A DNA stretch of 64,000 nt from Antedon mediterranea (Eukaryota; Echinodermata; Crinoidea; Comatulida; Antedonidae). The translations under genes were made by a program, and so were the position numbers. The stretch spans positions 40,007,304-40,071,303 of the forward strand of contig NC_092671.1 of the NCBI RefSeq assembly GCF_964355755.1, given 5' to 3'. Below, in pieces: positions 1 through 64,000 of this stretch. The first letter of the stretch is position 1. The number at the start of each line of letters is the position of its first letter. Below the pieces are notes generated by a model that saw nothing but the letters and a program-made list of their open reading frames with translations, was not told the origin of the DNA and searched no databases.

Positions 1-317
1 AAAGTTGTTTAATCAAAGATGGCAAGTAATTATCCAACCCCTGAGATACAGTGTTACAGAATAAAAGGAACTGACAGAATAACACCCAGTATTAGGTGTA
101 CACAAGTTTTATTCAAAGGCACCTTTTCAGGCATTGGCCTGGTCACACTGCGAGTGAAATGTTGAAATTATGACTGTCTGAAACTCTGTAATTAATACTG
201 TATATTTACTGTTTATGACCAATAGTAGGCCTACAGTCATGAGGGGTCTGGGTACTGGCAAATATAAAACAATGGGATTATATTCGAGCATAAGATTATA
301 CTATCATATATTAGTTA

Positions 318-458
318 AGCTCTGTCTACACTATCAAACTAGTTTGACAACAAAAGTGTGATGTGCTCAAATATGGTAGTTCTATGATCATCATGTCCAT
401 ATAATATGGGCACACACATCGATGCTTAAGCTCTGTCTACACTATCAAACTAGTTTGG
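318..458. mobile_element. Two partial copies of the AGCTCTGTC MITE family
   Basis: The terminal repeat AGCTCTGTCTACACTATCAA occurs at 318 and again at 429, each preceded by TTA. The first copy runs into the family's core (GTGATGTG, ATATGGTAG, CATCATGTCC) and stops without its far terminus. The second is only the first 30 bases. This looks like one truncated copy plus a second end. The flanks 1-317 and 459-579 show nothing else recognisable. Confidence 0.75.
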
Positions 459-579
459 AGAAGCTTACGGATGTCCCTGGACAGCGAACGCTGGGGACAT
501 ACTGACAAACCGACACATTTTAATGTTCACATTACCTTTCAACAGATATCAATAGTTGAGCAATCAATCAATCATGTTG

Positions 580-1180
580 TTAAAGGCCAGGTGCGGGCAA
601 AAAATTTCTATTGATCATACATTCCAATAATTATCGATCTATAGTTTCCCCATGTTTCATAATTGTTGGGATTTTATTTGTATTACAGGAGCTTGGTGAA
701 AATAAGCACTTTCTTATCAGTGGGGGGATAGTTCAAATTACACAGTAAAATCTCTATTCTTTTGTACACAAATTTTGAAAATAGAGAGGCATTTTAAAAA
801 GCTACGAAAAATAAACGGTGTGGTAAAAAATGTTATCAGATGACTAAATATAGGTAATATAACTTGAATTTTACATTTCTGATATTTTTATTCAACTTCA
901 GAATTTTATTTTCATGCTATAGTAAAAATTATCCACCGTATATCCATCATCTTTTTTCACCTTCTAGGGAGTCACCAGACATGTTATTACATTATGTTAA
1001 CTACCTAACTACTGAAAAAAAGTCTTCCTGGTTTTTTTGGCAGAATTTTGCAAAATTTTGTATTTGACCATATTAGGGGAAATTCATGGTTTTTCATCTT
1101 GATTTCTGTTACCAATATTTGATTTATGTACAATTAACCCGATATTATATTTAAAATCCATTCCTGTACCTGAGCTTTAA
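580..1180. mobile_element. Possible 0.6-kb terminal-inverted-repeat element
   Basis: The left end TTAAAGGCCAGGTGCGGG and the reverse complement of the right end, TTAAAGCTCAGGTACAGG, match at about 14 of 18 positions. The interior is AT-rich with no convincing reading frame. A single divergent pair of ends is weak evidence. Non-autonomous DNA transposon is the best reading. Confidence 0.4.
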
Positions 1181-1501
1181 AGCAACACACCTCAAAGGAA
1201 ATCTACTAATGATTCATTTGCAGCGCTTGCAATAGAATGAATATTGGTTGAATTTCCTTAGAGATAAGTTTTGTTTCATAATAACATTAATGTTGTGACT
1301 GATTTTACTTTATTACTGTATGTTTGATTCTAAGCTACAAATATATAACTATAATTTCAGAAAGATTTAGAAAGTCTAATTTCTAAAATCTGAATCACAC
1401 TGAATTAATTTGGTAAAAAGCTTTTCAAGTTTGTAGAGCTTGAGTCAGAAATTGGCAATGTTGGAAAATCAGGAGTTAATAATTAGTTTAAATTAATATA
1501 A

Positions 1502-1538
1502 CTAGATGGTACGCGAGCGAAGCGAGCGTACCATCTAG
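1502..1538. repeat. 37-bp palindrome
   Basis: CTAGATGGTACGC and its exact reverse complement flank an 11-base GAGCGAAGCGA centre that is itself nearly palindromic. It is locally GC-rich in AT-rich DNA. The stretch 1540-3300 has no gene, only a (TTTA)n microsatellite near 1965-1985. Confidence 0.6.
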
Positions 1539-3316
1539 GTCGTGCCCACAGATGGTTCTCGAATACACAGTAATTTCAGCGTAACAAAACTGGCGATTTC
1601 AAATGTACGTACCGCAGGACTATATACATTGTCGTTTACAGAAACGAATAAATAGACACGATGATTTATGTAGTCAACTAAAATTAGCACCCTGGGAATT
1701 ACTTCCGAAGGAGAAACTTATCACAAAATGAGTCCAAGTTTTTGATTTGGACTCATTTAAAGAAACCCAATTTGTGTTTTGTATGTAACATTAGGGTTCA
1801 GGGATGGGAAAGCGGATAGGTACAAAGAGGAACAATTTTTAAATATATTCTTTATCCACTCAGTAACGAAATATTGTTTTAATGTTTTATAGGCCTATAA
1901 ATAATACACAGTAAAGTAAGTATACAGTAAAACATTTGCGATTTAATACTTTTTTTATTTTATTTATTTATTTATTTATTTATTTTAAATATTCATTGTA
2001 CACTAATTTTCCCCGTGTATGGCAAGAGATTCATAATTATATTAGAGAACATTATTTATTTAGTTTAGTTAAAACTGTCACTGTCATAATCGATTGAAAT
2101 ATTAAAGTACCATGTCACGATACACCACTACGACGTTTATATTTGGTAATTATTAATTAATACAAACGTTGAGAAAGAACTGTCAGTATAAAGTTTATTT
2201 GTATATAATAATGTGTTTATATATCTAACAGTAGAGCCTATCCACAATCTCGCAAGTTTATTCTCAAAGGGCCCATATATTTACCTACCGTATGTGTTAA
2301 ACCAAGGGCTCCTAAATTTACCTACAGTACTTGTGTTAAACCAAACTCTGGCAGACTGAGAGATTGGGATGTTCCATTCATCGCAAATCAACAGATTTGT
2401 ATAATCGTATATTAAATCTATCAAAATAGTATTTTTTAAAGAAAATCGGCCTGTCTTCAAAATTATGATGGTGTACTCTAGCTGTTCAACCGGTTTTCAG
2501 CTATTAAAAACAATTATCGTAGGAGGAGATAGGAAAATGCGAAGCCTCCTCGCATTTTTGTGGCAGGTATTTTTCAAGATGGACATCCATTAGACAGTGT
2601 ATACCACGGTCGGAAAACACCCCTATTTGGGGCAAATCGTTGAACCTAAATTTGTTTTAATCGTCAATAACTAATTATCTAACTTATATTAATTAGTAAA
2701 CAGGGTTACATCAGGTGGTTAAAATCAGTACCGAAAGTACGAACCAACTTTATATACCATCGAGTAAAAATTATAGAAGTAAGGCGCGATTTACCGAATT
2801 TTGCCCTTACGTAAATTTATATATAGATGTTATTTATTGTAAATAGTTGTACAATCATGATTAAATGTATTTCTACTATAAGTTAAAACATAAATAAAAT
2901 AGAGTCTGTGAAGAAAATGAACTTTTAAACTGTACAGGTTAACCCAGTGGTGGTATATGTCTTTATTATTATCATGTTTTCACATAAACCAATTTACAAT
3001 ATTATCCAAAAAGTAGACAATATTGATAACAATATGGTTAACATGTCTTTAAACAGAACACTTTATGGGTCAATTATTGAGTGATTCACCAAAGTTTGTG
3101 AACTTGAAAGGAATGCATGGGATAACCTGAAGAAAAAGTTGGTTACATCATAATGAAGTATTATCTTCACAATATTATTACTGTACAGCCACAAACCACT
3201 GCATACTCCAGCAGAAATTCTAGGAAGATGAACTACTTTTGGCTTTTGTGGTTTTGAACTTGAACTAGCCTGATGGACATAGATAACAGTCACCTAGTTA
3301 AAGATGGAACTCCCTA

Positions 3317-6300
3317 CTACAAACCTGGGCTGGGTATTCTTGGCAGAGGTGTTTTAGGTTTTTCCACAACAATTTCTGCAATTTTTTTGATTGGTTTTTC
3401 TTTTTTCCTTTTCTCTCTCTTTTTTCGTGGTTGCCGTGTTCCTATTGGTGACATCATTGTTGATTCATTTTCTTTTAGTTTAACTTCAGGACTCATAGCT
3501 GTATGAAATCAAAAGAATTTATACAAAATTAACATACTTATTAATTAAAGTTATGTATAACATATTCTAGAGTCATGAACTTATTATTTATCTATCCAGA
3601 TAAGTTTTAAAATCCAGAGTTATTCAGTTTAAAGAAATAATTTAGATGCTTTATTTGTCCTTTGTATACTGCTCCAATTAATATTGTACAGCGCTTTAGC
3701 CTTTTTTTGGAAAAGCGCTTTATAAATCTATATAGTATAGTATTGTCAGAGTAAGGAGTTGTCATACTAACCTTTGGGTGGGGGCATAGGGAATAGGTCC
3801 GGGGGTGCAGGGGGTAGGTCTGGTAGTTGATGAAGTGATGGTGCCATTCTAATATTCACTCGATCTACATCTTCAATCTTAACCATATCACTACTGACAA
3901 ATGAGTTTGGGGGTACTAATGTCTGTTTTACTGAGTGTGATATCGGATCAACATTGTTCACTGACTGGGAAAGTGCGTTATTAGTTGGAACTGACTGGGC
4001 TGACTGTCCATTGTTGATGGATATTGACTGAGAAGTTAGTTCATCCCTATTTGTAATTTTTTTGTCTGGTTTGGTAATAGATTCAGAAAAGCTTTTCCAA
4101 GTATATGTACCAGTAAAGACGGTTAATTGTTCTACAATTAAACAAAATAATAATTTATTTTATTTTATATATTTAAGCAATTGAGTGCTTTCTTTTCCTT
4201 TTTACAAACACAATCAAGTTAAAATCAACAGAAACAAAGATTAAGCAAATCTTTGTAAGTGGAGTTGCATTTATTGTGAAATAAAATTTTAAAAAATTAT
4301 GTAAATCAAATACATCCTGGAATTTGAATGAGAAACATACCTAGAAAGAATGGAGTTTCTACAATGAATTTGCAATAATGAATTGTCTTGTCAGCTGGCA
4401 ATGCTATGATAGTAGGTTGAACATGGAAACTGCTGATGTCACTCCCCCAGCCATCTTCACCTTCCCAGGGGACAACAGATGGGAATCTAGAAGCAGCTGG
4501 TGGATATGAAAGGCCTACTGGAGCTAAAGAAACAACATCAAGGAAACACATGGTTAACTAAAACACTAATAAAGGTTTCAGAAAAAAATAGATAAATGTA
4601 TGTAGTTTAGTAATTGATACTTTTTGTGTAGTTTTAAAGTCAAGAGAGGGTAAGCACCTCACCACCTGTTAAACAACTACAATTATTTTCTCATACCAAA
4701 TTGGAACAAAATTGAGATTTCTCAAGTTTATGGGGCAATTGTTATTTATCATATTATTGGAAATTTGGTTAAAACCAGTCATGACTTTAGTTTCAACCAA
4801 TTTTTCAAATTGTAGTAATCTAATTAAAGTTATTAAAAAAAATAAAGCCACAAAAAAGTGTACATAAAGACCAAAAGGATATTTATGAGGGCAGCAGACA
4901 AAATAAGTTTATAGAATTTAAGACTAAACTTCTTCAATTAGTCTGCATTGTATTTCTACAGGACCAACATCTGAATTTAAATTTATTATATACTGTACTC
5001 CCCTGTTTTTTTTAATTTCAAATAGTCTTACAATCTGTGTTGCTAAGAGTGTAGTCTGTTAACAGACATGTTATTTCATTCAATTTCAACAAATAAATAT
5101 TAAAAAGACAATACAGTATGTAAAGTATATCAAATATAATAGTGTACAAACATCAATAATATAACAATATTAAATATAAATTACTATAAAATAGCATGAT
5201 ATTGATAAATCTTTCAAAGCTTTATAATTATGAACCATGCTCTCATATTAATAAATAATTCCATGTGTGTTTTTTCCTTCTCTTGTATGCCATTCAGTGA
5301 TTGACAATCAAATCATTTTACTTGAAGTTGTCTACTTAAGAAAAGTATTAAGTCATGCAGCGAGACAAAAAGATCATAACCTCCATTAAGAAAAAATATG
5401 GAACTTAGACAGCATGAAATATGAAAGGTTCAATCTTCTTCTTCTTCTAATTGTGTATGTTTGAATTGAATATGTACTTTTTACTTCAATAATAGAGCAA
5501 CACATCTAGGCTAATTGTCAAGTTTAAGCTACATCTCTTAAGCTCTGTCTGCACTATCAAACTAGTTTGACGTGATGTGCCTAAATATGGTAGTGATATG
5601 ACATCATCGTGTCCATATATGGGCACATCACATTTTTTTGTCACATAAAATTTGATAGTATAGACAGAGCTTTAAAGTAGGTTAATTATCAAGTTTTAGC
5701 TACATCTCTAATATACTATTTATGTCCATAATTTCTACACACAACACGATTGCCATTCATGTAGAGATATTTCAAAGTAAACACTTTTATAACTATCTCT
5801 CAATATAAAAAGAATAAATGAAATAGCTGCTTAAGTATCAGAATGGATACTTAAGTACCTGTCTCCACTCGTAATTATGTGTGCGACATATTAAATATTT
5901 CATAATCAAATTGTGTTAGTATTGAGTATCAAAGTATTTATGTTTAACCAGTGACATTTAGTTGTAAAAAGTGGGTTATATTTTAAGTTTCATTTTTAGC
6001 TTGTTAGAGCGAAACTTTGAATGTATACTTTGTGTTTGTCTGTATGCAATAGCATAAATCATTGAAAAGTTAAACAATTCCAACTTACATAACAAAACAA
6101 ATGTATGAAAATGACTGTAATAAACAATAATAAAGGTTAAATTGCATTTAACATTTAAAAACACACCTACACAAATCTGAGAAGGATTAAAGGAATTCTA
6201 TAATGAATCAATTTACTGACAAAATAATTTAACAAAAACATAAAATAAATTTGAAATTTGATTTGATATTGAATTTGTATGTTATATTGAATAGGAATTT

Positions 6301-9300
6301 AAGAGAAAACCTAGAGAAAGACATAAACAAATCAATATTATTAAATTAGACGACAACACTAAGGATTATATCAAAGATTAAGGACATTAAGAAAACACCT
6401 ACACAAGTCTGAAAGGATTAACGGATAAAAGGGTAAACAATCAACCAATTAGTGGAGAGTAACAAATGTTTAATCAAATCTTAAATAAAGTTAAATATTG
6501 TAAATTGCTAGCATTTAAGAAAACACCTACACAAATCTCAAAAGAAATTAAAATTGATGAAAATATAAATGATAAAAGACAAAAATATTAGCAACATTTA
6601 AAGCAAATGTCATTTGTAGCTTGTGGTAGTACTTTATGCATTAAACAAGGAATAAGTATATACTTAAATTGCACTATATATATAAATACACCTACACACA
6701 TCTTATGCAATAAAAGCTAAATGAGCTAAATAAAGAAACCTTTTGAATGATACTTGAATTGTGTTGGTTTTTTTTGACAATGATATTTAGTAATAGTTTT
6801 ATTTGATTAAAATTAAAGTAAAGTAAGTTAGTAAATGTCATATTGCTCAGGGTACAAACTTGGTTGAGCAATTGACACATTTTATAAATGATTGGATTGG
6901 TGCCCAGGCTAAGTCTGCAATGGCTAGATTAGCAAACTTACTTGGTGTAGTAGTACAAATAGACCACTGTTAAATCCCAACTAACAGGCAATGTTAACCT
7001 AATATTTATATATTCAACATATGATTTGAAATATATATATATATGCAAACAGAAAAGTTAGTTACAAGTAATTTGATTGATTTGATTTATTCAATATCGG
7101 CTCATTACAATTACAACAGAATACATAAAAATATATAATGAAACAAAAAGCCAGGATTGTCACAAGCGAACCCAATCACTGTTTAAAGACTTTCCTTTAA
7201 CATAAATAAAATATAATATAAATATAAAATAAATGACGAGAAAAAATTAATTAATAAAAATCTAAGACATTAATTAAACAAACCTTAAGGCAAAAACCAC
7301 TTTTGCCTTAAAGAAATTCCTAAGTCAAATACTATTTTATTTAAGTTAAATTTAACACTAACATTTAAACAAATTTTAAGACTTAAAAAAATCAACTTAT
7401 GTTAAAATCTATCAATTTTTTATGTTACCACTTATCTACATTTTCTGTTTTTATTTAAAGCAATTACCAAAATATTGTTTAACCCCTTCATTTACCTTGA
7501 TAAACTGTTACTGCAAAATTACTAGAACAGAAAAGTTATCTAAAAGTATAACATTAAATATCTACACATAACACTTTCACATTGGCACTAGACATTCACA
7601 CCACCTGTTGTTACATTTTTCCTAATACATTTAATTGCAACGTTTCATTACAAAGTTTTCATCATACATGGGGTTGTGATCACATCTAAAATAAACCCTA
7701 CTAGCTACTGGAAGGCATGATACAAGCTAAACAAATAGCCTCACTTGCCCAAGATCGAAAAGTCTTGTAATCGTCTTCTCTGCAGCCGAAGGATAGATAG
7801 ATAGCTACTGGAACTGAAACTGTTTTGGTACGCATATCAGGTAAAAGGAAATTTTCAAATTAGCTGGAACAACAAACATACAGTAGGGTCACAATTTTTT
7901 CTAATTGAATGGGCGGGCAATTTGATGTGATTTGGGTGGGAAGTATAGCTTAAGAAACAATTATGTTGTCTGGGGTTGGTTATGCTGTTACAGGTTTTCC
8001 CTTGGGTTTAGTAAAGGAAATTACAGATTAAAGTAATCATCAACTGGAATTTGTCACTCCCAATACTGGCCTGGGAAAGATGGGAGAGCCTGGAATGTCA
8101 TGCAAGTGTGAATCAGCAATTACTTGCATATTACTAATGTTAAACCTACTTAATTTTTATTTTCACTCAATTTGACTTAAGTATTTTTCAACCCAGTTAT
8201 GATTAAACCCTTTAAAATATGTATTTCAAAAAAGAGGCTAAATCCTGTCACTGTCATAGGTTTCTTATGTTTATTTGTATTGTATATGTGTTTATTGACA
8301 AATAAATGAAATGAGGTTTACAAGGAGCAGCAATTTCTAAGTTCCAATACAGAAAGTACTGTGAACCAATCATAATTAGAAAGAATAGAATATAGATTAG
8401 TTTTTTAAGTTCAAAAACTTGTATTCAATAATGATTATCAGCAAGAAAATAAAGGAAAATAGAACAAAATAATAACTAAATAAAAACTTTGTGTAGAGAC
8501 TAAAATAGTGAAACATTTCAAGAGTTAGTTTAAGTAAAGCTAAAAATTATTGTAAAAGCAGAAAAAACTATTAAAAAAAATCCTATCAGAGAATATAATA
8601 CATGGAACAATTTTTTTGTTATTAACTACAAAAACACAAATACCGACAAAAGTTATACAAAATACACATTTTGTAAAGCCTCCAGACATGCCAGTTTGTA
8701 AATGGATTAAGAAGGATTTAATAAGAATTTGAAGATTATCCAATTGATCCTTTATTGTACTCTCAAAGATGTGATAATCTGATTCTTTCAAGTAGATCAT
8801 TTAAAAATAGGAAACACTGGTGAAATTCCCATAATTGAGATTTTGAATTTGACACAGAAAACAGAGAAAATAAACCACAAAAGACATACAAATGTGGAGT
8901 TGTCATTGAGATGCTATAGATTAATATAGATTTGTAATTGCAGAGTAAAATTTAACAAAGGAAAACAGTTCATATTAGCGAATCAGAAATGATCTGGCAC
9001 AGAAAAGAGAGTGAAAAACCACAAAAGACATACACATGTGCAGTTGTCAATGAGACGCTATATATTAATATAGATTTATACATTTATTCAGTGAATCTTT
9101 AATTAAAGAGTAAAATTTAACAAAGAAAAAAAGAAAAATTATTCAAATCAAAATGAATTTGACACTGAAAGAAGAGAAGGGAAAAACCCACAAAAGACAT
9201 ACAAATGTGGAGTATAGTATAATATAGATTTATAAATTTAGTCAGTGAATCTTTACCTTTTTTTAGAGTAAAATTGTTAACAACGGAAAAGAGTTCATCT

Positions 9301-12300
9301 TAGCGAATGAAACGTAGACACTGCAGGATGTTACATGAATGCATAGCAGACTAATAACTTTAAGTATTATTTAAGTCAATCATATCCATATGGGCTTAGA
9401 CAAACTTTACATTAACTCACATTGCACATTAGTTTCTCTTAATCGTGCTGACAACCTTAATCACATTCTCAATGTAAAATTAATCTTATTTTTTAAAGCG
9501 TAATCTTGAGGGGATTCTTTAGCAATCTACATGAACTTTCGATTCTACCTGTTTAAAAAAAAACCAAGCGGACGCTTAACCGATTCATTCTTAAGAAAGC
9601 TTTCACTTAAACGCCTGCTTGACATCCAGGTCAGTTAATTAGTGAGTTTAAAAAGCTGTTATTGATGCTGTTGCTACGGTTACATTTAAGATATTACATT
9701 GCAAATCTATTTCAGGAATTAGTTTTGAGTAGAAATTTCCGGTTGGCAACTTTATATTACTAGTCACTAATGATTTGGATTACTATTCTCTGCATTTATC
9801 ATACAGTATTATATTCAATAATGCCACATTAAAAATGTTTTATTATTTCTTGTGCTTTAGAAACCACTGGACTACGTTGAAACCAAAACATACAATAAAG
9901 CTATTGCAAATATTTAAATATAGATAGACAAACTCCAAACCAAAGATACTTATATAGTGATTTTTTTGTGTGATTTTCAGCTGATTTTATTAAAATTAGG
10001 TTTCAGTACAAAAACAATTTAGCATTCTGTTGAATTTGTATATCGTATTACATTTTACTTTGTTTGAATAAAGATAACAAATGTACAGTTAGGGCCTGTT
10101 TCTGCTGAGCAGAAATAATCGATTATTAACCGTTTATTTTTTTAATCGATTATTTTTGGGCAGCAGAAACGGCGCAAAATAAAATAACCGATTAAAAATA
10201 ACCGATTAAAAACACTCAATACATTGCGTGTTTTAATCGATTATTTCTTGTTTTAACCGATTATTGCGGAGCAGTTTTGAGCTGCAACACAAATAGCGAT
10301 TATTGACCTCACTTTGACCTCTAGAGTATGACAAACTTCACTTCACAAAGCATGCTGTTTATTTGCGCGATATCGACGACGATCAGCAAAACCACGATCG
10401 GGATGTAGACCGAATAACAATCAAATGTTAAACATTTGATTTTTATTTTTTTGTGGGGGAGAATTATACCGAGAGACTCCAGGATTCTGTATTACAAGTA
10501 CACCCGTTACATACCACCAGTCCAGGCTAACGATGTTTTACATGTCATTTTTTAGGCCTGTTGTCTGTTGACTTGTTTCGGTAGAAATATATAGCCTATA
10601 ATAGGCCTAGCAGGCCGAAGGTAGAACCAACGAACGGCGAAACGAACTTTTTTCGCCGACGTGTCCTTATTAATATAACATCATTATTCTGTTGTATGTG
10701 GTACGGTAGTAGGCCTAGATGTTTATTTTACAAATAATATAGCTTTAGGTAAGAGTAATTTTTAATCCTACATGTGAGAGCATAGAGATATTATTATGGT
10801 GAGAGTTTTAGGCAGCGATAGGATGTAAACAAACCAACTCTCATCGGCCTTTCATAACTTGAACTGCGCTGTGGGGGAATGATGACGTGATTTAAAAAAC
10901 CGATTACCTGAATAACCGTAGCAATTTTCAATTGCAACGCGATTATTTTTGTGGTTTGCGGTGACTGGAAAAAATCGATTATTTTGATTTTTTCAGCAGA
11001 AACAGACCCTAAGTCTCCAAAGAATTGTCTTACTTGGGTCCATATACAGACTGGAGAGTTAACTGTACTCAGACTGGAGAGTTAACTGTACTCAGACTGG
11101 AAAGTTAACTGTACTCAGACTGGAGAGTTAACTGTACTCAGACTGGAGAGTTAACTGTACTCAGACTGGAGAGTGAACTGTACTCAAACTGAAGAGTTAA
11201 CTGTACTCAGACTGGAGAGTTACCTGTACTCAGACTGGAGAGTTAACTGTACTCAGACTGGAGAGTTAACTGTACTCAAACTGAAGAGTAACCGTACTCT
11301 CAAGAGAAGCGATAGACATCAAAAGCAGTGCACATCAGTGACTACCACTAGACTGTGCAATATACAGACACAACTAAATTACTATTTTTACTTTTTCTAA
11401 CCAAACAACAAAACTTGTCATGTGATATGTCAATCACATGTCAATCATTTTATGACATCAATCAACGCAGCTGCCTCAACAAGAACTTCAAATAAAAACA
11501 TAATTAATAAAAATATAACACATTTGACAAACAAGCGTAACCTGTGATGTATTGAGGTACATACTTACTTGTTTTTGGGACAGTGGTAGATGGAAAACTA
11601 TCGCATGATACAATACCTACAAAAATAAAAAATGATGTTACATCAATACTAGGTCTACAATAACAATTTATGCTTTCAATAAAATGATTAAAAGTTGTTC
11701 AACGTTCAATACCATTTATTATAAATACAGCGAGTATAATCAAATAAAGAATTGAAATGAATAACGAACAAGTACCATCTATATTATGACTAACATTAGT
11801 ACATTGTACTCATCTTCAGCTAAGGCAATAGACAAATAATTATGGTACAATTAAAAACACAATGTGTTCATTAGGTCAGAAAAAAAAGCATAAACAAAGC
11901 TCCACAAACAAGATCAATAAAACTTCAAAACTATAAAAACAATAAAAAAAAAAAATTTTGTTAAACTATAAAATTGATGATGGATCAAACAGTTTCATAA
12001 AACTCCTATAAAAGTAATAATTAGTTATTCATATTTAAATATCTGGGATCATTGGAATGAGACTATCGAACCGTCAATTATGTATTTTCAGAATGCTGGG
12101 CAAATAATATGGTGAAACATACAAATAAGTCTACAAAATAAGAAGTCTTTACAATATAATCCTGACCTTGGATGTACTGTATAGGGATCAGATTTATTTT
12201 GGACAGCAACTTATGTGTAGACATTTTTACTCCAGGGAGGAAAGAAATTGCATGAAAATGGAGAAGTTTATGATGACAAGGTATACCAAGACTAGCAAGG

Positions 12301-15300
12301 AACAAACAAGATCCAGCAACAAAAGGAAGAGAGCCAGGAACAAGGGTTTTAGAGCCGGCAAGAGGGTACAAGAGTCTTTCAAACGGCTTAAATATATTTG
12401 ATTATTTACGTCAAACAATTAACACAAGTACCTCAATACTCACTTGGTGATCATTAAATAATTTTAAAAGGGAACTTGAATTTGAAACAGAAAAAGGAAA
12501 TGAAGAGAAGGAAATTAAATCAATGTAGACATAGAGGTGTGCCAAGTAAGACACATATCAAGACAAAAAAAACACACACAAAAAAAACTCCTGGATACAC
12601 ATATGGAAAATTATAGTTGAATAATTATAAATGAGCAAAGTTAGATACAAACATTAGGACACAAAAAAAACCACAGTTTGAAGTGAGCCAACTAAAACAA
12701 ATATAAAGAAACCAAATGCATGCACTTTGAATATAAAGTACAGTACATGTTTAAAGTACATAGTTTTAAAATTATCAGTAATTTAGAAAAGAACATGTTT
12801 CTAGAAATCTATTTGTTATTATTACTATTTATTTATTATCTTAATGTAACTAGTTTTTAGTGGGCTTCCAATCACAAGTTTTTATCAATTTTCATTCCTC
12901 TCATGTTTTTGTTTTGGTGAGATGAATAAAATTACAATTAATCAAAATCAATACTGTATGAGGCTAAACCAAAACAATTACAATTTTAAACATCGTTTAT
13001 TTGCGCTAAATAAATCTATTATAATTATTATATGCTACTACTGTACATATTACAGTTAAACAAGTTAACAAAAACAATAACTTTGTTAACTTTGTTGATC
13101 ATTTTTGTTTTTGATTATGATCATCCAACATAAAGCAGTGTAAAGTTTCTACACAGAGTAAAGTTGATGCTTTCTATTACAAACTGATCACTGCTATTAA
13201 TAAGTTTTTCCCGTTGAAAAATATTAAAACGCACAATACTGATAAACCTTGGCTAACACAAAATATCAGAAATTCTATTTCTGAACGCCAAAAAGCGTTT
13301 AAATCCAATAACTTAACCCATTGGAAAGCTTGCAGAAACAAAGTCAAGAGGGAAATCATTAAAGCTAAAGTAAAATTTAATGTAGATAGAGTTAGACACC
13401 TGCAAAAAACTGACCCAGGTAAATGGCACCAACAGGTCAGAGTTATGACAAACACTAAGAAAATTGATCTCAATATACCAGTTCCTGAAATCTCTCCATT
13501 GGATCATAAATCCATTGCTAATGTCATCAATGACTTGTTTACTAACATTAGTGCTCACATCCCTTTTCTAAATAAAACTCAACTCCCTGCATTCCTTCCC
13601 TCTGACAAACCTGCACCTAAACTTCATCCTTGGGATATTTATAAAAAATTAAGATCTATTAAAGAAAACAAGGCCTGCGGACCAGATTTGGTCCCACCCA
13701 AAATTGTTAAATTATTTGCCATGGAGTTTTGTGAACCACTTTGTGATATACTCAACTGTTCTTTTTCTGAAGGCATTGTCCCTTCTCAGTGGAAAAAGGC
13801 AGTTGTAGTCCCTGTGCCCAAGGTTCAGCCTCCTACTATTGACAAACTCAGACCTATCTCCATTACTTCTGTGTTTGCCAAAGTAGCTGAGGAGTTTATC
13901 ACTGACTGGATCTTACAAGATATAAGTTCAAAAATCGATGTTAACCAGTTTGGAAATGTTAAGGGTTTGTCTACTGCTCATTACCTGACCCACTTGGTGC
14001 ATTATCTCTGTCAAGGTGCTGAGAATAAGCACAATGTTGGTACCATGGTTCTTACTGATTTCTCCAAGGCCTTTGATCTTATCGACCATACCATCCTTGT
14101 TAATAAGATCATTGATATTGGTGTCAGGGGGGCTTTGGTACCATGGTTGTGTGATTTTCTTTTTATGCGTATGCAGTGTGTCAAATATAATGGTACCTTA
14201 TCTAATTACTCTTACTTAAAAGCTGGTGTCCCACAGGGAACCAAGTTAGGCCCTTTATGTTTCCAGATCATGATCAACGATGCTGGTACAAATGCTAAAA
14301 CTAAGTATCTGAAATATGTAGATGATCTTACATTTTGTGAAAATCGTAAGCTCTCATTGCCTGGTTTTTTACAAGATGATCTTAATTCTTTTTTCCGCTG
14401 GTGTAACGACAACTGTTTAGTGCTTAACCCCAAAAAATGTCAGGCCCTTAAGGTGTGTTTCAGTTCTACCCAACCTTCACACGTTGACATACACTTGGGA
14501 ACTGATAAGCTCCAATATGTTAATAAAGCCAAGATCCTGGGAGTTTTTTTTCAAGACAACCTTAAATGGGACTGTCATATTGATTCCATCATCACTAAAG
14601 CTTCCAGGAAACTTTTCTTTTTACGATCACTAAAACGATTTGGTTTTAACATTGAAGAGCTTAAATTGACCTTTTGTGGTTACATTAAACCAGTTGTTGA
14701 GTATGCTGATGTTGTTTGGCATTCTGGCCTGTCTAGTAGATTAAGCGATTGTATTGAAAATGTTCAAAAGAGGGCTTGCCGTATAATGTTAGGCAATGAT
14801 TACTTTTCTTACTCTGGTGCCCTTGAATTTCTTAAATTAGAGACTTTGGCTCAAAGAAGGGTGGAGCATTGTCGCAAGTTCGCTGAGTATCTCCCCAAAA
14901 TTAAACAAACAGCTGATTTAATCCCACCGACCAGACATAGCTGTCATGGTAGGAATTTAAGAAATAAAAACAAAATTACCCAGCTAGCGTCTAAAACATC
15001 CAGATTTACCAATAGCCCTATACCCTACTTCATCAAATTACTGAATTCTTAATTTTCTCCCCTGCTAGTTTGCGACTGCTCTCCCCTTCTTTGTTGTTTT
15101 TTTTGTTTTCATATTTTTTATATATATTTATATTTTTGATATGACATGTATTTTACACGCAATTTGGCTCTTAGCCACGAGTTGTAATTTTGGTCAATTT
15201 TTTTGATATTTGAAATAAAAGTGAATAATAATGATTGACTATTTTGTTAAGACACTAAATGTGTCGGCAACACGACGTCTGACTGACAGAACTCACAACG

Positions 15301-18300
15301 GTCAGAATCCCACAAGAGCCTTTTCATCAGACACTGAAATCTGTGATTAATTGAAACATGAATTGGCCATCACAGGTGAAGACCCTGTCACTGAAACAAT
15401 CCAGGAACCAACATCCCAACGACAGTCATACCGGTGTTTGCTGACTGTGGGAAACATGAAAAACTAGCCGACTGCATAATGTAATCTGATTGTACCGACT
15501 GATATCCTACGGGAAAATCTAGGGGGAAAGCAATTTGTGTCGATTGTAGTATGGTTAGAATTAGTGCACGTTTGAAGCACAGATTTCATTGCAAAAACAA
15601 AGGTAATATTGTAAAGGTACGATGAATTTCTGCTTCGTCATGTTTCGGTTTACGAAGAAAACAGGTCATGTTTTGAGTGTACACCTTGTGAAGTTTTGTA
15701 GATAGCTGTAGGGAACACACATGCTGTAATATGCTAGTGGTCATTATACGTCTACACACCCTGCAATCACATCGGCTACAAATCACGACAAATTGAATAA
15801 TACCGCTAAACAAGCTGTCTATTATTCACATACGGTACTCACTACAATACTTTTGTTTTATTTCCCATAGTCCGACACTTTCAACAAAGAAAACGTCTCG
15901 ACAGATTTAATCTCAAAAAAGAAAACAAGAATCAATTATCTAGTTTCTCTCTTGGTACTTGGGACGAAAAAAAGCTTTGAAATGATTTCCATTTTGAATT
16001 TAGCTACTTGGATGTGACAATATATTTAGGCTTGCTTACATGACATTTATTAACCTATTTAAAATTGACAAACCTGCCTGTAAATACTGATACGATCTGG
16101 CAGTCAAAAGTAAATGAAATAAGACAGGGCTAGTGGATGAGAGAACGCTACTGAGTAGCAGTTACCTAATTGCCTTTGATCACTGACTACCTCCATTTAG
16201 TATCGGAACTCCATGCTTATCTTAAATGTGATACAAATAGACTTGTATTGGCATTGTGATCAATAACAAATTACCACACGGCTAACAACTTTCTATCCAT
16301 AAATAAAAAGCAGAATTGGGAAAAAAATTAAAAATTAGAAGTTGCATAAATGATCAAAGACGAGCTGCTGAAATAACTCTTGCTTGAAATTAATTTAAAC
16401 AATTAAAGGAACCTCCTACAGTATGAATTCTGTAATTTCTGTTAAAGATATTTTGTCCCACTAAATTTTTTTTCAAATTTTGTGCTGAATAATAGTTATT
16501 TACTTTGACCAAAAACTGAATTGAAAAAAAAAACTATTTACCCGAAAAAAATTAATTTAAAGCAAAAAATACTTAAATTGTCTGTTAGACAATGGTTTTT
16601 TTTTGGTTAAAATTAACCATTTCATTTGAAAAGAAGTGAATAACTTTATTAAAACTGCAAATTTAAAGTCTGATTTTATTAATCTTCATTTTTCATGTTT
16701 TTGGGTGACAATAAAATAAACCATGTTTTCTTGTTCTTGCACTAAGAATGCTAAACTACTTTTCTTCACCATTAGCCTACAGTAGTTTTAGATTCAACAG
16801 TTTCAGATTAAACAAGTATTGTACAATTTTTAACAAACATTTGGTCATGTGTACATCTGGAAGCAAAAGATAAAAACAAGTGTAACGCAGGTGCCAACAA
16901 ACTGATGTAAGGAAACAAGTTAATAAATAAAATAAAAAAGTGTGTTTCAAGATTAGTAAGAATTGTTTTCAAAAGGATGTAATGTTAAATGTGATTGACA
17001 AGCACGTGGGATGTACTTTAACATTATTCAATTTAAACATTATAACATAACATTACAATGAAAGAAAACCAATTAAATATGGAAAATGTATGTACTTTAA
17101 CATTGTTTAATTTAAACATTATATAACATTACGATGAAAGAAAATTGATTAAATATGAAAAAATGTTGGCACCCTAATTGTTGCATTCTAAGGATGTATT
17201 GTTCCCACAAAAACATGAAAAATGAAGATTAATTAAATCAGACTTTGAATGTCATTTTGTAGTTTTAATAAAGTTAATCATTTCCGTAAAAAAAATAATG
17301 TTTTCTTCTATAAAATGACACAATAAATGGTCAAAAACAATTTGGCATTTTTTGAAAGTAATTTACAGTTTTTTCAGGTAAATTAATTTTTTTGTATTCA
17401 ATTTTTGTTCAAAGTGGATAACTATTATGTGACATTAAAATGGCATATTCAACAACAAAATTTACAAAATTATTTTTTCAGGGGGACAATACATCTTGAA
17501 ACTTTGAGATGGGGGCTTAGTTTGCACAGACCAATATCTATTGAGTGACCTGATAGATTGCATTCAAACTATTGGGAGTCAATTTTTCATAGATTCACAA
17601 GTTCACAAGAAAATAAAATAAAAACATTTTAATGTTGACCTTACTATACATTCTAAAAAAAGTTATCAACTAAATCCGCATCTGTATAAACAGGTGGTAC
17701 ATTATATCGTATTTTTTGGTTTATCTTGTTTGAAATTTATGAAAAACAAGGGACAACGATCTGCACAGTGTCATCATAACTATGTATGTCACTGGACTAT
17801 TAACACCCAAATTATATCATTTTACCCAGTAGACAAATGGTTTTTCTCAGTTGCCTTTTTTTAAATTTGTCACGGCAAAAAATTGTATTCAATATCCTAT
17901 AGGATATTGGGTATTTTATTTCTCGTCTAAGAATTAAATTTAGTGTAAAATACTCTGAATTTGAATAATAATTATGTTTGGCGTGCCCTATATAATTTTT
18001 ACAGTACTACGCTTCCATTGTACAATGTGTCTTTCTCAGATTTGTCCAACAAATTAGGCTGTATAAGTAAATCATCTTGCTCCGTTTGATGTTTAAGTCA
18101 TGTTCAATTTTACATTTGTGTAGTACACCATGTTTGTTAATGTTAGTACTGTAAGTATAGTGTTTTGGCACCTTCTTTCTGGCTGTTTTACATCACTATA
18201 TTTTCACAAATTCACCTTTGTAAATGATTTATATATTAATAATTTTTTTCATCATAACATAATCTTATTAAATTATCATCAATGGCCATTATTTTGTGTA

Positions 18301-21300
18301 TGTATTGAAATAATTTAATTAATTAATTTATTTATTCAACTTTGTTTTACAAGGGTAGGACTAACAACAATACTACAGCAGTACAGCTGATTTGAAGAAA
18401 TAATGTTAAATATGAATGATATACCACTGATATATTTATAGCAATGAATTCTGTCCATCTGATATACCAAGCTTGTTATAATTATGTAACTCAAACCTAT
18501 AAATGGTAGACGATAGTTGTGAGAGATTATTCTTAAGAAAGAAAAGTTTATTCAGCCATCATAGGAATGCTGCATTGACAGAAGTTGGCCAAAATCCACC
18601 TGCTTATTGTACCTTATGAAAAGGTTCCTAAATGACCACTCACTTGTGGGGGTCAACAATAGATACTTACAGTACGTTTAAATTAACTTCCAATAAAGTC
18701 TGTATATTAATTTTATTTCTCATCCTTCTATGAGTTGTTGATTGATATTAAACAGCGTTATTCAAGTCCTATTTGAGTTGTCAACACTAGATTGAATGCC
18801 CATAGGTACTATCTCCAAAGGGAGATTCCCTAGATTGAATGCCCATAGGTACTATCTCCAAAGGGAGATTCCCTAGATTGAATGCCCATAGGTACTATCT
18901 CCAAAGGGAGATTCCCTAGATTGAATGCCCATAGGTACTATCTCCAAAGGGAGATTCCCTAGATTGAATGCCCATAGGTACTATCTCCAAAGGGAGATTC
19001 CCTAGATTGAATGCCCATAGGTACTATCTCCAAAGGGAGATTCCCTAGATTGAATGCCCATAGGTACTATCTCCAAAGGGAGATTCCCTAGATTGAATGC
19101 CCATAGGTACTATCTCCAAAGGGAGATTCCCTAGATTGAATGCCCATAGGTACTATCTCCAAAGGGAGATTCCCTAGATTGAATGCCCATAGGTACTATC
19201 TCCAAAGGGAGATTCCCTAGATTGAATGCCCATAGGTACTATCTCCAAAGGGAGATTCCCTAGATTGAATGCCCATAGGTACTATCTCCAAAGGGAGATT
19301 CCCTAGATTGAATGCCCATAGGTACTATCTCCAAAGGGAGATTCCCTAGATTGAATGCCCATAGGTACTATCTCCAAAGGGAGATTCCCTAGATTGAATG
19401 CCCATAGGTACTATCTCCAAAGGGAGATTCACTAGATTGAATGCCCATAGGTACTATCTCCAAAGGGAGATTCCCTAGATTGAATGCCCATAGGTACTAT
19501 CTCCAAAGGGAGATTCCCTAGATTGAATGCCCATAGGTACTATCTCCAAAGGGAGATTCCCTAGATTGAATGCCCATAGGTACTATCTCCAAAGGGAGAT
19601 TCCCTAGATTGAATGCCCATAGGTACTATCTCCAAAGGGAGATTCCCTAGATTGAATGCCCATAGGTACTATCTCCAAAGGGAGATTCCCTAGATTGAAT
19701 GCCCATAGGTACTATCTCCAAAGGGAGATTCCCTAGATTGAATGCCCATAGGTACTATCTCCAAAGGGAGATTCCCTAGATTGAATGCCCATAGGTACTA
19801 TCTCCAAAGGGAGATTCCCTCGAGAGAATGCCCATAGGTACTATCTCCAAAGGGAGATTCCCTAGATTGAATGCCCATAGGTACTATCTCCAAAGGGAGA
19901 TTCCCTAGATTGAATGCCCATAGGTACTATCTCCAAAGGGAGATTCCCTCGAGAGAATGCCCATAGGTACTATCTCCAAAGGGAGATTCCCTAGATTGAA
20001 TGCCCATAGGTACTATCTCCAAAGGGAGATTCCCTCGAGAGAATGCCCATAGGTACTATCTCCAAAGGGAGATTCCCTAGATTGAATGCCCATAGGTACT
20101 ATCTCCAAAGGGAGATTCCCTAGATTGAATGCCCATAGGTACTATCTCCAAAGGGAGATTCCCTAGATTGAATGCCCATAGGTACTATCTCCAAAGGGAG
20201 ATTCCCTAGATTGAATGCCCATAGGTACTATCTCCAAAGGGAGATTCCCTCGAGAGAATGCCCATAGGTACTATCTCCAAAGGGAGATTCCCTAGATTGA
20301 ATGCCCATAGGTACTATCTCCAAAGGGAGATTCCCTAGATTGAATGCCCATAGGTACTATCTCCAAAGGGAGATTCCCTAGATTGAATGCCCATAGGTAC
20401 TATCTCCAAAGGGAGATTCCCTAGATTGAATGCCCATAGGTACTATCTCCAAAGGGAGATTCCCTAGATTGAATGCCCATAGGTACTATCTCCAAAGGGA
20501 GATTCCCTAGATTGAATGCCCATAGGTACTATCTCCAAAGGGAGATTCCCTAGATTGAATGCCCATAGGTACTATCTCCAAAGGGAGATTCCCTAGATTG
20601 AATGCCCATAGGTACTATCTCCAAAGGGAGATTCCCTAGATTGAATGCCCATAGGTACTATCTCCAAAGGGAGATTCCCTAGATTGAATGCCCATAGGTA
20701 CTATCTCCAAAGGGAGATTCCCTCGAGAGAATGCCCATAGGTACTATCTCCAAAGGGAGATTCCCTCGAGAGAATACATGGTTTTCAATGTTAATTACCA
20801 GTTCGGAACGAGTCTTCACCATTGCTGGGGAATCTCCAGACACTCACAATTCCCCGATGATTTGAGTTCAACAAGCACAATATACTTCAACGGAAGGAAG
20901 GGCAGGCAGAAGCTTTCAAAATAGTGGACACACTGGACAACTGGACAAAATAGAAAGTGTTTAAACTAGACAGAGCTTCTGGATCTGAGACTGATCATTC
21001 CTTGTGAATAGAATTGTCAACACCTACTGGTTAATAACAATTTAACCAACAATTTAACCAACATTTTGTATTCTAATTGATATATATCTAACCTGTAAAC
21101 ATACAGAAAATTAATTTAAAATGATCAGGGCAACCTAGTCCTGTTAGAATTGACATAGGATTGGTTTATATAAGGTTTTGTCTAATAATGTCACTATATC
21201 TATTGTTATCTTGTTATGTTTGACATCAGGGCAACCTAGTCCTGTTAGAATTGACATAGGGTTGGTTTATATAAGGTTTTGTCTAATAATGTCACTATAT

Positions 21301-24300
21301 CTATTGTTATCTTGTTATGTTTGACATCAGGGCAACCTAGTCCTGTTAGAATTGACATAGGGTTGGTTTATATATGGTTTTGTCTAATAATGTCACTATA
21401 TCTATTGTTATCTTGTTATGTTTGACATCAGGGCAACCTAGTCCTGTTAGAATTGACATAGGGTTGGTTTATATAAGGTTTTGTCTAATAATGTCACTAT
21501 ATCTATTGTTATCTTGTTATGTTTGACATCAGGGCAACCTAGTCCTGTTAGAATTGACATAGGGTTGGTTTATATAAGGTTTTGTCTAATAATGTCACTA
21601 TATCTATTGTTATCTTGTTATGTTTGACATCAGGGCAACCTAGTCCTGTTAGAATTGACATAGGGTTGGTTTATATAAGGTTTTGTCTAATAATGTCACT
21701 ATATCTATTGTTATCTTGTTATGTTTGACATCAGGGCAACCTAGTCCTGTTAGAATTGACATAGGGTTGGTTTATATAAGGTTTTGTCTAATAATGTCAC
21801 TATATCTATTGTTATTTGTTATTGTTATTTTTTCATGTATATTAAATTATATTGTATGTCTTTCAACTCTGTTAATGATGACGTATGGTCATTGTAGGGT
21901 GATTATGAAATAACATTTTATAAAAAAATAACAAAATATAAACTTAAATGATACTAATCATAATCAAGTTGTCAAATTGACATTAAAAATAATTAGTTTT
22001 TACAATTTGTAGTTTTTTTTTCAGGAAATATACAGAGGGCTTGTCAAGGTTATTCCAGGCCGATAGTATCTTTAAGAAATTATTTTTAAATATTAGTTCC
22101 AAGTAAAAGTTATTTCAAATGGTTAATAGTTTTAAATTTGTATAGCGCAAAATACAAATAGTCTCTATCTATGTGCTGTTTAACACAAGTGTAAAAAGAA
22201 AGAAAGTTTTATTGTTAAATAAACCAGGAAAAAGCCTAATAAAATGTTTCAATTCATTTTATAAAAAGTATTTTACAGCATCAACTGTTTTTGTTAAGTG
22301 TTCAACTTAGTTGATCAGTACAAGTTAGCATGGTAGTATTTTCAGATACCGGTGTACTATAAATAGTATTGTTTGCTAGAGATCAATAGAATTATCATCC
22401 GCCCACTGCTGCCGTCCTAGTTTTCACATTTTGAAAAAAACAACAGGTTAAAAACAGCCTTAGTTTGTTGTGTACAAGAGGTGAGACAAGAAGGAAACAA
22501 GTTTGGTGGGTGGAAAGGAAAACAATACTAAGCGTGATCTCAATGGGACGCTTCAATTAGACAACAAACCTAAGATAACAGTCCATGACATAGATTACTT
22601 AGTGGGTCATACGCATCGGTCATAAATGGAGTTGATCAGAGACAATTGTAAAACCATCATGTTATTCGGTTTTTGTCGTGAATGACCTTTTTCCTGATGG
22701 TCAAGCACGTTTGTAAACTTTATTAGTATGGAAGAAAAACTAATATGGTTTTGTGCAAACAAATTTCATGTTAAAATGTTTTATGTAGTTGAGATTAAGA
22801 TTGTAGTAATTATTTTTTAAATTATTTTATCAAACTTCTATTGCCATTTTATATATTTAAATATCAAATAGGTAGGCTTAAGCTCTATCTACACTATCAA
22901 ACTACATTTATTTGTCACATAAAGTTTGATAGTGTAAACAGAGCTTTAGTATTGATCCTATATTTTTTAATCAAAATTACTAATCCAACACTAAAAGTTG
23001 AATAATGAATACTTATAAGAAACAACATTATCACAATTTTGTGCTCCCGATGAGTGAGGTTATTATATCATTAAAAAGGTATTAAACTTGTTACTTTAAA
23101 CTGACCAAGTATGACAAAATAAACCACATAGCAAAACTAAAAAGATTATTATAAACATCAAACATACTGTACCTATTAATTTAAATCTAAAACATTACTT
23201 TTCAAAATTGGTTATAATAGTAGGCATATGTCACCAAGATAACAAGGAAAGACACAACCATCCACTATTCAATCTGGTAAAACTTCTACCAGACTTTTTA
23301 ATGTATTAAAGTACAGTTGAGAAAACATAAGAGTGTGACTATATTCATCACACTCTGTGTGGGTAGCCCAATAGGTCCCTATTTTATTTTCGTTAGTCCT
23401 TAATTTAAAAGACCTTATTTCATTAGGGCTCAGTAGTACATCACTGGTTCATATATCTCAGTAGGACTATGTCAATACCTTGACATCCCAAAAGTTAAGA
23501 ACATGTTTGCTACTACCTCATTGGGCTACCCAGTTGGGGGGTTTTAAGACCTTAATCCAGTTAATAGAAAATTGTTAAATCCACTTCTTCCAGACATAGT
23601 TCCATGTGAACGCCACTATTCGGGCTACTGGGGGTGTTTTAAGACCTTATTTTGACTTATCTTATTAGGACTCGGTTGATATTAGTTCATATAACTCAGT
23701 AGGACTACATTACTACCCAAAAGAAGATGTTATGTTAAGAACATGTTTGCTACAACACATTCCACACCATCTGTTAACAGAAGATAATAAAGTGACAACC
23801 ATGGTATCTATATTACAAATGTTTCCTGTACACTTTTGATCCATAAACACAATCATATAGAAGGGTGCGACTCTAATATGAATTTGATATGGCTTTCAAA
23901 ATGAACGTTTTTAATGAATAGAAGACATGGGAATGACAAGCTGCTTCCTCACATCACAAATGGCCATGAGCAAAGCAATTGATAATTTAATGTGATATTA
24001 TCTTTTTGGGAGGGTGTGTTATCAAACCTTAGAAACGTTCCTCCCAGTTTTTGAACTACAGACGAAAAACAACTCTTCGTAGGAAAAAATCCATTTTAAT
24101 TATTGTGATAAGGTCATAGGGCAGTAAACAACTTAAAATGTACTCATCTTCAATTATTAATGATTTAAAAGCGTTTTATTTTTTAAAAAATATTGTGTAT
24201 TAACTCAGTTTTGAACCCATCAAGAAGAAGGTGGACATAACCATGTGTAGGCATGTACAGTGTTACTTAAAAGGTAGCCTTTTTCCATATTAAATATAAC

Positions 24301-27300
24301 CTTTTAATTCCCAGCGTGAAATTATTAATTCAATTTATGTTTGGACATATCTTTAAAAAGCATTTTCAAAAAAGCACAATTTTGCATCATTGTTGATAGG
24401 AATTTTACTCTCTTGTGAAATTATGAACTTGTTAACCTTAGTCAGGAGAATAGCAATTATTTTTGCAAAATATTTCCATAACAAAGTTTGTTAGAAAAGC
24501 AAGAAACATTATTTTTTAAGTAAAAAAAATCAATTTGGAATTTGGAAGATATACTCTGCCACACATAATCACATGACAACAGAGTATAATATTTTTTTAT
24601 TTTTTTTGTTACCATATTTATTGATCATTAGGGATGCTCAGAGGTTCACAAGACAAACATTATACACAAGATGCTCTACATAAACAAAGTGGAGTGGAGT
24701 TGTAATTTTGTCCGTAGAAAAAAACCTGACATGGGACTTAAACCCAGAACCCTTTAAATGGTAGCCAAGCATCATAACCACCAAGCCACAACTCCACTCT
24801 AATAATAATAATGAATAATGAATGTATTTAGAATGAATTATTACAATATTCTTATTTCTAATTATTAAATGAAAATAAATTTAATGTTCAATAATGATAA
24901 TAAAAAAAGGATAGCGGTGAAGCAAAAACAATCGATTGGACATAGAATTTGAGAAGGTGGATTATTGCAATTTGTGATAGAAGGAAGATATAAAGGTAAA
25001 ACAGAAAGAGGAAGGAAAATGATAGCTATGATAGTGATTAAATGATATAGCTATGATAGTGATTAAATGATATAGCTATGATAGTGATTAAATGATAGCT
25101 ATGATAGTGATTAAATGATAGCTATGATAGTGATTAAATGATAGCTATGATAGTGATTAAATGATAGCTATGATAGTGATTAAATGATAGCTACGATAGT
25201 GATTAAATGATAGCTACGATAGTGATTAAATGATAGCTACGATAGTGATTAAATGATAGCTATGATAGTGATTAAATGATAGCTATGATAGTGATTAAAT
25301 GATAGCTATGATAGTGATTAAATGATAGCTACAGTATGATAGTGATTAAATGATAGCTATGATAGTGATTAAATGATAGCTATGATTGATAGTGATTAAA
25401 TGATAGCTATGATTGATAGTGATTAAAAAATAAAAATACATATTCGGAAGAAGAGGCACTAAATAGAGAAGCATGGAGAAAGAAGACTGTCATGGACGTC
25501 CTGCCAAATGGCAGATAACAAGACAAAGCAGTAGAGAAGCATGGAGAAAGAAGACTGTCATGGACGTCCTGCCAAATGGCAGATAACAAGACAAAGCAGT
25601 AGAGAAGCATGGAGAAAGAAGACTGTCATGGACGTCCTGCCAAATGGCAGATAACAAGACAAAGCAGTAGAGAAGCATGGAGAAAGAAGACTGTCATGGA
25701 CGTCCTGCCAAATGGCAGATAACAAGACAAAGCAGTAGAGAAGCATGGAGAAAGAAAACTGTCATGGACGTCCTGCCAAATGGCAGATAACAAGACAAAG
25801 CAGTAGGTTCAATAGTTAAGAGCAACTTGCACCTCATAGCCCAGAAAGGCTTTGTTTCAGTTGCTTTTTATTATGTCTTAAACTCTGTCTACACTACCAA
25901 ATTTTATGTGACAACAAAAGTGATGTACCCAGACATGGACACAATAATCACATATTTGGGCACATCACTACCATATTTGGTCACATCACACTATTTTTGT
26001 CCAATGATTTTGATAATGTGGACAGAGCTTTATAGAGAATGATTAGCAAAGACTCCACTCAATCAGACACAGGTGATATAACCACAACAAAGTGATTTAC
26101 AAAATATTATCTACTCACAACAAGGGAGGTATAACACATGAGAATTCCACTTAATACTTTGTCAATACAAGCATTAGTTTGATATATGATTTTGGGGAAA
26201 AATGATAGATTTAAAACGAAACCTGATGCGCAAGATTGAAGACACATTATCGTGTTCGGTAATTGATGGCTACGTACATCAACGCGCAACGGACAAACTG
26301 TATTCCATTAAGTTTGACAAACGATACAACAAAATACATGTTGATCCGATTAACTACTGTGGAAAATTGACGTCACATTATAAACTACTGCATAATGAGT
26401 TCCTATTTTGATAAACTTTTTAGAACATTTGTGTCAAAATGTTATCAATGTTGAATAGGGAAGCATGGCTTAGGCTAATTCATTCATTTATTATAACATA
26501 AACTGTCTCAAAAACAAGACACTGATGAGAAATAGATTTTTTTTAAATATGATTTTTATGAGTTTTTTCCTTTTTGTGTCAAAAGGGTATCGCATCTCAC
26601 AGGCAAGCTTTTAAAGACATTTGGAAAAATATTTTTTATAAATGAATTTCCGTCTCATTTCTTGTAAAATGTCATAAACTATTTAATATGTTCAGTTTAT
26701 TCACCTCTAGTGTTCAAAAAGGCAATGTCTTCAAGTTTTTGTATTTTTAAATATTATTTTATCAAAAAGAATCCCAATAAGAAAAGAGAGAAACCACCAA
26801 GCGATATTGAATAATATTTTTCATCAATCAAAATTAATTTAATTGTGGTTTGTACAGGATAACGCATTTTAGCAACTTAACAAGTTAACAATTTCGGGAG
26901 GTTTAAATATTTTTGTAACAAAGTTTGACGCACTAGTCAAATTCATCACAAAATACGTCGCGCAATCGCCATTTCAATGTTTACCAGAGGTGTGTCACGC
27001 ATTCTAGCAACTAATCGGAAGTAAATATGTATTAAATACAGAAATAACTTTTTAAAAAACAGAATTCAGACAGTAAAACATTAAACGTGGGTTTGAAAAA
27101 TGTTTTTATCTATAACCAAATTTTCTGGAGATCAGGAGATTGGATAACAATTCGGGAGGCTTCCGGGAGAAATCTAGAGACATCTGAGAAATACAACTTT
27201 ACAAACATGTATAATAGACAAAAAAATACAAAAACATTATAAATGTTACCAACAAATAACAATTCTGCCAGAATTGCCCTAAAATAAGGAAGTGAATGAC

Positions 27301-30300
27301 TTGGCAACAAAGGTTGACAACTGTTGCTATGGTTACTTTAAGCTATGGAAGTAGAGAATAAACAGGAAGTAGGATGTCTTCTACAGGGAAATAACACATT
27401 GAAACAGCATGATAATGTCTTACCGCTAGTTGTTGTTGTCACACTGTTAGCAGACACTCGGCTCTCTGACGGAGAAACAGCTGAAATTAAACAAAGTTTT
27501 TTATATTGTAAATTTATCATTCATTTGAAACAAATTATGTTATTAAGTTCTATTTCCACTATCAAACTTTATGTGACAAAAAATGTGATGTGCCCATATA
27601 TCGACATGATGATGTCATATCACTACCATATTTAAGCACATCACTACCATATTTAAGCACATCACTACCATATTTAAGCACATCACTACCATATTTAGGC
27701 ACATCACTACCATATTTAAGCACACTTTTTGGTCAAACTAGTTTGATAGTGTAGACAAAGCTTAAATGACCTTCATTTGATGGCATAGTTTGCATCCAGG
27801 GTAAGTCCTGGTAATATGGAACACAACATCCTACATAAGCCCAACCATAGGGGTAAACACAATCAGAAAAACACCTTAAGGGGATAGACAGTCACAGCCT
27901 AGGGTATATACAGTTGCAAAAAGGACAATTATCGGTGAATCATACTAAGCTGGTGACCCTAGGGAAAGGTCAATGTAATAGAGATTACATTTTTGTAAGT
28001 TTAGAAAAGAAAACTAAATAATTGCAGAAATGTACCATTATTATTGTGTATCAAAAAAGTTAGTGAAATAATTTTGCTAAAGAATCAAGGAATGAATTCG
28101 CAAAATTCCTTTGTATTTGAGGATTTATGAATTTAAGGGTCAGGTCCTGCGGGAATTGGGTAATATAGCAAATGTGGGTTCTCCCGGTATCTGTCTGGAA
28201 CGTACGCACTGTACTGACCCCTAATGTATAGGATCGTCAAGATATAGATGGGTGGATTTAAAATCTAGTTCTCGGCTAATTAAGTAATCTCATACACGCC
28301 CAATTGGCAATATTGTCTACATTTGAAAACAATAGTTCTGATCTAACAATATTTATAATGAATAAAATATGAATTCAGATTTTATATTTATCCAATACAC
28401 TTTTAAGCTCTGTCTACACTATCAAACTAGTTTGACAAAAAAAGTGTGATGTGCCCAAATATGGTTGGTAGTGATATGCCCAAAGATGGTAGTGATATGA
28501 CATTATCACATCATTTTTTTTGTCAAACAAAGTTAAAGAGCTTTATGTTTGAGATACAGTTTATGCAAACTCTGGTGCAAAAACAGGAAAAAGAACTTTC
28601 TTTTGGAAATTTACTGCATTAAACATGAATAAACTCCTATTTGTTTTTGCACCACTTTGTAGCCAAAAGCCTGTTTTCCAGTTCCACGTTAAGTTTTTTC
28701 GATGTTAATAATCAGCGATCTTCTATGTAAACATTGAACGCTAGAAATCAAATTTTACCCCTATCACATGATAACGATTAATGATAATAGCATCGAATAA
28801 CGTTGACTGGAAAACAAGCTTTACTCTACTGGATTGATCAATTCAATGTTATTTTCATAAGACACATTATTATGTAATAACAAGAGTTGAATGCACTTAT
28901 GCTGGAGAAACTTAAATAAACCAAGAGAAAAAAAAATGTAATAATAATAATATCTCTATTTTAATAATATCTATTACTTTGTGATGCACAGCATATATAT
29001 TACTTTACTAGACTCAAAGTGCAAATAAAGATATAATCTGCCAATCAAATTAACAAGTGTTTCCATCAAACTAGATTTAATTGACATTTATCATAATCTA
29101 CTGCATTAAATAAAGATGACCCTAAAAGAACATTAATGCAACGAATGACTCACAATCGTAAAAAGAGGTTTATGATGGTACAGGGTTGATACACTATATT
29201 CCTTAAAAAAAAATTGAAGATGGAGAGTTTCATTTTCACAAAATCCATTTATACAGTATTATAGCACCATAACTTTTCAAAAATATCTAAAATTGTATAA
29301 ACTTTTAACATCTTTAATTACATGTAATAATACTGTATGTTTGATAACTTTACGTGCCTTGAGCATTCATATTAATATTATGTTATGTACAGTATATGTA
29401 CTTCTTTTTCTGTGTTAATTTACTGTACATTTTTTTTCACTGCTCTCTATTATTTTACAAATGATGCGATTATAAATTATCAAACTTAAATTTATATTTA
29501 TTTTGTAAACCTGATCCTGATATCAAATATACATATACTATGTAAAATATATTTTATGTAATTTCTGTTTATCAGTCAGAAATAACCGTGTTAACAACAA
29601 TTTAAACTATGAGTGTATAAAAGATAATATTTCTCAATCTCTAAATCAGTACCTCATACATGACATAAAGATGATACAATAATATATGGTATAAGTCATA
29701 TAGCCTAGAAGCTTAAAACCATTAAAGTGTGAATCACTGAAAAAACTTCAATCTTATTGCTCCATCATTTAGGGATAATCAGATCCGCTTATTAACGCAA
29801 TCAGTACATGAAGATACTGTATGAATCGGGTGTTAGTCACGCTTAAAGAACGTTAAAGGGTACATGAATCGGGTGTTAGTCACGCTTAAGAAACATTTAA
29901 GGGTATATGAGTTGGCTGTTAATCATGCTAACAAGGAATATTTAAAGTGACACAATGTTTAAACTATGACATTTCAGTAAAATAATATGACATTTCAGTA
30001 AAATGTGTTTATTAGAAAAAATATCACTGTTTAAAAAAAACTAGGACAAGATGTTTAAGTGATTAAAAAAACTAGTTTAACGAGTAAAAAGGAACGTGAG
30101 GAAGTAGATCACTTAGAAATCATTTTTATTTATAACATTATTTATACATTAACCTAGATTGAAAAATGGAACCTATACATTCATTGTCGTTTATTCTATC
30201 AATGCAATTTGATGGAAGATAGACCTTGATGTCTTCCAATATAGTGCGTTGCTTGTTGAAGACTATAACAAAACAATAAGGTTTCAATTTGTTGATGTGT

Positions 30301-33300
30301 TCTTATTCTTAATCACTAAGAAAACACACAAAACAAACAATAGCATGTTCCCTTTTACCCAGTAACAGCCACATGAAGATAAAAAAATATCATAAACGTG
30401 TGATGTGCCCAAATATGGTAGTGATATTCCCAAATATGGTAGTGGTATGACATCATCATGTACATATATGGGCACATCACACTTTTTGTAACATCAATTT
30501 TGATAGACATGGAAGCACTTATGAAGGAGGTTTAACTTTTGGCAGGTGAGGTGGGAGCATATATACTGTACTATAGTTCCTTCTTGGCCATTATTTACTG
30601 TAGTTTCCTTATAAACAATTATTATATAATCAACAATATTGAAATAACTATTACATAATCCTTATCCTTATTGCATTGAGGTACCAATAATCATGGTATT
30701 GACACGAATGATTCAAGATGATGCACACACGTTGATGATAACCCTTTGGGATAAACAAACATTGTTAATTAACACTCCATCAGCTAACTGTCAATTAGCT
30801 ATACTATCCATCAAATGAATCACACATTGTCTTCCGCTACATTACTAAATATACTTTACTTCATCTAGTAGCTAAATGTCAATAGCTATCAGTATAATAA
30901 ACTTAATGTTTATTTTAACTTTTTAATACATCACTACTAGTCATAATGACATCATTCTTTTTTTATTTTTCCCGTATAATAATAAACTAAAACAATCCCT
31001 TTAATTAAGATGTATCGTAAACAATGTAGCATAATAAAAATATTTACAGCTTGTTTTTGTTTTTAAATGTTCAAAGACGTCACTCTTACTTGTAATTTTG
31101 TTCTTAATTAAATATAAAACTGATTATGTTTTGTTTCTACTGTATAAGACGAGAGCAAAAGCTTTACCAGCCAAAGCTGATCAGTAGGGACTACAAAAAT
31201 ATAGGAATAATTTATTTTATTCTAAATACAACAATTATTAGGGACACTGTTTGAGAAGACAGTAAAATGAAAATGTATTATTATACTATAGATAATTATT
31301 AATAAATAGAATTTATATAATTAACTAAATAATGAATAAATAATAGAAATCATAAAATAGGAAAACCAAACTATAACAAAGTGCAAAAAAAGCATGTACT
31401 GTATATTTGTAAATTCAGAACTGTTAAGTTAAAACTTGATGGCGTTTAGAATGGCTTAACTTGAATAATGCTACATTTATAACCTAAGCACTAATTTCCG
31501 CAGAGATAAATGAAAACTCCATGGAAACGCCATGAGCAATATTAGCACTAAGTGTTGTTGAACACGACATTCTCATGGTCTCATTTGCACTCTTCCCTTA
31601 ATTGCATCTTTGAAAAAGCTTAGTGTAATAGTAGTTTATTAGCTGGACTTAAAGTCAATGAAAATTGTAACATTATCCTCATCGCAGTCTGTCTCATCTC
31701 TGCTATTTTAACATTTCTAAATTTGGTTGTTTCTTCTCTTTTATATCACATTCAATACACAGTAGAAAAAAACAGAAAAAAATCACTGTTTTCAAGCCTT
31801 GATTAAATACTATCTAATGCTAAAAATAAACTAAGATGAAACAATCAAGAATCCAGAACTATGAGTAAAGCATATTGTATTTGAAGGCAATTTTTAAATC
31901 TTAATCTTAAATACTATCAAATCATAACATCTTTACTTAGTAATAAATATAGCTGAAAAGGAAAAAAATTAGGGAAATTCCCGAATATGAAATTATAATT
32001 CTGTCTTCAAGGCAATATCTTAAATCTTGATTTATGACCATCAAACAGTATAAATATCTTACTACTAAAAATCAGATAACACTTTATAGCAGTTATATTT
32101 CTTTTCATTTGAGATGACAGCCTAATTCAAGTTTGTTTTTTTGCCTTCTTTATGTATAAATGACTATCAACTTATCATTATGTTATATAGTCTGACTTAT
32201 CTGTAGTTTGTGCATAAAAGACTGTAATTTACTACGGATGTAATTTACAGCTCAAAAAACAGTAACATTTCAATGTCAAAAGTGACATGCAGCAATGTTC
32301 TCTAATAAATTTTTGAGAGGATTTGTCCAGAATAAAAAAGCTCGGGGGGATTCAAACATCAAACAAAAAATACAAAAGTCATCCATGAGATTTTGCTTTA
32401 AATCCTTTTGCGTTGAGAAATCTCATTAGGTACAAAAAGAAATTAGAAAAAATCATTGTAATACTTTTGTATGTCTCAACCTAGATTTACTGAATTTAAA
32501 ATGTTTAGTTTAAAACTGAAGAAATTAACATTTTTTTATATAAAAGGCTATTTTAAGAATTTGTTAATAATAGAACATAGCCGTTAAAATGAGGTTAATT
32601 AGCAACGCTATCAGTCATGCACAATATTAATTACCACAATTGAATCCATCCCCACAAGATGTCACCAACCAGAAGCTAAATATATTCAACATATTGTTTA
32701 ATATAAAGAATTATGTACCTGAACAGAATGGATGGCAGTCAGTCTCACTTATTGATAATATACTGTTTTGATAAGAATATATTGTTTAAAGATTTGCATG
32801 GCGAAATCAGTATGTTGATATAAAGGTTGCGGTACAACATATATATATAGTTTGGAAAAGACTGATGAAAATTGAAGTTTTCAGAACAAAGTATACCGCG
32901 AACTTTACTAACTAAATAAAATGATATCCCACAACATGTGAAGACTTTAAATTTTGTTCTGCTAAATCCCCATTGGCCCAGGATCACGCTGTTTGTGCAT
33001 CACTATTAGACATAAAGAAAATGTTTTTCTTATGTTTATTGTTTTGCCAACATCCTAGTTTGAGCGTTGTTGGTGCTTTCTACAGGTGTATATTCTACAG
33101 GTATCTAGGACTCATTTCAAACTGCATTGTAATTTCCTAACTAACTTTCAGTTTTGTACCTTTCCATGACCTTTGTAAACTTTAAGATAAAGATCGTCAG
33201 GAAAGACTTGTTGGTAATTATAGGAACATGTTTCTGGTTAGTCTCCTCACCTGGTGCCATTCTTTAAAACCATAAAGGTCTTGTACTAGTTGTTAGAAGT

Positions 33301-36300
33301 TAAATTATAAAAACAACTCTACTGATGTTGTATAGAAATCCTTATTAGATGGAAGGAATTGTGCGGATATTACCGGTAATTGCATTTGTGTAGCAAGACA
33401 CCTAAGATCATAATTAGATTTTGGAAATGTTGATTCCAGACGCATTCAGATAAAAACCTTAATTAACGTCAGTAAACCACCTTCTAAGGGCGAATCCTGA
33501 AAACCTTAATTAGTGTTAGTTAAAACCAACTTCTAAGGGTGGATCCTAGGATAACAATAGGGGCACACGTTTAACACTTCTAAGGGTGATCCTAGGATAA
33601 CAATAGGGGCACACGTTAAACACTTCTAAGGGTGGATCCTAGGATAACAATAGGGGTACACGTTTAACACTTCTAAGGGTGATCCTAGGATAACAATAGG
33701 GGCACACGTTTAACACTTCTAAGGGTGGATCCTAGGATAACAATAGGGGCACACGTTTAACACTTCTAAGGGTGGTCCTAGGATAACAATAGGGGCACAC
33801 GTTTAACACTTCTAAGGGTGATCCTAGGATAACAATAGGGGCACACGTTAAACACTTCTAAGGGTGGATCCTAGGATAACAATAGGGGTACACGTTTAAC
33901 ACTTCTAAGGGTGATCCTGGGATAACAATAGGGGCACACGTTTAACACTTCTAAGGGTGGATCCTAGGATAACAATAGGGGCACACGTTTAACACTTCTA
34001 AGGGTGGTCCTAGGATAACAATAGGGGCACACGTTTAACATCTAAAAATGAAACTATAAACTAGATTTTGATATCTATTTTTGACCGACTATTAATATTA
34101 AATATTATTGCTTCCCTGTCCTAAATATTCTCTACATATAACAATCTGTTTTTCTTGCTTTATATTTGTGGGTTTTTTTTGTGAGGTGGAAAAACATGAA
34201 AAACAATTATGTCAGCTGTATTACTATGTATAAAGCACATTAACATTTAAAATAAAAATCCCTTCAGAAAAATTAATTAATCATTCAAATTTGGAAACTA
34301 AATGCAATATATAGCTTAATGTTTATTTAGGAACACAGATGTGCAAATTAAACAAGCCAATTAAAAGAAAAATCGATTCAAAGGGTTATTTTTAGTCCTT
34401 AATATACATTAAGATATTGATCTAAAAGATTGTAAGTAATGTCACATCTTTTATCAATGAATTGAATACAAAAAAGACTAAAAAAAAAAATAACCTGGAA
34501 GAGGTCATGGGAAGGTTAACGATTGCCAAAAATACACAAACACAGCTGAAAACAACTAGAATTCTCTTATTCATGTATTCGTATGGATACTTGTTTTAGA
34601 ATAATATCATTTAAATTTAATTACTACACACGAGTAGGATGACATGTCGGGTAGTTACGGTGTCTGTTGCATCTGCTATGTTTAACACTTTACAGACATT
34701 TTAAACATCTAATGAGAACAAAGTGTACCGTTATCACCATGACAACAATTAACCTTTATTAAAGAGCACCTGTGGGCAAATTAACTGCCAATTTAAATTA
34801 AGATAAACATTTAAATATATTAATTATATTTTTCTTTGCAACCTATCTTCACCTTTTGCCCCACTTAATACTTGAACTAGAGAGGGCGGTACACTATAAA
34901 ATGACTTAATAAGATCTTGGTGTCTGGATGGAAGTTAATCAATTTAAGTATTTCAAGCTTTAAACAGTTTGTTGTACCATGGAGAAATAAAGTAACTTAT
35001 TTCTCCATGGTTGTACTATATATCACAGTTTGTCCTTACTTGAAAATATTAACAAAATTGTTTACAAACAATGCACAGAGGTAAAATAGTTGACATTGAA
35101 AATTCCAAATAATAATATTAAATGTCAAAATTATGGTAAAGTTTGTTTTTCTTATGACCAACTAAATAGAAACTTTCCAATAATTAAGACGATCTATTTC
35201 CTGTAAGGTAAATGTTGTTATAGATATAATGAACTATATGTGTGAAGTTGAAAAAAATGCATAAGTTCGCTACTTATATTACCTGGTGGTCGATCTTTTT
35301 AGACGATTTATTCTCTTCGCAGTGGTCTTCCAAACCCTTTAGGAATTTCACCACAAACATTTTGTTCTAGAAGTCATCTTTTGGAGGATTCAATTAATTT
35401 GAAATTAATCTGATGGACATTAGGGAGAAATTTGGATGTCAACAAGAAATGATTGTGTTTTAATTGTATCCTTAGGGACGTGTGAATATAGTGACTGAGG
35501 TACATGACTTCAACCTACTTTCCTTGTTGCTCTAGTATTTATAATAACTCTTCATTTGTTACTAAATTCAGTAACAATAGTCATGTTTAGGATGAGGAAG
35601 ATGGTACAGAGGGCAGCAAACATACTTTCTCTAAAGCTCTGTCTACACTATAAATCTTTATGTGACAAAAAATATGATATGCCTATATATGGACATGATG
35701 ATGTCATATCACTACCATATTTAGGCACATCACACTTTTTTGTCAAACTTGTTTGATAGTGTATACAGCGCTTTAGGAAATTGGTATTACAGTACCTAAT
35801 AAAAGTTGAATATGCTTTGGAAAGCAAATGCATAAACTTTTAAACAAAGCCTATTCATTTCTTATATAACTATCACATTCATATTCACAATATTCACAAC
35901 AATATTCACAACAATATTCACAACAATATTTACTACCTTCGGGTAGTAGAAGCATGTAGTTAAAAAGTGTAATATCTAAGTCAACAGTGACATGAGCTAT
36001 TGTGGATATGGTGTTATATAAAATTCCATCATCATAATTATCTTTTTATTACAGTAATTCATAATTTACCTGCCAGGAGGCAGAGGGCAGTATATGAAAT
36101 AAGGCACTCACAAGGAAAAATAAAATGGCTATTATATCTTAGATTTAAATGATAAAATTAAGAAATAGTTAAGAATAATTGCATTAAAATGTTTTCCATC
36201 ACTTATTAAAACATGCTAAACATTATTTTGTTTCTTTTTTTAGTGCCTTTCTATTATAGTGCATACTGTTAAACTCTCTTTACATATTACAATAATTAAA

Positions 36301-36337
36301 AGAAGAATGTTAAAGTAACTTGTACAGTATCTTGTAA

Positions 36338-36368
<31 letters not shown>

Positions 36369-39300
36369 TACAGGGGTGAATAAACTTCCTTGGTGTAAAT
36401 AAGAAAAGAATCATGCAGTGCAATGTAGAAAAATGAAAATCATATGGTGAATGACAAAGTGATAACTTACGGTTGAATGTTGAAGAAAACGGTGACAAAG
36501 AAGAAAGCTCAGACAAGAATGAATGCGGTGAGAAATCAGGTGCGCAGGTGTCACTCCTACATGAATCTGCATATGAGTCAGGTGAAGAAGATGGAGATGG
36601 TACTGGAAGTGTGATGGATATTCTGCCACGTGTGGAGAATGCACACATACATGATTTAGAAGAGGAGGAATTACTACCTAATAAAATAAATATATCAAAA
36701 TCAGGCTAATGGGTGTAACTCATACTTTCAGAAAGTCTGGCAGACAATGCAATTTATAGAGGTACTACTTTTTTAAGAGTGTAAAGCTCTGTCTACACTA
36801 TCAAACTAGTTTGATAAATATGGTAGTGATATGTCCAAATATTGTAGTGATATGACATCATCATGTCCATATTTAGGCACTCCACATTTTGATAGTGTAA
36901 ACATCTGAGCTTAAGAAAGAAAATAACAAACATGCATAAAATCTGTGCATAAGATGCATTGCTACTACAGTGTAGAACTAATATTGCTAAAAACTGACAA
37001 TACATACCTGCTGGAAGACACATCTTTACTTTTGAAAACCTTCGTATAACTGGCTCTGTTCTGCCCCTCCAATGCCAAAATTCAGGCTTTTCTAGAGTTT
37101 TCTTTGACCTTTTTTGTATTTGCTTAGGTGCTCGATGGTGATGTTTGTGCCCTTCAAACCGTTCACAGGGTGACCTGCGAATCTCATCAAACTCCCTCTT
37201 AAAAATTATAAAATTAAAACCTTACTGGAATTGTATGGAAAATTTATCGACTGAATTGCAGTAAATACAAAATAAGAACAAAAAACGAAAAAAGAGAAAA
37301 GTAGAAGTACCCCTTTAATAAAAAAGAAAAAATTGAAATATCTAAAATAGATTATACAGTATGACATGAAGTAGAAAACGTTACTACAAATACTTACTAC
37401 AAAATGAAAAATGTCTCGATTGTTTAAATTTGAAGGTCCAGCAATACTGACATAGGCTTGATGACACCTCTGTTAAAGAATTGATTATTTTAAGTTAATA
37501 AATTGAAATGAAACATTAGAATAAAAGTGTCAATTGTATTATTTACAAAACACAAAGTGTAGGAAACACAGTCATTTTAGAATTTAATAAAAAAAAGTTT
37601 TCAAAATATAAATTATACAATCCCTGAAAACTTATTAAAAGCTCTGTCTACACTATCAAACTTTATGTGAAAAACAATGTGATGTGCCCATACGGACATG
37701 AAGATGTCATATCAGCACCATACTTAGGCATATCACTACCATATTTGGGCACTGCATCACACTTTTTTGTCAAACTAGTGTGACATTGTAGACAGAGCTT
37801 TAGAACTCAATAATTTGAAAATGTCATGACCTAGACTTTTAAGTCAAGTCAAGTCAAGTCAAGTCAAGTATCATTTATTATCATTTGTTTTAAGAAAAAA
37901 ACATAGAAATTCTGTTTGCTCTGTTGGACACAACACGAACTCAAAAACAAAAACATTACAAGAAAGTGTCTACATGATGTTTAAGGCTCTAATAGATCCT
38001 AGAAAGAAACTATTTGTAAATCGTGCCTTATTGGCCTTAATAGAACGAAATCGCCGACCGCTGCGCATCAACTGGAACATACTAGAGGCCGGATGAAATT
38101 GATCATCTTTGATAGCCACTGCCTTTTTCAGAAGACAATCCAAAACTATGTTCTCCAAAGGCAGTTGTGCAGATCCAATTATACGCGATGCAGTCTTGAC
38201 TATTCTATTTAGGTCACGCTTTTCATTTTCGGTAGTTAAAGAATACTATCCAAGCACATATTATTCATGTAATATTGTAAACACATTATAAAACATTTTT
38301 TTTTAATTCAGACAGCAAAATCATTCTTCCCTAAAAATACTGGGTGCGTTTTACGTTAAAGAATACGTTTTGACACTCTCTATAACTGACCTATAATAAT
38401 TTGTTTAATAAATTAAAACTAATTGTTTAAACTGCCTAATAACTTGAAGCTGTTGCTATAGTTACAATATTTGGCCGCATTATACTTATTCCTGTCCATG
38501 GTGGTTTTAGTATTGTTTATTAAGTCAGTACTAACTGTAATAGCCCATGGCTGGTATGTTTGCTAACCAAACCCGTTTGTAAATATCAAATAGTAGAAGT
38601 CAATATTTGTTGTGCTAAGTCAATAACATTTAAAGTGATATGGCATACTTGTTAAATGTTACTGATGCTATATTTTACACAAAGGGATTTTAAAGTGAGT
38701 GAAAATATGTATCTGATTTGGGTTTTTTTTGTTCTGACATACCATTAATATTTTTACCATCACAGTCTGTATCATAAAAGTCCAATAGCAATTTTGTTTA
38801 AGTAGGGACATGGAGGAATCATTAACTAATAACCATCATGCTTAAAACTTAAGTACTACTAATTTCCAATTATTAGTAGTTTAATTAAAACTTTACAATG
38901 AAGGCTTAAAATCAGGTACAGCTAAATTTGTGTCATTGCTTAGCAACACTCATAAGCATTACATCTTTGTAACTACTTTTTTGAGAGCAACACAAAAGAT
39001 TACCAGTCATGCTTGACGAGGCAACAAACTGCTTTCATTCAAGTTTATTAAAATCAATTTCTTGTGAATCAGTTACAAAAGAAGACATTGAATCCAATAA
39101 AACTAATGAGAGATTCATGATTACAATAAATTAAATGTAAATAGAGTCGTATTTGTATTCAGCAAATCCTGTTTGTCCAGCAAACAACAAGCTCATTATT
39201 AAGATCACGCTTAAGAAGAGCTAATTGAAATAAGGGCTTGATGGTAGATCAGTTGTATTTAGAAAAGTAATACAAAACATTAGAATAATAACATCTAAAA

Positions 39301-40897
39301 TGATAGTCATGATAGATCAATTATATTTAGAGAACTATACCTAAGGACAGGATAACTATGTAACATTTAAAGATGTTACCATTAAAGATGTTACTGAACA
39401 AGCTTCTAAAGTAACTAAGTGATATTAATTGTTTACAGTAGAACCACTTGTTTGGGACACCGATATTTAGGGGACACCCTTATTAAGAACATGTCATCAT
39501 GTTACAATAATGGCCAACCCCTTTAGGGCCAACTCCTACCCCTGTATTTAGGAAATACCTACTAAATAAGAGGACACTTAGTTGGGCACTGAAGGTGTCC
39601 CTCTTAATAGGTTTCTACTAATGCCAGTCATTTATGTAATGTAGGTGAACTATGTCTATGAGTGTCATTAAAAATCATTTATGTTATGACCTTTGAATTG
39701 CTGTTTTCAATAAAGTTTTCATAATGATAATTTCTATAGCAACAGTAAACACTTTGGTGTATTTGGTATGTTATACAGGTAATAATTCATGATTTCCCCA
39801 AAATCTATACCTCTAATTTATAAGTACAATGTATTTAATATTTCCCAGTATTTCAATCTTTGTAATATAAATATTTACAGACTTTTGTCTACTTTTTGTA
39901 ATTTTTATTATACCTGAATAAATAAATAATAATAAATAAGACATAAACTACTCATGGGACTTACTGTAGATGAAACCCAAGCATTTAGACAGTGGTTCCA
40001 AGTAGGTTCTTTAAGTCGTTCCGCATTCATAGTAAGACTGGTTTGAACACCAACACGACTTGGTAAAACTGGCAATGAATAGGCTGCTGTACCTGCAGTT
40101 CTAGCTCTTGCGGCATGATGGTGGTCAAAAGGTCTCTCTCGTCGGGATAAGAAACTTATAAAATCTGAATCTGGAGGATGACTGGCGCTTTTAGGAGGAG
40201 GAAGACTATAGCGATACTGAGAATAAAAAGATGATGTACATAAGAAGATATACCTAACTAGGCCCTGTGACTGATGATATTTTACATACATATTTAAGAA
40301 ATATTAAATATTAATATCAAGTAGCAAGATTAGCTTGAATAGTTCAAATAATGAATGTTTACAAGTGCGATGGTACAAATAATTTCGTGAGGTTGAAATT
40401 ATTTGTACTATCGCATGAACAGAAGAACATTATTAATCAAATAGTACATACTGTACTGTACTACTATACTTACTACTGCATACCATGTATCCACAATTGT
40501 CCAATCAAATGACATATTTATTTAGATGTTATATAATAGCAATTATGGAATGAATTATTAAACAGGTAATTAACCAGGATGTTGTGAAAAAGTTTGAGTA
40601 TCCTCATCACAAAAAAAGGCCCTTTTTAAAATTTCACTTTGTCTTTGTAAAAACAATTAAAAAGATGGAACAATAATATTACTTGACAAAATAAATACTT
40701 ACAGGGGTTCTTTTATCATGTAGCGTTTTACCTAGTTGTTCACCTTTCTGCTTGCAAGTTATGCAAGGAATCGGACTATGCCTAGGCCTAGTAGGCTGCT
40801 GTTGATGGTGGTTGTTTGACACTTGTAACCTTGTCGACGCCGGCAGGTCTCTGTCATAATTCACCTGGCACAATGCAGGCCTAGGTAGTTGCGTCAT
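3317..40897 (-). CDS. Unrecognised proline/serine-rich protein, about 581 aa, 10 exons
   Basis: Exons (5' to 3'): 40897-40703, 40216-39965, 37469-37398, 37197-37008, 36677-36471, 27480-27424, 11616-11569, 4523-4341, 4131-3772, 3498-3317. The first four joins are phase 0,0,0,1 and all later ones phase 1. Every visible boundary is AG/GT, so the model is internally consistent, though no family was recognised. The N-terminus starts MTQLPRPAL and has a CITCK motif. Exon 2 has SRRERPF and HHHAARAR. Exon 4 is basic (HKHHHRAPKQIQKRSKK, WHWRG). Exons 5-7 are Ser/Thr-rich. Exon 8 ends proline-rich (LPDLPPAPPDLFPMPPPK). Exon 9 of the main chain has the basic run RQPRKKREKRKKEK. No signal peptide or membrane span is seen, so an intracellular, partly disordered protein is inferred. 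The 3' end is uncertain: TAG at 3317-3319 closes the frame, but a GTTTGT donor at 3324 could splice on. The 57-nt exon at 27424-27480 may be a cassette. The gene lies tandem to ATP5PB. Confidence 0.7.
3681..3745 (+). mobile_element. LINE 3' tail fragment
   Basis: TGTACAGCGCTTTAG then GGAAAAGCGCTTTATAAAT has the AGCGCTTT...AAAGCGCT stem seen at the 3' ends of many animal LINEs of the CR1/L2 type. It is followed by a short TATAGTATAG run. It lies in the last intron of the unrecognised gene, opposite to its transcription. Attribution rests on motif memory only. Confidence 0.5.
5541..5671. mobile_element. AGCTCTGTC MITE copy, TTA target duplication
   Basis: The left end AGCTCTGTCTGCACTATCAA and right end TTTGATAGTATAGACAGAGCT are inverted repeats. 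TTA flanks both sides (5538-5540, 5672-5674), as expected for PIF/Harbinger-type insertion. The core carries AAATATGGTAGTGATATGAC and a partial mirror. No coding capacity. Confidence 0.85.
6150..6710. repeat. Four dispersed ACACCTACACAAATCT motifs
   Basis: ACACCTACACAAATCT or close variants occur near 6165, 6400, 6523 and 6689, each followed by an AAGGATTAA or AAATTAA-like tract. This suggests a decayed tandem repeat with period of roughly 120-235 bp. Non-coding, within the 4.5-11.6 kb intron. Confidence 0.45.
7074..7180 (-). mobile_element. Possible LINE 3' end, inverted
   Basis: GATTGATTTGATTTATTCAA followed by AT-rich sequence has the form of a LINE 3' terminus read on the minus strand, with a short GATTT-type tandem tail at the target. 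There is no protein remnant to confirm it. The remaining DNA from 7180 to 8840 shows no gene. Confidence 0.3.
8840..9310. repeat. Three imperfect tandem copies of a 150-170-bp unit
   Basis: Each copy contains CCACAAAAGACATACAAATG or a close variant, an AATATAGATTTATA tract and AGAGTAAAATTTAACAAAG, in the same order. The copies have diverged by substitutions and indels. Intronic. Confidence 0.65.
10092..11009. mobile_element. 0.92-kb TIR element with TA flanks
   Basis: The left end GGGCCTGTTTCTGCTGA and the reverse complement of the right end, GGGTCTGTTTCTGCTGA, match at 16 of 17 positions and are flanked by TA on both sides. Subterminal regions carry many AATCGATTATT / AACCGATTA motifs in both orientations. 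The interior 10330-10860 is richer in GC. No transposase is seen, so it is a non-autonomous DNA transposon. Confidence 0.8.
11046..11295. repeat. 23-bp minisatellite, about 11 copies
   Basis: The unit is TACTCAGACTGGAGAGTTAA plus CTG. Variants read AACTGAAGAG or CTGGAAAG. It begins 37 bp after the TIR element at 10092-11009 and ends about 275 bp from an exon of the unrecognised gene (11569-11616). Reading frames through it are by-products. Confidence 0.9.
13120..15235 (+). mobile_element. 5'-truncated non-LTR retrotransposon with intact RT frame
   Basis: An open frame runs from after a TGA near 13118 to TAA at 15050-15052. The 612-aa part from 13214 is a non-LTR reverse transcriptase. The endonuclease expected upstream is missing, so the copy is 5'-truncated, typical of target-primed reverse transcription. 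Visible blocks in order: KENKACGPDLVPPKIV (finger region), LRPISITSVFAKVAE, LTDFSKAFDLIDHTIL (first catalytic Asp), GVPQGTKLGPL, KYVDDLTF (YVDD active site), KAKILGVFF, and the C-terminal region VEYADVVWHS and QKRACRIMLG. No stop or frameshift interrupts it, so insertion was recent. The non-coding tail holds TTACACGCAATTTGGCTC, the hairpin GGCTCTTAGCC (15166-15176), and AATAAAAGTGAATAATAATG. It is probably jockey/CR1-group; the clade was not resolved. Confidence 0.92.
16435..17495. mobile_element. 1.06-kb foldback element with long inverted arms
   Basis: The left arm (about 16440-16710) and right arm (about 17200-17490) are inverted copies: TTTATTAAAACTGCAAATTT, TCTGATTTTATTAATCTTCA and TTTTTCATGTTTTTGGG on the left recur reverse-complemented on the right with about 80% identity. 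The centre holds a two-copy direct repeat (GTACTTTAACATT...GAAAGAAAA, 17013 and 17093). No coding capacity. Confidence 0.75.
18788..20774. repeat. 43-bp satellite, about 46 near-identical units
   Basis: The unit contains TAGATTGAATGCCCATAGG, TACTATCTCCAAAGGGAGAT and TCCC. Units are almost identical over 2 kb. Six carry TCGAGAGAAT in place of TAGATTGAAT (near 19821, 19950, 20036, 20251, 20724, 20767). Each unit has a small hairpin, ATCTCC-AAAG-GGAGAT. It lies in the 25-kb intron region of the unrecognised gene. Confidence 0.97.
21125..21815. repeat. 101-bp tandem repeat, about 7 copies
   Basis: Units start at 21125, 21226, 21327, 21428, 21529, 21630 and 21731 and begin TCAGGGCAACCTAGTCCTG. 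They are near-identical except single substitutions (first copy CATAGGATTGG, third copy TATATGG). Small reading frames across them are repeat artefacts. Confidence 0.95.
22881..22945. mobile_element. 65-bp minimal AGCTCTGTC MITE copy
   Basis: Only the two terminal repeats remain (AGCTCTATCTACACTATCAA and its inverse) around a short centre, flanked by TTA on both sides (22878-22880, 22946-22948). It is nearly a perfect hairpin and the shortest copy in the window. Confidence 0.85.
23325..23770. repeat. Imperfect direct duplication of about 200 bp
   Basis: TTTTAAGACCTTATTT-like, CTCAGTAGGACTA, CCCAAAAG and AAGAACATGTTTGCTAC recur in the same order in two blocks (about 23340-23515 and 23635-23755). 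GGGTAGCCCAATAGG and CATTGGGCTACCC also form an inverted pair at 23351 and 23519. Non-coding. Confidence 0.5.
24693..24798 (-). ncRNA. tRNA-derived sequence (SINE or tRNA pseudogene)
   Basis: On the minus strand there is an A-box-like TGGCTTGGTGG (about 24788-24778) and, 25-30 bases on, a B-box-like GGTTCTGGGTTTAAGTCCC (24752-24733). This spacing and order is the internal RNA polymerase III promoter of a tRNA. The two ends, AGTGGAGTTGT and ACAACTCCACT, are exactly complementary over 11 bp, longer than a normal 7-bp acceptor stem. It is preceded on that strand by (ATT)n. A functional tRNA is unlikely, and a tRNA-derived SINE head is the better reading. Confidence 0.55.
25021..25428. repeat. 23-bp minisatellite, about 17 copies
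   Basis: The unit is GATAGCTATGATAGTGATTA plus AAT. A block of three central units has CTACGATAG in place of CTATGATAG. The first units carry an extra ATA, and the last two have a 4-bp insertion (TGATTGATAG). It ends 37 bp before the next array. Confidence 0.95.
25465..25804. repeat. 68-bp tandem repeat, 5 copies
   Basis: The unit starts AGAGAAGCATGGAGAAAG and includes CATGGACGTCCTGCCAAATG and GACAAAGCAGT. The five copies are essentially identical, with one G-to-A change in the last. The overlapping minus-strand reading frames of 62-67 aa are copies of the unit and not genes. Confidence 0.95.
25881..26029. mobile_element. AGCTCTGTC MITE copy, TTA target duplication
   Basis: It begins AACTCTGTCTACACTACCAA and ends TTTTGATAATGTGGACAGAGCT, with TTA on both sides (25878-25880, 26030-26032). 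The core has repeated CACATATTTGGGCACATCAC-like segments. Confidence 0.85.
27546..27762. mobile_element. AGCTCTGTC MITE with internal 21-22-bp array
   Basis: The ends are AGTTCTATTTCCACTATCAA and TTTGATAGTGTAGACAAAGCT. The core unit CACTACCATATTTAAGCACAT is tandemly repeated about five times (27625-27725), making this the longest copy. The left flank is TTA and the right TAA. The candidate exon 27424-27480 lies 65 bp to its left. Confidence 0.85.
28406..28542. mobile_element. AGCTCTGTC MITE copy, TTA target duplication
   Basis: The left end AGCTCTGTCTACACTATCAA is intact. The right end is eroded to AAAGTTAAAGAGCT. TTA flanks both sides (28403-28405, 28543-28545). The core has two tandem ATATGGTAGTGATATG-type units. 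Confidence 0.8.
29812..29935. repeat. Three imperfect 40-46-bp tandem units
   Basis: TGAATCGGGTGTTAGTCACG occurs twice (about 29821 and 29865) and a diverged form, TGAGTTGGCTGTTAATCATG, a third time, each followed by CTTAA...AAGGGTA. The neighbouring stretches 28600-29800 and 30520-33480 show no genes, only AT-rich intron sequence. Confidence 0.6.
30392..30512. mobile_element. Partial AGCTCTGTC MITE copy
   Basis: The core GTGTGATGTGCCCAAATATG, a second CCCAAATATGGTAGTGGTAT unit and ATATGGGCACATCACAC are present. The right terminus is reduced to TTTTGATAGACATGG and the left terminus is missing. Confidence 0.65.
33529..34040. repeat. 45-47-bp minisatellite with five-unit higher-order repeat
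   Basis: Eleven units of TTCTAAGGGTGGATCCTAGG + ATAACAATAGGGGCACACG. Units differ in GGATCC / GATCC / GGTCC, in GGGGTACACG, and in GTTAAAC versus GTTTAAC. The order of variants in units 2-6 repeats in units 7-11, so the array grew by duplication of a block of five units. Diverged single copies precede it at 33481. Confidence 0.93.
34976..35011. repeat. Perfect 15-bp stem hairpin
   Basis: ACCATGGAGAAATAA and its exact reverse complement flank the 6-base AGTAAC. It could be a minimal transposon relic or an RNA hairpin. No target duplication is evident. Confidence 0.6.
35635..35772. mobile_element. AGCTCTGTC MITE copy
   Basis: It begins AGCTCTGTCTACACTATAAA and ends TTTGATAGTGTATACAGCGCT. The flanks are TAA on the left and TTA on the right, so the target duplication is not exact here. 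The core matches the family. Confidence 0.8.
36340..36367. repeat. (ACAG)n microsatellite
   Basis: About six to seven tandem ACAG units, about 100 bp from the 3' side of exon 36471-36677 of the unrecognised gene. Confidence 0.9.
36785..36911. mobile_element. AGCTCTGTC MITE copy, TAA target duplication
   Basis: It begins AGCTCTGTCTACACTATCAA and ends GATAGTGTAAACATCTGAGCT, with TAA on both sides (36782-36784, 36912-36914). It sits in the 330-bp intron between exons 37008-37197 and 36471-36677. Confidence 0.85.
37640..37799. mobile_element. AGCTCTGTC MITE copy
   Basis: It begins AGCTCTGTCTACACTATCAA and ends GTGACATTGTAGACAGAGCT, with core repeats ACCATATTTGGGCA / ACCATACTTAGGCA. The left flank is AAA and the right TTA, so the duplication is lost or absent. 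It lies upstream of the 24-codon exon 37398-37469. Confidence 0.85.
37838..38245 (-). mobile_element. LINE 3' remnant, end of reverse transcriptase ORF
   Basis: On the minus strand the frame reads LNRIVKTASRIIGSAQLP, then LLKKAVAIKDDQFHPASS, MFQLMRSGRRFRS, ARFTNSFFLGSIRALN and stop. This is the usual C-terminal end of CR1/L2/Rex-type LINE polyproteins (HP..LF.LLPSGRRYR... NSF.P.AI..LN). About 120 nt of 3' UTR and a (GACTT)6 tail follow at 37838-37868, the expected TPRT terminus. It belongs to a different LINE family from the 13-15 kb copy. Confidence 0.8.
39438..39622. mobile_element. Possible MITE
   Basis: AGTAGAACCACTTGTTTGGGACACC on the left pairs loosely with AGTAGAAACCTATTAAGAGGGACACC, the reverse complement of the right. 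GGGACACC/GGTGTCCC recurs inside. Only the outer 8 and inner 8 bases match exactly. The rest of 38250-39900 holds nothing recognisable. Confidence 0.4.
40366..40415. repeat. 21-bp stem, 8-nt loop hairpin in intron 1
   Basis: TGCGATGGTACAAATAATTTC and GAAATTATTTGTACTATCGC(A) pair over 21 positions with one G-U wobble, around GTGAGGTT. It lies in the first intron of the unrecognised gene, so it is transcribed with it. Too regular and short-looped to call a microRNA. Confidence 0.6.
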
Positions 40898-41610
40898 TAT
40901 ACACTACTTTGTCCTAATAAATAGCTGAGTTTTTTTATTAAATAAACTCCACACATACGGATTTAACCGAATACCGTTCTTGTACATGGTTTTAAGTCAT
41001 TTTGAAGGTTGAATATTTGTAAATTATTTGAAGAAAGTTACGACGGACTCCGCCGTGTTCTGACGACAAGCATGACATTTTCTAGTGTCTGCTAACGCTG
41101 ACGGGTTAATCCATTGTACAATATGGGAATCCCCAGATAATTATTCGACAATGTGTGTTATATTGGCTATAAATTAATTTAATACATAGTAGTTAACCAA
41201 AATAGAATGTGTGCAAATTATGTAATTTATATAAAGATGTGTTATTAGTGTTGATATTATTTTATAACAAAAATAGTACTGTATATTTTTAAGTGTTAAC
41301 TACATGCTTTACCTGTCTCATAATGGAACACTCTCAAACTTTGGTGGAAACTAACTGTATTAAAAGTTTTAAAACTGATACGATCTTTGTTTGTGAATAG
41401 TGGCGGCAAGTATACCATAACACTGGCGGTATTTGATCAATTTGTATATATCGTGTTATTGTTAGCATTATAGTAGTATTTCATTCAACACCAATGTATA
41501 CAACTTTTAAACAGATTAATCACATGACAAGATCTATGATATTATGAATCTTTTAATTACACTCCAGTCTAAAGGACAGATTATTTAGAGAGAATATGAA
41601 AGTTAACAAA

Positions 41611-41616
41611 TTTATT
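41611..41616 (-). terminator. Candidate ATP5PB polyadenylation signal
   Basis: AATAAA on the minus strand, about 370 bases after the ATP5PB stop. Other weaker AT-rich candidates exist nearer, so the cleavage site is not fixed. Confidence 0.35.
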
Positions 41617-41986
41617 TAGCTATTAATACAGTTCTATTGATAAATTTATTAATTATACCATTTCTGGTTCAAATAGTTATTTAAAGTTGTTGTTCTGAAG
41701 TTCACCATTATGTAGTTTCTGGTTCAAATCGCTAAGATAGTTGTTACAATATTTTTTAGTTGTTTTACATTGTAGTCCAGTATCTTTTCAGTAATTCAAA
41801 CTGAAACGGATTATACTGTAGAAAACATTCAGCACATGTTAGACAGACTGAGAGAAGATTAAACAGCAACAAACCAATTAACTATGTGCTATAAACAATT
41901 CAAAGTTTTTGAAGAATTTCAGTTGTATAGGTTTGATTATTAACAATATTATAAATCGAAATATTCATTCTGTGAGATGATGCTGG

Positions 41987-44900
41987 CTATGCTGTTGTGG
42001 CCATCTTCTGTAAGTCAGATATACATTTATTTAGAATGTCTTTCTCCTAGAAAATAAAACAAATCATATTATTATTATTTATTGTTCAATGTAGTAACAG
42101 CCCAATCCCCTATTTCATCCGCCTGCTGAACGTCTGATCCCATTAGTTTTTTTTCCCATTTTTCATCTTTTTATGTATTTTATATATTGGTGTTTTTTAA
42201 TATTTTAAAAGCCTGTATTAAAAGGTTACACGCAATCTGGCTATTGGCCACAAGTTGCTCTATTGTTTTTTAATAAAAAGTATATAATATATAGCAGAAA
42301 TAAGACTAAAGAAAAACAGATATATCCTAAAGCTCTGTCTACACTATCAAACTAGTTTGAACAAAAAAAAATATGGTGGTGATATGTCCAAATATAGTAG
42401 TGATATAACATCATCATGTATATTAGGCACATTCACATTTTGTTGTCACATAAAGTTTGATAGTGTAGACTAGACTTAACATTATGTAAACCAATATTAT
42501 ACATAAACTATCAAATATCCTATATGATTGGCGACAATCTATTATAAAAAAGTGCGAAGCATTACTGCCATTTAGTGATTTATCAATAATAGTTTGTAGT
42601 TTGTTTACCTGTTGTGGTGTAATGCTTTCAACAACATTCTTTTCTATCCAGGTAACCATGTGTTCTTGTTCTTTCTTACGCTTCATCTCTTCTACTGCAA
42701 TATAGTAATCCTATAATACAGTAGCATTAATTACTGATACATATACAATCAGTATTTAGTAATACACATGTTTTTTTTGGGGAATGAAAACATTGGCTAA
42801 AGCTCACTACACTATCAAACTTATGCGACAACAAAATGTGATGTGCACATATATGAACACGATGTAATACTACCATATTTGAGTACATCACACTTTTTTT
42901 GTCAAATTAGTTTGATAGTGTAGACAGAGCTTAAGATTGAAAGAAGTCCAGGATTTGTGTTTATCATTATCATCTGTTTCACACAAGATGATTTACACAA
43001 ACAAATCTTTGGTAGTAGATTAGTGTGAAAAATCAAAATCTTACCATTCTAGCTTTGACTGCATTTGTTACTTGCAATTGTCGTTCTCTGTACTCAGTGT
43101 CTAACTGAAGTTGAACATTCTCCTACAAATAAAAAATAATAGCAATTACTATATAATAAACGTCTAGGCTGAAACACTAGGCTTTTAAAATTATATTTAA
43201 AGGTATCAGGGGGATTACCACCTATCTAATAGGACAGTGATTAATTTACTATTGGTAATCCTTGGCCACAGACATAAAATATTAAAAAAACAATTACCTA
43301 ATGCTTAAAAGTATATATAAAAAAACTCATAACTTACATATTAGTGTTAAAACAGCAAATAAAAAAAAACTGTACAAAACTCTGGATAACCCAGTAATAT
43401 AATATTGTATATAATATTCATAATATGCTTTTTTGTACAATGACATGTCACCACACACAAGTGCTGGTAATATTGACTGCAAATAATGACTTACTCTTTT
43501 AGCATCAAACAAGTTGTTTCTTCCCTCAATCCGCCATTGTTCTAATTTTTCTTCCTTGATGGCATCCTCGTAGGCTTTTAAACTTTCTATTTTACTTTTC
43601 TCTGCGTTTGCAAGTTGGTCCTATAAGACACAATAAAACATACTTAATAGTAGAGTATGCTATGATTTTCACACCATTTCTTTGCAATTTATGCCTTATT
43701 AATATGTTTTAAATCTTTCTCAGTTTACTTTAATATTTGTTTTTTGTTATTTTTTACGGTAGCCTATAAGTGTCACGGCAACTTTAAAAAAATATCACGG
43801 CAACTTTCAAAAAAAGCCACGGCAATTTGAAAAAAGCCACAGCAATTTGAAAAAAGCCACGGCAATTTGAAAAAAGCCACGGCAAATTAAAAATAAAACA
43901 TCACAGCAAATTAAAAATAAAACATCGCGGCAATTTAACAAAAATACCATGGCAACTTAAAAATGAAACACCACGGCAAATTAGTATTGAAACACCACGG
44001 CAAATTAGTAATGAAACACCACGGCAAATTACAGAATGCCGCGATAAAAAAAAAAATTGCTGTGATATTTTTTGAAAGTTGCCGTGACACTTACAGGCCA
44101 CCGTAATTTTTATATTTGAAGATCTCTTTTTCAGTAGTTTGTAAATATTTTGTAATTTGTTTTTATGTCTAATTTTTTGTATATATTTTAATTTACTGTA
44201 AACTTGTTAAACATCTCATTGAGACTGTGTCTCTGATTTAAAAGAGATACAATAAAAGTTCAGTTCAGTTCCGGTAGAGTTTGAACTACTTAGGTGCTTT
44301 GATTAGCATAATACCAAATAGTGAAATTAAATGAGAATAAAATAGTCAACAGTTTAGATGTAGAGCAGTACTGTATGGTAACATGTACTTACTGCTATCT
44401 GCTTATCAGCCCAGTCAGCAACTGTTCCACCATACTTCTTAGCAGCAACAACAATCATAGCCAACACAACTGCACCGTGTACAGTCTCCGGTCCCAAGAT
44501 ATAGATTTCTTTACTTAACAAATACATAATAAGACCAAATCCAAATACATATGGCCCTGCAATAATAACATTTGAATAAGAAAATAATTTACTGTAATGA
44601 AGAACATTAACATTCTGATCTCTGGCCAATTGGTATTTGAATAAACATGGGGAAATAATTATAGTTTATTTAATTAATCTTCATTTTTCATGACAATACG
44701 TTTTTAATTCTTTCTGGCTATACATTTATTTTTTCTAATAAAGTCTAAAATAAAGACAAATGATTTAAATAAATAATTTAATGAATTACATGAAATAAAA
44801 TTTAGCTTTTAAATAAATCTTGTAATACTTTAGTACCTGTAACACCAGTTTTCTTATACATCATGGTAAACCACTCTTCAGGGATAAATCCAAACTTGAC

Positions 44901-45897
44901 TTGACCACCTTTCTCGGGCAGCTTTACAGGCATGCTACGCACCTGGCTGGTGTGTAACAGTGATTTTGGGGCCACCACAACACTGTAGCAAAAATAAAAA
45001 ACTCAAATTAAGCTATTCATTAAACATCAACTTAATTATAAATGTCCAATGTTTGGTTTGTGAAAATGTAATTTGACTTTGCTAAAAGGAATATTATAAA
45101 AAGGATTTTTCTTTTTGATGGTGTTTTATCTGGTTGTACCAATATCACTTTTTGTTGTGTCCACTAAACACATTGTATTTACTATGCATAACAGTTATGA
45201 TCTGATATTCTGGAACAGTGGGAGGAATTAATAAATAAAGTAAAAAAAACCATTAAATTAAAATACCTACCATGGTCTAGTAGAATGGAGAACAGCCCTC
45301 AGAGCTACACCTAAAAATTAAACAAATTAAGTAGTTATGGAATGATATTCAGAAAGACAGTATTATTTGTATGTTAATATTAAATAATAAAGTAATTTTT
45401 TTTCTTCTCTGCCTGGCTAGCCAGCTGGATTTAAATATTTTATTTCTTAAGTTAAGCTAGCGTCACTCCACATTATAAAAAAAAACCTGGTTTTTAAGCA
45501 TATGATGGAGGGTGGTGCATTTCATCATTATTACTAAAATTAGTCATTAATTTACATTTCCCTCAACATGCTGCAGCATGGCCTTACTTTCTTTTTAAAA
45601 TATTTTTTTTTATTATAATATAATACAACATATTTTATTTATTTTGGTCTAGCATCATTCATAAAACACTGGGAGTAACCTAGGCCTAGGCCTTCTATGG
45701 CACTCACTCACTCTCATCACCAGATGAGAGTCGAGGAGGTAGGCTCATCATTCAGTCAGGTTAGTTAAGTTAGCGTTTTCCGGCCAGGCCTGGGTGAATC
45801 ATTCGTGTGCAAATCAACACATATATACACTAAAATGATAAACAAATATTATTTATAAACATTATTTACCATTGGCTAACGCCAGCCTAGACAGCAT
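41987..45897 (-). CDS. ATP5PB: ATP synthase peripheral stalk subunit b, mitochondrial
   Basis: Subunit b of the mitochondrial F1Fo ATP synthase: it anchors in the inner membrane and forms the stalk that holds F1 against rotation. Exons: 45897-45870, 45310-45271, 44982-44837, 44556-44393, 43620-43495, 43122-43045, 42710-42609, 42046-41987. All phases agree and give 247 aa (vertebrate precursors about 256). The start MLSRLALAN begins a basic/aliphatic presequence. [24 protein letters not shown] precursor-to-mature features are in exon 3. The membrane hairpin is in exon 4 ([20 protein letters not shown] and [19 protein letters not shown]). The rest is long charged helix ([40 protein letters not shown]), ending [12 protein letters not shown]. 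The intron before the last exon carries a LINE tail and a MITE, the next a second MITE, and the intron between exons 4 and 5 a third element. It is divergent from WDR77. Confidence 0.96.
42115..42290 (+). mobile_element. 3' tail of the same LINE family as 13-15 kb
   Basis: TTACACGCAATCTGGCTATT and GGCCACAAGTTG match the LINE tail at 15153-15184 (TTACACGCAATTTGGCTC, AGCCACGAGTTG), with a similar TTTTTATGTATTTTATATAT tract before and AATAAAA after. Only the 3' end is present, a severely 5'-truncated copy. It lies in the last ATP5PB intron, opposite to transcription. Confidence 0.75.
42331..42476. mobile_element. AGCTCTGTC MITE copy, TAA target duplication
   Basis: It begins AGCTCTGTCTACACTATCAA and ends TTTGATAGTGTAGACTAGACT, with TAA on both sides (42328-42330, 42477-42479). 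It is in the last ATP5PB intron beside the LINE tail. Confidence 0.85.
42801..42931. mobile_element. AGCTCTGTC MITE copy, TAA target duplication
   Basis: It begins AGCTCACTACACTATCAAAC and ends TTTGATAGTGTAGACAGAGCT, with TAA on both sides (42798-42800, 42932-42934). It lies in the ATP5PB intron between 42711 and 43044. Confidence 0.85.
43757..44103. mobile_element. TIR element with internal CACGGCAA array
   Basis: The left end CGGTAGCCTATAAGTGTCAC and the reverse complement of the right end, CGGTGGCCTGTAAGTGTCAC, continue as matching arms of about 50 bp. The interior is about a dozen tandem units of CCACGGCAA(A/T)TT plus an A-rich spacer, and the same CACGGCAACTTT motif lies inside the terminal repeats. 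TA flanks both ends. It lies in the ATP5PB intron between exons 4 and 5. Confidence 0.8.
44150..44280 (+). mobile_element. Possible LINE 3' tail
   Basis: CATCTCATTGAGACTGTGTC, then AGATACAATAAAAGTTCAGTTCAGTTC, resembles a non-LTR 3' end with an (AGTTC)n tail. It starts about 50 bp after the TIR element at 43757-44103. No protein remnant. Confidence 0.35.
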
Positions 45898-46360
45898 TTT
45901 GCTTTTTTTGTATTTTAAACCTTGTTTACGGCACGAATGCTGAAGAATTCTAAACTTGCCGTGCCGGTTTCCAAAATGGCTGCTGGTTGGCCCAAAAACT
46001 GTAAAAGCTGCTTTGTAATTGGCCAATGTGATAATAGCTAGCAATTCTATGATTCTGAAAGAATTTACAAAAATCATAATTTATATGTAATACCTTATAA
46101 AAAATTGACATAAAACTAATTAAAATGTAAAAAATCTGAAATACGTGGCAGTATCTGAATAATATGTATGTAATGTACTTTTCTTGTTATATTTGCGGCA
46201 GCCAATCAATAATATCGTACAAAATTACTTCGACATAAACTTTGACCCAATAGTAATCAAAAGGCCATGTGTGTAGTGTAAAAACTTGATATAAAAAGCG
46301 AGAGAAAAGGTGCGGTGTGTTGTCGTTTTTAATGTCTTTATGAAAATCCCCTTATTAAAT
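45898..46360. promoter_or_regulatory. Bidirectional ATP5PB / WDR77 promoter region
   Basis: The 463 bp between the two divergent start codons must hold both transcription starts. Visible candidate sites: CCAAAATGGCTGC (45971-45983), a YY1-like core common at start sites of nuclear-encoded mitochondrial genes; ATTGGCCAAT (46018-46027), a back-to-back CCAAT pair; CCAAT at 46202-46206 and 46247-46251. No TATA box is convincing and there is no strong CpG island. Site function is inference. Confidence 0.6.
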
Positions 46361-49300
46361 ATGGAGTCAGAACAACTAGCTACGAACTCAAACTTACCAG
46401 CAGCCATGGATAAGCAGCTGGATGTCTTAATGCATAATAGAGGCAAGTCATTAATACATTATAAGTTACCCAGCCCCGGCAGCGCCCCGGCAGACTCTGT
46501 CTGTGAGATGGGGTAGGCCTACCCCTGAGATGTGTAAGGTTGATTGAGGAAGAGAGTGAACAACCACCGCGGACAGATCGGGATCCAGTCAAGTCGCCCC
46601 ATCGCAAAGTCGCCCATACAAAGTCGCCCAATACAAAGTCGCCCCATCGCAAAGTCGCCCCAAAACAAAGTCGCCCCGGCACAGTCGCCCCATCTCAAAG
46701 TCGCCCCATTACAAAGTCGCCCCATCGCAAATTCGCCCCATCGCAAAGTCGCCCCAACGCAAAGTCGCCCAATCGCAAAGTCGCCCACGGTTTTAATCAT
46801 ATCGGTTGCGTTTGATGATATCGATTGCGTTGTTATGCACTTGTCAATTGTATGACCCACTATACGACCCCCGGGAGAGGTGCGTCATTTGTCCGATGTG
46901 CGTCATACTTTTGAATACCATGACGCACCCGTGCGTCAAAAAGGTGACTTACCTTTAGGTGACCATGACGCACCCATTTTGACGCACTGTGACCATGTTG
47001 TTTATGATATGGTGGGTGGTAAAGTGACGGACCTTGACACACCTTGTTCATTGATGTGACGTACCATCTAGGTTTTTTGACGCACCCCTGCGTCAGTAAT
47101 TATTTGTAAATGACGCACCCATGACGCACCTCTCCCGGGGGTCGTATAGTGAGTCATACAATTGACAAGTGCATTACTTTGGTCGCGCTAAATGTCGTAT
47201 ACATTAATGTTTATCCTATTATATACATAATATGTGTTTTAATTTGTATTTTACAGGTTTTAATGGAGTGATGTGCTTTTTAAAAATCATTAAAAAAATA
47301 GTCCCTTGTTTGAAAGTTTTAAAAAGATTATCCCTGATTTATAGTTTCGAAAATGTTAATTTAATATGATTTTAAAATTAGTTACCAGAGCCACAATTAC
47401 AATTTCTTCAACCTACGCGATACCAGCTCATTTTTTAGGATAATAGCCTATAATAAATGTATAAATGTGTAGTAGGCCTTCGTATAGATTTACAGTAGTT
47501 AAAACAATAACAGTGTTGTAAGACGAGTGTTATAGGCTACTTATTGATCATTTTGCATTTATTGACAAGTTATGTGTCTTAATTTTATAATGACTTTTCA
47601 AAATGAAGAAAAAAAGGGGATTTCATCGCCGATATGATTGTTTTACATGCAGGTATTAGTAAAATTAAAACGCGACATTTTGACCATGGAAAAACCATCG
47701 TACAGTATCGTGTGCGTGTTTTTTAAAAAGGGGAATCCCCGACGGTCAGCAGAAAGACGTAGCAGCTGTGAGGAAACAGATACCAGAAGGCGCAGCTCCG
47801 ATTGGATTCAGAGAATGTTTCAGATGGCGAGTCGCCTTTTATTCAACAGCACAATGATCATTTTACTGAAGAAATTTATTTCAATCCTTTTGGTTATAGA
47901 ACATTCTAATTATAATGCCTAATAAATATCCTCATATCAGGTGTTTATTTAATTTTAAATTAAACAAGACAGTGAAGAGGCACGGAATAATACGTACACG
48001 GACGTACGACAAATACACACACGCACGTTATCATTTACGACATATAGTGGTGATATGATGCAATTTTATAATGGGATATAATGATGGGATTGCCTTTCCA
48101 GGAGTCTTACAATCAATGTTCACTGTAATACTATGTATATAATAGTAAACTGAATGTTTATAAATAAATTGTTTTACGTAATTTGTTGCATATAAAATAA
48201 AAGACACAGACGTAGCCTACGTTTCCTATAAAATATTTCACATTTAAATAATTATGTACTGTTAAATGACATTATGCTGGATAATACTATATCTTAAACT
48301 ATGTTTACAAATTGTCATTTTTTAAGCCACACATCTTTCTCATCATAGGCCTACTGACCTGTAAAATAAAAACAAAAATCAATTATTAATATAGGCCTAA
48401 TAATAATAATAAATATTCATCGACCAAAGTAAAAATAATCTAGATCGTATAACATCATTTTATCGCGACCGATTTCGAACGCGACTGATGATATCATCGT
48501 AAAACTCCGGCGGGGTTTCCCCATCTTCAGATGGTGCGTTGTAGAGTGCGACAACGGCAACGGCGGAGTAATTACGGGGGTTTCCCTCTGGTAAGCTAGC
48601 ACGTTAGAGTGCGACCGCGGAGTGCGACCGAGTGATTAGTCGGGGGCTTCCTCTCTGATATGGGGGTGCGTGCCGATTGTGTGACCTGAGACTACATGGC
48701 GGGGCTTCCCCTTTTTATGCCTACACGTTCTGTGTTATTTTGTGTATCATTGCAACATTTTACGCACTTGTAAACTATTTTTTAACGTTTTGGGGCGACT
48801 TTGCGTTGGGGCGACTTTGTGATGGGGCGACTTTGCGATGGAGCGACTTTGCGTTGGGGCGACTTTGCGATGGGGCGACTTTGTTTTGGGGCGACTTTGC
48901 GATGGGGCGACTGTGTAAGGGGCGACTTTGTATGGGGCGACTTTGCGATGGGGCGACTTGACTAGCATCCGACAGATCTGGCCTGGATGGCTCTTATTTG
49001 TTATATAGGCCTAGCTTATTGATAGTAGAGTAGACTAAGTCAATGTTATGATAATCTTGCTGTTATCTCTGGATATTCATTTTATAAAAATAAACTGCAT
49101 TATTAAACTCTCTCTCTCACTTTAAAATATATAAATATATATTATCATTTTATTGGTGATCAATTTATTTTTTAGATGGTTCTCTTATTCTTGGTGCATC
49201 TAGTTTAACTGGTCGATATTGGGCTGGTTCATTATGGTTCTATGAAGATCCAAATAATGCCCCAACAATCGAACGCAGCAGTGCTGGTGTGCAAACTGAG

Positions 49301-52175
49301 GCTGGTGTAACAGACATTGTATGGATAGATGAGTTACGAGTTGCAGTCGCTTCAGACACTGGTAGGTTGAATCGTTAAATGCATACGTTTTCCTCCTAAT
49401 GTTTTGCTATATTATCTTAGAATGTAATTAAACATAAGATATATATTTGTTCAACTTGTTTTACATATATATTTTTATTTGATCATTTAAATGCATTTTT
49501 TCGTCAGGTGCTGTTGAGATTTGGCAACTTATCGATAGCAGAAGCTCATTCAAAAATCTCTTCTACTTATTTGAACATCATGAAACTGTGAACTCTGTCA
49601 AAATAAATTCTAATAGAACAAGACTCGCAAGTGGCAGTGCTGATTGTCTGTAAGATTACTAACATTGTCAATTGTTAGTTCTAGATAAAAATCATTTAAT
49701 TTGAATGTAAAATCGTGAGGTAATTTCCGGTATGATCGTAATCAAAACGGTACTGGGTTTGGTCTACTAGCGTTCCTGCTCCCAACCAGTCATCCATTCA
49801 TAGAAGCCTTAATGAAGAAAGCCTACCTGGTGGTGGCCATAGAACGGTCCCGAGATAATGACTATACTTCAGTTTTAGTCGATAAAAGATTGAAATATTG
49901 TTAGAGATATAGTATACGATGTTTGATTATGTGTAGATGTGTGATTTGTTCTATTATTCAATAGTATAGTCGTTATCTCGGGACCGTTCTATGGCCACCA
50001 CCAGGTAGGCTTACTTCATTAAGCCTTCTATGAATGGATGACTGGTTGGGAGGAGGAACGCTAGTAGACCAAACCCAGTATCGTTTTGATTACGATCAAT
50101 CAGGAAATTACTTCACGATGAAACCTTCTCAATTTTAAAACAAACGCTTGCAATGTGCTGGGTTGCATTTGTTAAGAAATTTGTTCACTGAATGATACCC
50201 TGAAGTGAAGTGTTCCCTAACGTTTAACCAATGTTTTTTTTTCAGAATAAAGATTTGGGATGTTGCTGGCCAATGCTCAACAGGTACATACCATGCTCAT
50301 ACAGCACCAGTAGAAAAGGTAGCATGGAGTCCAGTGGAATTAGAAGTGTTTGCCTCATGTTCTCAAGTAAGTGTAATGCATGCCATACTCACACATCACT
50401 TGCCTCATGTTCTCAAGTAAGTGTAATGCATGCCATACTCACACATCACTTGCCTCATGTTCTCAAGTAAGTGTAATGCATGCCATACTCACATCACTTG
50501 CCTCATGTTCTCAAGTAAGTGTAATGCATGCCATACTCGCACATCACTTGCCTCATGTTCTTAAGTAAGTGTAATGCATGCCATACTCACACATCACTTG
50601 CCTCATGTTCTCAAGTAAGTGTAATGCATGCCATACTCACACATCACTTGCCTCATGTTCTCAAGTAAGTGTAATGCATGCCATACTCACACATCACTTG
50701 CCTCATGTTCTCAAGTAAGTGTAATGCATGCCATACTCACACATCACTTGCCTCATGTTCTCAAGTAAGTGTAATGCATGCCATACTCACACATCACTTG
50801 CCTCATGTTCTCAAGTAAGTGTAATGCATGCCATACTCACACATCACTTGCCTCATGTTCTCAAGTAAGTGTAATGCATGCCATACTCACACATCACTTG
50901 CCTCAAAAAGGTACAGTAGAGAGTGATGTCCAATTTTGGATTGATTGATTGATTGATTTTATTCGATATTCATACATAAAAGTTAAAATATACAATGTAT
51001 AAAAGAGAATACCTGGATAACCCATTAAGTCGACAAAAAAGTAAACTTATTTCCAATGGGGTCCAATCCGTAATGACTGAAAAGTGAGTGGTTGGGCCTA
51101 GTACAATTATCATTAAGTATGACTCAGTAAAAATGAAAAAAACAAGAAAATACATACAAGACAAGATAACATAAAAAAAACAATATTAAAAATAACTTAA
51201 TTAAACTGAAATTCCAAGTATGCTGGTTAATCATTCAGCTAGATCAGTATTGATATTTAATAGCTCCTTTTTTCCAACAATATTCAGGATGGACGCGTTT
51301 TGCTCTGGGACACAAGGAAACCTAAGCCTGCCTTCAAAGTTGACCAAAGCCCTTTGTACTCTCTACCCACTTCATTGGCATGGAAGCCTGGTGAAACAGC
51401 AGTCATTGCTATAGGTATACTACAATTTAAATAGAAATATTTTTACAGATATTTATTCTAATGTAAAATAATGAAATTGTTATTTTATATTTAAATACTT
51501 TATTCATATTTTAGGTGATGAGACTGGTCACATAGTGTTAAAGGATATCCGTAATGCGAATGGAATGATTAAAGACTGTAAATCACATACTAGAGCAGTC
51601 CATAGACTTGCATTTTCACCAAAAAAGTAAGGTTACTAAAAACGATATCAAGTTGAGATATTATTATTATAAATGACAGTATTTTAACATATTTACAAAA
51701 TATTATGTAGTTGTTATGTTAATTGATGATGATTTATTAAAATGTATGAGGGTTTTTTTTATAGTGGAACTTGGTTGGCATCTGTGTCAGATGATAGCAC
51801 AGCCGTTGTTACTGATATGGCAAATGAGCCGAGACAAATGTAAGTCACAAATGCAGATCATTATACATTAGTTAACATTAGCTTGAACTCATTTATTTAT
51901 AAAACTCAAGTTATTTGTACTGTATATTTGTATATATAATATAAAACTAATATTTTCTATATCTGCTTTATTTCTTCAGTTACCGTAGTTACAGCCATAA
52001 TGACTTTGTACGTGGGTTGTCATGGGACCCTCTTAGCAACAAGCTATTTACGTGTGGATGGGATAAACAAGTTTGCACGCATGTTGTGACAATGCCAGCT
52101 GATGATAGAATGGACATAAGTACACCAGCAGCCAGTTACAGCAGTAAGGTTAAAGGTCATACAACTAAGAGCTAA
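46361..52175 (+). CDS. WDR77: Methylosome WD-repeat protein WDR77/MEP50
   Basis: WD40 propeller that binds PRMT5 and presents substrates (Sm proteins, histones H2A/H4, PIWI tails) for symmetric arginine dimethylation. Exons: 46361-46442, 49176-49361, 49508-49649, 50246-50366, 51288-51414, 51515-51626, 51765-51839, 51980-52175. The phases join to 346 aa (human about 342). ATG at 46361 is the first in frame. Diagnostic blocks: [142 protein letters not shown] and FTCGWDKQV. Intron 1 starts AG|GCAAGT, a GC-AG intron, and holds a 2.4-kb transposon. Exon 4's donor is tandemly amplified. AATAAA lies at 52248. Confidence 0.96.
46580..48970. mobile_element. TU-like foldback transposon with 16-bp-array arms and 8-bp TSD
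   Basis: The exact 8-bp repeat GACAGATC flanks the element (46572-46579 and 48971-48978). Both outer ends read GGAT-C-AGTCAAGTCGCCCC inward and continue as arrays of a 16-bp unit, CAAAGTCGCCCCATCG: about 13 units on the left (46586-46795) and about 11 on the right (48787-48962) in opposite orientation. The outer five units correspond one to one in both arms by their variable last bases (ATCG, ATA, A/T-TA, ATCG, AAAA), so the arms share ancestry. The 2-kb interior has a nested MITE and no recognised transposase. An 8-bp duplication with array-built arms matches what I recall of sea-urchin TU elements. Confidence 0.85.
46836..47173. mobile_element. Harbinger-like MITE nested in the foldback element
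   Basis: Inverted ends of about 55 bp with one or two mismatches: TGCACTTGTCAATTGTATGAC ... ACTATACGACCCCCGGGAGA ... GGTGCGTCAT. TTA is duplicated on both sides (46833-46835, 47174-47176). The interior is largely copies of TGACGCACC(C) in both orientations, a motif also inside the terminal repeats. No coding capacity. Confidence 0.88.
49712..50119. mobile_element. 408-bp foldback element in WDR77 intron 3
   Basis: The left arm (49712-49866) and right arm (about 49965-50119) are inverted copies: ATCGTGAGGTAATTTCC, GATCGTAATCAAAACGGTAC, TGGGTTTGGTCTACTAGCG and CCTACCTGGTGGTGGCCATA. About 95% of roughly 150 bp matches. The central spacer is about 100 bp and AT-rich. No clear target duplication was found. 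It ends 126 bp before exon 4. Confidence 0.9.
50349..50905 (+). repeat. 50-bp minisatellite built from the WDR77 exon 4 splice donor
   Basis: The unit runs TTGCCTCATGTTCTCAAGTAAG + TGTAATGCATGCCATACTCA + CACATCAC and includes the last 18 exonic bases of exon 4 and its donor CTCAA|GTAAGT. About 11 donor copies are spaced 48-50 bp. One has TTAAGTAAG and one has a 2-bp deletion. The first copy (exon end 50366) keeps the frame into exon 5; use of the next copies adds 50-bp steps and meets TAA. Short overlapping reading frames here are artefacts. Confidence 0.95.
50938..51080 (-). mobile_element. Probable LINE 3' end, inverted
   Basis: (GATT)n followed by TTATTCGATATTCATACATA and AT-rich sequence has the form of a LINE 3' terminus on the minus strand. 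It begins about 30 bp after the splice-donor array. No protein remnant. Confidence 0.4.
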
Positions 52176-52247
52176 TGACCTACATTGACCTACTTGTATA
52201 TGTTTAGCTAGTTCTCTCCAATGGTTAACGTTAAACCATACCACATT

Positions 52248-52253
52248 AATAAA
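52248..52253 (+). terminator. WDR77 polyadenylation signal
   Basis: AATAAA, 73 bases after the TAA stop of WDR77. It implies a short 3' UTR, and convergent SND1 ends 2 kb further on. Confidence 0.6.
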
Positions 52254-52914
52254 CACATACATACATCTGTAAATTACGGCTGCAATGATTTTTACTATTT
52301 TTAATGTTATACAAAAATAATGAGTCCAACTTGTAGAGTAAGTGTGTACTTTTGTTTAGTAAATATAAGTGGTAGTCATTAATAAGGAACTTATAAAGAT
52401 GAGACTAATTTAAAACTGATTATTTATTTGGCCTGATGATGATGTACTGTAGCATTCCATTCACGACATATGAAAAATGTATTTATTCGCAGTCTTTTAA
52501 AAACTAAACACATGTTTATATGTTACATTGCCTTGATCAGAAAGTGCTGTGGTGCACTTCCAACACCCTTGGTGAAAATGGGTACAGAAATGGTTATATA
52601 GACATTTTGGATAAAGTGATATCCAATCTACTGTATTCTGCACTCAACAAGCAATACCTGCAGTAAACAATGGTTGAAAGTATTATGGGATGCCTACTTT
52701 AATAGCAACTTGTAGGAAGATAAGATAACTTTATTTCGTCCACAAACAAGTGGAAATAATGGAAGGATGATTAACTGTTTCAAATGTATATTAAATGTTG
52801 TAAACAAGGTTTTAATAAAAGCTTAATTCCTGTAAAGTGTATTTGTGAAACGATTCATTTAATCTCAAGAATCATCTCGTATAGGCCTACAATCATTGTC
52901 ACAAAACATTCTTT

Positions 52915-53120
52915 AAGAGCGTAGAGCCAAAAATCAGTGGGGTCAGAGATCTTTTTACGTTGCAGCCTCAAGTGTATGGAACAGTTTACCGTTAACAGTT
53001 TCAAGACCAAACTGAAGACGTTGCTATTCACTGATTTACTCGCACGTTGCTAATGCACAAAGCGCCATGAACTTCACATGGTTGGGGGCGCTATATAAGT
53101 TGTCATTTATTATTATTAAG
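52915..53120 (+). mobile_element. LINE 3' remnant, end of reverse transcriptase ORF
   Basis: SFYVAASSVWNSLPLTVS is readable (52949 onward) and is the typical C-terminal RSF..AAP..WNSLP block of CR1/L2/Rex-type LINEs. It is followed in another frame by KTLLFTDLL, so it is frameshifted. It ends GGGCGCTATATAAGTTGTCATT and (ATT)n. The rest of the spacer 52254-54089 is AT-rich with no gene seen. Confidence 0.7.
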
Positions 53121-54095
53121 AAATGTTAGAGCCTTTTTTGTGATGGTCCAAAAAAACGTTAAACAGAAAAGACAAACCAGAATCTACGTTTTGCTTCTTT
53201 CAAATTTATTCCAACCCACAGTTTGAATTTAAAATAGACTTCTTGAAAAATTCATTGAATGAATTGATCATTGGAAGCACAAAGAATAAATGCTGCAAGG
53301 CATAGCCTTTAAAGTTATTACTATTACGAGAATAAAGTTAAATGAGATCAAAATTAATTTGAATCTAAACATCTTCTTGCACAAAAAAAACATTAATACC
53401 TTATTATGCTATTCAACATTGCATGTTGATATAAATTATTCTAATAGAGGAATATAAATATATAATATTAAATTTAAGACTAAATTTATCTCACTAAGAA
53501 GAATATATTTATTCAAACTATGGGTTATTTCTTGCAGGCAAACCAGGTTTCAACGTATTTTATGTAAAATATAATGAAAAATATTCATATTATTCACTTT
53601 ATCATTAAAAAGCTATCGTTATCAACTTAATTTGTTAAAACATGATTTAAAATGGTTACCACTTGACAGACGTTTATTTGTTTTGTTTATGTTTTGAAAT
53701 TCATTGACTTATAAGAAATGTATTAATAGATCAGTTCAGTTAGTTTATATTTATGTGTATCATTTTGTCTATTTGAATGTTGAAATGTGGTTTACCCATG
53801 CTGCTTCTTTCACTCCTATCTTTAACATACAATTGGTTAATTTGAAACTATCTTCAACTTTTTTAATTCTTATTTTTTGACATCACTGGAACAACCTCTC
53901 TAAACATTCAATTTAAATTAATAAATAATGTTATATTTTTTTAAAATAAAAGAATCACTTCTGTTTTATCACTTTACTGAATTATAGTTAGTATAATATT
54001 ATAATTTGTTTTTAAATCAATAGGGGTTACCCCGGTGTACTAGTATACTTACAGGCACTGATCATACTGTGCCCTCTGGGAGACCAGTCTTACTG

Positions 54096-54208
54096 AAGAG
54101 GTCACCCAGTATAAAGAGGTCACCCAGTATAAAGAGGTCACCCAGTATAAAGAGGTCACCCAGTATAAAGAGGTCACCCAGTATAAAGAGGTCACCCAGT
54201 ATAAAGAA
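54096..54208. repeat. 18-bp minisatellite, 6 copies
   Basis: The unit is GAGGTCACCCAGTATAAA, near-perfect, lying about 120 bases beyond the SND1 stop codon and possibly in its 3' UTR. Confidence 0.92.
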
Positions 54209-54325
54209 TAAATAAATAATAATTAAATCAATATTAAAATACAGGTTAGTCTGTAATAATTTAATGATACAATTGTTTGGGTAATGTCAAGAGAGGGCGG
54301 TACCAGTGTGTCCATGGATACTACA

Positions 54326-57300
54326 TTAATATCCTTGGTAACCAAATTCCTTGGCGTCATCTTCAGTGATGTCACCATAGCGCCACAAATTCAACTGTAA
54401 GATAAAAGAAATGAAAAGTACAAATATCGTAACTTTAAAATATGGAGAAAGTACAAATATCGTAACTTTAAAATATGAGAAATTACAAGCGTTAAGCTTT
54501 CTTGTCTACACTTTCAAACTGTATGTGCCAAAAAAATGTGATGTGCCCATATATGGACATGATGATGTCATATCACTACGATATTTTGGCACATCACACT
54601 TTTTTGGTCAAACTAGTTTGATAGTGTAGATATAGTTGAGTGATTATAAAAAGACTCGTGTAAATGCATGTTTTGGGGAAGGCCTACTGTTCTTTGAATA
54701 AACACTAACAATGTCTTAGAACCTTTTCATTGGGACACTAATTAACCATTTTAAAACATACATTAAAATAAACTTACATGGCTTTTCTTGGCGGCATCTT
54801 GCGCTTTGATGTATTCTTCAACCAATTTCTGAAGTCGCTTCTCACGTCGTGCTTCAACAATCAACAACCCTTCTGAAACTAATTCTTTTGTGATATCATT
54901 ACGTGCCTCGGACGTCAACAACGTGACAAACTCCTGGCCAGTCACACGGTATTCAGTGTTGGCTACAAATGGTTGGTCTAAAATGCGACTCTTCAGGGCC
55001 TCTATAGCTTCTATACTCGCTTCTTCCTATAATATAAATAAAATATTTTGTTATACATATGTTAAAATGTTATACTTATAGCTACCTTATTATAGTACTA
55101 TCTCTCTCTCTCTCTATAAATGTTTTCCGTCATTCCGATGTTATGCTTTCCACGATTTGTTTCCATATTTTTCTGTTTCGGACAGGATGGTTTGTTCTTG
55201 TGCTAAAGTCTACATTTCTTTCCTAAATTTTTTTTATCCAGTTTTCTTTTGCTGCATACTATTTGCTATTGTTTTGTATTATAAACTTTATATATATAAA
55301 CTTTATTTTGCAAATTCAATGCATATAAAAATAACATGGGAGTATCAAAATTATAAAGTAGTAAAAGGTTAATGTAAAATGCCAGACAATTTGGAATTAA
55401 AAAGCAGTTTATCACACAGTTTTCACAATCATATTATTAGATAAATTAATTACGTAACAAAAAACTATAAATAGACTTAAAATAAACATTGTACATACAT
55501 CTTTAGGTAGAGTAACCATTGCTAAGGTATAGTAATGTGCTTGGGGTGGTAGGGTGTGGTATCCTGGAGGTAGTGCTATCAAATCACTAATAGGTAGCTG
55601 GTCTTTCTGTTGAAATAAACAAAATAACATTATGTATGAAAATTAATTGAAAAATACATTTGTACTTTACTACTTGCTAAGGAAAAATGTGTTCAAAACC
55701 AAAAACAATTCAATCAAAAATTGCATTACAGTATTTAGTAGAAATCTTGTGATATGCTTAACAATGTTACAAATTTCATAAATGTTTAAATCAATGGCTC
55801 TAGCATAAAATTGCTTACATTTCCATAATCAATGAACAGAATTGAAGCCTTCTCCTTTAGTACACTTTCAACTTTACCACGATACCACTCGCCGTCGATG
55901 TACTTAGCAGCGCACATATCACCCTGTCTTGGCGTGTAAGACCCAGGTAGAGGAGGGTCATTTGTTATCTCAGCACGTAGTTGATCCATTAACTTTTCAA
56001 GTTGAGGACCTAATAAATATAATGAAAGAAAGGAATAACACCACAAAAGTTAAATAACTAATATCAATATATGAAAATTATCTTTTATTTCTAATCTAAT
56101 ATTAAACTCTCATTCACTCCCGTTTATCCTAGTTTTTTTTCTTCAGTAATTTGCCTTTTCTAGACAAATAAAATATTAGTACAATACAATGGTATCTGTA
56201 ATAAAACAGACAAGATAAAGTTAAATATTTCATACAATGCGATGGTAAAAATCTGAAAATGAACTGACCAGTTTCAGCATGTTGAGCATAGAAGCTTAGA
56301 TCCTTTGCATACTCCGTCACTATCACTGACTTGTAGTTAGTTTTTCTTTCAGTCTCCTCAACAACTGTCACTGTTGTTTGTTCAACAAAGTTTTCCCAAA
56401 CCTATATGTGGGGATTAAAAAACATGTGGTATTATCTACATTAAAACATTAACTGTTGTCGCTTCAATAAAGTCTTCCAAAAACCTGTGTGTTGTTATCT
56501 ACATTATTATACATTAACTGTTGTCGCTTCAATAAAGTCTTCCAAAAACCTGTGTGTTGTTATCTACATTATTATACATTAACTGTTGTCGCTTCAATAA
56601 AGTCTTCCAAAAACCTGTGTGTTGTTATCTACATTATTATACATTAGTTTGTATTTATTCATTTCTGTATAAAAATTTAAATTACACAACAGCAGTCAAA
56701 AGACTGAATATATTGTTTCACATACAAATTCCACAAAATATTCCAAAGAAAAAAACTTTAAAAGCATGAAAATTCAAAAAAATAAATGCGAACTCGCAAA
56801 TTCATTAACATCTAATTTTTTTAAAGTAATATTTTAGCTTGTTAATAATGCTATTGAAATAGTTTTCACAGAATTGTTAATTAAACACTGTTACTTCAGT
56901 ATTCAGTTACCTTCAACTTGGTTTTCTTGGCAGCTTCTTCCACAACTTGTAGTTGAGCGTAGTAGTTAGAACGTTCGGCGGTGAAATGAACCTTTGATAA
57001 ACCGTTCTCAACTAATTTGATTGAATGGTTCTGACCGTCAACAAATAACCAACCAATGAAATTACCAGCCTTGTCAACACTTTCAACTTCGACCTCCACC
57101 TGTAAAAATCATAACAATTACAGTTATTATGACAATACATCGTATCTTTATACACAACCACAAACACTTATCAACATATATAAACTAGAAGCTACAAGCA
57201 CTAAACACAGACTTTTAGAAGAAGCCATTCTAAAGGTTTAAAACGGTCATTTTGCTTTCACTATTAAAGTGGTAACATTTTAAACTACAAACCTCTCGTT

Positions 57301-60300
57301 GAAGACATAGTTCTTTAGTGTACTGCAGTGCTTCCTCCGCATATGCTTCACTTTCAGATGGGCCACCAGGACCAGTACGAGCCCTACGAGGACAAGTGAT
57401 ACCTGCACAAAAAAGTACAATCAATAATATGGTGATTTACCCTTGTACTATTGGAAATTTGTGGATTTAGATGACCTAACAGTTTTCTATGATGAGTAAT
57501 TTAACATGCACCCACCACTGAAGAAACAAGCGTAACGGCTATGAGCAATCACTGGCTGGGCCCAGGGCTTATGGGGGTCCATGAGCAGTTTCCAGAGGGA
57601 AAAACAGGCATTAAAATATGTCGACAAGGGCTAAAAACGCCTGAGGCCTCCAGCGTTTGAGGGCCACTTAGGTTTCCTAAACCAAGGGCCTCAGGTCTCT
57701 ACATTACACCACTGTAAAAAGGCGCTTTTTACCATTATAGCAAAGTTTTAAAATATTATTTACCAATTTAAGCTTTCTACATTAGCGATAATTATTTATA
57801 ACAGTTTTTAGATTAAACAGTAGCTAACTTGGTTTTTAGTAATAAAAAATACAGGAAGAGACCAACCTGCAAGCAAGAACGTAATGAGGCATGTTTCTTT
57901 GGGCAAATAGAGTCTAATTCTAGAGCCACTTGCTACAAATTCCACGGTTCCTGTTTGCCGTCCAGCACGTTGCAAGAATGGTAAAAACTGCTTAGATTTT
58001 GCCACATCCTGCATCCAAAAAAATATGTTATTGTTAATATTACCAAATAAGTTAAGTTTCAGTTTAGAATTCTTTAGAATGTGTGTATTCACTTTATTAT
58101 TATTTATGCTTGTAATTCATACTATATTAATATCCCATTATCAGTCATCAAATCAAATCTCTTTATTCATCTCATAAACAATACACATAACAAAGAGTAA
58201 TAAAAACAAATTGAAAGAAGATGAAATGGACTTCCAGGAAACCCAAAAGAGCTTGTGATAGGAGGCTAACTAAATGGACTTCCAGGAAACCCAAAGGGGC
58301 TTGTGATAGGAGGCTAACTAAATGGACTTCCAGGAAACCCAAAGGGGCTTGTGATAGGAGGCTAACTAAATGGACTTCCAGGAAACCCAAAGGGGCTTGT
58401 GATAGGAGGCTAACTAAATGGACTTCCAGGAAACCCAAAGGGGCTTGTGATAGGAGGCTAACTAAATGGACTTCCAGGAAACCCAAAGGGGCTTGTGATA
58501 GGAGTCTAACTAAATGGACTTCCAGGAAACCCAAAGGGGCTTGTGATAGGAGGCTAACTAAATGGACTTCCAGGAAACCCAAAGGGGCTTGTGATAGGAG
58601 GCTAACTTAATGGACTTCCAGGAAACCCAAAGGGGCTTGTGATAGGAGGCTAACTAAATGGACTTCCAGGAAACCCAAAGGGGCTTGTGATAGGAGGCTA
58701 ACTAAATGGACTTCCAGGAAACCCAAAGGGGCTTGTGATAGGAGGCTAACTAAATGGACTTCCAGGAAACCCAAAGGGGCTTGTGATAGGAGGCTAACTA
58801 AATGGACTTCCAGGAAACCCAAAGGGGCTTGTGATAGGAGGCTAACTAAATGGACTTCCAGGAAACCCAAAGGGGCTTGTGATAGGAGGCTAACTTAATG
58901 GACTTCCAGGAAACCCAAAGGGGCTTGTGATAGGAGGCTAACTAAATGGACTTCCAGGAAACCCAAAGGGGCTTGTGATAGGAGGCTAACTAAATGGACT
59001 TCCAGGAAACCCAAAGGGGCTTGTGATAGGAGTCTAACTAAATGGACTTCCAGGAAACCCAAAGGGGCTTGTGATAGGAGGCTAACTAAATGGACTTCCA
59101 GGAAACCCAAAGGGGCTTGTGATAGGAGGCTAACTTAATGGACTTCCAGGAAACCCAAAGGGGCTTGTGATAGGAGGCTAACTAAATGGACTTCCAGGAA
59201 ACCCAAAGGGGCTTGTGATAAGAGGCTAACTAAATGGACTTCCAGGAAACCCAAAGGGGCTTGTGATAGGAGGCTAACTAAATGGACTTCCAGGAAACCC
59301 AAAGGGGCTTGTGATAGGAGGCTAACTTAATGGACTTCCAGGAAACCCAAAGGGGCTTGTGATAGGAGGCTAACTAAATGGACTTCCAGGAAACCCAAAG
59401 GGGCTTGTGATAGGAGGCTAACTTAATGGACTTCCAGGAAACCCAAAGGGGCTTGTGATAGGAGGCTAACTAAATGGACTTCCAGGAAACCCAAAGGGGC
59501 TTGTGATAGGAGGCTAACTTAATGGACTTCCAGGAAACCCAAAGGGGCTTGTGATAGGAGGCTAACTAAATGGACTTCCAGGAAACCCAAAGGGGCTTGT
59601 GATAGGAGGCTAACTAAATGGACTTCCAGGAAACCCAAAGGGGCTTGTGATAGGAGGCTAACTTAATGGACTTCCAGGAAACCCAAAGGGGCTTGTGATA
59701 GGAGGCTAACTAAATGGACTTCCAGGAAACCCAAAGGGGCTTGTGATAGGAGGCTAACTAAATGGACTTCCAGGAAACCCAAAGGGGCTTGTGATAGGAG
59801 GCTAACAAAATGGACTTCCAGGAAACCTAAAAGGGCTTGTGATAGGAGGCTAACTAAAAAATCATGATTTAAATAGATCTCAATACTATTTTGGCATAAT
59901 AACTATGTTGTTGAAATAGATGCTTATAAAAAAGAATAAAGCCTTAACTGTTTGACATAAGGCCTTAAATAATATACATATGGTTGACAATAAGGTTTAT
60001 CGCAAATAGCATGCATGACGCATGGTTGGAAGGAATTGGTAGCAAACGTGTATGTACGTGATTTGTTTGCTCCCAAACCCTTCCTATCATGCATTGTGCA
60101 ATGACGTTCCTTGCGAAATCAAACTATTTGCGATAAACCTTATGATGAATATCATTCATTTGTAAACTGACCCCAGATAAATCCGCCACTCTGTGTATTG
60201 GTTTGTCTTTCTGGCTGTGTACACCTTTACCGTTCTTGATAGCTCGTTGCTCAGCAATTAGAAGCAAATCGTAATGAGCTGATCGTTGATCGTCGTCTTG

Positions 60301-63300
60301 ACGATGGCGAAGCACTGTTGCAAAGCCTTTACTCACAAGAGCTTCAGCAATGTTACTAAAGATAAAGATGATAAAAATCATTTATGCTGAAATATTGAAT
60401 CCTGTGAAGATGGCAAGTATTTTATTGCTTGCAGTAATATTTTATACTTTTATAATTAAAACTAGTGCACCTTTAAGTTAATGTTTAAGTACGTTTCAGC
60501 AATGATATATATATATTTCACGGATCTTACAGAGAAAAGTAATGGTCTGTAGTCAGTCGTAAGACCCTTATATATAAGAATATTAAGTGAGTTATTTTTA
60601 TATTTTTTTAAGTCCCAGATTGCCGTATGATATCAGAAATAGCTTTAGAATGTGTACAACTGTTACTCACATACTACCAATCATAACAGTAGCGCATATC
60701 TTCTCAGGATATCCGTCATTGGCTTCCTTAATGTAATCGATCGATACCGTCACCTTCTTTCCAATCAACTTCTTGCGCAAGAATTCACGAGCTTCAAACA
60801 TGTACGGGATATCATACAATGGTCTAACACGTCGATCCTACAAAATAAATATAGGAATTAACTTTTTAAAAAGAATACATATTAATTACAAATTCAATTC
60901 CAAGATAAATCTATTTCTCATAATAGTACAACAGTTTTTTTTCTTTTATTTGATTTTATTCACTATACCACAACATAATTCAATTCCTTTCATTCTTTCA
61001 ATCTTTTATTTTTGAATCTCTGGTCCATAGAAAGTAACATTACATAAACATTAAGATAAACTGTATCGAATAATAAAAATAAATGCACAGTAAAGCTTTT
61101 GTCTACACTATCAAACTAGTTTGACAAAAAATGTGTGATGTTCCCACATATGGTAGTGATATGCTTAAATATGGTAGTGATATGACATCATCACATCCAT
61201 ATATCAACACATCAAATTTTTTTGTCGCATAAAGTTTGATAGTGTAGACAGAGCTTTAGACAAGTGTATCTGAGCTTTGTACCTTAGGTTGATCTTCTTC
61301 CTTGACATCTGCCATTCGTGGTGGTCTAAGTGACGACAGAGTTATCTTCTTGTATTTGCCATCATTAGATTTCACCACGAGGGCGTCTGCATTGATCACT
61401 TCAACAACTTTTCCTGTCAAGTTCTTTTCTTCAATTGGAACTATATTTGCTTTACTAGGAGTATAGTCCTTCCAAAGGCGTATACGTTTATTTTTAGCTT
61501 CTCTGAAAACAGGAAGTACAAATATTAAAACTAAAAACCAAACAATACAATGTACATACAAATGAGTTCCCACAAAATCATGTTGATTATCACGGATTAT
61601 TAATGATAAAAAGATAACATTTAGCAAAGAAAAATCAACCAATTCACACTTTTCACAGATTTTATCATTTATATTTCAGCATTATGAACAATTGTCACAA
61701 AATAATTAAAGGTCAATAAACTTACTTTTCTGCTGATCGTAGTTTTTCGGTTCCTTGTGTCACAACCCTCATACTCCAATCAACGCAACGTGCAAAACCT
61801 TCTTTCAGCAAAAATTCAGCAATGTTGCCATTCTGTTAAACAATACAAACATATTTATATACATAAATTGTAAAATACACTAATACCATATTTTATTTCA
61901 TACGCATCCATCCAGTCAATTACAGGATAGATGAACTATTTTATAATTGGGATTTTTCAATGATTCTCTCATATACTTGGAGTCGAATAATAGTACATTT
62001 GTAAAAATAATAGTAAATGATGTACGAGTTAAATTGGCAGAATATTTTCATGAAAGATTGACTTCTGAATAAATATAAATAAATGAACAAAAAAACTAAA
62101 ATTAAAAAATAAATATTTCAAACTTCTTACTGGATGGAGAACAGTTCCGAGGAAGTTCTGATTTGAAGTGCCCTCTAGGATGATAGAAACTTCTCGTTGT
62201 AGAAGGCGCGATTCGGTGAAATACTTAGCTTCAGCTGAGAAAGGTTCTGGTACATCTTTGTCATCTATTCTTTTGATCATTGGTGCCTTCAGGAATTAAA
62301 CAAGAATTCTTAGTTCATGCTCAATACACTGGCTTATGTCTTTGAAATCTCATTGCCTTGGCTAATTACTTTAATTAATAATTTTTAAACATAAGAAACA
62401 CCTTGCGCATAGTACAAAATCATTTTTTTGTATTCTCTTGGCTAAAATGAAATCATTAAGCATTTTTTATAATTATATATTACCTTAACACCGGACAGCA
62501 TGACAGTGACATAATGAAATGACGGAAGTAAAAACGCCCTCACAGTGCAACCATCTCGCACATGCTCAATAATAGCTGAAAAATATAAAGGATACCATGC
62601 CAGTTTAGAAATATAATAATAATAGAACATTGATTTTCGTTAAAAACGATTCCTAAATGAAGAATTATGAACAACATTTCAATTTTTAACTAAATTATGC
62701 AAATTCAAGATTAACACACCTTTGATTTGATTTTGACGATGAGAATCAACAAAATGAAGTGGATTTTCTATGACCCAGGTCACATTTCTAACCGCATCAG
62801 GATCTTGTTCTTTTGCCCATCGACCCTTCCCAGCAGCCTTTGCTGCTTCTTCCATATCAATCAAGTGAATTTGATCACTGTGAAGTAAATAATGAAATAT
62901 ATAATATAAACGAATCAAACGAAAGTCAATGGGATTTGTTTAGGATACTGTAATTAAATTATAATATTTATTTCATAGTATATAAGTACAGTTATTATTA
63001 TTTTATATATAATATTTTAATTATTATTAAAAGATAATTATTTTCTTACTCGCTTGGTTTGATTCCACCACGCCTGACTTCTACTAGACCCTCTGCTACA
63101 CAAGACTCAGTCACATTCTCAGCATTTGGTCCTAAAATTACAAACAAATGATTACATCACTGGTAAACAAAGTTTATTAAGCTCTGTGTACACTATCAAA
63201 CTTTATGTGACAAAAAGTGCGATGTGCTCATATATGGTAGTGATATGCCCAAATATGGTAGTGATATGACATCATGTCTATATATGGGCAAATTTTTTTT

Positions 63301-63650
63301 TCACATAAAGTTTGATAGAGTAGACAGAGTTTAAGACTGATTAAAAGATTATACAGCAAATTACAAAGAAATCAAACACCAATTGGTCCAGTCTAAGAAA
63401 GTAAAGCCAGGCTAAAATAGTCACTGGTTATATACAATGTAAAGTAAAGATCAGTTAACACTTAAATCTGATTATGTCAGGGGTTAATATAACAATGAAT
63501 TACAACATATTGCTATGGTAACAAACCTTTGCCAAGATAAATGCACCCATAAGCACGACCAGATCCTGGTGCAGTGTATTCTATGGAAAAACTCACTTCT
63601 TTTCCAATTAATTTCTTACGTAGGAACTCCCTTGCTTGCCATGCATATGG
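54326..63650 (-). CDS. SND1: Tudor staphylococcal nuclease SND1 (p100), 5' end outside window
   Basis: Multifunctional RNA-binding nuclease of RISC, splicing and stress granules: tandem SN-like OB folds plus a Tudor domain that binds symmetric dimethylarginine. Exons: 63650-63527, 63131-63050, 62877-62720, 62575-62484, 62286-62131, 61832-61726, 61502-61283, 60837-60671, 60355-60172, 58008-57867, 57402-57293, 57099-56911, 56401-56269, 56009-55819, 55606-55499, 55026-54778, 54394-54326. All phases agree: 826 aa visible of an expected 910 or so. SN1 rest: [18 protein letters not shown]2: [20 protein letters not shown]3: [39 protein letters not shown]-like [16 protein letters not shown]4: [28 protein letters not shown]. 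Tudor: [12 protein letters not shown] and ILFIDYGN. End: [19 protein letters not shown]. The exon 60837-60671 donor is GTGAGT at 60670; the nearer GTATGT breaks frame. Confidence 0.97.
54495..54636. mobile_element. AGCTCTGTC MITE copy in last SND1 intron
   Basis: The left end is AGCTTTCTTGTCTACACTTTCAA after TTA (54492-54494). The right end is TTTGATAGTGTAGATATAGTT, diverged. The core has ATATGGACATGATGATGTCA. Confidence 0.8.
56440..56650 (-). repeat. 65-bp tandem repeat derived from an SND1 exon acceptor
   Basis: Three units begin at 56451, 56516 and 56581 (AACTGTTGTCGCTTCAATAA on the plus strand). Read on the minus strand, each holds ACACACAG|GTTTTTGGAAGAC and TTTATTGAAGCGACAACAGT, which resembles the acceptor and first 36 bases of the next SND1 exon (56401 onward: CATATAG|GTTTGGGAAAACTTTGTTGAACAAACAACAGT in two parts). 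The decoy copies meet TGA in the exon frame. They lie in the intron 56402-56910. Confidence 0.85.
58220..59860. repeat. 48-bp minisatellite, about 34 copies, in an SND1 intron
   Basis: Unit: AATGGACTTCCAGGAAACCC + AAAGGGGCTTGTGATAGGAG + GCTAACTA. Units differ mainly in TAACTAAATGG versus TAACTTAATGG and a few GGAGTC variants. Because 48 is divisible by three, long open frames appear on both strands (16-aa periodic [16 protein letters not shown] and [16 protein letters not shown]). These lie wholly in the intron 58009-60171 and are not supported as genes. Confidence 0.95.
59990..60143. mobile_element. 154-bp foldback MITE beside an SND1 exon
   Basis: ATAAGGTTTATCGCAAATAG and its exact reverse complement form the ends. 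Pairing continues imperfectly inside (CATGCATGA, GGAAGG, GTAGCAAAC / GTTTGCTCC). The right end lies 28 bp from the exon 60172-60355 donor side. Confidence 0.75.
61094..61255. mobile_element. AGCTCTGTC MITE copy close to an SND1 splice donor
   Basis: It begins AGCTTTTGTCTACACTATCAA and ends TTTGATAGTGTAGACAGAGCT, with TAA on the left and TTA on the right. Its right end is only 25 bases from the GT donor of exon 61283-61502. Confidence 0.85.
63180..63331. mobile_element. AGCTCTGTC MITE copy
   Basis: It begins AGCTCTGTGTACACTATCAAA and ends TTTGATAGAGTAGACAGAGTT, with TTA on the left and TAA on the right. The core has two tandem ATATGGTAGTGATATG units. It lies in the SND1 intron 63132-63526. 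Confidence 0.85.
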
Positions 63651-63835
63651 CTACGGAAATAGAAAATGAGTTAAATTAATTCAACTTTATTTCAGACAAA
63701 TTGTACATATGAAACATATGGACAGGAAGTGTACTATTACATAACATAATATTGTAATACTTTCTAGTAGAAAACAATCACATATGGGAAAGAGATAATT
63801 GATAAGTTAGTGATAGCTGTTATCTTAACATATGT

Positions 63836-63922
63836 CAATCTTCTCAATATACATAAATTGTGATGAACATAGAATTGTTTGTTCATCACATTTATGTTAA
63901 TGTATATTGAGTAGATTATTGG
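63836..63922. repeat. Long imperfect hairpin in the first visible SND1 intron
   Basis: TCTCAATATACAT and GTGATGAACA on the left pair with TGTTCATCAC and ATGTATATTGAG on the right. A 6-7-nt bulge lies in the right arm and the loop is about 10 nt. The total arm is about 30 bp, the size range of a microRNA precursor or a tiny foldback element. Confidence 0.55.
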
Positions 63923-64000
63923 ATGTGTCCGATTAATGATGATGATAAAATATCAGATCTGGTTGTTCTAAATTTGTTTTCAAATCTTGCATTTAATTTT

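Follow-up and report, generated by a model that had tools for sequence, protein, structure and literature searches.

The 64,000-nucleotide stretch of Antedon mediterranea DNA analysed here (the window) contains a gene of eight coding exons with a predicted product of 353 aa, and the end of its fourth exon lies inside a minisatellite that repeats the splice donor (Table 1). Comparison with PDB sequences placed the product clearly: the top 13 of the best 60 matches were methylosome protein 50/WDR77 or the MGC81050 protein (E 3e-64 to 3e-62), the next match after this group, 2ymu, reached only E 8.5e-37, and solved methylosome protein 50 could be aligned over 229 of the 230 query residues. Judged by its protein sequence, the gene is the WDR77/MEP50 orthologue, as a sequence-only reading of this DNA had proposed. 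Five genome matches to WDR77 lay outside the locus, all at 28-38% identity, and WDR77 is therefore single copy in this assembly. The open-frame peptide of exon 4 gave WD40-type Pfam matches, the best with E 9.8e-5, which is below that model's cut-off. When exon 4 was joined to exon 5 via the first donor, the alignment to methylosome protein 50 was gap-free at the junction, and the earlier placement of the exon 4 end (50366) and the exon 5 start (51288) proved right by both frame and alignment.

Table 1. Features of WDR77 and its donor minisatellite in the window, and places elsewhere in the genome where an exon ends at the first of several donors.
Feature	Position	Strand	Basis or remark
WDR77 exon 1, coding part	46340..46442	+	GC donor GAG/GCAAGT
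WDR77 exon 2	49176..49361	+	AG/GT, frame; alignment to methylosome protein 50
WDR77 exon 3	49508..49649	+	alignment to methylosome protein 50, frame
WDR77 exon 4, 121 nt	50246..50366	+	ends in first repeat copy, CAA/GTAAGT, phase 0
Minisatellite	50350..50905	+	11 units (50 bp; third 48 bp) and an 8-bp partial copy
Donor 1	50367..50372	+	only donor keeping the WDR77 frame; gap-free junction in protein alignment
Donors 2-11	50417..50870	+	premature stop predicted for each
WDR77 exon 5	51288..51414	+	alignment to methylosome protein 50, frame
WDR77 exons 6-8 and introns between	51515..52175	+	exons 51515-51626, 51765-51839, 51980-52175 (including stop)
L001			Pfam CoA-transferase III; PDB sequences support SUGCT
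L004			Pfam DUF4592
L005			Pfam SNF2
L006			Pfam PSI
L007			Pfam DPAGT1 insertion domain
L008			Pfam MADF, weak, under cut-off (the weakly supported one of the eight)
L010			PDB sequences support DHX8
L013			PDB sequences support TDP2

Several other features of the gene were observed along the way. Intron 1 appears to have a GC donor, the sole GT/GC candidate in 46400-46459 that keeps the 353-aa frame open. The same intron carries two opposite-orientation arrays of related 16-bp units (46591-46786 and 48791-48959), whose arms of up to 151 nt are 87% complementary and could form a long RNA hairpin. Intron 3 holds a foldback element with 166-nt arms (49703-49868 and 49963-50128) that are 92% complementary and 94 nt apart; by eye it looks like a MITE. 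Rfam and tRNA scans of the 64-kb window were empty.

The minisatellite has a period of 50, 11.2 copies and 98% matches by TRF, in agreement with the earlier description of about 11 head-to-tail copies of a 50-bp unit. It overlaps exon 4 by 17 bases (50350-50366), and the remainder is intron 4; the sequence-only reading had put its start one base too early and counted 18 exon bases. GTAAGT starts at 50367, 50417, 50467, 50515, 50565, 50615, 50665, 50715, 50765, 50815 and 50865, with a spacing of 50 in nine of the ten intervals and 48 in one, and it is intact in all 11 full copies. The earlier statement that all copies but one or two keep the donor was thus slightly pessimistic, the one change beside it being in copy 5, where TAA replaces CAA before GTAAGT. 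Copy 3 is 2 bp short, and in copy 4 a single base is substituted at a position that is not part of the donor. A partial copy, TTGCCTCA, closes the array, and since each unit opens with the same 8-mer, this 8-mer stands at both ends. The locus therefore carries a splice-donor minisatellite, that is, an exon-end tandem array with a consensus donor in every unit, the first of which forms the end of exon 4. In a search of the 354-Mb assembly that skipped very common words, the array matched nowhere but at this locus. An older duplication of exon 4 sequence was considered as the source of the unit and set aside: with 17/21 identities, and with shuffles reaching the score in 22/1000 cases for the unit and 5/1000 for the tail, it is suggestive only.

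The eleven donors are equal in predicted strength and unequal in predicted outcome. The predicted U1 duplex was -7.5 kcal/mol, identical across all 11, which bears out the earlier claim of near-equal donors, and the claim that only the first keeps the WDR77 frame also held. Use of donor 2 would add 50 nt with no stop in the retained repeat, shifting the frame so that a stop follows at the end of exon 5, whereas donors 3-11 would add 100-498 nt and meet a TAA stop within the retained repeats; the proposal that the other donors add multiples of about 50 bp and a TAA is thus correct for donors 3-11 and fails for donor 2. Added units that stay in frame do not occur in this array, with its period of 50 and a premature stop from each of the ten surplus donors. 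Because the last junction follows every one of the ten stops at a distance of 187-758 nt, nonsense-mediated decay (NMD) is predicted for these mRNAs. From the protein frame, donor 1 is most likely the donor used in WDR77.

The genome was searched for donor words paired at the spacing of a minisatellite, and in the resulting arrays the open frame was read up to the first donor and then compared with Pfam or PDB sequences. Among the matches listed, which end before the later contigs, these analyses found at least eight further genes in which the first donor of an identical series marks the end of a conserved exon (Table 1). The exon beyond the array was readable in SUGCT, SHPRH, PSI, DHX8 and TDP2, and the distance from the last donor to the acceptor was ~240, 88, 159, 85 and 222 nt, respectively; the whole array intron of SHPRH is ~187 nt. 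Joining the first donor to the next exon produced no junction insertion in WDR77, DHX8, TDP2 or SUGCT. Array periods were divisible by three in two of the nine best-supported arrays, both 33 bp. Plausible exons with no database match were present at L022, L023-L026 and L081/L082.

In the DUF4592 gene (L004, ~1200-2050) the reading frame continues open through an entire in-frame array of 33-bp donor units. Each of about two dozen units codes for VSTRGRLSSSQ or a variant and carries a donor as well, so that donor choice could set protein length there in 11-aa steps. L023-L026 share one short exon-like stretch with a 34-bp AGGTGAGT array at four listed places of contig C3 (20.09, 20.60, 20.74 and 21.38 Mb) with differing copy numbers, perhaps a duplicated gene with a varying array. 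A further CAGGTAAGT array, whose spacing is close to 131 bp or twice that, occupies C1:2122170-2125620. A dispersed short sequence, TTTTCAGGTAAATA ... TTTTTCAGG, which resembles a tiny GT-AG interval, occurs in about eleven listed rows on C1, C2, C4, C6, C7, C9 and C10.

With TRF arrays covering 8509 of the 64,000 bases of the window, some of them are bound to coincide with splice sites. We compared the arrays of the donor word CAAGTAAGT with places where the word is single. Homology-supported exon ends, defined by a Pfam match with E <=0.01 (some of the 14 below are under the curated cut-off), were found for 6/11 arrays under the longest-frame rule, or 7/11 if the PSI frame, which is not the longest, is counted, versus 14/40 single words (Fisher p = 0.30 for 6/11), a small test in which the arrays are those with at least two rows among the matches listed. 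The 40 single words were taken in order along contig C1, and the 29 with an open frame of >=25 aa were scanned; among their peptides L073 and L077 are identical and L062 and L076 nearly so. On the array side, L002, L009 and L085 have frames <25 aa and went unscanned, and L002 and L003 share one unit. Of the single-row places, L015, L016, L017 and L018 were read, and C8:27268540 and C9:1028751 were left out. The suspicion that arrays prefer real donors was therefore not borne out; this small sample shows neither preference for nor avoidance of real donors by arrays.

We also asked if the donor is kept in each copy. In exon-end arrays, donor 9-mers differed among copies at 11/1116 positions compared to 128/3625 in the rest of the unit (p 2e-6), and GT was lost in 2 of 124 tiled copies, with tiling incomplete for DHX8 (8 units) and SHPRH (3). 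However, arrays without exon evidence gave the same picture, with 9/1062 differing positions in the donor 9-mer versus 104/3474 elsewhere, the tiling there being incomplete for L002 (0 units) and L014 (1). Since the slower change of the donor is equalled in arrays without exon evidence, it is most likely explained by ascertainment in the search itself, and selection keeping the donor in each copy was rejected as its cause. Rows of donor words exceeded those of the reversed pattern in four of five comparisons (156 vs 65, 261 vs 421, 349 vs 134, 47 vs 28 and 86 vs 21), counts in which each copy is a row and a few long arrays dominate. A lower frequency in arrays of the stronger CAG donors than of CAA donors was also considered, and the arrays are too few to claim it.

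According to the available text of Carranza, Shenasa and Hertel (2022, PMC9225289), splicing went exclusively to the upstream donor in each of five human minigenes that carried a pair of identical CAG/guaagu donors, with 365-nt introns on both sides. In the same text, strength-matched human donor pairs prefer the upstream site when both introns are >250 nt, short introns favour the downstream one, and ~60% of human events taken without strength matching prefer the downstream donor. Both introns flanking WDR77 exon 4 exceed this published 250-nt cut-off: intron 3 measures 596 nt, and intron 4 measures 921 nt when counted from donor 1 and still 423 nt when counted from donor 11. The upstream-donor rule thus predicts donor 1. 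The sequence-only reading had stressed that the gene must choose the most upstream of many equal donors, and by analogy with the minigenes, as far as the text of PMC9225289 at hand goes, such a choice would be less odd than it appears.

Predicted RNA accessibility gave no general alternative to this rule. Donor 1 of WDR77 had the highest predicted accessibility of the eleven in 3/3 window settings of the prediction, and the first donor was also the most accessible in SHPRH (3/3 settings) and in the CRACD-like array (1/3). However, it was the least accessible in PSI, MADF and DHX8 (3/3 settings), most of the eight arrays other than WDR77 do not share the pattern, and RNA structure that hides the inner donors was therefore rejected as a general rule.

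The WDR77 array is, we believe, probably the product of minisatellite turnover in a repeat-rich genome, tolerated since cross-exon pairing selects the first donor. A founding unit would have straddled the exon 4 donor, and the array would have grown from it via slippage or unequal exchange, with the 8-bp direct repeat that bounds it as the probable seed. Ten surplus donors would now follow the true one. Given the long introns on either side of exon 4, the exon 4 acceptor would most likely pair with the nearest donor across the exon, which is donor 1; the surplus copies would mostly be ignored, and any use of them would lead to a premature stop and NMD. The published rule behind this step is, in the available text, a human one for two donors, where WDR77 has eleven (PMC9225289). 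In quantitative terms, tolerance is suggested chiefly by the small sample in which arrays showed neither preference for nor avoidance of real donors. The arrangement would then be tolerated and not adaptive, and its recurrence in other genes of this minisatellite-rich genome would have the same cause. The arrangement is probably ordinary in origin and neutral, but recurrent.

The sequence-only reading had suggested instead that repeat-length variation tunes productive WDR77 output, the surplus donors being substantially used and feeding NMD so that copy number sets the level. Ten donors of equal strength, all leading to a premature stop far enough upstream of the last junction for predicted NMD, are what such a rheostat would need, and in human IFI6 two downstream repeat units do act as donors, giving three mRNAs according to the available text (PMC4526556). 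However, the minigene data favour exclusive upstream use (PMC9225289, in the text available), the same anatomy recurs in unrelated genes with no significant excess over single words, and the slower change of the donor 9-mer is equalled in arrays without exon evidence. We therefore regard a repeat-number rheostat as unlikely. Mostly unproductive WDR77 mRNA, which the sequence-only reading gave as the alternative to upstream choice, is likewise unsupported, and the earlier interpretation of the array as a whole is partly supported.

A mildly beneficial role for the surplus donors, by recruiting U1 snRNP and thereby aiding exon 4 definition or shielding the intron from premature polyadenylation, appears more doubtful still. 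U1 suppresses intronic polyadenylation, and the array of intact U1 sites is itself what speaks for such a platform; against it, arrays show no significant excess at supported donors, and donor-specific constraint does not exceed ascertainment. Least probable of all, and very improbable, is that assembly inflated or collapsed the copy number: the number does come from one assembly with copies 98% alike, but copies 3, 4 and 5 each have their own difference, the locus was matched once, arrays of diverged copies recur elsewhere, and the assembly, with eleven contigs of 22-41 Mb, looks like one built from long reads, although the exact copy number may still be off.

Tolerance through cross-exon pairing becomes strained in SUGCT, SHPRH, PSI, DHX8 and TDP2, where intron proximity would favour the last donor and the protein needs the first. 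With such short last-donor introns, either exon pairing or transcription order prevails, or these genes lose mRNA. This conflict between first and last donor is what makes the class useful. A broader proposal is that a whole class of exon-end donor minisatellites exists in core genes of this genome, among them the gene for the splicing helicase DHX8, and persists because the spliceosome commits to the first donor and so overrides the intron-proximity rule, although an identical donor stands only ~85-240 nt away from the acceptor; we put this forward tentatively, as a possibility with the balance still against it.

Acceptor arrays were also surveyed. L029 is a three-copy 39-bp acceptor array at 700-785, at the start of an exon that matches DDX54 among PDB sequences, and there the real acceptor is the last copy. 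Fifteen TTTTCAGG arrays, L029 among them, were inspected for an exon downstream of the final copy, and none of the 6 peptides compared with Pfam matched; single TTTTCAGG sites gave a Pfam match in 0/37 cases (15 scanned). Acceptor-word rows outnumbered those of the reversed pattern by 95 to 15. For acceptors, the preference for the upstream site is weakened by exon definition, according to the available text of PMC9225289. A donor-acceptor asymmetry was set aside, as single TTTTCAGG sites, at 0/37, provide no base rate.

The closest precedent in the literature text available is human IFI6 (G1P3, 6-16), where a minisatellite supplies several donors; it was reportedly described by Turri, Cuin and Porter in 1995 (NAR 23:1854). 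The WDR77 unit, unlike the 12-bp in-frame unit of IFI6, is 50 bp and out of frame and lies in a conserved core gene, and the arrangement recurs in several genes of one genome. Tandem donors of the GYNGYN type are another relative, the study of which is said to be by Hiller and co-workers. Like the WDR77 array these are tandem donors at one exon end, but in the text available they stand a few bases apart and cause subtle protein changes, whereas WDR77 has a minisatellite of whole exon-intron junctions (Genome Biol 2006, PMC1779574). The minigenes of PMC9225289 share with WDR77 identical donors, one acceptor and long flanking introns, and differ, as far as that text goes, in having two engineered donors in a human minigene in place of eleven natural ones. 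Ma, Lan and Niu (2016, PMC4974935) likewise describe a tandem duplication that copied a splice boundary; in the text available it yielded a new intron in a potato gene, whereas in WDR77 the array extends an intron that was already there, with no gain of a further one implied. Among the titles and abstract openings listed from the open-licence literature, none described genome-wide arrays of whole exon-intron junctions, which is weak evidence of novelty. A minisatellite with several donors is thus known from IFI6, and what is new is that the WDR77 arrangement recurs in at least eight more genes.

The usual test of how a spliceosome chooses among identical donors relies on engineered pairs, as in PMC9225289. 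This genome offers arrays that arose naturally, with 4 to 27 identical donors, spread over several genes and at very different distances from the acceptor, and one RNA-seq experiment on them would separate first-transcribed, cross-exon and cross-intron rules. By extrapolation, and with no count behind the figure, exon-end donor minisatellites perhaps number in the hundreds in this genome. The arrays suggest that donor copies placed downstream cause little harm, and this tolerance of donor copies bears on how introns lengthen and how genes tolerate minisatellites.
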